From: Christensenella timonensis
GTDB lineage: Bacteria; Bacillota; Clostridia; Christensenellales; Christensenellaceae
Assembly (NCBI RefSeq): GCF_900087015.1
Contig: NZ_FLKP01000002.1
Span: 868,001 to 932,000 of the forward strand
Direction of reading: 5' to 3'
DNA: 64,000 bases
Part shown: piece by piece, positions 1 through 64,000 of the stretch
Layout of the letters: every line of letters begins with the position of its first letter
Numbering within the stretch: position 1 is the first letter of the stretch
Notes under the pieces: model-generated
Databases searched by the model: none
Told to the model about the DNA's origin: nothing
The model's input: the letters and a program-made list of their open reading frames with translations, nothing else
Made by a program: the position numbers and the translations under genes

Positions 1-1
1 G

Positions 2-205
2 CTGGTGAACTGGGACAATTTTGCGGCCGGGACGGCCCCGATCCTGATTGGTTTGTTTCTGATCGGTTCTTTGTTAATGTTTTTTATAGGATTTATGGGA
101 GAGTATATTTTGAATATTAATACACGAGTCATGAAAAGGCCGCTCGTGGTGGAAGAGAAGCGGATTAATTTCACTTCCGAAAGTAAGAAAGATTCAGAGA
201 AATAA
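2..205 (+). CDS. C-terminal end of a membrane-bound family 2 glycosyltransferase (partial)
   Basis: The open frame enters from the left edge of the window, so only about the last 67 residues are present. They hold one clear hydrophobic helix (ILIGLFLIGSLLMFFIGFMG) followed by GEYILNIN and a basic tail with RPLVVEEKRINF. This tail is typical of the end of dolichol-phosphate-mannose-synthase/GtrB-type glycosyltransferases, which move a sugar onto a lipid carrier at the membrane. The catalytic domain lies outside the window. It is followed after only 6 bp by the flippase gene and probably belongs to the same polysaccharide operon. The family call rests on the tail motif alone. Confidence 0.6.
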   Translation: MVNWDNFAAGTAPILIGLFLIGSLLMFFIGFMGEYILNINTRVMKRPLVVEEKRINFTSESKKDSEK

Positions 206-211
206 TATAAA

Positions 212-1438
212 ATGGAAAAACAAATTAAGAAAAAGGCGATCGCAGGGGATTTGCTGTACAGCATGGTTGCGCTCGTATTGTTCAACGGAGTTTTGCAGCT
301 GATTGTCTATCCGCTTATTAATCGGGAAATGGGGGAATCGGCGTTTGGAGACGTCCTATATCTGATAGGTATCGTTTCTATTTTGGCACCATCGTTTGGC
401 CCGGCAGTGAATAATACCCGCTTAGTGCTTCAAAATCGTCTCGAAACAAAAAACGGTGATTATAATTTTACCTTGCTCTTGTTTTCGGGTTTATCTGTCG
501 CAGCCGTGGTTGTCATTTTGCTTTTTAGCAGACAGCTTAGCCTGATGACGGCAATTATTTTATCTGCAATCACTATTTTAACCATTTTCCGCTACTATTC
601 GGATGTGGAATATCGGCTAAAAATTAATTACAAAAAATATCTGGTTTTTTATGTAATTTTATCCATCGGGTATTTGCTCGGGCTGGGAGCATACTATCTT
701 ACTAAAAACTGGGTATGGGTATTTCTGATCGCGGAGGCAGCGCCGATTCTTTTTGTAATACTGCGCGGAAATATTTATAAGAAAGCGTTCCAATGCTCCG
801 AGAACAGAAAAGCAGTGCTGCGCGATTCGTTTATTCTTGCGCTTTCTTATTTGTTGTCCTATTCAATGATGAACATGGATCGTCTTGTTTTAATGAACAT
901 GGTGAGCAGTGATGCTGTTTCGCAATATTATGTCCTTTCCTTGATTGGGAAAACAGTGGCGCTGCTGGTAGGGCCGATCAGCAGCATTATGATTAGCTAT
1001 TTATCCAAATTTAGCGACATGATGGGCAAGAAGCTCTATCTTAAAATTATTATTTTAATGGCGGTTTTGTGCGCTGCGTTTTTGGTGGTTGCCATCGTTG
1101 CCACCCCGATTTTCATCCGAATTTTCTATCCAAACCTAGCCGGACAGCCTTTCTTTTTGATTGTCATTATAAATATTTCGCAAATTGTATTTTTTGCAGG
1201 CAGCCTATTGCTGATTGTTGTCCTTACGCTGAGTAGCGTAAAATGGCAACTGATTATTCAAGGAACTTATGCGGTACTTCTCACAATTTTATCGGTATTA
1301 TTTACACACTACTGGGCTATTGCCGGGTTTGCGCTTGCCGTGTTAATTTCCAATATCTACCGTTTTATGTGTACGCTTTTGATTGGCCTGAAAAAAAGCA
1401 AAGAAAAGAATTTTGCAATTAAGGAGGCTCCGAATTGA
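212..1438 (+). CDS. Wzx-like polysaccharide flippase (oligosaccharide/MATE-type membrane protein)
   Basis: A 408-residue, almost wholly hydrophobic protein with roughly 10-12 predicted membrane segments. The pattern is that of the polysaccharide-biosynthesis/MOP exporter family, which flips lipid-linked sugar units across the cytoplasmic membrane. The N-terminus carries a helix with GDLLYSMVALVLFNGVLQL followed by the loop INREMGESAFGDVLY, a common form of the first loop in Wzx proteins. The ATG has no strong ribosome binding site but sits 6 bp after the upstream stop, which suggests translational coupling. Its last codons overlap the TTG start of the next gene. The cluster also holds an ABC exporter (Wzm/Wzt), so two export routes, and perhaps two glycans, are likely. 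Exact substrate is unknown. Confidence 0.75.
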   Translation: MEKQIKKKAIAGDLLYSMVALVLFNGVLQLIVYPLINREMGESAFGDVLYLIGIVSILAPSFGPAVNNTRLVLQNRLETKNGDYNFTLLLFSGLSVAAVVVILLFSRQLSLMTAIILSAITILTIFRYYSDVEYRLKINYKKYLVFYVILSIGYLLGLGAYYLTKNWVWVFLIAEAAPILFVILRGNIYKKAFQCSENRKAVLRDSFILALSYLLSYSMMNMDRLVLMNMVSSDAVSQYYVLSLIGKTVALLVGPISSIMISYLSKFSDMMGKKLYLKIIILMAVLCAAFLVVAIVATPIFIRIFYPNLAGQPFFLIVIINISQIVFFAGSLLLIVVLTLSSVKWQLIIQGTYAVLLTILSVLFTHYWAIAGFALAVLISNIYRFMCTLLIGLKKSKEKNFAIKEAPN

Positions 1439-2511
1439 AAATAGGAATTTTGACGGTATATTTTGCCGACTATGGATCTTACTATCAGGCTGTCAGCCTG
1501 TGTAAGGCGATACAAAGCCTGGGACATGAATGCGAATTAATCAATGAGAGCGTTCGTTATTGGCGTTCACCCAGATTATGGGCAGGGCATATCGGGACGG
1601 TGTTCTTGCCGGAGAAAGTAAAGAGGGCGATTGGGAAAAAGGTGGCTGCATATAATAATTACCTGAATCTGCAAAAGGCAATAAGCAAGCAAACCATTTC
1701 GGAAGCGCGGCTTAGTATTAAAAAGTTATCTGCGGAATATGATTGTGTTATTATAGGAAGCGATGAGTTGTGGTCCGCCACGAATCCGCTTACGCGTTAT
1801 GTTCCTAGCTATTTTGGATACGGCCTGAGATGCCCGCGCATATCCTACTCCACTTCGGGTATTACAATGGAAAATCCGGATCAAAAACTGGAGCAAAAGA
1901 TGAAGCGCGGACTGCAAAGTTTTACTTGCCTTGCTGTACGCGACGTATATACGCAAGAGTGGGTAGAGCGGTTGTCAGAGAAGAAATGTGAGTTGGTGAT
2001 AGACCCGACATTGCTATATCCATTTTTTGTGCAGGATGATGTGGGCGGCGGAGGATATATTGCCGTTTATGGGGAACATTTTGCTCCAGACCAGGTTGAA
2101 GCGATTACCTCTTATGCCCAAAAAAACGATATACTGTTAAAGGCGATTTCGTGGCAGCATGATTGGTGCGATGAGTTTTGCGATGTCCATAGCCCTGAAC
2201 AATTACAGCAGGTTTTTGCCAAAAGTGAATATTCGATGGTTTCGACTTTTCATGGGACTATTTTCTCTATGCTTCATCATCGAAATTTTACCGCATTTAC
2301 GAGTCAACTGCGGGGCAAGAAGATAAGATTGCTGTTGGAAATGTTCGGATTACAGGACAGGATTTTCAAGGGGCGTATTTTAGAAAAAAATATAGAGTAT
2401 GATATATTTGAGAAAACTCTGGAGATGTGGAGAAAAAAATCCTGGGATTATTTAAATAATGCTCTTTATAAAATAGGGGAGGTCAAACAGAATGACTTTA
2501 TGCGAACCTGA
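1435..2511 (+). CDS. Polysaccharide pyruvyl transferase family protein
   Basis: A 358-residue protein with the pyruvyl-transferase (CsaB/WcaK-like) fold signs: an N-terminal MKIGILTVYFADYGSYYQAV, the central segment CVIIGSDELW, and the later SMVSTFHGTIFSML, which resembles the conserved S-x-R/F-H-G-x-I motif of the family. The family adds ketal pyruvate to sugars of surface glycans, although many members are only inferred to do so. Translation starts at TTG, supported by AAGGAGG seven bases upstream and by a 4-bp overlap with the flippase stop. Its 3' end overlaps the next gene by 20 bp. Such proteins often sit next to F420-dehydrogenase-beta-like proteins, as here. Exact acceptor is unknown. 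Confidence 0.75.
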   Translation: MKIGILTVYFADYGSYYQAVSLCKAIQSLGHECELINESVRYWRSPRLWAGHIGTVFLPEKVKRAIGKKVAAYNNYLNLQKAISKQTISEARLSIKKLSAEYDCVIIGSDELWSATNPLTRYVPSYFGYGLRCPRISYSTSGITMENPDQKLEQKMKRGLQSFTCLAVRDVYTQEWVERLSEKKCELVIDPTLLYPFFVQDDVGGGGYIAVYGEHFAPDQVEAITSYAQKNDILLKAISWQHDWCDEFCDVHSPEQLQQVFAKSEYSMVSTFHGTIFSMLHHRNFTAFTSQLRGKKIRLLLEMFGLQDRIFKGRILEKNIEYDIFEKTLEMWRKKSWDYLNNALYKIGEVKQNDFMRT

Positions 2512-3766
2512 TCTGTGCAGTGCGTGCGGCGCATGTGAAAATGCGTGCCCAAAACATTGCATCACAATAAAAGAAAACAAGAAAAAAATTTTGCTCCCGG
2601 AAATTGGAGAAGGATGTATTGAATGCGGAAAGTGCCGGAATGTATGTCCTGTCTTACATCCGGTGATTCCCAAGGATACAGTAATGCCAAAAGCATATGT
2701 AACTTGTTTTGAAAATGAAAAAGTGCTCGGAGAAAGTGCTTCGGGCGGGATGTTTACGGTATTGGCGGAACAAACGATAAAAGATGGCGGTTCTGTCTTT
2801 TCGGCAGTATACGAAGAAAATTTTGACGTTTGCTTCCGGAAAGCAACGGCCATAGAAGAATTACAGCCGATGCGTGCTTCAAAATATGTCCAAAGCCGGG
2901 TGGGAGGGAGTTATCAACAAATCAAACAAGATTTAGATAATGGGCTGTCGGTTTTGTTTTGCGGCCTTCCCTGCCAGGCAGGGGGATTGAGGGCTTATCT
3001 TGGAAAAGATTATTCTAATTTGCTGATTGTAGATATTGTATGCCATGGAGTTAGCCCTTTGTTCCTTTTGCAGATGGAAATTCATAGAATGGAAAAGGAA
3101 CATCAATCGAAAGTGGCAGGAATCAATCATACCAGCAAGCAAAACGGTTGGTCTATCCTGATTCAAAGGTGCGTTGAAATCCGTTTTGAAAACGGGGAAA
3201 CAATTTACCGGGATTCTTCGTACGATCCTTACCTGATTGGTTATCTGTCGGGGCTTTCCTACCGGGAGAGCTGTTATCAGTGCCGGTTTGCGAAGATGCC
3301 GCGCGTAAGCGATATTACAATTGGAGATTTTTTTGGCTTGGGCGTAATCAAGCCTTTCGGCCATTATAATAAAAAGGGAATGTCCCAGGTGATTATCAAT
3401 ACGAAAAGAGGAATGGAGTCATTTGAAAAAATAAAACCGGGTATTTTTTGTGAAGAACGAGAACTTTTTGAATGCCTGGCATTTAACCACAACCTGTGGA
3501 GACCGACGCCTAAACAGGCGCTGCACGATGTATTTATGAAAGACTCGCTGGAACTATCATATGATGAACTTCGTAAAAAGTACCTAGATAAAAAGCATTC
3601 TTTCCGCCTGAAAAGAGCGCTTAAACATGGAGTAAAAAAGATCTTAGGGTCTAAAAATACTGCACGTGGGATGTTGGCTGTTTACAAGCGCAGCGGAACA
3701 TTAAACCGTATAAAGTATATAGTTGATGATTTGGAAAGAACGATGGAAAGACAAGAGCATCAGTAG
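2492..3766 (+). CDS. Coenzyme F420 hydrogenase/dehydrogenase beta-subunit family iron-sulfur protein
   Basis: A 424-residue protein that begins with two 4Fe-4S ferredoxin motifs (CSACGACENACPKHC and CIECGKCRNVCPV, about residues 9-55). These are followed by the FrhB-type N- and C-terminal domains (ASGGMFTVLAE, FCGLPCQAGGL, IVDIVCHGVSP, SYRESCYQCRFAKMPRVSDITIGD). The family links reduced ferredoxin or flavin to a second substrate; members in polysaccharide clusters have no proven reaction. It overlaps the pyruvyl-transferase-like gene by 20 bp, so the two are translationally coupled and probably work on the same glycan. The organism shows no other F420 genes in this window, so true F420 use is doubtful. 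Confidence 0.8.
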   Translation: MTLCEPDLCSACGACENACPKHCITIKENKKKILLPEIGEGCIECGKCRNVCPVLHPVIPKDTVMPKAYVTCFENEKVLGESASGGMFTVLAEQTIKDGGSVFSAVYEENFDVCFRKATAIEELQPMRASKYVQSRVGGSYQQIKQDLDNGLSVLFCGLPCQAGGLRAYLGKDYSNLLIVDIVCHGVSPLFLLQMEIHRMEKEHQSKVAGINHTSKQNGWSILIQRCVEIRFENGETIYRDSSYDPYLIGYLSGLSYRESCYQCRFAKMPRVSDITIGDFFGLGVIKPFGHYNKKGMSQVIINTKRGMESFEKIKPGIFCEERELFECLAFNHNLWRPTPKQALHDVFMKDSLELSYDELRKKYLDKKHSFRLKRALKHGVKKILGSKNTARGMLAVYKRSGTLNRIKYIVDDLERTMERQEHQ

Positions 3767-3807
3767 TGTGGTATAATAAAAAAAATTTCATGCCAATGGA
3801 GTGGAGT

Positions 3808-6549
3808 ATGGAGAAGACGGTTCTACAACAACAAAATAATCCATTTATAAAGTACCGAATGGAGTGCATCTATATTGCATTATTCCTTGTAATACCGCTT
3901 CTTCTGTTTGCTGATGCGCTTGTTAATCACCAATTGATTGACGCTGGTGATATGGTTGGAACGTTCTCGAGAAATAGCATTGTAAGAGAAGCTTTTACAA
4001 GCGGGAAAATGACCTTTTGGAATATTTACGAGGCAAGTGGCACTCCGTGGATATCTCCCTATCTTATGTATCCACTCGCATGGATAGTCATGCCATTTGA
4101 TGCGGTCACGCAGACGACCCTTTATTTTGCGCTGCATTTATCCCTCGGCGGTATCTTTTTATTTTTTTACCTGAAGGAATTAAACCTTTCGGTACATGCT
4201 GCATTTTTTGGCGGGATAGTATTTATGCTATCTAATATGTTGCTGCTTCGTATGGCACACTCTGGAGTCGTTGCCACTATGGTTTGGACTCCCTTGGTTC
4301 TTCTGCTTACAGAAAAGCTTTTGAAGCACAATGCCGAATTTAAATACATGTTATTAGCGGGTATCGCCGTCGCCATGCAAGCTCTGGCAGGATTTCAGCA
4401 GGTCCTAATATATTCCTGTATTTTTGTTGCGATATATTATGTTGCATGCGGGCTGCATAAGAAAATTAAGTGGTACCGTTTAATCGGTTCCCTAATTGGT
4501 GCCTTTATCGTCGCCGTATGCTTGTGGGCTGTTATATTGCTTCCCACTTTTCAATTAATCCGCTTCACCGGAAGGGCCATAGGGGATTCCTATGAGCATT
4601 TTGCTTCTTTTAGTTTTGACCCGCGAGTTGTAGTCGGAATGCTGTCTCCGGAGGCTTGGCGCACGATGAATAGCGTAGCATACAAGGGAGAATTTACGGT
4701 AGATATTTATTTTGGACTTGTTGTACTGGCGCTGTGCATCTATGCCCTTATTTTTTGCAGGAAGAATTTCAAAGTGAAAGTATTGGGAATTGGCATGGTG
4801 CTGGTGTTTCTGTTCATGATTTGCCCCAGCGTTGAGCCAATAGGACGATTGGTCCAAAAGATACCGTTTATAGGGTCGTTCCGCTGCACAGCGCGGGCAG
4901 TTTTCTTGTTTGCAATATGCGAAATTGCACTTGCTGCGATTGCTTTGAACCAAATTATTCGCAACAAAGAATATAAACGTTATCTAAAGTTTAGTATTTT
5001 ATTTTTTATAGCGGTTTGTGTGCTGTTGGGAATCTTTTATGTAAACAGGCATGAGTGGTTCAACTTTGGAATAGACAACAAAATTAAGATGGCAGGTGTA
5101 ATGCTATTGGTAATTGCAGGACTCAATATTCTTATTGCATTTATAATCATGCTGCTTACATTAAAAGAAAAAAGAAGGTATCTTGCTACAATTTTTGTCA
5201 TTGCACTGGTAATCCTAAATATATGTGACGTGTTTTTTATGAACAATGCAAAAGATTTTGAATTGCCAGAGCGCGTGACAAGAAGGTTTGATGCAGAGCT
5301 GTTGAAGAATACAGAATTTTCAAACTTTATGAACGACAATGCCGGACTTGAATACCGGGTTGCAAAAGTCGGAGGGACATCACATCAGAAAAATCGTAGC
5401 ATGAATATGTATATTACGAGCGAAACAATCAACCGGTATATGGATCTGAATGGCTATATTTCCTATGAAAACCAAAATTACCTTAAGATGTTTAGCAATT
5501 GGTATGATATTTCTGTATATGTTGGGACGGAGCAGAGAATAGAGAATCTATCACTTTATTCGATGCTGGACGTTAAATACTTTGCAGTGCAGGACGGGTA
5601 CGGGTTTGAAGTCTGGGATATAAAACCGGCAGATCTTATTTTAGAAAAAGATATCGTTCGTATTGAGCCAGGCGATGGGGAAAGAGTTGCATGGCAGGAG
5701 GAATTTGAGCTTCAGCCCGATCACTATTATTTTGTGGAAGCTACAGTTGTGGATGGGGGAAATGCTGAAAGATTGTATATTGATCTCTATGCAGGCAACA
5801 GCCAGGAAAACGATTATGATCATTTTGAACATGATCTCGATTTGAGAGGATACGGGGAAGAAACGAGGAGATTCCTTATTAATTCGATGAAAGACGCTCC
5901 CGGGAAAGCTTCTGTACGGTTGCTTGCCCAAGGGAATAGCGATACAGTGACGGTTAAAGATATCAGGATATATGACTCTGTTGCGGTACCTGTCGACTTA
6001 CCGATTGCTGCGGAAGTAGAAGATTATGGGGTCGTAGAAAATGAAAAAAAAGCAAATGGAAATATAACGATATATGAGAATCCGTATGTAAAAGGAATGG
6101 TATATTCTGCGGATTATGTAATCGGGATGCAAACGGCGGAACAGATCATAGCGGATACTAAGACAAATGACTTTGACCGGAATATTTACGTTGTAGGCCA
6201 TGATGATATGGAACTTTTGGAAAGCAATACAAAGATTTCAATAGAATCTATCGATCCGAATAATGTGTCTGCAAAAGTAAATGCCGACCAAGACACCTTT
6301 GTCGTGATGGCACAGAATTATTATCCTGCGTGGAAGGCATATGTAGACGGGCAGGAAACCCAGATTTATATTGCGAACGGAACGTTGCAGGGAATCGACG
6401 TTCCGGCGGGAGAGCATATTGTGGAATTTAAATATATACCAAGCTATTTCTATGCAGGGGCGGTTATATCTGCATGCACGGTGTGCTTTCTTATAATTTA
6501 TTTCGTGGCGCAGAGCAGAAAGAAAAAGAGGACGGATAACGGAAAATGA
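3808..6549 (+). CDS. YfhO family multi-pass membrane protein
   Basis: About 913 residues. An N-terminal half with roughly a dozen membrane helices is followed by a large outside domain and a final C-terminal helix ending in basic residues. The layout, the early IPLLLFADALVNHQLIDAGD and the late FVVMAQNYYPAWKAYVDGQE with a beta-rich VPAGEHIVEFKY segment before the last helix match the YfhO family, implicated in glycosylation of lipoteichoic acid or other wall polymers. I chose ATG 3808 because GGAG lies 6 bp upstream; the frame is open back to a GTG at 3766, which lacks a ribosome binding site. The TGA stop overlaps the next ATG (ATGA). Confidence 0.8.
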   Translation: MEKTVLQQQNNPFIKYRMECIYIALFLVIPLLLFADALVNHQLIDAGDMVGTFSRNSIVREAFTSGKMTFWNIYEASGTPWISPYLMYPLAWIVMPFDAVTQTTLYFALHLSLGGIFLFFYLKELNLSVHAAFFGGIVFMLSNMLLLRMAHSGVVATMVWTPLVLLLTEKLLKHNAEFKYMLLAGIAVAMQALAGFQQVLIYSCIFVAIYYVACGLHKKIKWYRLIGSLIGAFIVAVCLWAVILLPTFQLIRFTGRAIGDSYEHFASFSFDPRVVVGMLSPEAWRTMNSVAYKGEFTVDIYFGLVVLALCIYALIFCRKNFKVKVLGIGMVLVFLFMICPSVEPIGRLVQKIPFIGSFRCTARAVFLFAICEIALAAIALNQIIRNKEYKRYLKFSILFFIAVCVLLGIFYVNRHEWFNFGIDNKIKMAGVMLLVIAGLNILIAFIIMLLTLKEKRRYLATIFVIALVILNICDVFFMNNAKDFELPERVTRRFDAELLKNTEFSNFMNDNAGLEYRVAKVGGTSHQKNRSMNMYITSETINRYMDLNGYISYENQNYLKMFSNWYDISVYVGTEQRIENLSLYSMLDVKYFAVQDGYGFEVWDIKPADLILEKDIVRIEPGDGERVAWQEEFELQPDHYYFVEATVVDGGNAERLYIDLYAGNSQENDYDHFEHDLDLRGYGEETRRFLINSMKDAPGKASVRLLAQGNSDTVTVKDIRIYDSVAVPVDLPIAAEVEDYGVVENEKKANGNITIYENPYVKGMVYSADYVIGMQTAEQIIADTKTNDFDRNIYVVGHDDMELLESNTKISIESIDPNNVSAKVNADQDTFVVMAQNYYPAWKAYVDGQETQIYIANGTLQGIDVPAGEHIVEFKYIPSYFYAGAVISACTVCFLIIYFVAQSRKKKRTDNGK

Positions 6550-7592
6550 GGATTATTATTTCAACAGTTCAAATCCCGTTTATAACGGGCGGCGCGGAAT
6601 TTCTCGCACAAAATTTAAAAAGTGCTTTCATAGAAAACGGGTATGAAGCGGAAATTGTGACGATGCCTTTTATGGATAGCCCGCTTGAGCGTTTGGAAGA
6701 TCATATTGTCGCGTCAAGACTATTGGAATTAACCTATGGATGGGCAGGAAAAAGCGACCTTTGCATCGGGCTTAAGTTCCCTGCTTATTTTATTCCACAT
6801 GAAAATAAGGTGTTATGGATTCTCCACCAGCACCGAAACGCATACGATTTGTTCAATGCGCCCAGCAGCACCATTAAAGATGATGAAACAGGAAGAAAAT
6901 TCCGCGATATTGTATACCGGGCGGACAATACTTATCTGCCGGAAGCAAAGCGGCTCTATACGATTGCCGATAATGTTGCCGGCAGGCTGAAACGATATAA
7001 TGGACTGAATGCCCAAACTTTATACCATCCATGCCCAGATCATGACAAATTTTACGCGGAAGAATATGGAGACTATATCCTGATGCCTAGCAGGATCAAT
7101 GTTACGAAAAGGCAGATGCTTGCGCTGGAAGCGATGGAGTATGTAAAGTCGGACATTAAGCTGTATCTGGTCGGGCAAGCGGGGACAGAACACGAACGCC
7201 GCCAATTGCTTGAAACCATTCGGCAAAAAGGATTAGAGGATAAAGTCAGATATTTTGATTTTGTATCAACAGGCCGGAAATTAGAGCTGTATGCGAACGC
7301 AAGGGCCGTATTATTTATTCCGATCGATGAAGATTACGGGTATATTACTTTAGAGGCAATGGAAGCGGCGCGTGCAGTCATTACGGCAAAAGACAGCGGA
7401 GGCCCGTTGGAGTTTGTTGAAAATGAGAAAAACGGATTGATTGTTTCGCCGGAACCTCTGGAAATTGCAAAAGCAATTGACGAATTTGCGCATTCCAAGA
7501 AGATGGCACGGCAAATGGGGATTGCCGCAAAAACACGTCTTTCCGATATGAATATTACGTGGGAAAATGTTGTGAAGGAGTTAACGAAATAG
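6546..7592 (+). CDS. Glycosyltransferase family 4 (GT-B fold)
   Basis: A 348-residue GT-B glycosyltransferase. The N-terminal domain has the loop ITGGAEFLAQNL, and the C-terminal domain holds YILMPSRINVTKRQ, LYLVGQAG and the family E-x7-E region EDYGYITLEAMEAARAV followed by SGGPLEFVENEKNG. These are hallmarks of retaining GT4 enzymes that use nucleotide sugars such as GDP-mannose. The start ATG overlaps the YfhO stop, so it is in the same operon. Given GDP-mannose and probable GDP-D-rhamnose synthesis downstream, it is likely a mannosyl- or rhamnosyltransferase, but that is inference. Confidence 0.85.
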   Translation: MRIIISTVQIPFITGGAEFLAQNLKSAFIENGYEAEIVTMPFMDSPLERLEDHIVASRLLELTYGWAGKSDLCIGLKFPAYFIPHENKVLWILHQHRNAYDLFNAPSSTIKDDETGRKFRDIVYRADNTYLPEAKRLYTIADNVAGRLKRYNGLNAQTLYHPCPDHDKFYAEEYGDYILMPSRINVTKRQMLALEAMEYVKSDIKLYLVGQAGTEHERRQLLETIRQKGLEDKVRYFDFVSTGRKLELYANARAVLFIPIDEDYGYITLEAMEAARAVITAKDSGGPLEFVENEKNGLIVSPEPLEIAKAIDEFAHSKKMARQMGIAAKTRLSDMNITWENVVKELTK

Positions 7593-7593
7593 T

Positions 7594-9048
7594 ATGGATA
7601 CAGCTTCGAAGATAGAAAAGATATTAGCGGAAATTGAAACTGGCGAAAGGGAGACTGGAACATTTGCTCAAACGATGAAAATAGAGGAAGTCCTTAAAAT
7701 TCTGGGAAAAGATCCAGACCTGTGCAGGAGCCAGCAGGGAAGTTCGGAAGTGGGCACAGTTCATTTTAATATTGATGAGCTGAAGCGTTGGAAGGATCTG
7801 ATTGAAAAAGATCATAATGTTATCTATGACCGGCCTCTGGCGGGGGGGAACAAACTGAAGACGACGGCGAAGCGTGCAATCCGGAAGGCGGCACGTTTTG
7901 TAGTTGATCCTATGCGGGTAGATCAGAACGAATTTAATTTGGCGGTTATGTCCGCAATTAATATTTTATACAATGGCGCGGTTGTGGCGAATCCACAAAC
8001 AGTCATTGAACAGCTGCGGGAGCTGCGGAGGGATATAAACGATAACAAAAGAAAAACAGCAGATATTGCTGAAAGAGTATTGGAGCTGGATGAAAAAAAT
8101 AAGGAAATAAAAAAAGAAATAGAAAATGTTGCGGCTTATTTGGAGGAAGAAAACCAACAGTTGCTGGATAAAATCAAGGAGCTGGCAGAGCAGCGTGAAA
8201 TGATCAAAAAGGTATCGGAAAAATTTGACAGGCAGACAGAGACCTTTGCGCGCTTTTTGCGGGAGCAGGAAAAACAAAGGGAATCTTCTGCCATGCTGCC
8301 GGGAACGCCTTCGTGCGCTGAGCCAGTACAAGGGCAGGAAAGCGGCAGACCGGATCCTGAATCAAAGGATACTTACGCGGCAATTGATTATTTTGATTTT
8401 GAAAATCATTTCCGGGGTTCGCGTGAAGAAATTAAGGCAGGACAGGAAGTCTATGCGCCCTATTTCGAAGGGAGAACAAATATTCTTGACCTGGGATGTG
8501 GCCGCGGTGAATTCTTGGAAATTATGAAAGAAAAAGAAATTCCCGCGAAAGGTGTTGACCTGTATCCGGATTATGTTTATTTTTGCAGGCTTAACGGTTT
8601 TGATGCGATTGAAGGAGATGCAGTTGAATATTTGGCAGGAATAGAGAATGAATCATTGGGTGGAATCTTCGCAGCGCAGTTGATTGAGCATTTAGAGGTG
8701 GAGCAGATATTGAGCTTGTGCGCAGAAGCTTACAAAAAATTGCAGGAGGGAGCATTCTTTATTGCAGAAACGCCGAATCCTACATGTCTTGCGACCTATA
8801 TGAATTCTTTTTACCTGGATCCCTCCCATAATAAACCGGTTCATCCCAAAACGATGGAATATTATTTGCGAAAAGCGGGATTCAGCGAGGTTGAAATACT
8901 CTTTACGGAAGCCAGCAGATCTGGTTACCGTCTGCCTCTTTTGAGCGGGAAAGGCGTAGACAATCTGGAAGAATTCAATAATGGAATCAATCTGGTGACG
9001 GATCTATTGTTTGGCAGCCAGGACTATGCGGTTATTGCGAAAAAGTAA
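7594..9048 (+). CDS. Coiled-coil SAM-dependent methyltransferase, possible glycan chain terminator
   Basis: 484 residues in three parts. There is an N-terminal region of about 130 residues, then a strongly charged heptad-like coiled coil (about residues 145-225, rich in E, K, L, Q), then a class I methyltransferase domain with motif I ILDLGCGRGEFLE near residue 295, AQLIEHL and FFIAETPNP. The methyltransferase belongs to the type found in surface-glycan clusters. It lies between two glycosyltransferases with 1-15 bp gaps. In O-antigen systems exported by Wzm/Wzt, a coiled-coil terminator such as WbdD caps the chain and sets its length; the domain order here (coil first, methyltransferase last) is different, so the parallel is only suggestive. 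A simple sugar O-methyltransferase is the alternative. Confidence 0.8.
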   Translation: MDTASKIEKILAEIETGERETGTFAQTMKIEEVLKILGKDPDLCRSQQGSSEVGTVHFNIDELKRWKDLIEKDHNVIYDRPLAGGNKLKTTAKRAIRKAARFVVDPMRVDQNEFNLAVMSAINILYNGAVVANPQTVIEQLRELRRDINDNKRKTADIAERVLELDEKNKEIKKEIENVAAYLEEENQQLLDKIKELAEQREMIKKVSEKFDRQTETFARFLREQEKQRESSAMLPGTPSCAEPVQGQESGRPDPESKDTYAAIDYFDFENHFRGSREEIKAGQEVYAPYFEGRTNILDLGCGRGEFLEIMKEKEIPAKGVDLYPDYVYFCRLNGFDAIEGDAVEYLAGIENESLGGIFAAQLIEHLEVEQILSLCAEAYKKLQEGAFFIAETPNPTCLATYMNSFYLDPSHNKPVHPKTMEYYLRKAGFSEVEILFTEASRSGYRLPLLSGKGVDNLEEFNNGINLVTDLLFGSQDYAVIAKK

Positions 9049-9063
9049 ACGGAGACGAAAGAT

Positions 9064-11403
9064 ATGAAAATTGCTGTTGTAGGCCCCAGCCCGGTGCCTT
9101 TTACAATTGGAGGCGCGGAAAATTTGCTGTGGGGAGTATGCGATTCCATCAATCGTTATACCCCACATCAGGCGGAATTGATTAAGTTGCCATTGAGGGA
9201 ATTGAATTTCTGGGATTTGATCGAAAGCTACCAGGATTTTTATCAACTGGACTTGTCGCATTTTGATCAGGTAATTGTAACAAAGTATCCTTCATGGATG
9301 GTAAGGCATCCAAATAAAATATGCTATATGATCCACACTTTGCGCGGACTGTACGACACATATTTTTCTCCTGTAACAGAAGTGAAACGGGGAATACATG
9401 AAGTGGACGCCGTTTTGGACTATATGGAAGCCAATCCATGTCCAACCGATTTAGGCCCGTTCTTTGAGCTTTTGTTATCGCTGCGGGATGCATCTGTTCC
9501 GGAAGAATATTTTATATTTCCCGGGTCGCTTATCCGGAAAATTATTCATTACCTGGATTATGTGGGACTTAGCGAAGGAGTGCAAAAGTATGCCGCTATT
9601 TCCGATACAGTAAAAAAAAGGACGGATTATTTTCCCGACGGAGCCAGTGTGGAAACGATTTATCCGCCTTCTACCTTAACCGAATTCACAACAGGTGAAT
9701 ATCAGCATCTTTTTATGGTAAGCCGGCTGGACGGGCCCAAACGAATCGATATGCTGATAAAAGCCATGAAATATGTAAAAGAAGATATTAAGCTTTACAT
9801 TGCCGGAACCGGGCCTGAAGAAGAAAAGCTAAAAGAATTGTCCAAAGGCGACGCACGCATCGAAATGCTGGGCTTTGTCAGTGATGAAGAAGTACAGGAA
9901 TATTATGCGAACAGCCTTGTGATTCCTTATTTTCCCTATGATGAAGATTACGGACTGATAACGATCGAGGCAATGATGAGAAAGAAGCCTGTGATTACCA
10001 CTTTGGATGCAGGTGGTCCGAATGAATTTGTTGTAAATGGGGAGACCGGGTTTGTCACGGAATTTGATGCGCAGAAGATTGGCGATAAGATTTCATGGAT
10101 GATTGCCCATCCGCAGGAAGCAGTGCGTATGGGAGAAAACGCCTATCAGAAAGTAAAAGAGATTACCTGGGAAAATATGGCTGCCCGGTTATTGTCGGGA
10201 ACGGGCAAGGCGCGAAAAAGGCTGACAGTTACATCTACGTTTCCAATCTATCCGCCGCAGGGAGGCGGTCAGGCAAGAATCTATGATTTGTATAAAAATG
10301 TCGCACGCTATATGGATGTGGAAATCGAGTCGTTTGGGGCAGTGAATGAACACGCCAAAAGGAACTATATCGCCTCAGGATTAACAGAGGACCGGACGGC
10401 CAAAAGCGAAAGACACCAGCAAGCGGAAACGGTAATTGAACAACAGGTGGGAATACCAATTACCGATATTGGGATGATTACTTTATCGGGGGAGACGCCG
10501 CAGTATGGAGAAAAGCTTGCCGCCTCTATCAAGAAGAGCGCTGCGGTAGTAATTTCCCATCCCTACCTTTATCCGGAAGCGAAGAAATATTTAAGCGGAA
10601 AGCCTTTTGTGTATGAAGCGCATAATGTAGAATTTTATATGAAAAAGGCAATGCTTCCACAAAGCCAAATCTCGAAGGAGCTGCTGCGGCAGGTATTTGA
10701 GGTGGAAAAAGAATGCTGCGAAAAAAGTGCGTTTATCATTACCTGTTCCGAGGAAGACAGGCAGGCATTGACGTCTCTATATGGAATCGGCGCAGATAAG
10801 ATTTTGGTTGTACCGAATGGCGTAGATACGACAAAAACCTGCTTCGTATCCATGGAGGAACGGATGCGAAATAAATGCAATGCGGGACTGCAGAATGAGA
10901 CCATAGGGATTTTTATGGGGAGCTGGCATGGCCCGAATCTTGAAGCGTGCGAAAAAATATTTGAAATAGCACCGTTGTGCCCTAATGTAAAATTTGTTTT
11001 GTTGGGAAGCCAATGCGGCTATTTCGGGGGGCGACGGCTCCCGGAAAATGTCGGCCTGATGGGAATTGTGGAAGAGAGCGTAAAAAACAAAATTTTTGCC
11101 CTTGCGGATTTTGCGCTCAACCCAATGCTTTCGGGATCGGGTACGAATTTAAAAATGTTTGATTATATGGCGGCGGGACTGCCCATCATTACAACTGAAT
11201 TTGGAACGCGGGGTATTGACAGCAAGGAACTTTTCCTGATCGCGGAACCGGTGGAGGAGATGGCGGACCGTATCAAGCATTTTGACTTGAAAAAAGAGGA
11301 CGAGCGCATCATACGGGCGAGAGAGTATGTAGAGAAAAAATTTGATTGGACCGTTATCAGTAAACCTTTTGAAGAAAAGTTGATGCAGCTGATGGAAATC
11401 TAA
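9064..11403 (+). CDS. Tandem double glycosyltransferase (two GT4 domains)
   Basis: A 779-residue protein made of two GT-B enzymes. The first (about 1-380) starts FTIGGAENLLWGV and ends with the E-x7-E segment EDYGLITIEAM and DAGGPNEFVVNGETG. The second (about 385-779) starts TSTFPIYPPQGGGQARIYDLY and contains YEAHNVEFYMKK, VVPNGVD, and the C-terminal GSGTNLKMFDYMAAGLP. A single GT4 enzyme is 340-420 residues, so this is a true fusion and would add two sugars or one sugar with two linkages. Length and motif content of both halves look intact. A bidirectional terminator follows, marking the end of this transcription unit. Confidence 0.85.
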   Translation: MKIAVVGPSPVPFTIGGAENLLWGVCDSINRYTPHQAELIKLPLRELNFWDLIESYQDFYQLDLSHFDQVIVTKYPSWMVRHPNKICYMIHTLRGLYDTYFSPVTEVKRGIHEVDAVLDYMEANPCPTDLGPFFELLLSLRDASVPEEYFIFPGSLIRKIIHYLDYVGLSEGVQKYAAISDTVKKRTDYFPDGASVETIYPPSTLTEFTTGEYQHLFMVSRLDGPKRIDMLIKAMKYVKEDIKLYIAGTGPEEEKLKELSKGDARIEMLGFVSDEEVQEYYANSLVIPYFPYDEDYGLITIEAMMRKKPVITTLDAGGPNEFVVNGETGFVTEFDAQKIGDKISWMIAHPQEAVRMGENAYQKVKEITWENMAARLLSGTGKARKRLTVTSTFPIYPPQGGGQARIYDLYKNVARYMDVEIESFGAVNEHAKRNYIASGLTEDRTAKSERHQQAETVIEQQVGIPITDIGMITLSGETPQYGEKLAASIKKSAAVVISHPYLYPEAKKYLSGKPFVYEAHNVEFYMKKAMLPQSQISKELLRQVFEVEKECCEKSAFIITCSEEDRQALTSLYGIGADKILVVPNGVDTTKTCFVSMEERMRNKCNAGLQNETIGIFMGSWHGPNLEACEKIFEIAPLCPNVKFVLLGSQCGYFGGRRLPENVGLMGIVEESVKNKIFALADFALNPMLSGSGTNLKMFDYMAAGLPIITTEFGTRGIDSKELFLIAEPVEEMADRIKHFDLKKEDERIIRAREYVEKKFDWTVISKPFEEKLMQLMEI

Positions 11404-11411
11404 GGAAACAG

Positions 11412-11450
11412 AAAAGCAGGAGCCGAATAAAAATTCGTACCCCTGCTTTT
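11412..11450. terminator. Bidirectional Rho-independent terminator between convergent genes
   Basis: AAAAGCAGG at 11412-11420 pairs with CCTGCTTTT at 11442-11450; an inner CGAAT/ATTCG helix lies in between. T-runs occur on both strands, so it can serve both the glycosyltransferase gene to its left and the minus-strand gene to its right. Confidence 0.75.
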
Positions 11451-11494
11451 TGAGGCGTTAAACTTAAACAGCTTATTTACAGATGGCGTGATCT

Positions 11495-12121
11495 TTACTT
11501 TGTCCGATAGGGTTCATTTCGGAACAGTTCAATATTCTCTGTAATGAACCCGCCTCCGTCAATTCCAAAATAGACTGCCTTCACGCCTTCTACATTATTC
11601 AGGTAGAGATCGGCGATTGCGTCCAGAACTACCGATTCATTGGCAGCGCCTAACGACGACTTGATTTCCGGTTTAAAATCAATCGTTAAGTTCCCATTAT
11701 CTAACGTAATTGACTGCGGATCAATCGGGGAATCGGCGAGACCTACGCCATATATTTGCTGTGCAATCACCTCGAGGCCGTATTTCAGCGTGCTCTCTCC
11801 CGAAACATCAACAGAAGCGGTTTCGTAACCATTTCTTTCGAGATCATAATACTGGTATTGAATAGCACCTCCTTCATAGTCTACCGGATCGTCTTCTGTC
11901 AGCGGGGGCTGGGAAGCAACCGGAGCCGGAGAGGAAAGTGCAGAAGGAGCAGCGGTATTTTGATTACCCGGAACAGATGACGTGGAAGAAGATTCAGTGG
12001 ATGGATCTGGGGATAAAGGAAGATTTGTTGCCTGCGGATTTCCCAGCACCAAGAATAAAACGATGAGACAGGCAATCACCGCCAAAATAACTATAAGTAA
12101 AACTTTCCCTTTTTTTGACAT
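11495..12121 (-). CDS. Membrane-anchored GerMN-like domain protein
   Basis: 208 residues. There is a short basic N-terminus, one membrane helix (about 7-27, VLLIVILAVIACLIVLFLVL), a low-complexity Ser/Pro/Thr linker (about 35-75), and a C-terminal domain of about 110 residues. This domain (LDNGNLTIDFKPEIKSSLG ... VLDAIADLYLNNVEGVKAVYFGIDG) resembles GerMN, a domain of sporulation and germination proteins in Firmicutes. The helix lacks a lipobox, so it is probably a signal anchor with an outside domain. A TATAAT on the minus strand at 12173-12178 could drive it. It is convergent to the preceding polysaccharide operon. The GerMN call was made by eye and could be another small beta-alpha domain. 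Confidence 0.6.
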   Translation of the reverse strand: MSKKGKVLLIVILAVIACLIVLFLVLGNPQATNLPLSPDPSTESSSTSSVPGNQNTAAPSALSSPAPVASQPPLTEDDPVDYEGGAIQYQYYDLERNGYETASVDVSGESTLKYGLEVIAQQIYGVGLADSPIDPQSITLDNGNLTIDFKPEIKSSLGAANESVVLDAIADLYLNNVEGVKAVYFGIDGGGFITENIELFRNEPYRTK

Positions 12122-12251
12122 ACCAAAATCCTTCCTTATCTGCCAGCAAACAAAACTAACTAATATGTACGTATTATAAAATAGTAGTATAAAAATACGA
12201 AAATGTAAAGGGATCCGGAGAAAATATTACGTTTTGTTAACATTTTTGATA

Positions 12252-12280
12252 TTGAAATATAATATTTTATATATTATAAT
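12252..12280 (+). promoter_or_regulatory. Sigma-A-like promoter of the cell-wall hydrolase gene
   Basis: TTGAAA at 12252-12257 and TATAAT at 12275-12280 are separated by 17 bp in a very AT-rich stretch, about 70 bp before the ATG at 12352. Confidence 0.55.
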
Positions 12281-12351
12281 CAACTACGTAACATTATATA
12301 AGATAATATTTTTAACGGGAAATATCGGATATCATTGATAGGGGAAAGAAG

Positions 12352-15300
12352 ATGACAAAAATTAGTGTTTTTAAAAGAGGAATCGCCTGGTTGCTGATGG
12401 CGCTTACCTGTGTGGCTGCGTTTGGCCTGACGACATTTACGGGAACGCAGACAGCGGAAGCCGCAGGCAGCAAGGGCGTTATTTTTATTAACCCAGGACA
12501 TTCCCCTTCTTCCAAAACTTCAGGTACCTCTGGTACAAATCCGGACGGAAGCGTTATTACCGAGGACTATATGAACGAATGGTCATCACATCTGTTGGGG
12601 AAAAAGTTACAATCTCTGGGATATACAGTTTATCTTACAAATATCATGACCTATTCCTCAGACCTTCCGGTGATCATTACAACGCCACCGGCATCCAACA
12701 ACGATTATGGCGGAAGACAATATCAATTCAGGGACAACCCGGAGAACGGTACAAAGGGAGAACTCATTCCCGCCTGCAACAATCCGTCAAGCGTGAATCC
12801 AAGCGTTACGGTGAAGCCGGATCTTATTATTACGATGCACCGTAACTCCGTGGAGGGAAATTCTACGTCGAACGGTTTGCTGGTAGGCTATTCCACCCAC
12901 ACCGGAGACGGGCGTTCAAGCGATATTGTTACGCGTTCCAAATATGCTTCCGATCAAATCAGTGCGCAGTTTTCCACCAACATGAAGAGTTATTTCAAAA
13001 GCAGCAATTCTGTCACATGGATATCCAATTCGATCATCAAATATTCGCTGGCGCCGTCTATTATTATCGAGGCGGGCTTTATGACCAATGCCAGCGATTT
13101 GGCGAATATGCAAAAAACTGCCTGCCAGACGGCGCTGATGGATTCCATCGCGAATGGGGTGGAAAGTTTCTTTGCAAAATACCCGACAAGCAACACCAAT
13201 ATAGCCGGTATTTACTATAATGCTGATACTACTACGGCCAAAACAAGCTTTGATGTTTCCGCTGTGATCAACGGAAGCGCAGCCGGCGCGGAAATGGTGA
13301 TCTGGAATACAAATTATGACAGGGCAACAACCGGCTATACTTATAAAGCGACGAAATTATCCGACGGCGGCTGGCACGTGACTTTTGACCAGAAAAAGCA
13401 TGGAGGCTTGCCGGGGAAATATTCAATTGAGGTTTATGCTTTAGACGCGAAAGGGAACCGGGTCGCTTCAGATTATAAATATGTGACGACTACCACGGAC
13501 TTGACGAAACCGACGACAAAGGGTATTTATTACGATGCAGACAGCACCACGGCAAAGACGAAGTTTGATATCTCGGCCGTGGTGGAGGCAGGCGTAGACA
13601 GGGATATCTCCAAGGTGGAAATCACGGTTTGGAATACAGATGTAGGCCGCAGTCAAACGAGCTATACCTATAGTGGGCAGAAGCTTTCGGACGGCGGTTG
13701 GCATGCAACCTTCGACGTTAGTAAACATGGCGGGAAGAGCGGGAAATATTCCATCGAGGTCTATGTCACCGATAATAAAGGCGTAAGGCATGCCACGACG
13801 TATAAATATGTGACGCTGCAAATCAGCGAGCCAACGGGGACAATCTATTATGACGCCGCCAGCACGACGGATAAGACGAAATTTGATATTTCCGCTGTCG
13901 TGAAGCCCGGTTCCAGCGATATTTCAAAGGTAGAAATTGAAGTATGGAATGCAAGCGTGGGAAAAGCACAGACGAGCTATACCTATGCCGGGCAGAAGCT
14001 TTCGGACGGCGGTTGGCACGCGACCTTTGACGCCTACAAGCATGGCGGGAAAGGCGGTACGTATACCATTAAGGTATACGCAACAGATAGCGAGGGAATC
14101 CGCTATGAGGTTGCAGAAAAGAATGTGACGGTGAATATCGCCAAGCCAACAACGACAGGAATCTATTATGATGCTGACAACACGACAAACAAGACGCAGT
14201 TTGACATTTCGGCAGTCGTAAAAGCAGGCTCGAATGATATTTCCAAGGTGGAAATCACGGTTTGGAATACAGATGTAGGCCGCAGTCAAACGAGCTATAC
14301 CTATAGTGGGCAGAAACTTTCGGACGGCGGTTGGCACGCAACTTTCGATGCCTATAAGCATGGCGGAAAGGGTGGGAAATATTCCATCGAGGTTTACGTA
14401 ACAGACAGCAAGGGAGTACGGTATGATACGATCTACAAATATGTTACCGTAAATATTATTCCACCGACGGCAGCCATTTATTATGACACCGCCAGCACGA
14501 CAACGAAGACGAAATTTGATATTTCAACAGTTGTCACGCCCGGTTCGAATACCATTTCCAAAGTGGACATTGAAGTTTGGAATGCAAGCGTGGGACAGAG
14601 TCAAACGAGTTATACCTATGCAGGGCAAAAGCTTTCGGATGGCGGCTGGCATGCAACATTTGACGTCAGCAAACACGGCGGAAAAGGCGGCACGTATACC
14701 ATTAAAACATACGTGACGGACAGCAAGGGAGTGCGGTATGAACTCGCGCAAAAGGATGTGGCTGTAACCATAACCAAGCCGACATTGTCAGGCATTTATT
14801 ACGATGCCAACAGCACTACCAACAAGACGAGCTTTGATATTTCGGCGGTTGTAAAGAAAGGGACATTTGATATTTCCAAGGTGGAAATTACAGTCTGGAA
14901 TACAAATGTAGGACGTTCCCAGACCAGTTATACCTATACCGGACAGAAGCTTTCGGACGGCGGCTGGCACGCGACATTTGATGTTAATAAGCATGGCGGG
15001 CAGTCTGGGCAGTACTCGATAGAAGTATATGTGACGGACAGCGCAGGAGCGCGTTACGACACAAGCTTTAAATATGTCAATGTGAAGACGGGCGTAACGC
15101 CGATCATGGGAACAAGCGAAGCAACGGTTGCCCAGATGGTGAACTTCTACAATGCAAGTAAGAAGACCTATCCTACTTATTATACGCAGCGTGGAGTGAA
15201 TCTTCAGCAGTTTGCACAGCTTTACTATGACGTATGCAAAACGGAAGGTGTGCGCGCCGAAGTCGCCTGGGCGCAAATGTGCCTCGAAACGGGTTACCTG

Positions 15301-16521
15301 CAATTTGGTGGAGACGTTAAGATTGGACAGTTCAATTTTGCGGGCCTCGGTGCAACGGGAGGCGGCGTCCCGGGATTTGACTTCTCTGCGGTCTACGGGG
15401 ATAACGCAAATGGAATCAAGCATGGTATCATTGGCCATGTACAGCATTTGAAATGTTATGCCTGCTCGGATGCAGTTGTATATAAAGACAGCGCCGGAAA
15501 GCCGATTGACCCAAGATGGGCGGACTACCTGCGCGGAAAATCCCCATCGGTAGAAGGCCTTTCGGGAACGTGGGCTGCCAGCGGAACTTATGGGCAGGAC
15601 ATTGTGGATATGATGGACCGTATCCTGGCACAGGCAAAGACGATGACAGCAAGCAGCACAATGGATGTACTGGAGGAAATGGAACCAGTTCCGGCTCCTT
15701 CGAATGAAGCGGTCAATACACCAGATATGGACGAAGCTGCACCTTCCGCGACACCAGCTCCTGAAACAACGGAAGAGCCGATAGAGGAGACGGAACCGGA
15801 TTATGCGATTATGCGGCAAGGGGAAGAGATTGGCGCAGTGGAAGAACAACTGGTGAATTATTACATTGAAAATGTGAAAGGTTTGCCGATGGAAGTAAGG
15901 GATAAGGCCGGAAACATCCTGCCTGTCGACGCCCAAACGGGATTCCCGCAATATTACGGAATGTCGCTTGAAGAATTTGTACGGCTTTACATGGAAGAGG
16001 CGAGAGCGGAAGGCGTGAATCCGGAAGTCGCTTTTGCACAGGCAATGATAGACACCGACTTCCTGCGGTTTGATAACGGCAATGACCTTGCAATCGAGAA
16101 TTACGTGTTCAGTGCGGAAGATGTGTCGGTGGAAAAACCGGGTGGAATCATCAGCTATGCAACGGTGAGAGAAGGCATCAGAGCACAGATACAGCATCTG
16201 AAATGCTATGCTTCGATGGATGACTGCGTCAGGACTGTTGTGGATCTGCAATGGCAGGAGGATATCCGTGGAACTATAAAAGATGCGGCGCTTTTGGGCG
16301 GCGGGGTATGGTATCAGGATGCCGGATATGGTGAAAAACTGGTGGATGCCATCAAGAAAATTCTGGAACAGCCAGGACAAATCCGTTATCTTGAAGTACA
16401 GCCGGAAGAAAGAAAAATGCCATCTGAACCTACCCCGGAACAACAGCAGAATGAAGAGAATACGGAGCAGCAGGAATTAGCAGAGCCGGACGCCACGCAA
16501 ACAGAGACACCAGCAGAATAA
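12352..16521 (+). CDS. Secreted N-acetylmuramoyl-L-alanine amidase with GBS-Bsp-like repeats and two glucosaminidase-type domains
   Basis: A 1389-residue cell-wall hydrolase. Parts in order: a signal peptide (about 1-37, ending AEA-A); an Amidase_3 domain (about 40-280) with FINPGH, an EDYMNEW segment, ITMHRNS and the catalytic-type IIEAGFMTNASDL; six repeats of about 105 residues (about 286-920; GBS-Bsp-like, each with SDGGWH and KHGG); and a GH73-like glucosaminidase domain (about 930-1100) with MCLETGYLQFGG and QFNFAGLG. A Pro/Glu/Thr linker leads to a second, diverged copy (about 1165-1340) where the ETGYLQF motif reads DTDFLRF. It would cut the peptide bond to muramic acid and perhaps the glycan strand. 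It stands alone between its own promoter and a terminator. Confidence 0.9.
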   Translation: MTKISVFKRGIAWLLMALTCVAAFGLTTFTGTQTAEAAGSKGVIFINPGHSPSSKTSGTSGTNPDGSVITEDYMNEWSSHLLGKKLQSLGYTVYLTNIMTYSSDLPVIITTPPASNNDYGGRQYQFRDNPENGTKGELIPACNNPSSVNPSVTVKPDLIITMHRNSVEGNSTSNGLLVGYSTHTGDGRSSDIVTRSKYASDQISAQFSTNMKSYFKSSNSVTWISNSIIKYSLAPSIIIEAGFMTNASDLANMQKTACQTALMDSIANGVESFFAKYPTSNTNIAGIYYNADTTTAKTSFDVSAVINGSAAGAEMVIWNTNYDRATTGYTYKATKLSDGGWHVTFDQKKHGGLPGKYSIEVYALDAKGNRVASDYKYVTTTTDLTKPTTKGIYYDADSTTAKTKFDISAVVEAGVDRDISKVEITVWNTDVGRSQTSYTYSGQKLSDGGWHATFDVSKHGGKSGKYSIEVYVTDNKGVRHATTYKYVTLQISEPTGTIYYDAASTTDKTKFDISAVVKPGSSDISKVEIEVWNASVGKAQTSYTYAGQKLSDGGWHATFDAYKHGGKGGTYTIKVYATDSEGIRYEVAEKNVTVNIAKPTTTGIYYDADNTTNKTQFDISAVVKAGSNDISKVEITVWNTDVGRSQTSYTYSGQKLSDGGWHATFDAYKHGGKGGKYSIEVYVTDSKGVRYDTIYKYVTVNIIPPTAAIYYDTASTTTKTKFDISTVVTPGSNTISKVDIEVWNASVGQSQTSYTYAGQKLSDGGWHATFDVSKHGGKGGTYTIKTYVTDSKGVRYELAQKDVAVTITKPTLSGIYYDANSTTNKTSFDISAVVKKGTFDISKVEITVWNTNVGRSQTSYTYTGQKLSDGGWHATFDVNKHGGQSGQYSIEVYVTDSAGARYDTSFKYVNVKTGVTPIMGTSEATVAQMVNFYNASKKTYPTYYTQRGVNLQQFAQLYYDVCKTEGVRAEVAWAQMCLETGYLQFGGDVKIGQFNFAGLGATGGGVPGFDFSAVYGDNANGIKHGIIGHVQHLKCYACSDAVVYKDSAGKPIDPRWADYLRGKSPSVEGLSGTWAASGTYGQDIVDMMDRILAQAKTMTASSTMDVLEEMEPVPAPSNEAVNTPDMDEAAPSATPAPETTEEPIEETEPDYAIMRQGEEIGAVEEQLVNYYIENVKGLPMEVRDKAGNILPVDAQTGFPQYYGMSLEEFVRLYMEEARAEGVNPEVAFAQAMIDTDFLRFDNGNDLAIENYVFSAEDVSVEKPGGIISYATVREGIRAQIQHLKCYASMDDCVRTVVDLQWQEDIRGTIKDAALLGGGVWYQDAGYGEKLVDAIKKILEQPGQIRYLEVQPEERKMPSEPTPEQQQNEENTEQQELAEPDATQTETPAE
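13207..15090 (+). repeat. Six tandem coding repeats of about 315 bp (GBS-Bsp-like domains)
   Basis: Repeat starts lie near 13207, 13522, 13840, 14158, 14473 and 14788. Each unit encodes I-Y-Y-D-A-x-S-T-T, FDISAVV, VWN, SYTY-x-GQKLSDGGWHATFD, KHGG and YSIEVYVTD. The first copy is the most diverged; copies 2-6 are close at both protein and DNA level, which points to recent internal duplication. The repeats are probably wall-binding or spacer modules. Confidence 0.9.
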
Positions 16522-16531
16522 AGAAAGATAG

Positions 16532-17629
<1,098 letters not shown>

Positions 17630-17642
17630 TCGTGGTGATATT

Positions 17643-18548
17643 ATGAAAGCCCTGATAACTGGAGCGGCAGGATTTGTTGGAACCTATCTGGCGGAAGAAT
17701 TAGAAAACAACGGAATTCAGACGGTTGGAACGGATCTTGCAGGCGCGGACCGCAACGGGAACCTACTGGACGTCAAATGGGTGGAAAATGTTGTGGCTGA
17801 AACAACGCCCGACTATATTTTCCACTTGGCAGGACAGTCTTCCGTGGGTTTTTCGTGGGAGAATCCGCAATGCACGATAGAGATTAACGTGAACGGCACA
17901 CTGAATCTGTTGGATGCTGTGCGAAGTGCGAAAAAAGCGGTCCGCATGGTCATAATCGGCACTTCGGATGAATATGGCCCGGTAGCGCCCGGGGACTGCC
18001 CAATCAAGGAGTCTCTTGCCCTAGAGCCTGTAAATCCCTATGCTGTTTCCAAAGCAATGCAGGAGCAAATGGCATTGCTTTACCAAACGGCGTATGATCT
18101 TGATCTTGTTGCAACGCGGTCTTTTAACCATACCGGGCCGGGCCAGAAAAAAGGCTTTGTAATCCCGGATTTTGCCTCTCAAATTGCAGAACTGGAAAAA
18201 CATGGAAAAGGAACCATACGTGTAGGAAACTTAAGTGCGAAAAGAGATTTTTCTGATGTGCGGGACATCGTCCGCGCCTATCGTTTATTGGCACAAAAAG
18301 GGAAGCGGGGCGAAATTTACAATGTCGGGTCTGGACAAAGCTATGCGATACAGGAGCTTTTGGATGCGCTGGTGGCAATGTCGGACGCCGATATCACAAT
18401 CGAAAAAGATCCCGAAAAGTTCCGGCCGATTGACCTCCCTGTGATCCAGGGAGATATCCAGAAGCTGACAAATGACACGGGATATGTACCGGAAATCGGG
18501 ATAGAAGAAACGCTTAAAGCTGTTTTGGATTTTTGGAGAAAGGCATAA
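17643..18548 (+). CDS. rmd: GDP-4-keto-6-deoxy-D-mannose reductase (GDP-D-rhamnose synthase)
   Basis: 301 residues of the extended short-chain dehydrogenase type: GAAGFVG at the N-terminus, GTSDEYG, NPYAVSK (catalytic Y-x3-K), then RSFNHTGPGQKKGFVIPDFASQI, RDFSDVRDIVRAY and YNVGSGQ. These last segments fit bacterial Rmd proteins better than GDP-fucose synthase. The product would be GDP-D-rhamnose. Its place directly after gmd (13 bp) and before wzm/wzt mirrors the A-band D-rhamnan locus of Pseudomonas. A different 4-keto-reductase or an epimerase giving another deoxysugar is possible. Confidence 0.8.
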   Translation: MKALITGAAGFVGTYLAEELENNGIQTVGTDLAGADRNGNLLDVKWVENVVAETTPDYIFHLAGQSSVGFSWENPQCTIEINVNGTLNLLDAVRSAKKAVRMVIIGTSDEYGPVAPGDCPIKESLALEPVNPYAVSKAMQEQMALLYQTAYDLDLVATRSFNHTGPGQKKGFVIPDFASQIAELEKHGKGTIRVGNLSAKRDFSDVRDIVRAYRLLAQKGKRGEIYNVGSGQSYAIQELLDALVAMSDADITIEKDPEKFRPIDLPVIQGDIQKLTNDTGYVPEIGIEETLKAVLDFWRKA

Positions 18549-18561
18549 GGAACATTTATAT

Positions 18562-19335
18562 ATGAACGGTTTTAAAGAACTTTGGGATTACCGGGAGATG
18601 CTGGGCAGTCTCGTCAAAAAAGATTTGAAAACCCGATACAAGGGTTCTATTCTGGGCTTTTTGTGGACTTTTATCAATCCATTGCTGCAGCTTTTGGTGT
18701 ACTCCTTGCTGTTTTCCGTTATTATGAGGAACGGAATTGAGAATTATGCAATGTTTTTGTTCGTAGCCCTGGTTCCGTGGCTGTTTTTTTCCACGTCTCT
18801 TCTGGCCGGCGCGGGCAGCATACGGGGAGCGCAAGGACTGATCGAGAAGATATATTTCCCGCGTATCATTATTCCGATTTCAGTGGTATGCAGCAATTTT
18901 ATGAATATGCTGTTTTCGTTCATCATTGTCTTTTTAGCACTCGTTTTTACAGGCGTAGGCGTGAGTGCAGCTGTGATAATGCTTCCGCTTATTATGGTGA
19001 TAGAATTCTTTTTCGCCCTGGGTTTTACCCTGATTGTATCGGCTGTCAATGTCTATTTCCGCGATCTGGAATATATTCTGGGGATACTGACGCAGGTCTG
19101 GATGTATTTAACGCCTATACTTTATTCGGTCGAACAAGTGCCGGGGCAGCTCCAAAGCGTTTTGGCCTTTAATCCAATGTCGAGTGTCATTATTGCATAC
19201 AGGGATATTTTGTTTTACCAGAAATTTCCTGATATGAGCACACTTGTTACTACTGTATTATGCGCTGTGGTAGCCCTTGTTATCGGGGTGCTTATATTTA
19301 ATAAGTTGCAGCGGAATTTTGCCGAAGAACTGTAA
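18562..19335 (+). CDS. wzm: Polysaccharide ABC exporter permease (Wzm/TagG type)
   Basis: 257 residues with six predicted membrane helices and the ABC-2 permease signature near the N-terminus, LVKKDLKTRYKGSILGFLWTF. Later segments such as NPLLQLLVYSLLFSVI and YLTPILYSVEQVP are typical of the RfbD/TagG/Wzm group, which moves complete undecaprenyl-linked glycans across the membrane. It starts 13 bp after rmd with AAGGA upstream and is followed 14 bp later by its ATPase. The partner ATPase has a long C-terminal domain, which favours O-antigen-like export over teichoic-acid export. Confidence 0.88.
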   Translation: MNGFKELWDYREMLGSLVKKDLKTRYKGSILGFLWTFINPLLQLLVYSLLFSVIMRNGIENYAMFLFVALVPWLFFSTSLLAGAGSIRGAQGLIEKIYFPRIIIPISVVCSNFMNMLFSFIIVFLALVFTGVGVSAAVIMLPLIMVIEFFFALGFTLIVSAVNVYFRDLEYILGILTQVWMYLTPILYSVEQVPGQLQSVLAFNPMSSVIIAYRDILFYQKFPDMSTLVTTVLCAVVALVIGVLIFNKLQRNFAEEL

Positions 19336-19349
19336 TGGAGTACAAATAA

Positions 19350-20636
19350 ATGTCTACAATTGAAGTAAAAGATCTATATAAAAGTTTTAAAATTTATTCC
19401 GATAAGGGAAATACCCTGAAAGAACGTTTGCTTTTCAAAAAACGGCGCGTACACGAGAACAGGGAAGTCCTGAAGGGCATTTCGTTTTCTGTCGAAACGG
19501 GGGAAACAGTGGGCCTGATTGGACACAATGGCTGTGGGAAAAGTACGCTCCTGAAGCTGTTGACGAGGATACTATACCCCGACCGTGGGACAGTCAAAGT
19601 GCAGGGACGGGTATCAAGTCTTCTGGAGCTTGGCGCAGGGTTTCATCCTGATTTGTCGGGCAGGGAAAATATTTACGCCAACGCTGCAATTTTTGGCCTC
19701 AAAAAAAAAGAGATTGACCGGAGGCTGCAATCTATCATTGATTTTTCGGAGTTGGAAGAATTTATTGATAATCCGGTCAGGACGTATTCATCGGGTATGT
19801 ATACGCGCCTTGCCTTTTCCGTAGCAATCAGCGTGGATGCAGATGTACTTTTGGTAGACGAAATACTGGCGGTTGGCGATACGAATTTCCAGCAAAAATG
19901 TTTGAAAAAGATGCGCCAGTTACGCGACAGCGGAGTGACGATTGTGTTTGTTACACATGACGCAAACACGGTAAAAACGTTTTGCAGCCGGGCTATTTGG
20001 ATCAATGACGGAAGAATACAAGCTGATGGAGACGCAGTGAGCACATCGGATAAATATCTTGCCTATATGGCTGCAGAACAACAGAAACAACTGCAAAAGG
20101 AAGAGGAAAGGGAACAGGAAGAAAAGCAGTCGGAGGAGCCTGCGGAAAAGGAAGAACCGGGTTTGGAGGAGCCTGCGGAAGAACCGCCGCAGGAGGTTGT
20201 CGATGATAATCACTTTGGAAATGGCGATGTGATTATCACAAAGACTATCTTTACAGACAAAGAAGGAAAAGAAACCAAAAACCTGATCCAAGGTGAAAAA
20301 TATTCTATCGATATGTATTATGAAATTATACGGGAAGGGAATAAGTGTAATTTCGGGATGGGATTTTTTTCCGTAAACAATATGCAGATTTTTGGTACCA
20401 ATATGTTTCTGGATAATGTATTCCGCGATGAATTTCCCTCTAAAGGATGTGTGAAGTTTATGATTGAATCCCTTCCGTTGCTGACAGGGGAATATAAGCT
20501 GAGCGTTGCAGTAATCAACGAAGATGCGACACCGTTGGATTATTATAGAAATTATATGGAATTTAGCGTCACCTCACAATCCAAAGCGGTTGGAATCAGC
20601 AACGTTAGGCATGTGTGGAAATTACCGGAAGGATAA
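19350..20636 (+). CDS. wzt: Polysaccharide ABC exporter ATPase with C-terminal glycan-binding domain (Wzt)
   Basis: 428 residues. The ATPase domain (about 1-240) has Walker A GHNGCGKST, the signature region YSSGMYTRLAF and Walker B LLVDEILAVGD with a switch H in VFVTHD. A Glu/Gln-rich linker (about 245-285) leads to a beta-sandwich Wzt_C domain (about 290-420, MGFFSVNNMQIFGTNMFLDN). In Escherichia coli O8/O9a and related systems this tail binds the chemically capped end of the glycan before export. The linker is low complexity and may vary. It sits in the gmd-rmd-wzm-wzt operon. The coiled-coil methyltransferase at 7.6-9.0 kb is a candidate maker of the cap. Confidence 0.9.
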   Translation: MSTIEVKDLYKSFKIYSDKGNTLKERLLFKKRRVHENREVLKGISFSVETGETVGLIGHNGCGKSTLLKLLTRILYPDRGTVKVQGRVSSLLELGAGFHPDLSGRENIYANAAIFGLKKKEIDRRLQSIIDFSELEEFIDNPVRTYSSGMYTRLAFSVAISVDADVLLVDEILAVGDTNFQQKCLKKMRQLRDSGVTIVFVTHDANTVKTFCSRAIWINDGRIQADGDAVSTSDKYLAYMAAEQQKQLQKEEEREQEEKQSEEPAEKEEPGLEEPAEEPPQEVVDDNHFGNGDVIITKTIFTDKEGKETKNLIQGEKYSIDMYYEIIREGNKCNFGMGFFSVNNMQIFGTNMFLDNVFRDEFPSKGCVKFMIESLPLLTGEYKLSVAVINEDATPLDYYRNYMEFSVTSQSKAVGISNVRHVWKLPEG

Positions 20637-20670
20637 TTGCGAAGGTGCGCTTGTTTTGCCAGTTGAAAAA

Positions 20671-20698
20671 TTTACAGGCGCGCAGAAAAGACTATAGT
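20671..20698 (+). promoter_or_regulatory. Possible internal promoter before manC
   Basis: TTTACA (20671-20676) and TATAGT (20693-20698) are 16 bp apart in the only gap of note (78 bp) within this operon. Confidence 0.35.
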
Positions 20699-20714
20699 AT
20701 TGGAGAGTTAACCT

Positions 20715-21740
20715 ATGGTAAGTGGTATTATTTTGGCGGGCGGCAGTGGAACGCGGCTATGGCCGCTCAGCAGTTCGGCAAAACCAAAACAATTTTTGAA
20801 TTTGTTTTCGGATAAGAGTATGCTCCGGGAGACGAGTGAACGGATTGCGGATATTGTTCCGATGGAACATCAGTATATCCTGACCGGAGAAAAATATATG
20901 CCCCTTGTGAAGGAAGAATTTGGAGAGACAGTAAATATTATGGCGGAGCCGCAGGCGAAAAATACGGCGCCGTGTATCCTGTGGGCTGCTTTTATGATCC
21001 AAAAGCATTCGGGCGGCGGCGTAGCCGTCGTGATGCCTTCAGACCATACGATCAAAAATGGGAGGGCCTTCCATGCCGCACTAGACGCCGCAGTCGGGAA
21101 AGCGGAACAGGGACATATCGTTACATTTGGGATTCGTCCGACACGTGCGGAGACGGGCTACGGTTACGTTGAAATTGAAACGAGTGAATATCAGGCCAAC
21201 CAAACGGTGGTAAAACTGGTATCCTTTCACGAAAAACCCAATCAGGAATTGGCCGGGCATTATTTGCAGGCGGGAAATTTCCTGTGGAACAGCGGGATGT
21301 TTGTATTTGACATCCAGACAATGATCGATGAATTCCAGGAGTATGAGCCGGAATTATATCATTTGTTTGCGGCAATTGATCCGGATAACAGGGCGCAGGT
21401 TGCGCGGGCTTTTGAACAAGCCAAAAACATTTCCATTGATTATGCCGTTATGGAGAAAACAAAAAAGGCTTACTGCATCCCTTCGGATTTTGGCTGGAGC
21501 GACGTAGGCGGCTATGAGAGCCTGCACGAGGAAAATGAAAAGGATGAATACGGGAATGTAACGGACGGCAATGCCATTATGGAACAGTCAAAGGACTGCT
21601 ATGTGAATTGTCAGAAACCGGTCGTATGCGTCGGCCTCAAAGATCTTGTGGTTGTGGAAACTGAGGATGCGATCCTCGTGGCCCAAAAAGATATGTCCGA
21701 GCAGATTGGAAAGATCGCAAAACAACTGAACGTCAGATAG
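20715..21740 (+). CDS. manC: Mannose-1-phosphate guanylyltransferase
   Basis: 341 residues, the single-domain form. The nucleotidyltransferase motif LAGGSGTRLWPLSSSAKPKQFL at the N-terminus, EPQAKNTAPCILWAA, VMPSDHTI, FHEKPNQ and FLWNSGMFVF are all GDP-mannose pyrophosphorylase marks. It joins mannose-1-phosphate and GTP to GDP-mannose, the substrate of gmd and of mannosyltransferases. No fused isomerase domain is present; the isomerase is the separate next gene 8 bp downstream. GGAGAG lies about 8 bp before the ATG. Confidence 0.93.
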   Translation: MVSGIILAGGSGTRLWPLSSSAKPKQFLNLFSDKSMLRETSERIADIVPMEHQYILTGEKYMPLVKEEFGETVNIMAEPQAKNTAPCILWAAFMIQKHSGGGVAVVMPSDHTIKNGRAFHAALDAAVGKAEQGHIVTFGIRPTRAETGYGYVEIETSEYQANQTVVKLVSFHEKPNQELAGHYLQAGNFLWNSGMFVFDIQTMIDEFQEYEPELYHLFAAIDPDNRAQVARAFEQAKNISIDYAVMEKTKKAYCIPSDFGWSDVGGYESLHEENEKDEYGNVTDGNAIMEQSKDCYVNCQKPVVCVGLKDLVVVETEDAILVAQKDMSEQIGKIAKQLNVR

Positions 21741-21748
21741 GAGAAGTT

Positions 21749-22672
21749 ATGTTATATCCGTTGGTGCTAGGTCCTGTGTTGAAAGATTATTTGTGGGGGG
21801 GCACTAAGCTTAAAACAATTTATCATAAAGATGGCATTTTCCCAAAAATTGCGGAAAGCTGGGAATTGGCGTGCCATCGGGAAGGCGTCAGCAGGATTGA
21901 AAACGGTCCGTATGCTGGAATGACCTTGAATGAGTATCTCGAAAAAGAGGGATGCAGCGTTCTTGGGAATGGAAAAGAAGAACTGCCCCTGCTCGTAAAA
22001 ATAATCGATACGGCGGACAGCCTATCCATACAGGTCCATCCTGATGACGCTTATGCGGCTATTCATGGAAACGGGCAGGACGGCAAAACAGAATTGTGGT
22101 ATATTATGGATTGTGAGCCGGGCGCAGCCCTTTATTACGGGTTCCAGAAAGAAATTTCCAAAGAAGAGTTCAAGAGGCGTGCGGCAGACGGAACGATTAC
22201 GGAAGTACTGAATAAAGTGAAAGTCCGGAAGGGTGATGTGTTTTTGATTAAGCCGGGAACGGTTCATGCAATCGGCAAAAACATGACTGTGGCAGAAATT
22301 GGCACAAACAGCAATATTACTTACCGGATCTATGATTTTGGACGGACGGATGCGCAGGGAAATCCGCGTCCCTTGCACATCGAACAGGCGGCGGACGTAC
22401 TTCATTTCAGAGAACCTGTCGTATACCGCCTGGATCAGCCGCTTGACTGCGGCACATTCCAAATGGAAAAAATTGAACTGTGCGAAAAAGGGCAGGTCCT
22501 GTGCGCGGACGAGTCCTCCTTTCATAATTTGTTATGCGTAGAAGGGACTGGAACGCTTACCTGCCAGAGCGGGGTCATTGAAATTCCTGCGGGAAAAGAC
22601 GTGTTTGTTCCGGCAGGATTGGGAGACTACACACTCAGTGGGCAGGCAACCCTTTTGAAAACAACGGTATAA
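21749..22672 (+). CDS. manA: Mannose-6-phosphate isomerase, class I
   Basis: 307 residues, the short Firmicutes form. Zinc ligands are visible as Q and H in SIQVHPDDAY, E in KTELWYIMD and H in PGTVHAIG. N-terminal DYLWGGTKL is a family mark. It interconverts fructose-6-phosphate and mannose-6-phosphate and feeds manC through the phosphohexomutase encoded downstream. AGGAGA precedes the ATG, and the spacing to manC is 8 bp. Confidence 0.93.
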   Translation: MLYPLVLGPVLKDYLWGGTKLKTIYHKDGIFPKIAESWELACHREGVSRIENGPYAGMTLNEYLEKEGCSVLGNGKEELPLLVKIIDTADSLSIQVHPDDAYAAIHGNGQDGKTELWYIMDCEPGAALYYGFQKEISKEEFKRRAADGTITEVLNKVKVRKGDVFLIKPGTVHAIGKNMTVAEIGTNSNITYRIYDFGRTDAQGNPRPLHIEQAADVLHFREPVVYRLDQPLDCGTFQMEKIELCEKGQVLCADESSFHNLLCVEGTGTLTCQSGVIEIPAGKDVFVPAGLGDYTLSGQATLLKTTV

Positions 22673-22706
22673 TACGCTGGCGCTGGGAAAACGGAGCAAA
22701 TACAGA

Positions 22707-24836
22707 GTGAACACTTCTGCAATCGCATATATTGCAAGTCAAAATAATAAGGTTGATTTAACAGAAATACGCAAACGCTATGGGGAAAGCGATCTTTTTG
22801 TATGCCCTGCCGGCGATCAGGAGGGCTTGGAGGAAGAGGGTATATTATCGTTGACCCGGCTGGCAGGCCCGAAGTACAAGGAGTATGCGTTTTGCCTGAC
22901 GGGAGAAGAACTAGCCTGTTTTTTGTCGCTGAAGGCGGCTAGTTTCCTGCTCGACTCTTATGAAACCGTTGCCGTCGTTTCAGACAGCGGACTGTTTCCG
23001 GATTTTCCCGCCTCCTGCGATACGTTCCACGTTTTCCCGAATCTTCTGGACGAGGCGGAAAAAAGCGGTTCGGTAGATATTTCTTTATCGTCGAAACCGC
23101 TGTTTTGCAATCATTCTTTTGCCCTGAAACGGGGAAAGCGGATAACGGAATTTTTGACATGGAGCCAGAAGAAATATAACCGGATCCTTTTCAGCGGAAT
23201 TGGCGAGAGGGGATTCTTAAAGGCGTGGCTTTCCTATGCATCCCTGTTTGGGTGCCGGGTTCATTTAATGGAAAAAGTAAGTTTTTTTGAGGTTCCGGAA
23301 TATGCGGAGTATTGCTGTTTTGAAAATGGAATACCAGTCGCGGATATATTAAGGAAATACTACGGCATGGATTACAGGCTGAGGAGCAAATGCAAAAACC
23401 AGCCGTTTGAACACCCGGATTACTTTATGCGCGATACGGTTGTCGTAGGGGATTCCCAAACAATTCCGGTTACTGCAATCGAGAAAGCAATTTACCTTGC
23501 GCGGGGGGACCTGCGGGCGCTTTTTCCCGATTTAAACGATCCCGAAGCAAGAATACGCTTCACGGAATGGTTTTTGCAGTATGCCCGGAAAGAATACAAG
23601 CTGGCAGAGGAATACCTTGCGGCTGTGCAGGCCGCATATCAGGCCTGTCTGAAACTGCGGGAAGCAGCGCAGCAGCGCGACAGATCTTTGAGAAAACGGT
23701 TTTCCATTCGCCGGGGAGCGCAAACGATGCCGGAAGCCCAGTATCCATTCGGTGTGAATCTATGTGGCTTTATTAAGGGCGATTTTGGCCTGGGCGAAAG
23801 CAGCAGGATTCTTGCGAGAATTTTGCAGCATGCAAACATTCCCTATACGGTCATCGAAGTACAGGATTCCGGGCTTCATACCTTCACGAATACGGAATTT
23901 GCAGATAAAATTTCCAATAAATTTATCTATGATACAAATATTTTCGCGTACAACCCGGATTGTTTTGAAGAATCGGTTCGGGAGTTTGATAAGAGCGTTT
24001 TCGACGGACGGCACAATATTGGTTATTGGGCATGGGAAATGCCCGAGTTTCCAGCCGAATGGGCGGGAGCGTTTCCGTATTTTGACGAGATTTGGACCTG
24101 TTCGGATTTTACGACCCAAGCTATTGCGCAGAATTCGCCGATCCCGGTTCATACGGTTCCTTATGCAATCCATCCACAAAAGGACGACAACCTTACAAGG
24201 CAGGAATTTGGTTTGCCGGAGAATCAGTTTATTTTCCTGATGACCTACGATACCCGCAGCATTTCCGAGCGAAAAAATCCATTGGCTGCCATCAGGGCAT
24301 TTAGCAAAGCGTTTGGCAACCGACAGGACGCGATGCTTTTACTGAAGCTAAATACGCCGCTTGACTGGGATGGCGACCGGGAGCTGATGACATTATTAAA
24401 AAAACATGAAAATATCATGACCATCAGCAGGCAGATGTCCAAACGGGAAATCAACAGCCTTATTTCCTTATGCGATGCGTACCTGTCGCTCCACCGGAGC
24501 GAGGGATTTGGACTTGGACCGGCAGAAGCGATGGCGTTTGCGAAACCCGTTGTCATCACAAATTACAGCGGGAATACGCAGTATATGCGGGAAGGCGCCT
24601 GTTGCCCCGTACCTTACCGCCTGGTTGAAGTAAAAAAAGATTTTATTATTTACAAAAAGGGAATGCACTGGGCGGAACCTGATGTGGACGCCGCTGCAGA
24701 GTATATGAAAAGGCTTGTGGAAGACCGCGATTATTACATGTCTATTGGTGAAAACGCGAAACGAGTGATTGAGCAGGAATTTTCTTATGAGAATTGCGGA
24801 AAAATCCTGTTGGAGCGTCTTGCGCATTTAAAATAG
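22707..24836 (+). CDS. Large glycosyltransferase, C-terminal GT4 domain
   Basis: 709 residues starting at GTG with GGAG 11 bp upstream. The N-terminal 330 residues are not a recognised catalytic domain; they include the LARGDLRALFPDLNDPEAR ... FTEWF element often found beside such enzymes. The C-terminal part (about 345-709) is a GT4 domain beginning GVNLCGFIKGDFGLGESSR. It contains GYWAWEMPEFP, DEIWTCSDFT, VPYAI and SLHRSEGFGLGPAEAMAFAKPVV with the E-x7-E pair. Enzymes of this shape build rhamnan or mannan O-chains (WbpX-like). It closes the gmd-manA operon. Sugar and linkage are unknown. Confidence 0.8.
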   Translation: MNTSAIAYIASQNNKVDLTEIRKRYGESDLFVCPAGDQEGLEEEGILSLTRLAGPKYKEYAFCLTGEELACFLSLKAASFLLDSYETVAVVSDSGLFPDFPASCDTFHVFPNLLDEAEKSGSVDISLSSKPLFCNHSFALKRGKRITEFLTWSQKKYNRILFSGIGERGFLKAWLSYASLFGCRVHLMEKVSFFEVPEYAEYCCFENGIPVADILRKYYGMDYRLRSKCKNQPFEHPDYFMRDTVVVGDSQTIPVTAIEKAIYLARGDLRALFPDLNDPEARIRFTEWFLQYARKEYKLAEEYLAAVQAAYQACLKLREAAQQRDRSLRKRFSIRRGAQTMPEAQYPFGVNLCGFIKGDFGLGESSRILARILQHANIPYTVIEVQDSGLHTFTNTEFADKISNKFIYDTNIFAYNPDCFEESVREFDKSVFDGRHNIGYWAWEMPEFPAEWAGAFPYFDEIWTCSDFTTQAIAQNSPIPVHTVPYAIHPQKDDNLTRQEFGLPENQFIFLMTYDTRSISERKNPLAAIRAFSKAFGNRQDAMLLLKLNTPLDWDGDRELMTLLKKHENIMTISRQMSKREINSLISLCDAYLSLHRSEGFGLGPAEAMAFAKPVVITNYSGNTQYMREGACCPVPYRLVEVKKDFIIYKKGMHWAEPDVDAAAEYMKRLVEDRDYYMSIGENAKRVIEQEFSYENCGKILLERLAHLK

Positions 24837-24868
24837 GTTCAGGACAGAAATAAGAGCCGGATTTCCTG

Positions 24869-24897
24869 TTGAGAAGAATGGAAAAGGCTGATATACT
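24869..24897 (+). promoter_or_regulatory. Promoter of the phosphohexomutase gene
   Basis: TTGAGA (24869-24874) and TATACT (24892-24897) with a 17-bp spacer, 46 bp before the ATG. Confidence 0.5.
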
Positions 24898-24943
24898 GGA
24901 AAAGGTATAAAAGCAGCAGGCAGGATTTTTAAAGGTGAAACGA

Positions 24944-26647
24944 ATGAACGAAAGAGAACTATATAAGCAATGGATTGAAAACGCAACGGAAGACAAGGAA
25001 GTTGCGGAAGAGCTTATAAAAATTAAAGAGGATGACGAAGCGGTCAAAGACCGTTTTTATCGTAACCTTGCGTTTGGTACGGGCGGCCTTCGGGGCGTTA
25101 TTGGCGCAGGGACAAACCGTATGAATATTTACACAGTAAGAAAGGCGTCGCAGGGGCTTGCGGACTACCTGAATGAAGAATTTGAAAGGCCTTCCATCGC
25201 AATTGCCTATGACAGCCGCAAGAATTCGCGGCAGTTTGCCCGGGCAGCCGCAGAGGTTTTTGCGCAGAATGGAATCAAAGTGTTTCAATATGAGACGCTG
25301 ATGCCTACGCCCATGCTTTCCTTTGCGGTCAGACATCTTGGATGCAGCGCAGGCATCGTTGTGACTGCGAGCCACAACCCGGCAAAATACAACGGATACA
25401 AGGTATATGGCCCGGACGGATGCCAGATTACGCTCGATGCGGCAGAAAAAATTACCGGTTATATTGAACGCAAGGATATTTTCCGGGATATCCATACAGG
25501 AAATTTTGATACCTTTCTGAACGAAGGCAAAATCCGATATATTGGCCGGGACACAATTGATGCATATTTTGACGCAGTAAGAAGCTATAGCGTTTTTGAG
25601 GACGGCGGCGATATCAGGATCGTTTACACGCCTCTCAACGGAACGGGATTAAAACCGGTGTTGAGGATTTTGAACGAAACAGGCTTCCAAACTATCACAG
25701 TTGTTCCGGAGCAGGAAGAGCCGGACGAGAATTTCACAACGTGCCCTTACCCAAATCCCGAGGAAAAGGCCGCGCTTCAGCTTGGTCTGGAACTATGCGC
25801 GAAGACAGGTGCGGATTTGCTGCTGGGAACCGATCCGGATTGTGACCGTGTGGGCGCGGCTGTCCGGCAGGACGGAAACTATGTTCTGATCAATGGGAAC
25901 CAAATGGGCGTTTTACTGTTTGATTTTGTGTGCGCAATGCGTAAAAAGTACGGGACAATGCCCGAAAATCCGGTCGCAGTCAAGACGATCGTTACAACGG
26001 AAATGGCGCAGAGCATTGCCGATCAATATGGCGTACAGCTTAAAAACGTATTAACCGGCTTTAAATTTATTGGGGAACAGATTGGCCTGCTGGAAGAAAA
26101 CGGAGAAGCAGACCGTTATGTGTTTGGATTTGAGGAAAGCTATGGCTACCTTTCCGGGACGCATGCGCGTGACAAGGATGCCGTGAATGCAGCCATGCTG
26201 ATTTGCGAGATGGCTTCCTATTACCGCCAGCAGGGAAAAACACTTGCCGACAGGCTTAACGAGCTATATCTGGAGCACGGATATTTTTACGATAAACTTG
26301 AAAGCTTCACCTTTGAAGGCGCGGATGGAATGCTGCACATGGCGGAACTTATGAAGAGCCTGCGTATAGATTCTATTACCGAACTGGGCGGTGCAAAAGT
26401 AGTGAAAGTGTCTGATTACCTGGCCTCCGTGGAGAAAAGCGAACGGGAAACGAAAAAAATCGATCTTCCAAAATCGGATGTGATGGGGTATTCGCTGGCG
26501 GGCGGCAGTTCGGTTGTTGTTCGTCCTTCGGGAACGGAACCTAAAATTAAGGTGTATTATTCGCTGAAGTGCCCGAATGAGGAGAATGCATCTAAATTAT
26601 ATGCCGCTGTTTCGGCAGACATACATAAGATTTTGGGAGTCGGGTAA
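24944..26647 (+). CDS. Phosphohexomutase (phosphoglucomutase/phosphomannomutase, PgcA/PGM2 type)
   Basis: About 567 residues with all four family motifs: the N-terminal AFGTGGLRGVIG, the phosphoserine loop TASHNPAKYNGYKVYG, the metal loop DPDCDRVG, the sugar loop GFEESYGYL and the phosphate loop RPSGTEPKIKVYY. The enzyme moves phosphate between C6 and C1 of glucose or mannose. Here it can supply mannose-1-phosphate to manC, which otherwise lacks a partner in the window. ATG 24944 is preferred because AAAGGTG lies 6 bp upstream; the frame is open to a GTG at 24935. It has its own promoter. Confidence 0.9.
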   Translation: MNERELYKQWIENATEDKEVAEELIKIKEDDEAVKDRFYRNLAFGTGGLRGVIGAGTNRMNIYTVRKASQGLADYLNEEFERPSIAIAYDSRKNSRQFARAAAEVFAQNGIKVFQYETLMPTPMLSFAVRHLGCSAGIVVTASHNPAKYNGYKVYGPDGCQITLDAAEKITGYIERKDIFRDIHTGNFDTFLNEGKIRYIGRDTIDAYFDAVRSYSVFEDGGDIRIVYTPLNGTGLKPVLRILNETGFQTITVVPEQEEPDENFTTCPYPNPEEKAALQLGLELCAKTGADLLLGTDPDCDRVGAAVRQDGNYVLINGNQMGVLLFDFVCAMRKKYGTMPENPVAVKTIVTTEMAQSIADQYGVQLKNVLTGFKFIGEQIGLLEENGEADRYVFGFEESYGYLSGTHARDKDAVNAAMLICEMASYYRQQGKTLADRLNELYLEHGYFYDKLESFTFEGADGMLHMAELMKSLRIDSITELGGAKVVKVSDYLASVEKSERETKKIDLPKSDVMGYSLAGGSSVVVRPSGTEPKIKVYYSLKCPNEENASKLYAAVSADIHKILGVG

Positions 26648-26675
26648 AAAATATTCATGTTTTTGCATAAAGGGA

Positions 26676-26703
26676 TTGATTTTTCTGAATATATATGTAT
26701 AAT
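26676..26703 (+). promoter_or_regulatory. Promoter of the amino-acid ABC transporter operon
   Basis: TTGATT (26676-26681) and TATAAT (26698-26703), 16-bp spacer, 40 bp before the ATG. Confidence 0.6.
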
Positions 26704-26742
26704 TATACATTGTAAGTTTAAAATATTTATTGGAGGAACGAT

Positions 26743-27636
26743 ATGAAAAAGATAATTGCTTTAGTACTGACAGTATTCATGGCTGTGGCAGTGTTCGCAG
26801 CATGCTCCGCGCCGGAAACGGCCGCGTCGGAATCGCCTTCCGAGGCTGCTTCCACAGAACCGTCCGCAGATGCGTCTGAAAGCGCGGAGGCGTCCGACGA
26901 AGGTGCAGCGGCAGGCAGCCTGGTGGATAAGATCGAGGAAGCGGGAGAACTTGTACTTCTGACGAACGCACAGTTCCCTCCCTATGAATACCTTGGCGAC
27001 GACAATCAGCCGACGGGTGTGGATATTGAAATCGCACAGAAAATTGCAGACGAGTTGGGTGTGAAGCTGACAGTTGTAGATATGGATTTCGACGGCTTAG
27101 TTCCGGCGCTGAACGGCGGCAAAGGCGACTTTATCGCGGCGGGTTATACGATCACGGAAGAGCGTCAGCAGAGCGTTGATTTCTCGGATGAATATGCAAC
27201 GTCCAACCAGATGGTAATCGTAACGAAAGACGATCCCAAAGTTGCGGGCGCCACGGTGGAAGATCTTGCGGGAAAAACGATCGGCGTGCAGCTTGGAACG
27301 ACGGGCGACCTCTTTGTATCGGACGAGGTGGAAGGAGCAACCGTAAAGCAATATAAGAGCGCGATCGAGGCAGGCATGGATCTTGCGAACGGTAAGCTGG
27401 ACGCGGTAGTTGTGGATAAGCTGCCGGCACAGAGCATTGTGGCAAATAATGACAGCTTGACGGTGTATGACGACGTCCTCACGACGGAACAGTATGCGAT
27501 GGCGGTACGGAAGGGCGAATCAGACGATTTGCTGGAAGTGATCAATAAAGTGTTGGCGGATATGAAGGGCGACATTCAGGATTTGACGCAGAAGCATTTC
27601 GACCAGTATTCGGGAACATCTTCGGAAGCTGAGTAA
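26743..27636 (+). CDS. Polar amino-acid ABC transporter substrate-binding lipoprotein
   Basis: 297 residues. A lipoprotein signal with lipobox VFAAC (Cys near residue 20) is followed by a Ser/Ala/Glu-rich linker of about 40 residues. Then comes a family 3 solute-binding domain: LVLLTNAQFPPYEYLGDDNQ, GVDIEIAQKIADELGV, DFIAAGYTITEERQQSVDFS, LAGKTIGVQLGTTGD. The aromatic and acidic pattern fits a periplasmic-binding-type protein for polar amino acids. A strong terminator separates it from the permease, which probably makes this protein more abundant than its membrane partners. The exact ligand cannot be told. Confidence 0.9.
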   Translation: MKKIIALVLTVFMAVAVFAACSAPETAASESPSEAASTEPSADASESAEASDEGAAAGSLVDKIEEAGELVLLTNAQFPPYEYLGDDNQPTGVDIEIAQKIADELGVKLTVVDMDFDGLVPALNGGKGDFIAAGYTITEERQQSVDFSDEYATSNQMVIVTKDDPKVAGATVEDLAGKTIGVQLGTTGDLFVSDEVEGATVKQYKSAIEAGMDLANGKLDAVVVDKLPAQSIVANNDSLTVYDDVLTTEQYAMAVRKGESDDLLEVINKVLADMKGDIQDLTQKHFDQYSGTSSEAE

Positions 27637-27650
27637 TCTCGATTTTTTAA

Positions 27651-27690
27651 AGTTTGCAGAAGAATTTTCTTCTGCAAACTTTTTTTTTCT
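27651..27690 (+). terminator. Strong Rho-independent terminator inside the transporter operon
   Basis: AGTTTGCAGAAGAA (27651-27664) pairs with its exact complement at 27667-27680 and is followed by eight more Ts. Partial read-through would lower permease and ATPase transcription relative to the binding protein. Confidence 0.85.
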
Positions 27691-27702
27691 CCATAAGTAT
27701 AG

Positions 27703-27708
27703 TATAAT
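27703..27708 (+). promoter_or_regulatory. -10 box for a separate permease/ATPase transcript
   Basis: TATAAT lies only 5 bp before an in-frame ATG at 27714, so that ATG would fall at the transcription start. This argues for translation from a later ATG (27786). The -35 region is a T-run without a clear TTGACA. Confidence 0.4.
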
Positions 27709-27785
27709 AAAACATGCTTGCGCGTTTTCCTGAAAAAACGTGGCAAATAGTTGCCGGTGTATGGCAAATCATGGAGCTTGGGGAT

Positions 27786-28484
27786 ATGTTTGACAATCTT
27801 GGACAACAAATTTATAATACGTTGATTGCGAATGACCGCTGGACGATGTTCCTCGACGGTTTGCTCGTTACCCTGATGATCGCTGGAATCGCGGTATTGA
27901 TGGGGGTTGTAATCGGATCGGTGGTTGCAATCGCTAAGGTCAACGCACTGCGCAATAAGCGCCTGAAATGGCTGAACATTATCTGTGATATCTATTTGAC
28001 GGTAATCCGGGGAACGCCGGTACTGGTACAGCTTTTAATTATGTATTACATTATTTTTGCCGCCGCACCGATTGAGATGGCGCCTTATGTTGCGGCGCTT
28101 GCATTTGGCATCAACAGCGGCGCTTACGTTGCTGAGATCGTACGCTCGGGTATTATGGCTGTACCGCGTGGGCAAATGGAAGCAGGACGGTCTCTGGGCC
28201 TTACAAACGGCATGACGATGCGTACCATTATTTTTCCGCAGGCAATTAAGAATATCCTTCCTGCGCTGGGAAATGAATTTATTGTACTGTTTAAGGAAAC
28301 GTCTATCGTTGGATATGTTGCGGTTACGGATTTGACGCGCGCCGCTGAGCTGGTACGCTCGCGGACCATGGACGCTTTTGTTCCGCTGATCTTTATTGCA
28401 CTTGTTTATCTTGGTATTGTTATGCTGATTACATGGGCGCTCAGGAAACTGGAAAAGAAACTCGCCCAGAGCGATGTGAGGTAG
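27786..28484 (+). CDS. Polar amino-acid ABC transporter permease
   Basis: About 232 residues with five or so membrane helices and the family signature for His/Glu/Gln permeases: TVIRGTPVLVQLLIMYY, GINSGAYVAEIVRSGI, GQMEAGRSLGLT (the EAA loop) and PQAIKNILPALGNEFIVLFKETS. It forms the membrane channel with the ATPase encoded 9 bp downstream. I chose ATG 27786, which has GGAG 9 bp upstream and begins MFDNLGQQIYNTL. The frame stays open back to 27714, but a -10 box lies directly before that codon. Confidence 0.88.
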   Translation: MFDNLGQQIYNTLIANDRWTMFLDGLLVTLMIAGIAVLMGVVIGSVVAIAKVNALRNKRLKWLNIICDIYLTVIRGTPVLVQLLIMYYIIFAAAPIEMAPYVAALAFGINSGAYVAEIVRSGIMAVPRGQMEAGRSLGLTNGMTMRTIIFPQAIKNILPALGNEFIVLFKETSIVGYVAVTDLTRAAELVRSRTMDAFVPLIFIALVYLGIVMLITWALRKLEKKLAQSDVR

Positions 28485-28493
28485 GGCCGCATA

Positions 28494-29216
28494 ATGATTA
28501 TTGTAAAAGAGCTATATAAACAATTCAATGAAAATGTTGTGCTTAAAGGAATCGATGAGCACATTGAGCGCGGGGAAAAAGTAGTGATTGTCGGGCCGTC
28601 GGGGAGCGGAAAGTCTACCTTCCTGCGGTGCCTGAATATGCTTGAGGTACCGACCGGCGGTGAGATCTGGTTCGAAGGAAAACTTTTGACCGATAAGAAT
28701 ACAAATATCGATAAAGTACGCCAAAAAATGGGTATGGTTTTCCAGCAGTTCAATTTGTTTCCCCACAAGACCGTAGGCCAGAATATTACGCTTGCTCCAT
28801 TAAAACTTGGCTTGATGACGGAGGATGAAGCGCAGGAACGTGCAGAAACACTCTTGAAAAGAATCGGATTATCGGATAAAATAGATTCATACCCTTCGCA
28901 GCTTTCGGGAGGGCAGCAACAGCGTGTGGCGATTGTGCGTGCACTTGCGATGAATCCGGATGTGATGCTCTTTGATGAGCCGACGTCTGCGCTCGATCCT
29001 GAAATGGTGGGCGAGGTGCTTGACTTTATGCATACGCTTGCAGATGAAGGAATGACAATGGTTGTCGTTACACATGAAATGGGGTTTGCGAAGGAAGTTG
29101 CAACCCGTTGCCTGTTTATGGACGAGGGCAAAGTTCTCGAACAGGCGCCGCCGGCAGAATTTTTCGATTCTCCGAAGAACTCACGGCTGCAGGATTTTCT
29201 TTCCAAAGTATTGTAA
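28494..29216 (+). CDS. Polar amino-acid ABC transporter ATP-binding protein (GlnQ type)
   Basis: 240 residues, usual for the family. It has Walker [10 protein letters not shown], the Q-loop [12 protein letters not shown], the signature [17 protein letters not shown], Walker [17 protein letters not shown] and the switch VVTHEMGFA. It powers uptake with the permease (9 bp upstream) and the binding lipoprotein. The tRNA-Arg gene begins 20 bp after its stop, so the tRNA may share its transcript. Confidence 0.93.
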
Positions 29217-29236
29217 ACTGCATTTTGCAGTTTCAT

Positions 29237-29313
29237 GTGCTCGTAGCTCAGCTGGATAGAGCGCAGGACTCCGACTCCTGAGGCCAGAGGTTCGAATCCT
29301 CCCGGGCACACCA
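29237..29313 (+). tRNA. tRNA-Arg (anticodon CCG)
   Basis: A 77-base cloverleaf with encoded CCA. The acceptor GTGCTCG pairs with CGGGCAC, the D-stem is GCTC/GAGC, the anticodon stem CAGGA/TCCTG has loop CTCCGAC (anticodon CCG, reads CGG), and the T-loop is TTCGAAT. The first T-stem pair looks like an A-C mismatch. No second copy of the 3' end was seen in the window that would mark an integrated element. Confidence 0.95.
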
Positions 29314-29343
29314 AACGCCGCAAATCAAAGGATTGCGGCGTTT
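29313..29343. terminator. Hairpin after tRNA-Arg, likely transcript end
   Basis: AAACGCCGCAA (29313-29323) and TTGCGGCGTTT (29333-29343) form an 11-bp stem. The following bases are only weakly T-rich on the plus strand, so termination strength is uncertain. Confidence 0.5.
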
Positions 29344-29450
29344 CACTTGTCTTCCTGCATATCTTAGGTTTTCTTCCGTGTATTGCAACGATGCCATGTC
29401 TCTTGACTTTTTGCAGGACGCCTGGAACAGATGCCGGGTTTCGCTCGCCG

Positions 29451-30908
29451 CTATCCGTTCAAATGCTGGTCGTTTTGAAAAAATGTTTCCCACGGGTCTT
29501 TTTGCCGCAGCCTTGCCGCCGCGTTTTTGATCGTAACAGCCTTGGGACTTACCGTATCCAGTTCCGCCCATGAAATCGGCATGGAGACCGGCGCGCCGTC
29601 CCGCGCCCTTACGGAGTAAGGGGCGACGCTTGTCGCACCCCTGCCGTTTCGGATCCAGTCGATAAAAATCCTGCCTTTCCGCTTTTCTTTCCGGACGTTG
29701 CTGGTGTAGCGCTGCGGCCACGTCGCCTCCATTGTTTTTGCTATATTCCGGGCAAAGCCATGGAAGGTATCCCAATCGGCCGACGGCCGGAACGGGATGA
29801 CGATATGGTATCCCTTGCCGCCGCTCGTTTTCAGGTAAGACACCAGCGAAAGCTGGTCCAGCAAGCTTTTCAAATCCCGGACGCCCTGCCGGATTTGCCC
29901 CAAAGCCATACCCTCGTCGGGATCGAGGTCAAAGACCATGGTGTCCGGCTGTTCCAACGTCTCCACGCGGCTGCCCCAGGTGTGAAATTCCAGCGTGTTC
30001 ATCTGCACTTCGGACAATAGTCCGTCTATGTCCTTCACATAATAGTAATCCTTTATTTCTCCATTTTTCGTGGGCACGGGAACCGCAAAGACGCCCTTTT
30101 CCTTTGAGGGGTGCCTCTTGAAAAAGCATGCGCTGCCGATACCGCCCGGGCAGCGCACCGTGCTGATGATCCGGTTTTCCACATACGGCATCATGCGCCC
30201 CGCAACGTTCCGATAATATGCGGCAATGTCGCCCTTCGTAATGCCGTCCTTTTCATACAGGACCTTATCGGCATGCGTGATTGCCCTCTGGGCGAAAACC
30301 GTTTTGCGCGCCTCCTGTTTTTCCGGCTCACCCGCAGCTTTCCCGTCCGCTTCAATTTCCGCCATCGTGCGGCCGGTTTTGACGCTCGTCGTAAACTGTT
30401 TGGCGTCATATGCGTTTTCAAATCGGTCTTTTTCCTTGATCAGCAGCCAGTTATGCCCGCTCTCGCCGGACTTGGGCTTCATCCTGACCAGCGCCCATTT
30501 TCCCAGCATCCTGCTGCCTTCCAGCGTAAACTTCAGGGAGCCGTCCGCAAAGCCTTTGCCTGCGTCCTCCAGCGGTTGCCATGTCCCTTCGTCCCAGATC
30601 ATGACCGTCCCGCCGCCGTATTGCCCTTTGGGAATCGTACCCTCAAAATTGCGGTATTCCAGCGGATGGTCTTCCACCTGTACCGCCAGCCGCTTGTCGT
30701 GGCTGTCGTAAGACGGCCCTTTGGGCACTGCCCAGCTTTTCAGCACGCCGTCCCATTCCAGGCGAAAATCATAATGATCCCGGCTCGCTATATGATGCTG
30801 CACCACAAACCGAAGCTGCGCCGCATTCCCTGCCGGCACATCGCCGCGCGGCTCATTCGTTTTTGTAAATTGTCGTTTTTGATTATATTCTTTGAGTTTT
30901 TCAGTCAT
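29451..30908 (-). CDS. ligD: LigD-type NHEJ protein: 3'-phosphoesterase plus polymerase/primase domains
   Basis: 485 residues. An N-terminal phosphoesterase (PE) domain (about 25-180) has HHIASRDHYDFRLEW, LKSWAVPKGPS and VEDHPLEYRNFEGTIPKGQYG. A polymerase/primase (POL) domain (about 220-480) has VFDLDPDEG with the metal Asp pair, TSGGKGYHIVIPF, IDWIRNGRGATSVAPYSVRA and PISWAEL. These trim and fill broken DNA ends before ligation. The ligase domain present in many LigD proteins is missing and is encoded separately 24 bp upstream in the operon. PE precedes POL, as in Pseudomonas LigD with the ligase taken out. It is the last gene of the Ku-ligase-LigD operon. Confidence 0.92.
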   Translation of the reverse strand: MTEKLKEYNQKRQFTKTNEPRGDVPAGNAAQLRFVVQHHIASRDHYDFRLEWDGVLKSWAVPKGPSYDSHDKRLAVQVEDHPLEYRNFEGTIPKGQYGGGTVMIWDEGTWQPLEDAGKGFADGSLKFTLEGSRMLGKWALVRMKPKSGESGHNWLLIKEKDRFENAYDAKQFTTSVKTGRTMAEIEADGKAAGEPEKQEARKTVFAQRAITHADKVLYEKDGITKGDIAAYYRNVAGRMMPYVENRIISTVRCPGGIGSACFFKRHPSKEKGVFAVPVPTKNGEIKDYYYVKDIDGLLSEVQMNTLEFHTWGSRVETLEQPDTMVFDLDPDEGMALGQIRQGVRDLKSLLDQLSLVSYLKTSGGKGYHIVIPFRPSADWDTFHGFARNIAKTMEATWPQRYTSNVRKEKRKGRIFIDWIRNGRGATSVAPYSVRARDGAPVSMPISWAELDTVSPKAVTIKNAAARLRQKDPWETFFQNDQHLNG

Positions 30909-30932
30909 CAGCCGACACTCGCTTTCCTCATT

Positions 30933-31877
30933 TTACACTTTATATATTGCTTCCCTTGGGGTTTTATCCATCCTCAGTCCTTTGAATATAGGCTGCCGTA
31001 TCATGCCGCCTGCCGTCCGGTTCAAAAACTCCACCGTACACACCAGCCGAAGTTTGATCCAAACGGCTTTTTCGTTTCCAGAGGGCAATTCGTTGCTAAA
31101 AGGCGGCTTGCCCGCCATCTTCTGCTTTTTGATCATTGCAAAGTCCTCCCGTGAATCGCTGAGCGAGGCGTGCCCCATATACAGCAGCCTTCCGTTTTCG
31201 TCGTACTGCCCCAGTATGGCGCTGATGATGTGGGCTGAATTTTGCACATACCCGCACACCACAAAATCGTCGTCGCGCAGGTTTTTAATTTTCATCCAGT
31301 CCGCCGTGCGCCTGCCCTGGTAATACCTGCTGTTGTTCTTTTTCGCTATCATACCCTCCAGGCCCCGCTGCTTCACCAATTCAAAAAGCTCGATTCCCCG
31401 CCCCTCGATATACCGTGAGACCGAGATACGCTCGTTTTCCACAACGGTAGCCTCAAGCAGCTTTTTCCGGTCGGAAAGACTCTCTTCGGTCACCAGCCTG
31501 CCGCCTGCGTAAAGGATATCGAATGCGACAAATGTAGCGGGGATTTTCCGCGACATCCTGTCTATCCGCGCTTTATTGGACATCAATGCCCGTTGCTTGA
31601 TTTCTTCAAAATCCAAACCGCCGCCCGCTGCGGAAATCAGCTCGCCGTCAAGGATGCATTTTTGGTTGGCCTGCTTGTGCAGGCCCGCAAGCTCGGGCAT
31701 CTTAGGAAGCAGTTTACCGCCCCGCCGGTTCAGGAGCATCGTGCCTTTCCCGTCTAAATACGCGAGACAGCGTACGCCGTCCAGCTTCAGCTCAAACAGG
31801 TATTCGTCGTCGTCAAACGGATCGGCAGTTTTCCCAACCAGCATCGGCCGCAGGCTTTTATCGTCAAACGCGTCCAT
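30933..31877 (-). CDS. ATP-dependent DNA ligase (LigD-type ligase domain)
   Basis: 314 residues, the size of a bare LigD ligase core. Motif I is LKLDGVRCLAYLDG with the nucleotide-accepting Lys. Later motifs EGMIAKK and DWMKIKN are also clear, and an OB-fold with SLSDSREDFAMIKKQ follows. It seals double-strand breaks with Ku. Its ATG overlaps the Ku stop (TAATG), so the two are translationally coupled. No zinc finger or BRCT domain is present, which separates it from NAD-dependent LigA. Confidence 0.92.
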   Translation of the reverse strand: MDAFDDKSLRPMLVGKTADPFDDDEYLFELKLDGVRCLAYLDGKGTMLLNRRGGKLLPKMPELAGLHKQANQKCILDGELISAAGGGLDFEEIKQRALMSNKARIDRMSRKIPATFVAFDILYAGGRLVTEESLSDRKKLLEATVVENERISVSRYIEGRGIELFELVKQRGLEGMIAKKNNSRYYQGRRTADWMKIKNLRDDDFVVCGYVQNSAHIISAILGQYDENGRLLYMGHASLSDSREDFAMIKKQKMAGKPPFSNELPSGNEKAVWIKLRLVCTVEFLNRTAGGMIRQPIFKGLRMDKTPREAIYKV

Positions 31878-32647
31878 TATTTACCCGCCGCTTTTTTGTT
31901 TTTACCAAGGCTCGCTTTCAATGCGTCCATCAGGTCGATGATATTGCCCTGTTCTTCCTGTTTGGGCGCCACGATTTCCTGTCCTTCGATTTTCTTCTCG
32001 ATCAGGTCCCGCAGCCGGTTCTGGTACTCATCACTATACTGCTCCGGCCGGAACGCGCCGCCCATTTCATCGATCAGCTGCTTCGCCATATCCAGTTCTT
32101 TCTTATTCAGTTTGGAGTGGGGCAGTTCGCGGGGGAACTCTTTCACTTCGTCATAATAATACAAAGTCTCCATCAGGATGCCCTCCTTTTGGGGGATCAG
32201 CACCACCAGTGTTTCCTTGCTGCCCAGTACGACCTTGCCGATCGCCACCTTCTTTTCATCGTACATCGCCTGCCGGAGAAGCTCGAACGCTTTCTCTCCG
32301 CCCTTTTCCGGCAACACATAATACGATTTTTCATAATAGATGGGGTCTATTCCGTCAAGACCGGTAAAGAGCATGATCTGTATTGACCGGTCTTTTTCCG
32401 TCTTTATCTTTTCAAAATCGTCGTCTGTGACGACCACATACTTATCTTTTTCGTACTGGTACCCTTTTACGATATCGTCGTTGGTAAGCTCCTTTTTGCA
32501 GGAAGGGCATGTCTTTTTATACCGAACCCTTTCGTGGCTGTCTTTTACCAGTTGGTTGAAACGGATATCATTATCCTGCGTGGCGGTATACAATCCTACG
32601 GGTATGTGTACCAACCCAAACGAAATCGCGCTCTGTGTCCTGGGCAT
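31877..32647 (-). CDS. ku: Ku protein of non-homologous end joining
   Basis: About 256 residues. It begins MPRTQSAISFGLVHIPVGLYTAT, a very typical bacterial Ku N-terminus, and continues with RYKKTCPSCKKELTNDDIVKGYQYEKDKYVVVTDDDFE, then PIYYEKSYYVLPEKGGEKAF, and the C-terminal YSDEYQNRLRDLIEKKI with a basic Lys-rich tail. It forms a ring on DNA ends and recruits the ligase and LigD. ATG 32647 has AAAGGAGG 6 bp upstream; the frame runs 9 codons further without a better signal. It is divergent from the CRISPR-Cas operon. Confidence 0.95.
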   Translation of the reverse strand: MPRTQSAISFGLVHIPVGLYTATQDNDIRFNQLVKDSHERVRYKKTCPSCKKELTNDDIVKGYQYEKDKYVVVTDDDFEKIKTEKDRSIQIMLFTGLDGIDPIYYEKSYYVLPEKGGEKAFELLRQAMYDEKKVAIGKVVLGSKETLVVLIPQKEGILMETLYYYDEVKEFPRELPHSKLNKKELDMAKQLIDEMGGAFRPEQYSDEYQNRLRDLIEKKIEGQEIVAPKQEEQGNIIDLMDALKASLGKNKKAAGK

Positions 32648-32757
32648 AATATTCCCTCCTTTAACATTGTGCACTATATATAAACATTTTTACTTTGGCT
32701 AAAAGGCCCTTTCCTGTCAGGGCCCACTCGAGGCATAATAAATGGAAGGTCAAGTCC

Positions 32758-32786
32758 TTGTAATATTTTGTAAATTGCACTATAAT
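32758..32786 (+). promoter_or_regulatory. Promoter of the cas operon
   Basis: TTGTAA (32758-32763) and TATAAT (32781-32786) with a 17-bp spacer. This predicts a 5' leader of about 125 nt before cas3. A GGCCCT/AGGGCC dyad (32705-32724) lies just upstream, between the Ku and cas promoters. Confidence 0.55.
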
Positions 32787-32919
32787 GAAATAAATCCTAT
32801 GTATGAGTTTTTGTTCCGATAGCATAGGATATCCAACGATTGTCGGCACTTAAAACGTTACGATCTCTGGCAATTTGTAGCGCAAACCCTGCGCGAAGGT
32901 AAAGGCAGGCGGTTGAGCG

Positions 32920-35265
32920 GTGTATGGTAAGGAGCTCGCAAGGAAAAATACCCGGGACGAAACACAAAGCCTGCTTGAGCACGCAAAAAATGTAGCTGCT
33001 ATTTCCACAGCAAATTCGCACTACCCCAATATGTCCAGGCTTATCGCGTATCTTCATGATTTGGGCAAACTTTCCGACGCGTTTCAGCGCTATATCAGAG
33101 ACGGCGGAGAACGCGGAAGCGTTATCCACGCGTGGCAAGGCGCTTTTTTTGCAAATGAAATCTTTCAAGACCACGGTGCGCCAGAGGCTTTGCTGCTCAA
33201 GGAAATGATCGGTTTTTGCATTACCTCACATCATAATCATCTTGCGGACGGTATTGCGCCGGACGGGGCAACCGATTATTTCGACAAGCTGCTGAACACT
33301 GACGACGCTAAGTATTCCTATGATACGGTCAAAAACAAAATAACGGATGTGGAAAAGGAAAAGCTGCAGAGCCTGTTTGAAGAAGCGGTTCGCGAGACCT
33401 GCGCCTTGCTGGTTGAAATCCAACACACCTATCAGAATGGAAGTTCTGCCACTTTTGCCCTTGGATTGGCTGTGAAGTATCTTTATTCCTGTTTGGTCGA
33501 TGCAGACAGGTTTGACGCATATTTATTTGATGTAAATGAAAAATTCCTTTGTTCCGCGACGGATTGGAATACGTTAACCCAAACGTTTGAAAAAAATATC
33601 GCCTTGTTTTCAAGCGATACGGATATCGCAAAAATCAGGAAATCCGTATCCGGTAAATGCAAAGCCGCCGCAGACCATGAAACCGGGATTTACCAGCTTC
33701 TGGTACCGACCGGGGGCGGGAAAACACTGTCTTCTTTGCGCTTCGCGCTGCACCATTGCAAAAAGCGAAACAAGAAACGGATTATTTATGTGATTCCCTA
33801 CCTGTCCATTATTGAACAGACGGCAAAATCCATACGTGGTATTTTGGATTTGGATGAGGACAGCGACATTGTTTTTGAGCATCACTCGAACACCCCGGAG
33901 CCGGAGGATGAAAAGGCTTCCGAAACGCAAAAGCGGATGGCGGCGCGGTGGGACAGCCCCATCGTCATCACCACCATGGTACAATTCCTGGAATCTGTGA
34001 TGTCTGCCAAAAGCGGCAAGCTGCGTAAATTCGCTTCTATGGCGGACGCGGTCATTATCTTTGATGAAATACAATCCATGCCGATAAAGGCCATCCACTG
34101 TTTCAATGAAGTCGTCTCGTTTTTATCCAAGATATTAAACGCTACGGTTCTCCTTTGTTCTGCGACGCAGCCCGCCTTAGAATCTACCCAGCGCAGCAAC
34201 CTCCTGCTTGCAGAGCACCCAAGGCTTATTGATTGCGCCAATGAATTCAGCCATATGAAACGTGTGAACATTGCGGCCGCAGCCGAGCGCGATGTTTGTT
34301 CCGCGGCGGATTTTATTATGGACAAAGCAAATGAAAATGGGAACTGCCTTGTCATTGTGAACACCAGGAAATCTGCGCTTGAATTGTTTCACACAATAAA
34401 AAGCCGAAATATTGATTTTGAAGTTTTGCACCTGAGCACTTCCATGTGTGCTTCGCACCGTATGGCAGTCATTCAAAAAATGAGAGAGCGCCTTGATAAC
34501 GGCGAAAAAGTGATTTGTATTTCTACCCAGTTAATTGAAGCGGGCGTCGATATTTCGTTTGCATGCGTGATCCGCAGTATGGCAGGGCTGGACTCGATTG
34601 CACAGGCCGCAGGCAGGTGTAACCGAAACGGCGAAAGCGCTGAACCCAAAAAGGTTTACATATTTCCGTTGAAAGGCGAAAATCTTGACAGGCTGCCTGA
34701 TATCAGGTCGGGCAAGGAAACGACGCTCCGCATAATCCAACACAGGGGATCGGACGTTGATTTGCTGGATGAAACGGTGATGTGCGAATTTTATCGCCAA
34801 TATTTTGCCGGCAAAGACGCACAGATGGATTACCCGGCCAACCAAAATGGAAGTATCTATGCCATGCTGTCAGGCAACAAATCCGGAGTGCGGAATTATT
34901 GTAATAAAACCGGCAAGAACTTTCCTCATTTTATATCGCAGGCTTTCCATACCGCAGACGCAAACTTCAACGTGATCGATAAAAACACAACGTCGGCCGT
35001 CGCTATGTATAAAGAGGCGAAAAGGTGGATTGCCGAATACAAAAGCCAGCCACCCAATATTTTTACGAAAGAGAAAGTACAAATCCTCAGGAAGCTGCAG
35101 AGATTCAGCGTTCCCCTGTATGAGTATGAGCTGAAAAAGCTTTCGGAAAGACGGGCACTGTCGCCATTGGATGAGGAAACGGGTATGCTGCTTCTCGACG
35201 AAAATTATTATTCACAAGATACAGGGCTGGTACTAGAGATCGTTCAGGACAATCTTATTGTTTAG
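32920..35265 (+). CDS. cas3: CRISPR-associated helicase/nuclease Cas3 (type I-C)
   Basis: 781 residues. The HD nuclease domain comes first: H21 in [10 protein letters not shown]46-D47 in YLHDLGK, H70 and the H104-H105 pair. Then an SF2 helicase with [12 protein letters not shown] (Walker A), FDEIQSMP (DExx box near 381), LLCSATQP (motif III) and [10 protein letters not shown] (motif VI). It degrades DNA unwound by Cascade-bound targets. Translation must start at GTG 32920, because a TGA stop lies two codons upstream in frame; no good ribosome binding site is visible. First gene of a cas operon in the standard I-C order. Confidence 0.95.
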
Positions 35266-35279
35266 CGAGGAGGAAGCGA

Positions 35280-36047
35280 ATGAAGGACGATGTGATAAGC
35301 AAGATCGTAAAAAAAAGGAATTCAATCGAGTTTGAGGCGTATGCAAAATACGCGTTGTTCTCAGACCCGGTGACCCGTGTCGGCGGCGAAAAATTCTCCT
35401 ACCAGGTACCGACGTATCAGGCGATCAAAGGGATTGTGGAATCGATCTACTGGAAGCCTACTTTGATTTGGGTGATCGACGCCGTCAGGATCGTAAACAA
35501 AATCCAGACCGAGGGCAAGGGGATACGCCCGATTAAAATGAGCGGGGGCAATGATTTAGCATACTATACCTATCTGAAAGACGTGCGGTATCAAGTGCTC
35601 GCGCATTTTGAATGGAACGAGAACCGCCCGGAACTGCAAAATGACCGCAATGAAAACAAGCACCATAACATCGCCAAACGCAGCATTGAAAAAGGCGGCC
35701 GGCGTGATATTTTTCTTGGGACGAGGGAATGCCAGGGATACGTTGAACCATGTGAGTTTGGGAGCGGCGATGGCTTTTATGACGATTACAACGAATTGAG
35801 TTTTGGTTTTATGTTTCATGGGATCGATTATCCGGATGAAAACAAAACCAGGAACGCGGACGGAACGCCCGCCCGGAATTTTGATATCCGCTTTTGGAAC
35901 TGCGTGATGCAGGACGGGATCATTGTTTTTCCACCGCCGGACGACAGCTCGTTGAAGCGCCGTACTGTATTTGAAAATCAGCAGGTGAAACAATTTATCT
36001 TCGGAGAGAACATGGCGCCTGTTGATGAAGAGGGGAGTGACGATTAG
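35280..36047 (+). CDS. cas5c: Cas5c (Cas5d), crRNA-processing endonuclease of type I-C
   Basis: 255 residues, usual for the family. N-terminal RAMP-type segments ([36 protein letters not shown]) are followed by the KHH in [11 protein letters not shown], which matches the Lys-His catalytic region of the Cas5d ribonuclease, and [16 protein letters not shown]. In type I-C this protein, not Cas6, cuts the repeat RNA. AGGAGG precedes its ATG, 14 bp after cas3, and its stop overlaps the cas8c GTG. Confidence 0.95.
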
Positions 36048-38020
36048 TGGGATTGTTTCAAAACCTGCTGGAAACGTATGACAAGTGCAAGGACGCAATT
36101 GGGATCCCTGTAACCGACGCCGATGGCAGCGTCAATGAAAAGAAAACGCTGCTGCCGATTTTTCATACGACGTTCAAGTCGGAAATTTGCGTTTATCTCG
36201 ATTGCGATGGGGGCTTTGTCCGCGCAAGCCGCGACAGCAAGGAGACTACGATCATTATCCCCTGTACGGAGGAATCTTCGGGCCGCTCAAATGACAAAGC
36301 GAATCCACAGCCGCATCCGCTATGCGACCAATTGGACTATGTGGGAGGAATCAAGGATAAAGGCAGCAAAAACTACCTTGCACAGCTTGCCCAATGGAAA
36401 GGCGGCCATGCCGTGCTCGACGCAATCTATGCATATGTTGCGGGAGGGACGATTATTCCTGATTTAATGAAAAATGATATTTTTAAAGACAGTGAATATC
36501 GATCCGCGGCTGAAAACCCGGACGCGTCGTCCGTTGACTATGATAAAATCAGGAAGATCGGCGTCCGCTTTGCCGTACAAACGGGCGAGAGGGTTTCCAA
36601 TGTTTGGGAAGACAAGGAGATTCGGGAGGCATGGATAGACCATGTCCGCAGCAAAACAGCCGCTGGAGGTTCCCTGTTCGATTACCTGAGCGGATGCCCT
36701 GTCGATGCTGTGGCGTCCCAGCATCCGAAGAACATCAACGCGATGACAGGCAACGCGAAGCTCCTTTCCTGTAACGATACGAGCGGCTTCACTTTTCGCG
36801 GACGGTTTGCGGCGCAGGATGACGCGGTGATCGTTGACTATGTACAGTCGCAGAAGATGCACCAAATGCTCCGCTGGCTGATCGCCAATTACGGCTATAT
36901 GGTCGATTCGCAGGTCATTGTGACCTGGGCGGTCGACAGCGATACTGAAGTAAGGGAAAAGGCGCAGGACAATACGTTCAACCTCTTCAGGAATATGGAG
37001 AACATCGAAACGGATGCCGACGCTTTGTCGGACGCAAGCGCAACGGTTTATGCGGAATATTCCCAAAAGCTCAAAAATGCTTTGCAGGGATATGGAAAGG
37101 CAGGCGAGCTAAAGAAGCATGCGCGCAGGATTTGCATTGCGGTATTTGACGCTGCGACAACGGGCAGGATGGGCCTGTTGTTTTATCAGGAAATGCCCGA
37201 ACACACCTATCTTGAGAATATTGTCAACTGGCATAGCGACACTTCCTATTTTCTTACCGCATGGAAAAAAGAGAAGGGCGAAAACGGAAAAGACAAAAGT
37301 ACGATCATCCGTTATATAGGCGCGCCGTCTTATGACGATATTCTTTTCGCTGTGTATGGGAAACCGCGGGGCGGAAACGACGCTGGATATAACAACCTGA
37401 AAAAGAAAGTCCGCAAACAGCTTTTGGAGTGTATGTTCGGTAACTTTGCTTTACCTGGAAGCATGGTCAAAATGGCGGCGAACAGGACATCACACCCGAT
37501 GTCATTTACGGATGCAAAATGGGAGAACAGCGATAATGAGTGGACGCGCGCACTCAATATCACCTGTGCATTAATACGAAAATACTACAAACAACATGAC
37601 AAGGAGGGATTACCATTGGAACTGGATGAGCTTCAAAAAGACCGCAGCTATTTATACGGCAGATGGCTTGCCGTGGCAGATAAGATCGAAGAGGACGCTT
37701 TGCGCTCTAAGGGCAAGCAAGGCGAACGTGCTACCAACGCGATCAGGCTTATGAGCAGCTATGCTGTAAAACCGCTCACAACGAAGCTTACGTTAAGCCA
37801 ACAATTGCAGCCCTACATCAACCAGAGATACTCGCTTTACAAAAACTTTTTCTTGCCGCTCATTACAGAGATCGACGAAAAATTGGAAGAATACACGGAT
37901 AATAACGAGGCGCTGTCCCCGTTGTACCTGCTTGGCTATTCCGCACAATACCGTGCATTATCAAAAAATAATAAATTAAAAAATTCGGAGGAAAATGACG
38001 ATGGCAGTATTACAGAATAA
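36047..38020 (+). CDS. cas8c: Cas8c (Csd1), large subunit of the type I-C Cascade
   Basis: 657 residues. MGLFQNLLETYDKCKDAIG at the N-terminus, LPIFHTTFKSEICVYLD, DQLDYVGGIKDKGSKN and the central YVQSQKMHQMLRWLIANYG are typical Csd1 segments. The subunit recognises the PAM and supports the complex; its C-terminal part also supplies small-subunit function through an internal start in some I-C systems. A candidate internal start with GACAAGGAGG upstream lies near 37615 (TTG, LELDELQKD). The GTG start overlaps the cas5c stop by 1 bp. Confidence 0.95.
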   Translation: MGLFQNLLETYDKCKDAIGIPVTDADGSVNEKKTLLPIFHTTFKSEICVYLDCDGGFVRASRDSKETTIIIPCTEESSGRSNDKANPQPHPLCDQLDYVGGIKDKGSKNYLAQLAQWKGGHAVLDAIYAYVAGGTIIPDLMKNDIFKDSEYRSAAENPDASSVDYDKIRKIGVRFAVQTGERVSNVWEDKEIREAWIDHVRSKTAAGGSLFDYLSGCPVDAVASQHPKNINAMTGNAKLLSCNDTSGFTFRGRFAAQDDAVIVDYVQSQKMHQMLRWLIANYGYMVDSQVIVTWAVDSDTEVREKAQDNTFNLFRNMENIETDADALSDASATVYAEYSQKLKNALQGYGKAGELKKHARRICIAVFDAATTGRMGLLFYQEMPEHTYLENIVNWHSDTSYFLTAWKKEKGENGKDKSTIIRYIGAPSYDDILFAVYGKPRGGNDAGYNNLKKKVRKQLLECMFGNFALPGSMVKMAANRTSHPMSFTDAKWENSDNEWTRALNITCALIRKYYKQHDKEGLPLELDELQKDRSYLYGRWLAVADKIEEDALRSKGKQGERATNAIRLMSSYAVKPLTTKLTLSQQLQPYINQRYSLYKNFFLPLITEIDEKLEEYTDNNEALSPLYLLGYSAQYRALSKNNKLKNSEENDDGSITE

Positions 38021-38834
38021 AATCGACTTTGCGCTTATATTCACGGTGAAAAACGCTAATCCGAACGGCGATCCGCTCGGTGGGAACAGGCCCCGTACAA
38101 ACAGCGACGGCCTGGGCGAGGTTTCGGATGTCTGCTTGAAGCGAAAAATCCGCAACCAATTGCAAAATTTGGGAAACGAGATTTTTGTTCAAATGGATGA
38201 GAGCAATACCGACGGTGAAAAATCCCTTTCGGACCGCTTTAACTCTTTCCTTCGCACCTTAAGCAAAGAAGACCAGAAAGCCAAAGATACTGTGGCGCAG
38301 AAGGCATGTGAAAAATGGATGGACGTTCGCTCTTTCGGCCAGGTTTTTGCATTCAAAAAAGGGAAGGATACTGCTGAGGTTTCCCTTGGCGTAAGGGGGC
38401 CGGTGAGTATACAATCTGCTTTTAGCACGGAACCGGTTGTTGTAGAATCTATCCAAATCACTAAATCTGTGAACAGCGAAACAACACTGGATGGGAAAAA
38501 ATCATCCGACACAATGGGCATGAAGCATCGCGTAAGCAAAGCCGTATACGTTACGTACGGCAGTATCAGCCCCCAGCTTGCCCAAAAGACCGGCTTTTCC
38601 GAGGAAGACGCCCTCGCTATCAAAAACGCGCTTGTTTCTTTGTTTGAAGGCGACGAATCCTCGGCGCGTCCCAGCGGATCAATGCAGGTGCTTGAAGTAG
38701 TGTGGTTCGTGCACGACAATAAATCCGGACAGTATTCATCCGCCAAAGTCCACAACAGCGTGAAAGTGGATAGCGACGGCAAGGTTACCATTGATGGCCT
38801 TGAAGGTTTAACGCCGGAAATCATAGAAGGATGA
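38001..38834 (+). CDS. cas7: Cas7 (Csd2), backbone subunit of the type I-C Cascade
   Basis: 277 residues beginning MAVLQNKIDFALIFTVKNANPNGDPLGGNRPRTN, the standard start of Csd2 proteins. Internal segments DVCLKRKIRNQLQ, DVRSFGQVFAF, GVRGPVSIQSAFS and MGMKHRVSKAVYVTYG are family marks. Several copies coat the spacer RNA. Two ATGs (37995 and 38001) share one GGAGG at 37987-37991; the second has the better 9-bp spacing. The gene overlaps cas8c by about 20 bp and cas4 by 4 bp. Confidence 0.95.
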   Translation: MAVLQNKIDFALIFTVKNANPNGDPLGGNRPRTNSDGLGEVSDVCLKRKIRNQLQNLGNEIFVQMDESNTDGEKSLSDRFNSFLRTLSKEDQKAKDTVAQKACEKWMDVRSFGQVFAFKKGKDTAEVSLGVRGPVSIQSAFSTEPVVVESIQITKSVNSETTLDGKKSSDTMGMKHRVSKAVYVTYGSISPQLAQKTGFSEEDALAIKNALVSLFEGDESSARPSGSMQVLEVVWFVHDNKSGQYSSAKVHNSVKVDSDGKVTIDGLEGLTPEIIEG

Positions 38835-39490
38835 TTTACAGGGAAGAAGACTACTTGCCGCTTTCCGGCATACAACATTTCGCTTTTTGCCCCCGGCAGT
38901 GGGCGTTGATCCATATTGAAGGGCAATGGAACGAAAACTACCTAACTGCCGGCGGCAGGATTATGCATGCAAGGGCACACGAGGGAAAGGACGTTGAGAA
39001 GCGCGGGGATCTCGTGATTTTTCGTGCGTTGAAAGTTTGCTCCGCAGAGCTTGGAATTTCAGGCGAGTGTGATGTTGTAGAATTTCACAAATCAGAAACG
39101 GGGATATCCTTGAAGGAATATCCGGGTGTGTGGCTGCCATATCCTGTTGAATATAAACGCGGCCAGGCTAAATTGGACGACTGCGACAGGCTGCAGCTTT
39201 GTGCCCAGGCTCTTTGCCTTGAAGAAATGCTATGCACAAAAATTGAAGCAGGCGCTTTGTTTTACGGCGAACCCCGCAAAAGGGAAGCTGTTATATTCAC
39301 ACCGGAATTGCGGGGGAAAGTAGCCGAAACCGTAAAAGGGATGCACGAGTTGTTTTCACGAAAACATACGCCCGGGCCGGTAAAGCAAAAGCATTGCCAA
39401 AGTTGCAGTATCAAAGAGGTTTGCCTGCCGGGCTTAGGCAAAAAACCCAGTATCTCCGCAAAGAAATACATGGAGGCACATATTGAATGA
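38831..39490 (+). CDS. cas4: Cas4 nuclease
   Basis: 219 residues. An N-terminal Cys (IQHFAFCPRQWAL) and a C-terminal trio (KQKHCQSCSIKEVCLPG) form the 4Fe-4S site. The RecB-like nuclease core shows GECDVVEFHK and YPVEYKRGQAK with D, E and K active residues, then DRLQLCAQALCLEEM (QxxxY-like helix). In I-C systems Cas4 trims prespacers to the PAM before Cas1-Cas2 integration. Its ATG overlaps the cas7 stop and its TGA overlaps the cas1 ATG, so translation is coupled on both sides. Confidence 0.95.
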   Translation: MIYREEDYLPLSGIQHFAFCPRQWALIHIEGQWNENYLTAGGRIMHARAHEGKDVEKRGDLVIFRALKVCSAELGISGECDVVEFHKSETGISLKEYPGVWLPYPVEYKRGQAKLDDCDRLQLCAQALCLEEMLCTKIEAGALFYGEPRKREAVIFTPELRGKVAETVKGMHELFSRKHTPGPVKQKHCQSCSIKEVCLPGLGKKPSISAKKYMEAHIE

Positions 39491-40515
39491 GGAAGCTGCT
39501 CAATGTTCTTTTTGTCGTCCAACCAGACGCAAGAGTGAATTTGGATGCGGATAACGTTTGTGTCCATACTGAAGGTGAAGTTGCGCTTCGCGTACCGTTG
39601 CTGAATTTAGAACAAATTGTCCTCTTTAATTATTTTGGGGCGACACCGCAGCTTCTGGGAGAATGCGCAAAGCGAAAAATAACAGTCAGTTTTTTGAACG
39701 AGTATGGAAAGTATTTGGGAACATTTTATGGAGAATCCAACGGCAATGTGCTTTTGCGCAGAGAACAGTACCGTATCGCTGACGATCATCGCGCGGTGGA
39801 GTATGCGAAAAGCTTTATTTTTGGGAAACTTCATAACCAGAAATGGGTGATGGAGCGCGGTATAAGGGATTATTCTTTGAGGATCGATACGGGATTGTTA
39901 AAAAAACAAAGTGAATTTATCAGCAGCCAGCTCAAACAGGTTTTGAAGACCGGTACAGAAGAAAACCTTCGCGCGCTCGAAGGAAATGCGGCGCATCGTT
40001 ACTTTTTGGCGCTCGATGAATTGATCCTGCAAAACAAAGAGTTTTTTGTATTAAAGAATCGAAACCGCCGCCCGCCTACCGATGCAGTGAATGCAATGTT
40101 GTCCTTTGCTTATACGCTGTTGGCCAGCGAATGCAGACATGCGCTTGAAGTGGTGGGCCTGGACAGCTATGTGGGATTTTTGCATGCGGACAGGCCGGGG
40201 AGGAGCTCTCTTGCCCTGGACCTGATGGAAGAGCTGCGCCCGCACTATGCAGACAGGTTTGTTTTGTCGCTCATCAACAGAGGCGAAATAAGTGAAGCGG
40301 ATTTTGAGTTTCAAGGTTCGGGCGCGGTTTATTTATCTGCCCCCGCACGCAAACGATTCCTGTCGTCTTGGCAAAGCCGGAAAAAGGAAGAAATCGCACA
40401 TCCGTTTTTGAAAGAGAGAATTGAATGGGGATTGGTTCCATATTGTCAGGCGTTATTGCTGGCGCGAACCATAAGAGGGGACTTAGACGGCTATCCGCCA
40501 TTTTTGTGGAAGTAA
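39487..40515 (+). CDS. cas1: Cas1 integrase (type I-C)
   Basis: 342 residues. The N-terminal beta domain starts MRKLLNVLFVVQPDARVNLDADNV. The helical domain has the metal residues in LEGNAAHRYF (Glu), GFLHADRPGRSSLALDLMEELRP (His, Asp) and LINRGE. It inserts new spacers at the leader end of the array with Cas2. The ATG overlaps the cas4 stop; cas2 starts 12 bp later. Confidence 0.96.
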   Translation: MRKLLNVLFVVQPDARVNLDADNVCVHTEGEVALRVPLLNLEQIVLFNYFGATPQLLGECAKRKITVSFLNEYGKYLGTFYGESNGNVLLRREQYRIADDHRAVEYAKSFIFGKLHNQKWVMERGIRDYSLRIDTGLLKKQSEFISSQLKQVLKTGTEENLRALEGNAAHRYFLALDELILQNKEFFVLKNRNRRPPTDAVNAMLSFAYTLLASECRHALEVVGLDSYVGFLHADRPGRSSLALDLMEELRPHYADRFVLSLINRGEISEADFEFQGSGAVYLSAPARKRFLSSWQSRKKEEIAHPFLKERIEWGLVPYCQALLLARTIRGDLDGYPPFLWK

Positions 40516-40527
40516 AGGAAACGACAA

Positions 40528-40818
40528 ATGCTTGTTTTATTAACATATGATGTTTCGACAAATACTGCTGCCGGAAGACGGAGGCTTGCCCGCGTTGCTA
40601 AAAAGTGCTTGTCTTATGGACAGCGTGTCCAGAGGTCTGTTTTTGAGTGCGCCCTCGATTGGAGTCAATTCCTCAAATTGCAAAACGAGTTAAAGGGCAT
40701 CATCAATACCGAGACGGACAGCCTGCGGTTTTATAATCTGGGTAATCATTATTCAGAAAAAATTATCCATATCGGCGCGAAACCCAGCATTGATTTGGAA
40801 GGAGATTTAATCATATAG
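40528..40818 (+). CDS. cas2: Cas2
   Basis: 96 residues with the ferredoxin-like fold opening MLVLLTYDVSTNTAAGRRRL (conserved Asp in YDV) and the middle QRVQRSVFECALD. It is the structural partner of Cas1 in spacer integration. Last gene of the operon; its TAG stop touches the first base of the hairpin-forming leader element. Confidence 0.95.
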   Translation: MLVLLTYDVSTNTAAGRRRLARVAKKCLSYGQRVQRSVFECALDWSQFLKLQNELKGIINTETDSLRFYNLGNHYSEKIIHIGAKPSIDLEGDLII

Positions 40819-40868
40819 GTTCGGTGCGAACCCAAAGCGACCATAAACTATTTAGAAGGTTCGCACCG
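40818..40868 (+). promoter_or_regulatory. Competing hairpins at the start of the CRISPR leader
   Basis: GGTTCG-GTG-CGAACC (40818-40832) forms a small hairpin. CGGTGCGAACC (40822-40832) also pairs perfectly over 11 bp with GGTTCGCACCG (40858-40868) around a 25-base loop. The two folds exclude each other. Confidence 0.7.
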
Positions 40869-40972
40869 TAAATATGCTTTTTCAAACTGCAAAATGGACA
40901 TTATCAAGCAATTGGTAATTTGTCGAACACAAGATGGACTTATTGGATAATTTTCGTTAAGCATATCTTGCG
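40819..40972 (+). promoter_or_regulatory. CRISPR leader between cas2 and the first repeat
   Basis: 154 bp with no gene. After the dyad described separately it is AT-rich, with the similar pieces ATGGACATTAT (from 40894) and ATGGACTTATT (from 40934) about 40 bp apart. No convincing -35/-10 pair was seen. It is the leader because the intact repeats are on this side and the decayed ones are at the far end, and because the repeat 3' end ATTGAAAT points away from it. Confidence 0.8.
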
Positions 40973-43900
40973 GTCGCTCCCTTCGCGGGGAGCGTGGATT
41001 GAAATGCCGTAGATGGGGCGGTACAGCTTGAGCGCGCCGTCGCTCCCTTCGCGGGGAGCGTGGATTGAAATCCATCGACAGCGATCTTTCTATGACGCTC
41101 CTGCGTCGCTCCCTTCGCGGGGAGCGTGGATTGAAATATTATGAAAGCACAAACACGCGCAAATCAAAAGGTCGCTCCCTTCGCGGGGAGCGTGGATTGA
41201 AATTTGGATAAGCGGAAGTTATTCTGGGGCGGCTCTGTCGCTCCCTTCGCGGGGAGCGTGGATTGAAATACTGCGGATACACGGCGGGGCTGGATGCAAC
41301 GGGGCGGTCGCTCCCTTCGCGGGGAGCGTGGATTGAAATACACGGTATTTTGTGCAGTACAACAAACGGGAGAGTCGCTCCCTTCGCGGGGAGCGTGGAT
41401 TGAAATCCGTCTTTGTGTTTCGGATGGTCTGCTGCGCAGGTCGCTCCCTTCGCGGGGAGCGTGGATTGAAATTGTGCTACACTGCTGCTCTTTTATTTCA
41501 TTCAATGGTCGCTCCCTTCGCGGGGAGCGTGGATTGAAATTCGTAATTTTCCACAGTACCATCATACTACTAAGTCGCTCCCTTCGCGGGGAGCGTGGAT
41601 TGAAATGATTATGTCGCCTTTTTCGTAATCTTCGTCGCATGTCGCTCCCTTCGCGGGGAGCGTGGATTGAAATACGCCCCTGTCGCGGAATCCAGCCCTT
41701 GTAAGCGTCGCTCCCTTCGCGGGGAGCGTGGATTGAAATATCAGCCTGCTCCTGCAATTCTTTCAAGCGTCTGTCGCTCCCTTCGCGGGGAGCGTGGATT
41801 GAAATAACAAAAAAGGTTCGGATAAACGGAAAGCCTGTCGTCGCTCCCTTCGCGGGGAGCGTGGATTGAAATACGATGCGGCTCTCGAGAGCTTGCAAGG
41901 ACAATAGTCGCTCCCTTCGCGGGGAGCGTGGATTGAAATAATATGCGAGCGGAAATATGCGTGTGGCAACTGGTCGCTCCCTTCGCGGGGAGCGTGGATT
42001 GAAATACGCTGCCGCCGGCATAATCAAGTCCCCTGCCCCAGTCGCTCCCTTCGCGGGGAGCGTGGATTGAAATGCTGCACACATACCTTGAAGATGCGGG
42101 GACGGATCGTCGCTCCCTTCGCGGGGAGCGTGGATTGAAATTTTTGCATTCACACAAGAAAGCCATATACAACGGTCGCTCCCTTCGCGGGGAGCGTGGA
42201 TTGAAATCTCATGATTTGCCTCCTATCACCCGCACCGCGATCGTCGCTCCCTTCGCGGGGAGCGTGGATTGAAATACCAATGTGCCGCGAAAGGCGGGGG
42301 CAAGGCTGGTCGCTCCCTTCGCGGGGAGCGTGGATTGAAATTGCGCCGATGGCCTTAGCGCCATCTCTACAGGATAGTCGCTCCCTTCGCGGGGAGCGTG
42401 GATTGAAATATACTGCCTTTGCCTTCTCTTTCAATTGTTTAATGTCGCTCCCTTCGCGGGGAGCGTGGATTGAAATATATTATAACATAACACTACACTA
42501 AAAAATGTTAGTCGCTCCCTTCGCGGGGAGCGTGGATTGAAATATCCATGCGCCACGAACTGCGCCCGTTAAATAGGTCGCTCCCTTCGCGGGGAGCGTG
42601 GATTGAAATTCTGTCACTCCCTTTAGACAATCCGAAATCTTTTGTCGCTCCCTTCGCGGGGAGCGTGGATTGAAATAATGCAGTCCAGCCGTTCGTCCAC
42701 ATTTATCACGTCGCTCCCTTCGCGGGGAGCGTGGATTGAAATGCAAAATAAGATACAAAACAGCTGGACGACAACAGTCGCTCCCTTCGCGGGGAGCGTG
42801 GATTGAAATTCCCGTGATCGCCGCTTTGATAAAAGGAATATCGTCGCTCCCTTCGCGGGGAGCGTGGATTGAAATACTTCCCCCGGATTCCATGTCATCT
42901 GCAAGTTGGGTCGCTCCCTTCGCGGGGAGCGTGGATTGAAATAGTTTTTGAATTGTAGTGATCATGCCTGCCCCAAGTCGCTCCCTTCGCGGGGAGCGTG
43001 GATTGAAATGGTCTTAAATGACAAGATAACCAGTGGAAAGCTAGTCGCTCCCTTCGCGGGGAGCGTGGATTGAAATACGGAATCCGGCATGGATGTTGGG
43101 ATGCTTGCAGGTCGCTCCCTTCGCGGGGAGCGTGGATTGAAATATATATGCTATCAGGAATATGGACCAGTAACCCAGTCGCTCCCTTCGCGGGGAGCGT
43201 GGATTGAAATAATGCAGGGTGGAAAGCATACGCTGTTGAAAAGGGTCGCTCCCTTCGCGGGGAGCGTGGATTGAAATTTCAAAGACGATTTGTTTGGGCA
43301 GCATATTTTTGCAGGTCGCTCCCTTCGCGGGGAGCGTGGATTGAAATGCACGTTGCTTACTGCAAAGGTCAAATATGCAAGTCGCTCCCTTCGCGGGGAG
43401 CGTGGATTGAAATATACCCTCATAGACGCCGTTCGACAATATAAAACGTCGCTCCCTTCGCGGGGAGCGTGGATTGAAATAATATGGAAAAGGTCGAGCC
43501 TATGGCAACCAAACGTCGCTCCCTTCGCGGGGAGCGTGGATTGAAATAGTAAAGGCAAGGGAAAGGGACTGGTTTTGAACAGTCGCTCCCTTCGCGGGGA
43601 GCGTGGATTGAAATCATTGCGCCGCCGAAGAACTGGTACCCGATTGTAGGTCGCTCCCTTCGCGGGGAGCGTGGATTGAAATGACAAGTCGATCGTCAAG
43701 ATAACCTGACCATAGCGTCGCTCCCTTCGCGGGGAGCGTGGATTGAAATGCTTCCATTGCCGAGAAAGAAGAACGGTTGGATGGGTCGCTCCCTTCGCGG
43801 GGAGCGTGGATTGAAATGCCTGCTCCATTGTAAAAATCTTTTTCTCAAGCCGTCGCTCCCTTCGCGGGGAGCGTGGATTGAAATGTAATTTCTTCAGGAT

Positions 43901-44280
43901 CAATTTTAGCGTCAGGCGTCGCTCCCTTCGCGGGGAGCGTGGATTGAAATACCGGCGGGGAATGGTACCTCTCAAAATACTCCGGTCGCTCCCTTCGCGG
44001 GAGCGTGGATTGAAATCTCCCTCCTAATTATGTTTTGGGTATACCAGATGGTCGCTCCCTTCGCGGGAGCGTGGATTGAAATATCTGGAGATCGATAACA
44101 TGCGCGAACTATACGGTCGCTCCCTTCGCGGGGAGCGTGGATTGAAATGCCGTCCTCGATACGGAACGTATTTCCCGCAACAGATCGCTCCCTTCACGGG
44201 GGCGTGGATTGAAATTTGACAAACATGCCCTTGCCGCTGCCCGCCTTGGTCGCTCCCTTCGCGGGAGCGTGGATCGACAT
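40973..44280 (+). CRISPR. Type I-C CRISPR array, 50 repeats and 49 spacers
   Basis: The consensus repeat is 33 bp: it begins GTCGCTCCCTTCGCG, continues GGGAGCGTGG and ends ATTGAAAT. CGCTCCC and GGGAGCG form a 7-bp stem. Counting repeat starts from 40973 to 44249 gives 50 repeats with steps of 65-70 bp, so spacers are 33-37 bp. The first 45 repeats (40973-43950) look identical. The array is transcribed on the plus strand, away from cas2. No two spacers looked the same, and none matched other parts of this window by eye. Confidence 0.97.
43985..44280 (+). repeat. Degenerate distal (trailer) end of the CRISPR array
   Basis: Repeats at 43985, 44051 and 44249 lack one G in the loop (32 bp). The repeat at 44116 is still consensus. 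The one at 44184 has first base A and stem changes that still pair through a T-G wobble. The last one (44249) also has a changed 3' end (ATCGACAT). The EAL-domain gene ends 58 bp further on. Confidence 0.9.
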
Positions 44281-44338
44281 ACCTGTACAAGCGCAGCGAG
44301 GTCGTCGAGCGTGCAAACAGAACTTGCATAGAAACAAA

Positions 44339-46492
44339 TCAGGCTTTTCGCAGCCGTTCCCGCCACTGTTTGACCAGCTTGACCAGTTCGTCCTGCGGAA
44401 GCGGCCTGCTAAACAGGTATCCCTGGAATTCGTTGCAACCAAGTTCCAATAGTTTATCACGCTGCTCCGGCGCCTCGACATATTCCGCCAGTACGGAAAA
44501 GTGAAGCGATTTTCCCAGGCTGACAATGGAGGAAATGATATCGCATGAGCGTTCGTTTTGCAGCATATCCCGCACGATCGACCCGTCGAGCTTGACCTGG
44601 TCAAATTGGTTATTCTGCAAATAGAGCAAGGATGTATGCCCCATGCCAAAATCGTCAAGCGAGAGCTTATAACCCGCCTGGCGCAGAAGTTCGATGGTTT
44701 GTGCCAGCTCAGGCGTGTTGGAAAGCACCACTTGCTCGGTCACTTCGACCCACAGGTTACGCGGATTGATCTGGTTTTTCTGCACATTATCCTGCAATAG
44801 CGCAAAGAAATTTTTAGCTTTCAACATATCCGGGGTAACGTTGAACGAAAGTTCAAAATCTGTCCCCAGTTTCTCATCGAAGCCGCGAAGTCCTGCACAG
44901 GCCATCTCCAAAATCTCCTGTTCCAGCTCGCCGAGGAAGTCCGCTTCGCGGGCAAGCTCAATAATGAGGGGCGGAGCAACGAAACCTGCGATCTCGTGTT
45001 CCCAGCGCAGCAATGCTTCCGCGCCAAAGCATTCGCCATTGCTCCTTACCTGTGGCTGGTAATAAAGCATCAGCTTGTGCTTTTTGATGGCATGGCGAAG
45101 ATCGGTCACCAACATCTTCGCCACAGAACCGAGGCGGTCGTTGCGGCTTAAAAGCAGTGGCGGCTTGTTTTCCCGCTGTGCACAGGCCAAGATATCCGTC
45201 AATTCCAGAATATCTTTTTTCATGTTGACAACCTGCTTTTTTTCGTACAGCCTGATGAACGGACGATAGATCAATACGCCAACTACGATATTTACGACCT
45301 GCAGCAGGCTTCCGGCAATAGAACCCGTCGCTACATAGCCGCTGAAAATCGCCGGGGTCGTCCATTCCACTGTTTGCGTTACATAAGGGACAAACCCTAA
45401 GGAAACGGCGAAATAAGAGATCGCCGTGATTACGATAGGCGTTGCTACAAAAGGAATGAAAAATACCGGATTCAACACAACCGGCAACCCAAAAATCACA
45501 AATTCATTGATATTGAATATGGTCGGGCCGATACCCATTTTTGCAATGTTTTTGACACTTCGCCTGCGGGAAAACAGAAAGATCGCTAGCACGAGGCAGA
45601 GAACGGTTCCGCAGCCGCCCATAAACACAAATACATCGAAAAATGTTTTGCTCAATATTTCCGTGGGCGGCAAGCCGGCGGAAATGTTTGCGATATTGAT
45701 ATCCACATTGCCCGCAAAATACTGCTGCGAAACGCTGTCCATGACGTTGCCGCCATGGATCCCGAAGAACCAGAAGGTTCCCAGGAAAAAGACGAAAAGT
45801 ATTCCTGAAAGCAATCCTTTGCCAAGACCCATGAAAAGGGTTATCATCGTATCCGCCAGAAAATCGGACAGGTTTCCCACGCCTAAAATATTGACCAGCA
45901 CATAATTGAAGGAGGCAAAGATCAGCAGCACGAACGTCCCGGGCAATATCATCGAAAATGCGGCATTGAAATCATGGTCTGTCCCATCCGCATAGATTTG
46001 CGGGGTCAGTTTGGGCACGGAAGCCAGTTTGATAAAAAGCACACTGGAGAAGATTGCTGTGAGGATCGCAATAAAAAGGCCATTCACGCCGAAGTTCGAC
46101 ATGGAAAAGCTTTCCGTGCCCGCGCCGGACATGATCATGAAACAGCACAGGGCGATTACGGGAACGCCGATCCGCATCGACATTTTATTGCTGCACAGCT
46201 GCGCATAGCTATAGCTGATCGTGATCAGGAAGACGATCGCCAGGAAATCAAACGCCGCACTATGGACAAGGCTCAATATCTGGTACAGGACCGCGCCGGC
46301 AGGCGAGGTAAGAAAGTCCTGGTAGGCGTCCAAAGGCAGGCTCAATAAAATAAGCGCGATCGAGCCGATCATGAGGATCGGTATCGCGGTAATCAGGCCT
46401 TTGCGGATTGCGCGGGATATCTTGCTGTTTTCGATTGTATCCAGCAATCCACGAAAAAATTTTGTAATCGTATGAAACAATGCGGCGCCCAA
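44339..46492 (-). CDS. PTS EIIC-like membrane domain fused to an EAL c-di-GMP phosphodiesterase
   Basis: 717 residues. Residues 1-430 form about ten membrane helices with marks of the cellobiose/lactose EIIC family (RKGLITAIPILMIGSIALI, FFGIHGGNVMDSV, FNINEFVIFGLPVVLNP). After a short linker, residues 460-715 are an EAL domain with E492 in EALLRW, FNVTPDM, EVTEQ, D613-D614 in DDFGMGHTSL, VKLDGS, and AEYVEAPEQ. The metal and catalytic residues seem present, so active c-di-GMP hydrolysis is likely. No EIIA or EIIB partner lies nearby, so the EIIC part is more likely a sensor or anchor than a working transporter. The start is TTG 46492, about 20 bp after an extended -10 box. Relatives exist in Lachnospiraceae, as I recall. 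Confidence 0.88.
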   Translation of the reverse strand: MGAALFHTITKFFRGLLDTIENSKISRAIRKGLITAIPILMIGSIALILLSLPLDAYQDFLTSPAGAVLYQILSLVHSAAFDFLAIVFLITISYSYAQLCSNKMSMRIGVPVIALCCFMIMSGAGTESFSMSNFGVNGLFIAILTAIFSSVLFIKLASVPKLTPQIYADGTDHDFNAAFSMILPGTFVLLIFASFNYVLVNILGVGNLSDFLADTMITLFMGLGKGLLSGILFVFFLGTFWFFGIHGGNVMDSVSQQYFAGNVDINIANISAGLPPTEILSKTFFDVFVFMGGCGTVLCLVLAIFLFSRRRSVKNIAKMGIGPTIFNINEFVIFGLPVVLNPVFFIPFVATPIVITAISYFAVSLGFVPYVTQTVEWTTPAIFSGYVATGSIAGSLLQVVNIVVGVLIYRPFIRLYEKKQVVNMKKDILELTDILACAQRENKPPLLLSRNDRLGSVAKMLVTDLRHAIKKHKLMLYYQPQVRSNGECFGAEALLRWEHEIAGFVAPPLIIELAREADFLGELEQEILEMACAGLRGFDEKLGTDFELSFNVTPDMLKAKNFFALLQDNVQKNQINPRNLWVEVTEQVVLSNTPELAQTIELLRQAGYKLSLDDFGMGHTSLLYLQNNQFDQVKLDGSIVRDMLQNERSCDIISSIVSLGKSLHFSVLAEYVEAPEQRDKLLELGCNEFQGYLFSRPLPQDELVKLVKQWRERLRKA

Positions 46493-46519
46493 CCTATACT
46501 CACTATGTATTATTTCCTT

Positions 46520-46525
46520 ATTATA
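46520..46525 (-). promoter_or_regulatory. Extended -10 box of the EIIC-EAL gene
   Basis: On the minus strand TGCTATAAT reads as an extended -10 (TGnTATAAT), about 28 bp upstream of the TTG start. No clear -35 was seen. Confidence 0.45.
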
Positions 46526-46598
46526 GCATAAAATGGCGATACATGCGTCTTTTTAATGTGCATTTAACTGATGCGTGCAAGTTGAGCGAGACTTTATT

Positions 46599-46613
46599 AT
46601 GCTTTAAAAGCAT
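46599..46613. promoter_or_regulatory. Perfect 7-1-7 palindrome in the divergent intergenic region
   Basis: ATGCTTTAAAAGCAT is its own reverse complement around one base and lies between the divergent promoters of the EIIC-EAL gene and the lipoprotein operon. A candidate operator. Confidence 0.4.
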
Positions 46614-46636
46614 CGCATTATATTTAATATAGGTAT

Positions 46637-46665
46637 TTTACATATTTTCTCCGGTAAAATATAAT
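46637..46665 (+). promoter_or_regulatory. Promoter of the lipoprotein-oxidoreductase operon
   Basis: TTTACA (46637-46642) and TATAAT (46660-46665), 17-bp spacer, 40 bp before the ATG at 46705. Confidence 0.6.
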
Positions 46666-46704
46666 ATTCTTATCGGAACAAAGGCAGGAAGGAGGCGGTA
46701 GATC

Positions 46705-47262
46705 ATGAAAAAGCAAATCGTTATCGCGCTTATAACGGCGCTTATGTTGATAATGACCGGCTGTGGAAGGGAGGAGGTCTACAAAGGGACGCAGGAGGCT
46801 GCAATCTCGGCGGGTACGGCAGAAAGCATAGAGAAAGCCGCTGCGGATAATCCACAAGCCTCGGCCGGGCAACCCCCAGTCAATGAGGAACAGCAGGCAT
46901 CAGGGGACAAGACGGAAAGGATGGTCATTCGGGTCAAGGCGGGGGAGCAAGAGATCGTATTTCAACTGAACGATTCGGCAGCCGCGAGGGAGCTTTATGA
47001 ACAGTTGCCCCTCTCAGTAGAGGTGGAAGATTTTGGCGGTACTGAAAAAATTTTTTATCCGCGGCAAACGTTGGATGTGAAAGACGCCCCGGCAGCGAGC
47101 GGCGAGGTGGGAAGCCTTGCGTATTACGAGCCATGGGGTGACGTGGTCATGTTCTATGGCGGCATCGATCCCGGCAGCAGTTTATACGGCCTGGGGGAGG
47201 CGGTCGCGGGCGGCGGGCACATCCAAAATTTGAGCGGCATGATAGAAATCGAAAAGGAGTGA
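46705..47262 (+). CDS. Lipoprotein with cyclophilin-like fold domain
   Basis: 185 residues. Lipobox IMTGC (Cys near residue 22), a linker rich in Ala/Glu/Gln, then a domain of about 115 residues starting MVIRVKAGEQEIVFQLNDSAAARELYEQLP. It continues with VEDFGGTEKIFYPRQTL, GSLAYYEPWGDVVMFYGG and SSLYGLGEAV. This matches the Cyclophil_like2 family, a small beta-barrel whose reaction is not known. It precedes the flavodoxin lipoprotein by 4 bp, so both are probably exposed outside the membrane and act together. Confidence 0.78.
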   Translation: MKKQIVIALITALMLIMTGCGREEVYKGTQEAAISAGTAESIEKAAADNPQASAGQPPVNEEQQASGDKTERMVIRVKAGEQEIVFQLNDSAAARELYEQLPLSVEVEDFGGTEKIFYPRQTLDVKDAPAASGEVGSLAYYEPWGDVVMFYGGIDPGSSLYGLGEAVAGGGHIQNLSGMIEIEKE

Positions 47263-47266
47263 AAGA

Positions 47267-47935
47267 ATGAAACGAATTTATATCGTATCAGCAATATTAT
47301 CGGTATTTTTACTTTTGGCGGGCTGCAATGCGCCGACAGGAACACAGGTGGAGGTGATCGCCACGCCGGCAGCGGAAAGTACGCCTGCGGAAGCATCCAG
47401 CGAACAGGGGCAGGGGCTCCCGCAGACAACGCCTACACCGCAAGGCACAGGAGAATCGAAAATCTTAGTGGCTTACTTTTCCTGCACGGGAACGACGGAA
47501 ACAGTGGCAAATGCTGCGGCGGAGGTACTGGGCGCAGATATTTACCAGATCCAACCGCAGGAGCCGTATACGGATGCGGATCTTGATTACAACGACGATG
47601 GCAGCCGGGCGGGAAGGGAACAGAGTGACGCTGCAACGCGACCCGCCATTACGGGAGATGTGGAAGACATGGCCCAATACGACATTGTCTTTTTGGGATA
47701 CCCGATCTGGTGGGGACAAGCCCCGCGCATCGTCAGTACATTCCTGGAAAGCTATGATTTTGGCGGCAAAACCATCGTGCCCTTTTGCACGTCAGGCAGC
47801 AGCGGGATCGGCAGCAGCGCAGATGATTTGCACAGCCTCTGTGCAGACAGCGTTGCCTGGCTTCCCGGCACACGTTTTGGCGCCGGAACCAGCGAAGAAG
47901 AAATTTTGGACTGGCTGTCCGGACTGGATATTTAA
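47267..47935 (+). CDS. Flavodoxin-domain lipoprotein
   Basis: 222 residues with lipobox LLLAGC, a Thr/Pro/Ala linker, and a flavodoxin fold. The FMN phosphate loop is YFSCTGTTETVA, followed by IYQIQPQEPYTDADLDYND, VFLGYPIWWGQAPR and PFCTSGSSGIG. The family carries electrons with FMN. A membrane-anchored outside flavodoxin is less common than the cytoplasmic form. It sits in an operon with the cyclophilin-like lipoprotein, an acetyltransferase and an alcohol dehydrogenase, suggesting reduction of small carbonyl compounds or quinones. Confidence 0.88.
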   Translation: MKRIYIVSAILSVFLLLAGCNAPTGTQVEVIATPAAESTPAEASSEQGQGLPQTTPTPQGTGESKILVAYFSCTGTTETVANAAAEVLGADIYQIQPQEPYTDADLDYNDDGSRAGREQSDAATRPAITGDVEDMAQYDIVFLGYPIWWGQAPRIVSTFLESYDFGGKTIVPFCTSGSSGIGSSADDLHSLCADSVAWLPGTRFGAGTSEEEILDWLSGLDI

Positions 47936-47971
47936 CTGGCCGCAGGATAAATAACAAGGAAGGGAAGGAAC

Positions 47972-48547
47972 ATGGATCTTGATATGTTTTTGGCACATTT
48001 GAACAAGGGGCTACACGTCAAGGGGGGATCACAGATGCATAAATACATGACCCGCCTTGCGCACGAAGCAATGAAGATAACAGCGGAACTCAATGGCGCA
48101 TACCACAGCCCGGAGGAAATCAGGGAGCTGTTTTCCAAATTGACAGGAAAACAGATAGACGAATCGTTCGGCTTGTTTCCGCCGTTTTACACGGATTGCG
48201 GGAAGAATATAACGATTGGGAAAGATGTTTTTATCAACTCGGGATGCCGGTTCCAGGATCAGGGCGGGATCACGGTCGGCGACGGCGCGTTGATCGGCCA
48301 CAACGCCGTACTGGCAACGCTCAACCATGGATTTGCGCCGGACGACCGGAAATCACTTTATCCGGCGCCTATCGTGATCGGTAAAAATGCCTGGCTGGGC
48401 GCGAACGTAACGGTTTTGCAGGGCGTTACCATTGGCGACAATGCAATCATCGCCGCAGGCGCGGTCGTCACCAAAGATGTACCGGCGAACATGGTCGCAG
48501 GGGGAGTCCCGGCAGCTTTGCTCAAACCGATCGGCGAAACAGCCTGA
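47972..48547 (+). CDS. Sugar O-acetyltransferase (left-handed beta-helix, maltose/galactoside type)
   Basis: 191 residues with a short helical N-terminus ([35 protein letters not shown]) and hexapeptide repeats: [33 protein letters not shown] with the catalytic His, and [37 protein letters not shown]. It would acetylate a sugar or other alcohol from acetyl-CoA. AGGAAGGGAAGGA precedes the ATG. A role in the redox operon is unclear; such genes often travel in these clusters. Confidence 0.88.
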
Positions 48548-48591
48548 GTCAATCGGGGCTGCACAGGAAAATTTTTAGGAGGGATATTATT

Positions 48592-49761
48592 ATGTTAGGA
48601 AATTTCAGTTATTCTAATCCGACCAAACTTTATTTTGGGGAAAGGGCCTTGGATTCCTTAAGCGGGGAACTGCAAAATTACGGAAAAAACGTACTGCTGG
48701 TATATGGCGGGGGTTCCATCCGGAAAAATGGGATCTATGGCGAGGTGGTAAATATCCTCAAAACTTGCGGCAAGGAGGTATTCGAGGATGCGGGCGTCAT
48801 GCCCAATCCCACTGTGGAAAAGCTCTGCGAGGGCTGCAGGAGGGCAAAGGAAAGCAATGCCGACCTGATCCTTGCCGTTGGGGGAGGATCCGTATGCGAT
48901 TATGCGAAAGCGGTATCCGTTTCCGCGTACTGTGAAGAAGCCCCGTGGGATAAATATTTCCTGCGTATGGAGGATGTGGACAATAAAATCATTCCGGTCG
49001 GCTGCGTACTTACCATGGTGGGAACCGGCTCGGAAATGAACGGCGGGACAGTTATCACCAATCATGAAAGCAAGCTGAAAATAGGGCATGTATTTGGCGA
49101 CAACGTGTTTCCGAAGTTTTCGATCCTTAATCCGATTTTCACCTTTACGCTGCCGAAATACCAGATGGTGGCAGGCTTTTTTGATATCATGTCACATATC
49201 CTGGAACAATATTTTTCCGGCGGGGACGATAACACGTCCGATTATATCATGGAGGGGCTTTTGAGGTCGTTGATCCATAGCTCGAAAAGAGCAGTGGCCA
49301 ATCCGATGGATTATGAGGCGCGGAGCAATATTATGTGGACGGCCACTTGGGCGCTCAATACACTGGTGGCGAAGGGGAAAGCGACGGATTGGATGGTACA
49401 TATGATCGGACAGGCTGTGGGCGCTTACACCGACGCCACACACGGTATGACGCTTTCCGCGGTATCCATGCCATATTATAGGTTTATCCTGCCGGACGGG
49501 TTACAGAAATTCAAACGCTATGCCGTCAATGTATGGGACGTATCCCCGGACGGCAAAACGGATCGGGAGATCGCAGGGGAAGGACTTGACCGCATGGAGG
49601 CGTACATGGAAGAGATCGGGCTGGTAATGAGCGTAAAAGAGCTTGGCGTGACGGAAGGAATGCTGGACGGGATTGCCAACAGCACTTTTATGATGGACGG
49701 CGGATACCGGGCACTGTCGGCTGCAGATGTACGGATGATTTTGGAAGAAAGCATGGGATGA
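48592..49761 (+). CDS. Iron-containing alcohol dehydrogenase (butanol-dehydrogenase type)
   Basis: 389 residues, typical size. NAD(P)-binding segments YFGERALDSLSGEL, VLLVYGGGSIRKNG and AVGGGSVCDYAKAVSVSA. Metal-binding region FDIMSHILEQYF and the later GQAVGAYTDATHGMTLSA supply Asp and His ligands. It reduces aldehydes such as butyraldehyde, or other carbonyls, with NAD(P)H. AGGAGGG lies before the ATG. Last gene of the operon, facing the LysR gene. Confidence 0.9.
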   Translation: MLGNFSYSNPTKLYFGERALDSLSGELQNYGKNVLLVYGGGSIRKNGIYGEVVNILKTCGKEVFEDAGVMPNPTVEKLCEGCRRAKESNADLILAVGGGSVCDYAKAVSVSAYCEEAPWDKYFLRMEDVDNKIIPVGCVLTMVGTGSEMNGGTVITNHESKLKIGHVFGDNVFPKFSILNPIFTFTLPKYQMVAGFFDIMSHILEQYFSGGDDNTSDYIMEGLLRSLIHSSKRAVANPMDYEARSNIMWTATWALNTLVAKGKATDWMVHMIGQAVGAYTDATHGMTLSAVSMPYYRFILPDGLQKFKRYAVNVWDVSPDGKTDREIAGEGLDRMEAYMEEIGLVMSVKELGVTEGMLDGIANSTFMMDGGYRALSAADVRMILEESMG

Positions 49762-49770
49762 GCAAAGCCG

Positions 49771-50646
49771 TTAAAACAGCTCCTGCAGTTTTTCCAAAAA
49801 TTTTGTGCCCGCCTTGGAAAAGAACTGGTATTTTTTCCAGACGATATTGATCCCAATCTCAAGCCGGGGGGACAATGGCTTAAAGCAAAGCGCGCTGCTT
49901 CCGGTCGTATTGATGATCCTGTCGATACAGAGCGCATACCCCAGGCCTTCTTCCACCATGAGCGACCCGTTGTAAAGGAGGCTGTAGGTGGCCACGATAT
50001 TCAACTGGCCCTCATCCTTTCGCAGCCATTGCGGCAGGATATCACCTTTCATGGCTTGGCGGGAGATGATCAGGGGTTCTTTCCACAGGTTCTCCGGATG
50101 AATAGACGCGTGCTTTGCGAGGGGCGCGTCTTTGCGCATGAGCACACCCCATACGTCCTTTACGGGAAGTCTTAAGGAATCGTATTTCGATAGATCGGCC
50201 GGATCGAGCAGGACGCCAAAATCGATGAGCCCTTTATCCAGGTGCTCGCTCACGTCGACGGCATCGCCGCTGGAAATATGATAATGGATGTGGGGATATT
50301 CGGCCTGTAAATTCTGGGCTGCCCTGGCGACCAGGCGGATCGCATCTGTCTCGCCTGCGCCAATATAAATATCGCCCGCAATGCCGTCGCCCGACGCTGC
50401 GATCTCGTGCTCGGTCTTATTGACGAGGTCGATGATTTCTTCTGCCCGCCTGCGCAGCAGCATGCCTTCTTCCGTCAGCGTGATCTTGCGGCTGCCGCGG
50501 ATAAAGAGCTGTTTGTCCAGTTCGTCTTCCATGTCTTTTAGCTGCCGCGAAAGCGTGGGCTGCGAAAGATGCAGGGACTGCGCCGCTGCGGAAATGTTTT
50601 GTTCCCGCGCAACGGCAAGGAAGTATTGAAGAACCCGTAATTCCAT
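49771..50646 (-). CDS. LysR family transcriptional regulator
   Basis: 291 residues. The N-terminal winged helix-turn-helix reads MELRVLQYFLAVAREQNISAAAQSLHLSQPTLSRQLKDME, followed by the linker helix and a substrate-binding domain (GDIYIGAGETDAIRLVARAAQ, DFGVLLDPADL). It ends 10 bp from the alcohol dehydrogenase stop, convergent with it. Homologues in similar clusters control the flavodoxin and dehydrogenase genes. A dyad upstream (50698-50717) is a candidate own binding site. Inducer unknown. Confidence 0.92.
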   Translation of the reverse strand: MELRVLQYFLAVAREQNISAAAQSLHLSQPTLSRQLKDMEDELDKQLFIRGSRKITLTEEGMLLRRRAEEIIDLVNKTEHEIAASGDGIAGDIYIGAGETDAIRLVARAAQNLQAEYPHIHYHISSGDAVDVSEHLDKGLIDFGVLLDPADLSKYDSLRLPVKDVWGVLMRKDAPLAKHASIHPENLWKEPLIISRQAMKGDILPQWLRKDEGQLNIVATYSLLYNGSLMVEEGLGYALCIDRIINTTGSSALCFKPLSPRLEIGINIVWKKYQFFSKAGTKFLEKLQELF

Positions 50647-50697
50647 AGAAATATCCTCCCGGTTGGATTTCAGTATAGGCCGTCAAACTATAATCTT

Positions 50698-50717
50698 TAA
50701 GCATGCAAATATGCTTA
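50698..50717. promoter_or_regulatory. Dyad upstream of the LysR gene (candidate LysR box)
   Basis: TAAGCAT and ATGCTTA are separated by 6 bp, with further AT-rich symmetry outside (TATAAT and ATTATAA). On the minus strand it sits just upstream of TTAAAG-N17-TATACT, a plausible LysR-gene promoter. Confidence 0.4.
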
Positions 50718-50905
50718 TTATAAGTATAACTCATTTTTAAGGGTATTTGTATCCTGGTTTACCGTCCATACCCCCGGCAAGGGCCGCTTTTCTGCAAAAC
50801 ATTACAAAAATGATGCAAAACCGATGAGAAAACGATGCCGTGACCCTTTACCGTATTCCATATAAAGTTTTTGTTTGGAAAAAGGGAACATAGGGGAGAG
50901 GCATC

Positions 50906-51697
50906 ATGAGGTACATTTCGCAGAAGCCTTACGGGCAAAGGACAAAACGCAGGAGGCTGACAAAACGTTTTTTCCTGTTTATCGTTATGGTATCGGTTAT
51001 ACTGGCAGGGGCGTTTTCCCTTGTCCGCATATTCCCGGTGGCGATCTCGAAAGCGGGCGGCGATGGGGAAGTGCAGCCTGAAGAGACGCTGAGCGTAAAA
51101 CAGGGATTTCCGGCGGACGACGGCAGGATCAGAATCATCGTAGACGCGGGGCACGGGGGATGCGATGTGGGCACGACAGGCGTATCCACGGGCCGGTTGG
51201 AAAAAGAGGTCAACCTGGAAATCGCTGAAAAATTACAAGCTGTACTGGAAGGAAAGGGGTATGAAGTGATCATGACACGTGAAACGGACGATATGATCGC
51301 TCCCACCAAAGAAGAGGACATGCATAAACGGGAAAGCATCATAATGGACTCGCATGCAGACCTGTTCGTCAGCATACACCAGAATTTTTTTGACAAGGAT
51401 CCGGCCGTCAGGGGGCCGCAGGTTTTTTACCGGAATACTGCCGCAAAAGGATATGTGCTGGCGCAATATGTGCAGGAGGAATTGAACGGACAGCTTGGGA
51501 TATCCGATCCCCGGGACGTGAATGCGGGGGATTACCAGCTCCTGCGCCCGGGAGACCAGGCAAGCATCATTGTGGAATGCGGCTTCTTTTCCAATCCAAA
51601 GGAGGAGCAGAAGCTGCAGGAGGACGATTACCAGCAGGCGATCGCACAGGCGGTGGGCGCGGGCATCGAGCGGTATTTGGCAGAAACGGGACGATGA
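50906..51697 (+). CDS. cwlD: N-acetylmuramoyl-L-alanine amidase, CwlD-like
   Basis: 263 residues. A basic N-terminus and one membrane helix (about 21-45) are followed by an Amidase_3 domain: IIVDAGHGGCDVGT with the first zinc His, KEVNLEIAEKL with the Glu ligand, ADLFVSIHQNFF with the second His, and SIIVECGFFSNPKEE with the catalytic Glu. CwlD makes muramic-lactam in the spore cortex, so this supports a spore-forming ancestry, but general amidases look alike. The ATG has GGGGAGAGG upstream. The gene stands alone. Confidence 0.82.
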   Translation: MRYISQKPYGQRTKRRRLTKRFFLFIVMVSVILAGAFSLVRIFPVAISKAGGDGEVQPEETLSVKQGFPADDGRIRIIVDAGHGGCDVGTTGVSTGRLEKEVNLEIAEKLQAVLEGKGYEVIMTRETDDMIAPTKEEDMHKRESIIMDSHADLFVSIHQNFFDKDPAVRGPQVFYRNTAAKGYVLAQYVQEELNGQLGISDPRDVNAGDYQLLRPGDQASIIVECGFFSNPKEEQKLQEDDYQQAIAQAVGAGIERYLAETGR

Positions 51698-51750
51698 AGG
51701 GATTAAAAAACGCCGATCCATCCATAGTAGGTCATAAAAATTTTTGTTGG

Positions 51751-51789
51751 GAAAAGCGTGTATTGCATTTACAGGCTTTTCTTTTTTTT
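51751..51789 (+). terminator. Rho-independent terminator after the amidase gene
   Basis: GAAAAGC (51751-51757) pairs with GCTTTTC (51775-51781) and a run of Ts follows. The loop is long (17 bases), so strength is moderate. Confidence 0.5.
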
Positions 51790-51799
51790 GAGAAAATGC

Positions 51800-51830
51800 T
51801 TGACATGGAGTTGACTCCAGATGTTACGCT
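51800..51830 (+). promoter_or_regulatory. MerR-type promoter and operator of the aldo/keto reductase operon
   Basis: TTGACA (-35, 51800-51805) and TACGCT (-10, 51825-51830) are separated by 19 bp, longer than the normal 17. The spacer holds the perfect inverted repeat TGGAGT-TG-ACTCCA (51806-51819). This layout is the known form of promoters twisted into activity by MerR regulators. A MerR gene is the second gene of this operon. Confidence 0.8.
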
Positions 51831-51857
51831 ATAGTGGTGAGGAAAAGGGGGAACGAT

Positions 51858-52976
51858 ATGGATATGAAAAAATTAGGATTTGGGCTGATGCGGCTCCCGC
51901 TTCTTGACGGCGACGATCCTAAAAGCGTGGATGTGGAGCAGGTTAAACAAATGGTGGATACCTTTCTGGAACGGGGATTCACATATTTTGATACGGCATA
52001 TATGTACCACGAATTTACCAGCGAAACTGTCGCGCGCGAAGCCCTGGTGAAGCGGCATCCGCGGGAGAGTTTTATGCTGACGACGAAGATGCCCACCATG
52101 TTCCTGGAAAAAAAGGATGACATGGAGCGGATATTCAAAGAACAGCTCGATCGATGCGGCGTAGATTATTTTGATTATTACCTGCTGCACAACCTGAACG
52201 TTTCGCACTACGAAATTGCGCAGAAGTTTGACAGCTTTGGCTTTATCCGCCGGAAAAAGGAGGAAGGCAAGATCCGTAAAATCGGCTTTTCGTACCACGA
52301 CGGCGCGGCGCTTTTAGACCGTATCCTGACCGAACATCCGGAAGTGGACGTCGTCCAGCTGCAGATGAATTACCTTGACTGGGAAAATGAGAGCATACAG
52401 TCACGCAAATGCTATGAGGCTGCGCGCAGGCATGGGAAAGAGATCATTGTGATGGAACCTGTAAAAGGGGGCATGCTGGCAAACGTCCCCCAAAAGGTGG
52501 GGCAGTTATTCAGGGCATATGCGCCGGACAGCTCGGCAGCGTCATGGGCTATACGCTTTGCGGCGAGCCATGAGGGCGTGCTGACGGTGCTGAGCGGAAT
52601 GAGCGATATGCAGCAGCTTTTGGATAATACCTCGTATATGGAAGCCTTTGTACCGTTAAATGAAGAAGAAAGGGAAATCGTGAAGCAGGCGGTAGATAAG
52701 ATCAACGCGACCATTGCCATCCCCTGTACGGCATGCGGGTATTGTGTGGACGGCTGCCCAAAGAACATCCCGATCCCTTCATACTTCGCACTTTACAACC
52801 TTGAAAAGCAGGCCAACCCGAAAGGGTTTTCCGTCCAAGGGGCGTATTATGAAAATTATATACAGACACACGGCAAGGCCTCTGATTGTATTGGATGCAG
52901 GAGCTGTGAGCGGCAGTGCCCGCAGCATCTTGGGATCGTAAAGTACCTTCAGGATGTAGCGAAAACCTTTGAGTGA
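51858..52976 (+). CDS. Aldo/keto reductase with C-terminal 4Fe-4S domain
   Basis: About 372 residues. The barrel has the catalytic tetrad in FDTAYMYH (Asp, Tyr), TTKMP (Lys) and YLLHNL (His). A C-terminal ferredoxin domain carries [12 protein letters not shown] and [12 protein letters not shown]. Members of this fused family are common in anaerobes; electron flow between the clusters and the nicotinamide is assumed. ATG 51858 is chosen because AAAAGGGGGAA is 5 bp upstream; an in-frame GTG at 51834 lies in the promoter's transcription start region. First gene of the MerR-controlled operon. Confidence 0.92.
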
Positions 52977-52991
52977 GGGAGGAAACGGAAG

Positions 52992-53390
52992 ATGACGATC
53001 ACGGAGGTAAGCAGGAAATTTGATATATCGGTGGATACGCTGCGCTATTATGAACGCATCGGCCTGATCCCTCCTGTCCCGCGCAACAAAAGCGGGATCA
53101 GGGATTATGGCGAGGAATCATGCAATTGGGTCGGGCTGATGAAGTGTATGCGGAAGGCAGGCGTGCAGATCGAGGCGTTGATCGAATACGTGGCGCTGTT
53201 CCAGAAAGGGGAGGGCACGGTCGAGGCGCGCAAGCTGCTGCTCATCGAACAGCGAAACCGGCTTTTGGAACGGATGGAGGATATGCAGGCCTCGCTGGAG
53301 CGGTTGAACGACAAGATCGCGCACTATGAGCAGGGGCCGATGAAGATGGAAAAGCATTTGCGAAAGCTGCAGAAAGAACGGGAGAAATAA
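52992..53390 (+). CDS. MerR family transcriptional regulator
   Basis: 132 residues. The winged-helix DNA-binding part reads MTITEVSRKFDISVDTLRYYERIGLIPPVPRNKSGIRDYGE, followed by a long dimerisation helix (LLLIEQRNRLLERMEDMQASLERLNDKI). No Cys pair for metal binding is seen, so an organic or aldehyde signal is more likely (AdhR/NmlR-like). It lies 15 bp after the first reductase and 4 bp before the second, and should act on the promoter at 51800-51830, which gives autoregulation. Confidence 0.93.
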   Translation: MTITEVSRKFDISVDTLRYYERIGLIPPVPRNKSGIRDYGEESCNWVGLMKCMRKAGVQIEALIEYVALFQKGEGTVEARKLLLIEQRNRLLERMEDMQASLERLNDKIAHYEQGPMKMEKHLRKLQKEREK

Positions 53391-53394
53391 GTTT

Positions 53395-54525
53395 ATGCAA
53401 TACAGGAAATTCGGGAACCTCGATTGGAAAGGTTCGGCGCTGGGGTTTGGTTGTATGCGCCTGCCGACAAAAGACGGGAGCGTCCTAAGCCCGGACATTA
53501 CGGAAAAGGAAACGGTGGACATCATACGCTATGCGATCGATAATGGCGTCAATTATGTGGACACGGCTTACCTGTACCATTCGGGCGAGAGCGAAAGAAT
53601 GGTGGGAAAGGCGCTTGCGGACGGATACCGGGACAGGGTAAAGCTGGCGACCAAAGCGCCGATGCAGTGCATCCATACGGCAGGAGATTATGATGCGATC
53701 CTCGATGAGCAACTAAAAAAGCTGGATACTGAACAGATCGATTTATACATGTTCCATGGAATCGGTAAAAAGACATGGGATGTGATCGTGGAGCAAGACC
53801 TGTTGTCGCGGGCGGAGGCTGCTGTTAAAAGCGGGAAAACCAGGTATATCGGTTTTTCGTTCCACGGGCCGTATGAAGCGTTTGAAGAGATCGTGAACGG
53901 ATACGACCACTGGGACTTTTGCCAGATCCAGTATAACTTTATGGATACGCAGTCGCAGGCGGGGACAAAGGGGCTCAAGCTGGCGGCGCAAAAGGGGCTC
54001 GCGGTCGTTGTGATGGAGCCATTACGCGGCGGAAAGCTTGCCAACCCCCTGCGGGAGGTAAAGGAGCTGATGAAGCGCCGGGGCTATGAGGGGACGCTCA
54101 GCGACCTTGCCTTGCGCTGGGTCTGGAGCCAGGAAGAGGTATCAGTGGTGCTGAGCGGAATGTCCAATATGGAACAGGTACGGCAAAACCTTCGTTGCGC
54201 ACAGGCGGCGGGAACGCCCCTGACCCAGCAGGAGACGGAGCTGCTCGGTGAGATCAGGGATATTTATGAAAAACGTGAGGGGATCCCGTGCACGGGCTGT
54301 TCTTACTGTATGCCCTGCCCGCAGGGGATCGATATCCCATGGATCATGGATATTTACAATGACGGGCTTATCTATGATTACCAGCGCGAACCCCAACGGC
54401 GCTATAATTTTTTTGGCAGGCCGGGATCAAGGTGCGTTGGATGTGGGGCGTGTGAACAAAAGTGCCCGCAGGGCCTGCCGATTGCGCAATGGCTTAGTAA
54501 AATCGACAAAGAATTGAGCCTATAG
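53395..54525 (+). CDS. Second aldo/keto reductase with C-terminal 4Fe-4S domain
   Basis: 376 residues. The catalytic residues are in YVDTAYLYHSGESE, LATKAP and YMFHGIG; the C-terminal cluster motifs are CTGCSYCMPCP and CVGCGACEQKCP. It resembles the first reductase in layout but differs in sequence, so it is an old duplicate or a separate recruit. It starts 4 bp after merR and closes the operon. Substrate unknown; aldehydes are a guess from the regulator type. Confidence 0.92.
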   Translation: MQYRKFGNLDWKGSALGFGCMRLPTKDGSVLSPDITEKETVDIIRYAIDNGVNYVDTAYLYHSGESERMVGKALADGYRDRVKLATKAPMQCIHTAGDYDAILDEQLKKLDTEQIDLYMFHGIGKKTWDVIVEQDLLSRAEAAVKSGKTRYIGFSFHGPYEAFEEIVNGYDHWDFCQIQYNFMDTQSQAGTKGLKLAAQKGLAVVVMEPLRGGKLANPLREVKELMKRRGYEGTLSDLALRWVWSQEEVSVVLSGMSNMEQVRQNLRCAQAAGTPLTQQETELLGEIRDIYEKREGIPCTGCSYCMPCPQGIDIPWIMDIYNDGLIYDYQREPQRRYNFFGRPGSRCVGCGACEQKCPQGLPIAQWLSKIDKELSL

Positions 54526-54624
54526 GTTAAAATTTGCCCATATGTATGCAAAAAATCCAAAAAAGTGTGACTTTTTCATAGACGGATAGTAGTTTGACTG
54601 TTACAATAAGGAAAAGATATATGA

Positions 54625-56052
54625 TTGATACGATATGATATGAAAGATGTGTATTGTGTGGGAAAACCAGATCCGAAGCGGGAGAACCTCTCAGGGGCAG
54701 AATACCCGGGGCAATTTTATGAAACAAGAACCGAAGGCAGCAATATGGATGGAATGCTGTCGCATATTCCCGTAGGGATTTGCAAGATACAAATCAATAA
54801 GGATCTTAAGCTGCTTGACGGGAACAGGGAATTTTATGAGCTTTACGGCTATACGCCGCAGCAGATGGCGCGGGAGCTTAATAATAAGATCGTACGGACG
54901 ATTTTGCCGGACGACCTGCCGGGCGTGCGGGCCAGCCTGAAAGAGGCGCTGGAAAGCGGACAGGTCTTTGAGACAGAGCACCGGATGGTGCGCCGGGACG
55001 GGCAAACTGCGTGGATCCTCGTGCGCGGCAATTTTACGCGGGAAGACAGGAAGGACATACTGTTCTGCGTGGCGATAGACGTATCCGGGCGCAAGAAGAT
55101 TGAGGAAGAGCTGCGCATCAATGAGGAACGGTTCAGGATCGCGCTGGCGCAAATGGACAACACGATCTTTGATTATGATATCAAGACGCGTGTGATGATA
55201 CATGCATATAAATCCGCCAGTATGTACGGATTTGACAACAGGATGGAAAACGTGCCCGACGCTTTGGTGGAAGGCAAGACCATACATCCTGATTCCGCGG
55301 CTGTTTTTTTGGAAATGTACGCGAAAATACGCAAGGGGGAACCTACCGCGTCTTGCGAGGTGCGTACGCGCCTTGCGGAAGGAAAGTATTTGTGGCGCAG
55401 GATCACGATGACCAATATCTACGACAGCGATGGCAATGCGGTGCATGCGGTGGGAATCCTCGAGGATATCGACGCACAAAAGAGGCGTGAAGAAGAGCTG
55501 CGCACCCAGTCGGAGCGCGATCCGCTGACAGGGCTTTATAACCGCAGGGCAACAGAGCGGTATGCAAAAAAGGTTTTGAAGGAATCGCGCGGCAAAGGCA
55601 GCGGCGCCATGTATGTGATCGACATCGACGCATTCAAAGGCGTGAACGATAAATATGGACATGTGTTCGGCGACAGCGTCCTCAGTGAGGCGGCGCGGCG
55701 GATGACAGCCGTTTTCGGCGACCATGACGTGATCGGGCGGATCGGCGGGGATGAATTCGCGGTGTTTGTACGCGATGTAAAAGAGCCGGGACGCCTGGCG
55801 GGTTTCGCGCAGGCGATGTGTGCGGCTTTCCAGAAGGATTTTGAGCACAACGGGATCATTGCAAAGGTAACATGCAGCGTAGGGGCGGCTTCCTTTCCCA
55901 AGGATGGAAAGACCTTTGACGAATTGTACCAAAAAGCGGATATCGCGCTTTATGAAGCGAAGCGGCTGGGGAAAGACAGGGCGTGTGTTTATGACAGCGA
56001 CATGGGGAGCGGTATGGAGTGGTCGTTCCGCAGTAATACGACAATGGGATAA
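54625..56052 (+). CDS. PAS-PAS-GGDEF diguanylate cyclase
   Basis: Up to 475 residues, no membrane helix. A first PAS domain (about 45-160, KLLDGNREFYELYGYTPQQM ... RRDGQTAWILVRGNFTRE) is followed by a PAC-like link, a second PAS domain (about 170-285), and a GGDEF domain (about 300-465) with DPLTGLYNRRATERY and RIGGDEFAVFV near residues 371-381. The active-site GGDEF is intact, but the usual RxxD inhibition site is replaced by GDHD. It would make c-di-GMP in response to a cytoplasmic signal. The start is uncertain: TTG 54625 has AAGGA 12 bp upstream, ATG 54640 and ATG 54745 are alternatives. Confidence 0.88.
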   Translation: MIRYDMKDVYCVGKPDPKRENLSGAEYPGQFYETRTEGSNMDGMLSHIPVGICKIQINKDLKLLDGNREFYELYGYTPQQMARELNNKIVRTILPDDLPGVRASLKEALESGQVFETEHRMVRRDGQTAWILVRGNFTREDRKDILFCVAIDVSGRKKIEEELRINEERFRIALAQMDNTIFDYDIKTRVMIHAYKSASMYGFDNRMENVPDALVEGKTIHPDSAAVFLEMYAKIRKGEPTASCEVRTRLAEGKYLWRRITMTNIYDSDGNAVHAVGILEDIDAQKRREEELRTQSERDPLTGLYNRRATERYAKKVLKESRGKGSGAMYVIDIDAFKGVNDKYGHVFGDSVLSEAARRMTAVFGDHDVIGRIGGDEFAVFVRDVKEPGRLAGFAQAMCAAFQKDFEHNGIIAKVTCSVGAASFPKDGKTFDELYQKADIALYEAKRLGKDRACVYDSDMGSGMEWSFRSNTTMG

Positions 56053-56074
56053 ACGGCTGGAGACGGTATGAAGG

Positions 56075-56104
56075 AGCCTGTACACGAATGTACAGGCTTT
56101 TTTT
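56075..56104 (+). terminator. Rho-independent terminator after the GGDEF gene
   Basis: AGCCTGTACA (56075-56084) and TGTACAGGCT (56089-56098) with loop CGAA, followed by a T-run to 56104. Confidence 0.9.
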
Positions 56105-56266
56105 ATGCAGGAAGAAATAGAAATGTAATAAAAATGAAAAGAATTTGTAAACAAATGGCTTCTATGCGCTGCAGGTGTGGTATGCTGTTTTTAATGGTTG
56201 GAAGACAGGGAGCAGAAAAGTAAAACGAACACAAAACGACCCCATCTGAAAAGGAGCGTGAAAACA

Positions 56267-56680
56267 ATGTTGGCAAATGAGATGACAGCGACCGGCGAAA
56301 CGACGCTGGTCAGGCGTGAAAGCTATGGAACGGTACGGTATGCGAATGAGGTGTTGGCAACGATCGCAGGGCTTGCAGCGGCGGACGTCCCCGGCGTTTC
56401 ATCGATGAGCGGAAGCTTTATCGAAGGAATGGGTGAGCTGCTGGGCATGAAAAAGTTAAGCAAAGGCATCAATGTTGCGGTCGCAGGGCAGGAAGTCATG
56501 GTTGACGCAGCCATCGTTGCGGAGTACGGCAGGGCGATCCCGGTGGTTGCGGAAAGTGTACGAGCGAATATCATACAGTCGATCGAGAGCATGACAGGCT
56601 TAAAAGTTACGGCCGTCAATGTGCGTATCCAGAAGCTGGATTTGAGCACAGTGGGCAATGAAGCGGCGGCATATGCCTGA
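56267..56680 (+). CDS. Asp23/Gls24 family envelope stress protein
   Basis: 137 residues beginning MLANEMTATGETTLVRRESYGTVRYANEVLATIAGLAA, with the family core ADVPGVSSMSG and GINVAVAGQEVMVDAAIVAEYGRAIPVVAESVRANI, then IESMTGLKVTAVNVRIQ. Members are abundant cell-envelope-linked proteins of Firmicutes. ATG 56267 has AAGGAG 10 bp upstream; the frame runs upstream to a TTG at 56198 without such support. It is a single-gene unit ending at a strong bidirectional terminator. Confidence 0.9.
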   Translation: MLANEMTATGETTLVRRESYGTVRYANEVLATIAGLAAADVPGVSSMSGSFIEGMGELLGMKKLSKGINVAVAGQEVMVDAAIVAEYGRAIPVVAESVRANIIQSIESMTGLKVTAVNVRIQKLDLSTVGNEAAAYA

Positions 56681-56721
56681 TCGAGCGTAAAAATACTATA
56701 GGAACCCGGGAGCCCGGGATA

Positions 56722-56754
56722 GTAAAAGGCCGCCTGGTTTAGGCGGCCTTTTAC
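56722..56754. terminator. Bidirectional terminator between gls24-like and pfkB genes
   Basis: GTAAAAGGCCGCC (56722-56734) pairs over 13 bp with GGCGGCCTTTTAC (56742-56754). A/T runs on both sides serve both convergent genes. Confidence 0.9.
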
Positions 56755-56774
56755 ATGAGGAAAACCGAAACAGT

Positions 56775-57716
56775 TCAGCCGTTTGCCTCCATGAATGCCT
56801 TTACCTCCGATAAGGAAGGGACGGAGGGCTGCGCGCCTTTCCGCGTGGTGGAAATGGCAGAGGCGGCGCAAGCAAAACGGATGGCATCTTCGATAGGATG
56901 GTTTGCCGCAAGATGGGCGGCCAGCGCGCCTGTGAATATATCGCCGGCGGCAGTGCTGTCTATCGAATCGACCGGGTAGGCGGGGAAAAGCTGTGTTCTT
57001 CCATCGATCAGGGCCGCCACGCCGTGCTTGCCGAGCGTGACCATGGGAAGCGGGAAGCCCATCTTTTGCAGGCGTGCAAGCGCTTCCGATACGTTTTGCG
57101 GCGTGACAAAATCCATGCCGGCGATCTTCGCGGCCTCGATTTCGTTCGGCTTGAAAATATTTACGAGGGGCGGGATGTCATCGGGAATCTTGTTTTGGGG
57201 AACAGGGGCGGGATCGACGATGACGAACATCCCTTTTTTGCCGGCGACACGGATCGCTTCATACACCGTGTCCTCCCGGATCTCCATACCGATGGAAAGG
57301 ACGTCCCCCGCACAAAAAACGTCTTCATGCTCCCATATGTGTTTGGGCAGGCACTGCCTGTTTGCGCCGGGACAAAAGAGGATGGAATTCTGGCCGCTGC
57401 GGTCTACGGAGATCATGGCGATGCCCGCAGTATGATCCGGGTCGATCAGAATGCCCGACGTATCGATCCCCTTTCCAGACATATAGCCCAGCAGCTCTTT
57501 GCTGGTGCTGTCCGTACCCAGCATGCCAAAGTATTTGACGGTTCCGCCCAGGATCGCAGCGGCTACCGCCTGGTTTCCGCCTTTGCCGCCGGGAAAGGTA
57601 TGGAAATTATCCGTGACGACTGTTTCGGCCGGGGCGGGAATGTGGTCTGCGTACATGACAAAATCCATATTGATACTGCCCATACATAGGACATTGCCAG
57701 ATAAGGCCATGCTCAT
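56775..57716 (-). CDS. PfkB family sugar kinase (ribokinase-like)
   Basis: 313 residues. The N-terminal PfkB signature region [21 protein letters not shown] and the C-terminal [18 protein letters not shown], with the catalytic Asp in AAGD, are clear; the usual GAGD reads AAGD here. FCPGANRQC and VDPAPVP also fit ribokinase. It phosphorylates a sugar or nucleoside, probably one brought in by the ABC transporter encoded on the other side of the intergenic region. The first ATG overlaps the BtpA stop (ATGA); a second ATG two codons later is possible. Confidence 0.85.
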
Positions 57717-58546
57717 ACCCCCTCTTTGCGGATTTCTTTTACGATATCCATGAAATGCCTGACGTTTTCCTCACACACCAAATTTTTCCAGTTGCCGTCT
57801 TTCTTGAAGGTACTGCCGACGATCGCGCCGTCCGAGCAGGAAAGCAGGCTCTTCGCGTTTTCCGCGGTGATGCCGCTACCCAGGAAAACGGGCAGGGAGA
57901 TCGCGGAGGAAAGCTCGTTGACTTTTTCGTAGGTGGGTGGAACGCCTGTCTCGAAGCCCGTCACGATCAGGGCGTCGGCCCCTTCGCTTTGCGCGTCGTA
58001 GGCCTGTTCGGCGATGGAGCGGTCGGAAATGATAAAGTGGCTGCCGTGTTTGACGTTCACATCGCACAGGTATTTGATATGTTCCGCTTTGAGCATGGAA
58101 CGATAACGCGCCAGTTTGGCGCCGATGCCCTCGGTGAGGCCGGCATGCGACACATAGGCGTTGACCCATTCAAACACGCGTACCCATTTGGCTCCTACGG
58201 CAAGGGCGACCGCGGTCGCGGCAAAGCCGCCGTTCAAGTGGCAGTTGATACCGATGGGGATTTGTACCGCTTCTTTGACTTTTACGGCAATGGCCGCCAT
58301 GGCGGCTACGGTTTCGTTACCGATATCCTGTCCTTTGAGGTAAGGATAGTCCCAGATATTTTCGACCTGCAGGCCGTCCACGCCGCCGCGCTCCAGCCGC
58401 CGGGCGTCCTCCACCGCGATCTCGGTCAGCTTGTCCATACCCATGCAATGGGGATCGTAAAGCGGAGAGCCGGGGAGCGGAAGAAGGTGTACCATGCCGA
58501 TGATGGGCTTTTGCTGTGCAAATGTTTCTTTGATCCAAGTATCCAT
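57713..58546 (-). CDS. BtpA/SgcQ family TIM-barrel protein
   Basis: 277 residues starting [31 protein letters not shown], the standard BtpA opening, then [52 protein letters not shown] and [12 protein letters not shown]. This is a phosphate-binding TIM-barrel family with no settled reaction; SgcQ of Escherichia coli lies in a sugar operon. ATG 58546 has AGGAGGT about 9 bp upstream; the open frame extends about 58 codons further but has no start signal. It is upstream of and coupled to the PfkB kinase gene, so it probably acts on the same sugar. Confidence 0.88.
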
Positions 58547-58693
58547 AATAAATTGACCTCCTGAAAAAACAGCAAATAAATTGCTGAAGAATAGCGCGGA
58601 ATAAAAAATCCGCGGCTTAAAAAAGACATCTCTAAATCGTCCGTACGATTTTTGTTTTTTGGTAACGGCTTTGGAATAGAAATTCAGGATAGT

Positions 58694-58705
58694 GTTGAAA
58701 TAGTA
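58694..58705. promoter_or_regulatory. Candidate operator, copy 1 (TTGAAATAGTAC)
   Basis: This 12-bp word recurs exactly at 59198-59209. Copy 1 overlaps the predicted transcription start of the btpA promoter. With flanks it reads GTGTTGAAATAGTAC, a weak dyad (GTn...TAC). Confidence 0.5.
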
Positions 58706-58709
58706 CTTA

Positions 58710-58738
58710 AAATATAACATACTCGAAAATGCGTGTCA
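58710..58738 (-). promoter_or_regulatory. Promoter of the btpA-pfkB operon
   Basis: On the minus strand TTGACA (58738-58733) and TATATT (58715-58710) have a 17-bp spacer. The predicted start lies in operator copy 1, and the 5' leader is about 155 nt. Confidence 0.65.
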
Positions 58739-58840
58739 ATATTTTACAAAAAAGCCTGCGGCTCACATTTGCACGGGCGAGAATGGAATAAAGTTTATTT
58801 GAAAAATGTCATATGTGCGTGAAAAATAATAAAATACCAA

Positions 58841-58868
58841 TTGACAATAGAAATCAGCTTGTTATAAT
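58841..58868 (+). promoter_or_regulatory. Strong promoter in the 58.5-59.2 kb intergenic region
   Basis: TTGACA (58841-58846) and TATAAT (58863-58868), both exact consensus, spacer 16 bp. It points rightward, 380 bp before the next gene, and a terminator lies about 125 bp downstream. Confidence 0.7.
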
Positions 58869-58874
58869 GGAAGT

Positions 58875-58997
58875 ATCAACAGACACAATTTTATGATGGC
58901 ATAAGACTCTGGAAACATGTGGAAACAGCTTAAATAGTGTACCTTTTCAAGCAGGCCATATCTGTTTATTCAGGCACCCGAAAGGGTGTTTTTTTTT
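58875..58997 (+). ncRNA. Candidate small RNA or attenuated leader, not identified
   Basis: A transcript from the consensus promoter would run about 123 nt to a terminator (CACCC-GAAA-GGGTG at 58975-58988, then nine Ts to 58997). No open frame with a ribosome binding site was seen in it. Internal pairings include AACAGA (58878-58883) with TCTGTT (58961-58966) and ATGGC (58896-58900) with GCCAT (58955-58959). GGAAAC occurs twice (58911, 58921). I compared it mentally with common riboswitch cores and found no match. It may be a free-standing RNA or the leader of the ABC transporter operon. Confidence 0.45.
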
Positions 58998-59031
58998 GCT
59001 TTTTTTGTTGAACGAAAAGGTACACGTTTCC
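58921..59031 (+). repeat. Inverted repeat enclosing the small-RNA terminator
   Basis: GTGTACCTTTTC (58937-58948) is the exact reverse complement of GAAAAGGTACAC (59014-59025). Directly outside, GGAAAC (58921-58926) pairs with GTTTCC (59026-59031) across a 10-base bulge. In RNA this gives 18 bp of helix around the terminator. Confidence 0.7.
58975..58997 (+). terminator. Rho-independent terminator of the candidate small RNA
   Basis: Five GC-rich base pairs with a GAAA tetraloop, then nine Ts. Confidence 0.75.
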
Positions 59032-59246
59032 ATTCTAAAGATGTGAGGCGGCGAAGCCCGCCCGCACGATGCACCTTTTTTTACTGGAAATTTATTTGGT
59101 TCCGGCTAATGTGCGCCACCATGCGCGACGTTATCTGCCGGGATGATCATAGCTATATTTGAATATGGAGGAGGGAAGGCAAAAAGACGGTTTGGTATTG
59201 AAATAGTACGGAAAGATTTTATCTATTTGTGGGAGGTAACAAGCGG
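59027..59246 (+). other. Remaining intergenic region before the ABC transporter
   Basis: No gene seen. It holds a GC hairpin (GGCGG with CCGCC near 59048-59064) followed by T-runs, a GGAGGAGGGAAGG purine run at 59167-59179 that looks like a ribosome binding site without a start codon at a useful distance, and operator copy 2. Confidence 0.4.
59198..59209. promoter_or_regulatory. Candidate operator, copy 2 (TTGAAATAGTAC)
   Basis: Exact 12-bp copy of the word at 58694-58705, here 37 bp upstream of the ABC transporter ATPase start. No matching -35/-10 pair was found next to it. Confidence 0.5.
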
Positions 59247-60755
59247 ATGAACAACGCAAGAGGAACACCGGTCCTTGAGGTCAAGGGAGTCAGCAAGGCC
59301 TATGCGGGCGTTACGGTTTTGTCCGAAGTGGATTTTGACCTTTATCCGGGGGAGGTACATGCACTGATCGGCGAGAATGGCGCGGGGAAATCGACCCTGT
59401 CGAAGATCATTTCCGGCGTCACGGAAAAATCGGCGGGGACAATGTACCGGAACGGGCAGGAGTATAATCCGGTGGACACACACGACGCAAACAGGCAGGG
59501 GATATCGATCGTGCATCAGGAGTTCAACCTGATCCCCGTCTTAAGCGTCGCACAGAACATATGCCTGGGGAAGGAACATTCAAAGGGCGGTTTCATCGAC
59601 GAAAAGGAAAGCGCCAGGATATCTGAGGATATGCTGAAAAAACTTGAGCTGGATATCCCTGTAAAGAGGAAGGTGCGGTATTTGAGCGTTGCACAGCAGC
59701 AGTTGGTGGAGATCACGAAATGCCTGTGCGAGAACAGCGATATCATCATCATGGACGAGCCGACGGCAACGCTGACGCTCAATGAAACCAAACAGCTTTT
59801 CAAGATCATCAAAAGCCTGCAGGAAAAAGGCGTTTCCATCATCTACATATCGCACAAGCTGGAAGAGATCTTTGCGATAGCGCAGAGGATCACCGTGCTG
59901 CGGGACGGGCAGAAGGTCGGCACATACGGAACGGAAGAACTCGATGAGGAAAAGCTCGTGACGTTGATGGTGGGGCGCGAGATATCCTCCATGTATGAGC
60001 ATAAAAATACCGCGCAGGACGAGGTTGTGCTAAAGGCCGAGCACCTGACGAAAGCCGGGCTTGTAGGGGACGTCAGCTTTGAACTCAAGAAAGGCGAAAT
60101 CCTTGGCTTTGGCGGCCTGGTGGGTGCGGGGCGTACCGAGCTGATGAAGATGATCTTTGGGGAATACCCGATCGATGCGGGCAGCGTCGAGTTGTTCGGA
60201 AAGAAGATCGCCAAACCAAAAATCAAGAATATGGTGGAAAACGGATTGGTGTATTTGTCGGAAAGCCGCAAGGAAGAAGGCATCCTCGCCAATATGCAGG
60301 TAAAGGACAACATCACGCTGGCCGTGCTGAAAAGTATGGTCAAGGGCCTTTTCATCAGTCCGCAGCGGGAAAAGAAGCTTTCCAAGGAAATGATCGGCAA
60401 GCTCGACATCAAAACCCAGGGGTTATCGCAAAAAGTCGGGCATTTGAGCGGCGGCAACCAGCAGAAGGTCGTTTTGGCGAAGTGGCTGGCGACGGACGTC
60501 AAGGTGCTGATTTTGGACGAACCGACAAGGGGGATCGACGTCGGGGCGAAGCATGAGATCTATAAGCTGATGAACGAGCTTTGTGCAAAAGGGATATCGA
60601 TCATCATGATATCCAGCGAAATGCCCGAGCTGATCGGCATGTGTGACCGCCTGATCGTAATGTCGGAGGGCAGGATGACGGCGGAACTCCGCGGTGACGA
60701 GATACAGGAAACAGCTATCATGAACGCGGCGATCCAGCGCGGTTACAAAATTTGA
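59247..60755 (+). CDS. Ribose-type sugar ABC transporter, double ATP-binding protein (RbsA family)
   Basis: About 502 residues with two ATPase halves. The first has GENGAGKSTLSK, LSVAQQQLVEI and IIIMDEPTATL. The second has the degenerate GGLVGAGRTELMK, the signature LSGGNQQKVVLAKWLA and LILDEPTRGIDVGAK. This is the usual pattern for ribose/galactose/nucleoside importers. ATG 59247 has GGGAGGT 9 bp upstream; an in-frame GTG at 59229 overlaps that site and is unlikely. First gene of an operon with its permease 15 bp downstream. Confidence 0.93.
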   Translation: MNNARGTPVLEVKGVSKAYAGVTVLSEVDFDLYPGEVHALIGENGAGKSTLSKIISGVTEKSAGTMYRNGQEYNPVDTHDANRQGISIVHQEFNLIPVLSVAQNICLGKEHSKGGFIDEKESARISEDMLKKLELDIPVKRKVRYLSVAQQQLVEITKCLCENSDIIIMDEPTATLTLNETKQLFKIIKSLQEKGVSIIYISHKLEEIFAIAQRITVLRDGQKVGTYGTEELDEEKLVTLMVGREISSMYEHKNTAQDEVVLKAEHLTKAGLVGDVSFELKKGEILGFGGLVGAGRTELMKMIFGEYPIDAGSVELFGKKIAKPKIKNMVENGLVYLSESRKEEGILANMQVKDNITLAVLKSMVKGLFISPQREKKLSKEMIGKLDIKTQGLSQKVGHLSGGNQQKVVLAKWLATDVKVLILDEPTRGIDVGAKHEIYKLMNELCAKGISIIMISSEMPELIGMCDRLIVMSEGRMTAELRGDEIQETAIMNAAIQRGYKI

Positions 60756-60770
60756 GGAGGGTACAATCCT

Positions 60771-61775
60771 ATGTTTACAACAGGGAATGATTTGGTTCAG
60801 ACCAAAAAGAAAAAGAGCTTGAAAGCGATCCTTTTAAAAACGGGCGTGTTCTGGAGCCTGGCTGTGCTGGTCGTGATCCTGGCGATCGCGTCCAACCAGT
60901 TTTTGACGGGCCCCAACTTATTGAACGTTGCGCGGCAGGTCGTCATCATGGCAATCCTGGGCATCGGCGGCACGTTCGTCATCATCGGCGGCGGCATTGA
61001 CCTTTCCGTCGGTTCGCTGCTTGCCCTTGCAAGCGCATATTCCGCGGGGGTCATGGTAGCGACAGGGTCTTTGGCGCTTGCCGTTTTGGTAGCGCTTGTC
61101 ACGGGCATCGGTTTTGGGTTCATGCAGGGCTTCATCATTACAAAATTCAATGTGGCTCCCTTTGCCATCACGCTGGGGGGTATGTCTGTATTCCGGGGGA
61201 TGACGCTGCTTTTTACCAACGGTATCCCGATCAGTAACCTGCCCAAGGATTTTCGCTGGTTTGGGTCGGGTACGATCGGCGGGAGCTTCCCCGTCCCGGT
61301 GCTGATCCTGATCATCGTGGCGGTAATCGCGTACCTGGTCTTGGGCAAGACAAAACTGGGACGGTATGTGTATGCCATTGGCTCCAATGAAAACACCACG
61401 CGCCTTTCAGGCATCAACGTCAACTTTTACCGTACGCTCACGTATGTGATCTCAGGTGTGTGCTGTGCGATTGCAGGCATCGTCCTTACGGGACGTATCA
61501 ATTCCGCGCATCCGTACGCAGGGCAGGGGTATGAACTCAACGCGATCGCAGCGGTCGTTATCGGCGGCACGAGCCTGCAGGGAGGAGAGGGAACGATTTA
61601 CGGCACGATCATCGGCGCGCTGATCATCGGCATCATAGAAAACGGGCTCAACCTGCTGCAGATCAACGCATTCTGGCAGGATGTGGCGGTAGGCGTTGTC
61701 ATCATGATCGCGGTCATCATCGACCGCCTGCGGATCAACCTCACAGAATCGATGGCGCAGGCAGGCGAAGCTTAA
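60771..61775 (+). CDS. Ribose-type sugar ABC transporter permease (RbsC family)
   Basis: 334 residues with eight to ten membrane helices. NQFLTGPNLLNVARQVVIMAILGIGGTFVIIGGGIDLSVGS is the hallmark N-terminal region, followed by KLGRYVYAIGSNENTTRLSGINV and NAIAAVVIGGTSLQGGEGTIYGTIIGALIIGII. It forms the channel for the sugar. GAGGAGGGT precedes the ATG. Only one permease gene is present, so it should work as a homodimer. Confidence 0.93.
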   Translation: MFTTGNDLVQTKKKKSLKAILLKTGVFWSLAVLVVILAIASNQFLTGPNLLNVARQVVIMAILGIGGTFVIIGGGIDLSVGSLLALASAYSAGVMVATGSLALAVLVALVTGIGFGFMQGFIITKFNVAPFAITLGGMSVFRGMTLLFTNGIPISNLPKDFRWFGSGTIGGSFPVPVLILIIVAVIAYLVLGKTKLGRYVYAIGSNENTTRLSGINVNFYRTLTYVISGVCCAIAGIVLTGRINSAHPYAGQGYELNAIAAVVIGGTSLQGGEGTIYGTIIGALIIGIIENGLNLLQINAFWQDVAVGVVIMIAVIIDRLRINLTESMAQAGEA

Positions 61776-61830
61776 AACTAAATGGAATGAGGTTTGGGTA
61801 CAACCCAAAAAACGATAGGAGGAAGAATGA

Positions 61831-62856
61831 ATGAAGAAAATGAAATTGGTAGTACTGGCAGTGGTGATCGCAATGCTGTTTTCCATGATGGCAGCATGCT
61901 CGGCGCCCGCGGCGGAACCGTCGGAAGCGGCCTCGCAGAGTGCGGAGGCATCCGTGGCCCCGTCTGACGGCGCGGCGGCAGATGCTTCGGCAGAACCGGC
62001 GGCAAAGGATGCGTATAACTTTGTATTCTTATCGCCCAACCAAGGAAACCCGTTCTGGGTGTCCGTATCGGAAGGCGTGAAGCAGACGGCCGAAGCGAAG
62101 GGCGCGACGGTCACGGTATACGATGCACAGGACGACCCGGCAAAACAGGTCAGCCAGGCGGAGGATGCGATCCTCGCAGGCGTGGACGCGCTTTTTGTCA
62201 GCCCGTTTGAAACGGATACCGGCACGGCGATCACGGAAAAGGCCAATGAAGCGAACATCCCGGTATTTATCCTCGATACAGGCGCGGAAGGCGATTACAC
62301 CGCGTTTATTACGTCGGATAATAAGCAGGGCGGAAAAGTGGCGGCAGAATACTTGCTGGAAAATACTGGGGACGACAGGAACATTGCGGAGCTGCAGGGC
62401 CTGATCGGCCGTGTGATCCCGGCGCAGCGCGGCGTTGGTTTTAACGAAGTGATGGATGAAAAGGGCGTGAAAGTCAACTATGTACAGCCGGCGGACTTCA
62501 ACCGTTCCAAGGGCATGGACTTGATGGACACCTTCCTGACGCAGGATCCGGCGATCAATGCGGTATTCTGCTGGAACGACGAGATGGCGCTGGGCGCGAA
62601 GGAAGCGATTGCGGCGCACGGCCTGACGGACAAGGTGCTGCTCATCGGTTTTGACGCGACGGACGAAGGCCTGCAGGCGGTAAAGGACGGAGAAATGGCC
62701 GCTACCGTGGCACAGAACCCATTTGGCTTCGGTGAAATGGGCGTTGAGCTTGCGTACAAGCACTTCAACGGCGAAAGCTTTGAAAAAGACGTGCTGATCG
62801 AGTGCGAACTGATCACAAAGGACAACGTGGACGAATATATGGCTTCCCACAAATAA
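61831..62856 (+). CDS. Ribose-type sugar-binding lipoprotein (RbsB family)
   Basis: 341 residues. Lipobox MMAAC (Cys near residue 23), an Ala/Ser/Glu linker, then a periplasmic-binding-protein I fold: FVFLSPNQGNPFWVSVSEGVKQTAEAKGA, DAILAGVDALFVSPFETDTG, GRVIPAQRGVGFNEVM, AVFCWNDEMALGAKEA and IGFDATDEGLQAVKDGEMAATVAQNP. The pattern is that of ribose, allose or related pentose/hexose-binding proteins. The ligand cannot be fixed. AGGAGGAAG precedes the ATG. Confidence 0.93.
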   Translation: MKKMKLVVLAVVIAMLFSMMAACSAPAAEPSEAASQSAEASVAPSDGAAADASAEPAAKDAYNFVFLSPNQGNPFWVSVSEGVKQTAEAKGATVTVYDAQDDPAKQVSQAEDAILAGVDALFVSPFETDTGTAITEKANEANIPVFILDTGAEGDYTAFITSDNKQGGKVAAEYLLENTGDDRNIAELQGLIGRVIPAQRGVGFNEVMDEKGVKVNYVQPADFNRSKGMDLMDTFLTQDPAINAVFCWNDEMALGAKEAIAAHGLTDKVLLIGFDATDEGLQAVKDGEMAATVAQNPFGFGEMGVELAYKHFNGESFEKDVLIECELITKDNVDEYMASHK

Positions 62857-62882
62857 GGGCCCATATTCGATGCGGTATGCGC

Positions 62883-62907
62883 GGGCATGGACGACCCGTC
62901 CATGCCC
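62883..62907 (+). terminator. Strong hairpin between the sugar-binding protein and the activase
   Basis: GGGCATGGACG (62883-62893) pairs over 11 bp with CGTCCATGCCC (62897-62907), loop ACC. No T-run follows, so it may be an mRNA-stabilising stem rather than a terminator. It contains an in-frame ATG (62887), which makes that start unlikely for the next gene. Confidence 0.4.
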
Positions 62908-62931
62908 CGCAATGCCGCGGCAGGCAGGGTG

Positions 62932-63813
62932 ATGGAAAAATATTGCGTCTTCGACATACAGAATTTTTCGTACCATGACGGGCCGGGAATCCGGACGACC
63001 GTATTCCTGAAAGGATGCAGCTTGCGCTGCTTTTGGTGTCAAAACCCGGAATCACAGGATGAAAACCCGGAATTGATGTACTTTGAGAATCTTTGTATCC
63101 GCTGCGGACAGTGCATAAGGGTATGTACGCGGGGAGCGTTGGAGGCAGGAAACAAACACGCGTTGCGCATTGGCCGCTCCGTATGCGATGCATGTGGAAA
63201 ATGCGCTGGAATATGTCCGGCTGGGGCGCTCAAGATAGCCGGAAAGTACATGACGGCGCAGGAGATATTGGAGCGGGTATGCATGGACAGGGAGTTTTTC
63301 GGGCAGGACGGCGGAATGACACTAAGCGGCGGGGAACCGCTGTATCACAAAAATGCAGCCGCTTTATTAAAGCTGGCGAGGGAAGAAGGAATCAACACCG
63401 CGGTGCAGACCGCGGGTCACATAGAACGGGAAGCGCTCAAGCAGGCCGCACGGTATACGGATATTTTTTTATATGACCTCAAAGCGTATGACGATGCAAA
63501 GCACAAAAAAGCATGCGGCAGCGGCAACGCGCGTATTTTAAGCAACCTGGAATGGCTGGCAGGAAACGGAGCGCGCGTGCGGGTCAGGATCCCGGTGATC
63601 CCCGGCGTAAACGACGGCTGGGAAGAGATAGGCAAGATCGCGAAATATGTGAAAGGGCTTGGCCTAAGCGCACCGGAGTTGCTGGCGTTTCACACGCTGG
63701 GAGCTGCAAAATACAGGGCGCTCGGACGGCGGTACGGGGCGGAAGGGCTTCCGGCTTCCGGCGGGGAGCAGCGCGCCGCACTGCAAGAGGCGGTCGGCCG
63801 CTTGTTCGGATAA
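62932..63813 (+). CDS. Glycyl-radical enzyme activating protein (radical SAM)
   Basis: About 293 residues. The radical SAM Cys motif is KGCSLRCFWCQNPE (C-x3-C-x2-C), preceded by SYHDGPGIRTTVFL. Two ferredoxin clusters follow (CIRCGQCIRVC, CDACGKCAGICPAGAL), then GMTLSGGEPLYH and LYDLKAYD. This is the activase type with two extra 4Fe-4S clusters, used with dehydratase- or lyase-type glycyl-radical enzymes rather than with pyruvate formate-lyase itself. ATG 62932 has AGGCAGGGTG upstream and lies beyond the hairpin. The partner enzyme starts 14 bp downstream. Confidence 0.92.
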   Translation: MEKYCVFDIQNFSYHDGPGIRTTVFLKGCSLRCFWCQNPESQDENPELMYFENLCIRCGQCIRVCTRGALEAGNKHALRIGRSVCDACGKCAGICPAGALKIAGKYMTAQEILERVCMDREFFGQDGGMTLSGGEPLYHKNAAALLKLAREEGINTAVQTAGHIEREALKQAARYTDIFLYDLKAYDDAKHKKACGSGNARILSNLEWLAGNGARVRVRIPVIPGVNDGWEEIGKIAKYVKGLGLSAPELLAFHTLGAAKYRALGRRYGAEGLPASGGEQRAALQEAVGRLFG

Positions 63814-63827
63814 GGGAAGGGGCAGAC

Positions 63828-64000
63828 ATGGTTTCTGAAAGGATCCGAAAGATCAGGGATATTTCGTTTGATTACGGCGAGATGTCAAAGTACATATCCG
63901 TGCAGGAGATCAGATTTACGCCTGACCCGCAAAAAAGCCGGATCCTGCGGCATGCGGACGCTTTTTGCGCGGTGATGGACCAGCTCGAAACCAATTATAT
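63828..64000 (+). CDS. Start of a probable glycyl-radical enzyme (partial)
   Basis: Only the first 57 residues are inside the window: MVSERIRKIRDISFDYGEMS, later ISVQEIRFTP and SRILRHADAFCAVMDQ. A helical N-terminus with an SVQEIRF/ISxERA-like stretch is what pyruvate-formate-lyase-like enzymes show, and the gene follows its activase after 14 bp with AAGGGAAGGGG upstream. The active Cys and the glycyl loop lie outside, so the subtype cannot be read. Confidence 0.6.
   Translation, partial: MVSERIRKIRDISFDYGEMSKYISVQEIRFTPDPQKSRILRHADAFCAVMDQLETNY

Follow-up and report, generated by a model that had tools for sequence, protein, structure and literature searches.

A predicted invertible terminator cassette upstream of a sugar transporter operon in Christensenella timonensis and its dispersed relatives

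The window (the whole stretch of DNA analysed here, 64,000 nt) contains, upstream of a sugar ABC transporter operon, an element that is best explained, with a probability of about 0.7, as an invertible cassette of approximately 100 bp in which an intrinsic terminator is placed between crossover sites, in inverted orientation, for a small Mpi/Sin-like serine recombinase. This reading draws on the membership of the element in a dispersed family, on the paired sites with matching core dinucleotides, on the link between such sites and recombinase genes, and on the inversion seen at a recombinase-linked homologue.

In the current orientation, transcripts from the upstream promoter would stop after about 123 nt, at about position 58997, and the sugar ABC operon would be OFF. 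A recombinase would pair the two sites and exchange strands at their 2-bp cores (Table 1), inverting the segment between them; the hairpin would then be followed by CTGAATAAA rather than by a T-run, RNA polymerase would read through, and the operon would be ON. Other members of the family probably do likewise for other promoters, many of them those of sugar transport and metabolism genes, and cells would gain a heritable, reversible choice of operons. The broader proposition, namely that mobile invertible terminator cassettes served by one or a few Mpi/Sin-like invertases gate promoters of sugar-uptake and other metabolism genes throughout the genome and spread to new sites, where further phase-variable operons arise, appears to have an even chance of being correct.

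The element in the window

The earlier note on this DNA, made from the sequence alone, had described an exact TTGACA/TATAAT promoter, a stretch of about 123 nt that ends in a GAAA-tetraloop terminator with nine Ts, and an enclosing inverted repeat that reaches past the T-run, and all these parts are recovered in the present analysis (Table 1). The promoter is located about 60 nt before the cassette, and a scan for plus-strand promoter-like sites (at least 9 of 12 consensus positions) lists none between the promoter or the cassette and the ABC gene. The repeat consists of 12 exact base pairs (GTGTACCTTTTC, positions 58937-58948, and GAAAAGGTACAC, positions 59014-59025), with GGAAAC/GTTTCC outside. 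In the native orientation, 8 of the 9 positions after the aligned hairpin are T, compared to 2 of 9 in the flipped orientation, where CTGAATAAA would take the place of the T-run. The 161-nt RNA folds with -44.8 kcal/mol (z -3.8 relative to shuffles), and the 124-nt terminated RNA by itself is no more stable than shuffled sequences (z -0.9).

The setting given in the note, between a sugar kinase operon and a sugar ABC operon, also holds and suits regulation: a BtpA-family gene and a PfkB kinase gene lie to the left on the minus strand (Pfam and NCBIfam matches), and on the right, on the plus strand, the genes of the ribose-type ABC ATPase, permease and binding protein are accompanied by a gene for a glycyl-radical activating enzyme. 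Likewise in agreement with the note, which had recognised no known RNA family, a search against 4227 Rfam families finds nothing at the gathering score; the best match under lax settings, Gut-1 on the minus strand with 19.4 bits (gathering score 50), is a chance hit. The promoter, the terminator and the enclosing repeat are all real, but the reading of the repeat as an RNA switch is probably wrong; the terminator would act in RNA, and the inverted repeat most likely at the DNA level. The stretch from the cassette to the ABC gene also has a G+C-rich hairpin (59040-59085), with seven Ts separated from it by a gap; the folding of this hairpin is no better than that of shuffles (z -0.06).

Table 1. 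Features of the element and its surroundings (positions in the window)
Feature	Positions	Strand	Basis
Sigma-70-type promoter, TTGACA-16 nt-TATAAT	58841..58868	+	12/12 consensus; boxes 58841-58846 and 58863-58868, spacer 16 nt; outside the invertible segment
Predicted short terminated leader RNA, ~123 nt, OFF orientation	58875..58997	+	Positions of promoter and terminator
Whole cassette, one member of the dispersed family	58930..59029	+	79.5 bits, E 7.7e-15 with model R3, which excludes the window (E-value rough, from a short calibration)
Left predicted recombination site	58932..58952	+	Core GT 58939-58940, inner half ACCTTTTC...; alignment A4, pair counts
Right predicted recombination site, inverted	59010..59029	-	Core AC 59022-59023, equal to GT on the minus strand
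Segment between the cores, predicted to invert	58941..59021		Paired cores, and inversion at the recombinase-linked homologue
Intrinsic terminator within the segment (GAAA loop, nine Ts)	58973..58997	+	Fold -10.8 kcal/mol, z -3.7; stem 58973-58990, nine Ts 58989-58997
Putatively controlled operon: ribose-type ABC ATPase, permease, substrate-binding protein	59229..62856	+	Pfam and NCBIfam matches

The cassette family in Christensenella

The element in the window is a member of a family that is dispersed in the genus Christensenella, which includes, as one of the congeners, C. hongkongensis. The covariance model R3, derived from 19 other elements, recovers the window element (Table 1), and because this model was built without the window, the assignment is not circular. 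A DNA search reveals a second, diverged copy of the terminator with its arm in the window's own genome (G000) and further copies across the genus. A covariance model of five copies identifies 11 further distinct places with E<1e-3 in G000, G001 (C. hongkongensis HKU16), G003 and G005, and the members in G002 and G004 are weak with this model (E 0.008 and 0.026). A model of 20 copies finds 20 distinct places at E<=1e-5, which are the very copies from which it was built. The numbers of matches per genome, which are to be read as "at least" because no more than 150 candidates were scored in each, differ between species. An order-wide scan of 151 genomes with stricter filters yields 9 genomes with matches at E<=0.001, six of the genus and three of other families, and loci L086, L087, L092 and L093, from other families of the order, are on visual inspection built to the same plan.

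The alignment A4 comprises 20 of the 25 places, without L068 (unconvincing), L071, L046 and L057 (the right arm aligns poorly) and L058 (weak); the weak model matches L078-L084 and L088 were left out of further analysis. In the orientation with the T-run, the elements consist of the first arm (AAAwrGT-NN-ACyTTTTCGTTC, the form of either arm), some 20-50 nt, a hairpin of the (A)CGCC-loop-GGCG(T) type, the T-run, (A)TGCcTTTTTT, and the inverted arm; the site consensus in A4 is AAAAAGT-AT-ACnTTTTCGTTC. For 18 of the 20 elements, the T content of the nine bases following the hairpin is greater in the native orientation than it would be after flipping; in L038 the two are equal, and in L042 the native one is lower. 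Among viral contigs, the exact-arm pattern occurs in 15 stretches, none of which has the site motif on either arm (2 substitutions allowed), and a single-arm query (14 bp, 2 mismatches) did not discriminate, with 40 matches against 72 for the reversed control.

The 21 terminator-type copies for which the orientation was counted (without L053, at a contig end, and L046 and L057, which have no canonical terminator) include 13 that face the adjacent downstream gene in the sense direction and 6 that are antisense to it, according to a simple ORF caller and Pfam; L040 lies between divergent genes and L059 inside a gene of the URO-D family. The sense copies precede sugar-type ABC ATPases (the window copy, L048 and L065), sugar-binding proteins (L042, L043 and L058), an FGGY kinase (L063), ROK and LacI regulators (L050 and L071), a zinc dehydrogenase (L064), a short-chain dehydrogenase (L056), a PFL-like enzyme (L062), and a protein without a Pfam match (L045). 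The antisense copies lie before genes for a binding protein (L038 and its orthologue L044), DAHP synthase (L039), a sugar-binding protein (L041), an ABC ATPase (L051) and a mannosyltransferase-like protein (L049); under the inversion model, these copies would be in the ON state. Apparently, many cassettes precede sugar-related genes, of which the genus may simply have many. Inward-pointing promoters with 11-12 of 12 consensus positions are detected outside the cassette for 4 of the 13 sense and 3 of the 6 antisense copies (two of the latter being the orthologous pair), and the promoter scan falls below its own shuffle mean for 4 of the 13 and 2 of the 6, respectively, and equals it for L058.

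The distribution of the cassettes suggests that copies have been gained, for example by insertion. In the promoter region of the DAHP-synthase gene, R3 identifies an element in G000 with 83.1 bits, with no match in four of the five congeners and a chance-level match (L220, 19.2 bits, E 0.17) in the fifth; the exact borders are unreadable at this site because the gene upstream of DAHP synthase is a different one in G000. The uroporphyrinogen-decarboxylase-like gene of C. hongkongensis is split by L059 (G001:C26:57736-57836), such that the reading frame is terminated inside the cassette and continues on its far side; the homologues of this gene are only 30-39% identical, too distant for reading the borders. 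Orthologues of the BtpA gene are present in four of the five congeners, at five loci in all, at which neither the inverted-repeat scan nor R3 detects an element. The ABC ATPase of the window has no match at E<=1e-150 in the five congeners, and since the operon is without a close orthologue in the genus, there is no comparison to be made at the window site itself. By eye, L039 (G000:C2) shows, before DAHP synthase, a leader peptide rich in Phe (MAHTSKRFFSTFSFSGLYRYGLFLC) together with a stretch that resembles a terminator, and similar leaders precede this gene in the congeners; this arrangement is likely to be an attenuator that adjoins the cassette.

Paired cores, serine recombinases and inversion

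Small serine recombinases need a 2-bp core that is identical in both partner sites and is placed between similar half-sites. This is the arrangement found in the cassettes: near-symmetrical half-sites surround a core dinucleotide (AT in 7 of the 20 aligned elements, GT in 5, TT and AC in 3 each, AG and AA in one each) that is identical between the two arms in 20 of 20 elements at both positions, compared to the 8.9 and 11.8 of 20 expected from composition (0 of 100,000 permutations). All 13 non-palindromic cores match in the inverted and not in the direct orientation. In the six columns outside the core, the match between the arms is about what composition predicts; the boundary of the arm matching lies at the core dinucleotide. 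The elements were picked by models that reward paired arms, so that the overall match of the arms is partly selected, but the contrast between the columns is not. Some features count against the inversion reading. Covariation between the two arms of a copy extends to the inner half-sites (columns 13, 14 and 19-22), which is not explained by strand exchange at the core alone but could be accounted for by gene conversion or by the history of subfamilies; and, at 100 bp, the cassette is rather small for the substrate of a DNA invertase.

Two elements, L057 in G000 and L046 in G005, directly follow a gene for a protein of about 200 amino acids in which the resolvase domain PF00239 is found (E 2.3e-27 for the G000 copy). 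By sequence, the recombinase is related to Sin/Tn552 bin3 (PDB 2r0q, E 4.8e-30) and to gamma-delta resolvase (1zr2, E 3.5e-19). The only NCBIfam match at the threshold used is Mpi (NF009949), with 51.2 bits for the G000 protein against a curated score of 272; judging from these scores, it is a relative and not a member of the Mpi family. The genus has 22 such recombinase genes at E<=1e-15, a 23rd row of the output being a 36-residue fragment at a contig end, and the 20 aligned recombinases are 31-80% identical to the one from C. hongkongensis. Within 450 nt of the 22 genes, with 2 substitutions allowed, at least two motif copies are found downstream of 6 (a count with the looser motif), a single copy is located 149-179 nt upstream of 4, and none is near the remaining 12. 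Under a stricter definition, for which control flanks were included, inverted pairs are present at 14 of 80 recombinase loci, mostly from Clostridia, and at none of 141 control flanks further away, where the 80 loci are the best 80 of 590 relatives from 84,980 genomes and the 141 flanks are those of 160 possible ones that were long enough. All 14 pairs start within 163 nt downstream of the matched recombinase region; one of the 14 (L122, NZ_LAYJ01000133.1) is the already known C. hongkongensis locus, being contained letter for letter in the G001 locus L090. No recombinase gene was noticed beside the window cassette, and the cores differ, with AG in the recombinase-adjacent segment of G000 and GT in the window cassette.

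At the recombinase-linked locus, G000 and G005 have a common gene order, namely Maf, the recombinase, the element and a small gene, and the inner segment is inverted between the two genomes. A 16-nt block (CATTTCATTTATACTG), the sole aligning block, matches only in the inverted orientation; the local alignment score of the inner segment is 32 inverted versus 17 direct, and none of 2000 shuffles attains a score of 32. The orientation of the left flank is conserved (24 versus 10), that of the right flank weakly so (18 versus 14). In C. hongkongensis, the assembly breaks at this place, and the 3' end of the recombinase gene is joined to three sequences exactly at GTAGAC, with the continuations GTAGACTTTTATAGCC on C9, GTAGACTTTTGCGATC inside C91, and GTAGACTTTTTTGACC where C91 ends. 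Of these continuations, the one on C9 and the one that ends C91 represent a single segment in opposite orientations. The sequenced culture may have contained both orientations, or reads may have been misjoined by the assembler exactly at the crossover site; the former explanation is the simpler one. By extension from this homologue and from the shared sites, we infer that the window copy and the other terminator-type copies can invert as well; no terminator-type cassette is seen in both orientations at one locus, and the sole orthologous pair, L038 and L044, has the same orientation.

The patchy distribution of the cassettes would also be expected of a MITE-like mobile terminator cassette that does not invert, the arms of which are terminal inverted repeats and which inserts mostly between genes; the DAHP-synthase copy of G000, with no match in four of five congeners and a chance-level one in L220, the G001 copy that ends the frame of a URO-D-family gene early, and the match counts (lower bounds) that differ between species are all in its favour. 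This explanation is nevertheless rather unlikely, given that the outer ends of the arms match only at the level of composition while a variable dinucleotide is fully matched, which is the reverse of what transposon ends show, that 13 of 13 non-palindromic cores are inverted rather than direct as in a 2-bp target duplication, and that arms of the same kind flank the recombinase-adjacent segment that has inverted; mobility and inversion are, moreover, compatible with each other. An ordinary terminator flanked by the DNA-binding sites of a regulator, which would act by looping or as a roadblock and involve no recombination, could make use of the near-palindromic arm motif AAAArGT-NN-ACyTTTT, a plausible target for a dimeric regulator. 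Binding of this kind would not require a core that matches between two separate sites (20 of 20) yet varies across elements, and the motif pair is tied to recombinase genes, which renders this possibility highly improbable.

The earlier note had proposed a structured RNA or riboswitch, that is, a cis-acting RNA (including an attenuator) the outer helix of which would work in the transcript. Some observations speak for this proposal: the structure recurs in related genomes with many compensatory changes in the outer helix (57 cells in the structure versus 22 in shuffles; covariation score 0.322 versus 0.156 shuffled), and the location in the 5' regions of sugar-related genes fits as well. The covariation of the arms, however, is un-RNA-like on the terminator strand, where selection at the RNA level would favour G-U and the 20 columns of the outer helix contain 14 G-U against 27 A-C cells (two-sided binomial 0.06). 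If anything, this mismatch test is compatible with an RNA from the opposite strand, in which an A-C cell becomes G-U. The 3' arm begins 16 nt beyond the nine-T run and is thus not yet transcribed when termination is decided, so that the helix of the longer RNA, which the note had suggested might compete with termination, comes too late for that role. In addition, 6 of the 21 elements have their T-run antisense to the neighbouring gene, the terminated RNA alone folds like shuffles, and there is no Rfam match. Altogether, a function of the outer helix in RNA is quite improbable, and the case shows how an inverted repeat with RNA-like covariation can arise from matching recombination cores.

Known inversion systems and further observations

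Most known cases of phase variation by DNA inversion concern surface structures and invertible promoters. The predicted switch in the window would work like that of cwpV from C. difficile, which has a promoter upstream of and outside the invertible segment, a recombinase gene that is not adjacent (PMC2784873), and an intrinsic terminator proposed only in the OFF transcript (PMC2784873; summarised in PMC8844915). The two switches have in common the outside, upstream promoter, a terminator in one orientation only, and the lack of an adjacent recombinase gene. In the same source, the cwpV switch comprises a 195-bp segment with imperfect 21-bp repeats and a terminator at the junction between repeat and segment, and controls one wall-protein gene (PMC2784873); its recombinase, RecV, is called tyrosine-type in PMC5903667. 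Unlike cwpV, the present family has cassettes of about 100 bp with the whole terminator inside, a 2-bp core of the serine type and many copies, many of them before sugar-related genes. Because the type of site and the linked enzyme family differ, the window switch is not filed under RecV/cwpV, of which it is no member.

Mpi segments carry promoters. According to PMC5903667, the Mpi serine invertase of Bacteroides fragilis acts on at least 13 dispersed regions. The cassettes resemble the Mpi regulon in having dispersed sites and a local recombinase related to Mpi (51 bits); they differ in that the segments carry mostly terminators and in a recombinase score far below 272. Sin/Tn552 bin3 and the gamma-delta resolvase have a 2-bp core between half-sites and resolve directly repeated sites; the recombinase described here is a relative of these enzymes by sequence, but the site pairs are inverted where theirs are direct. 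The invertons of gut bacteria, as described in PMC11892184, carry promoters and are linked to tyrosine-type invertases, with terminators named as future work, and neither "serine" nor "Christensenella" occurs in the main text of that paper. The likeness consists in short inverted repeats that enclose a (here predicted) invertible regulatory segment. In the literature searched, which covered few subscription papers, the phrase "invertible terminator" was not found, and no relevant title combines Christensenella with phase variation or invertase. If the inversion reading is correct, dispersed, ready-made invertible terminators would provide modular on/off control for almost any promoter, the apparent targets in this gut genus often being genes of sugar uptake and metabolism, and genomes can be searched for such switches with the site rule of AAArGT-NN-ACyTTT pairs that are inverted and agree in NN.

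Several features of the recombinase loci are recorded here as separate observations. In G003, L112 and L115 contain a single near-palindromic site (TAAAGGTATACCTTTA) 149-179 nt upstream of more distant serine recombinases, and L113 (G005) and L110 (G003) have, in the same upstream range, variants of the site with the core AG or AC; such lone sites are perhaps resolvase or integration sites. The C. hongkongensis switch (L090:3105-3342, L089:3037-3285) includes three copies of GTAGAC, one of which bounds an extra segment of about 35 bp, and is a possible small shufflon. Finally, a family of small proteins (88 amino acids in L046, P0002), with only a chance-level Pfam match (E 0.13), is encoded beside promoter-type invertible segments, whether these are adjacent to a recombinase gene or apart from one (L046:1708-1974; L057, from about 1463 down on the minus strand; L085; L089:2738-3061). 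In G000, the small protein is seen twice (L057 and L085), each time behind a segment that resembles an invertible promoter, and it is possibly a partner or a regulator of the invertase.
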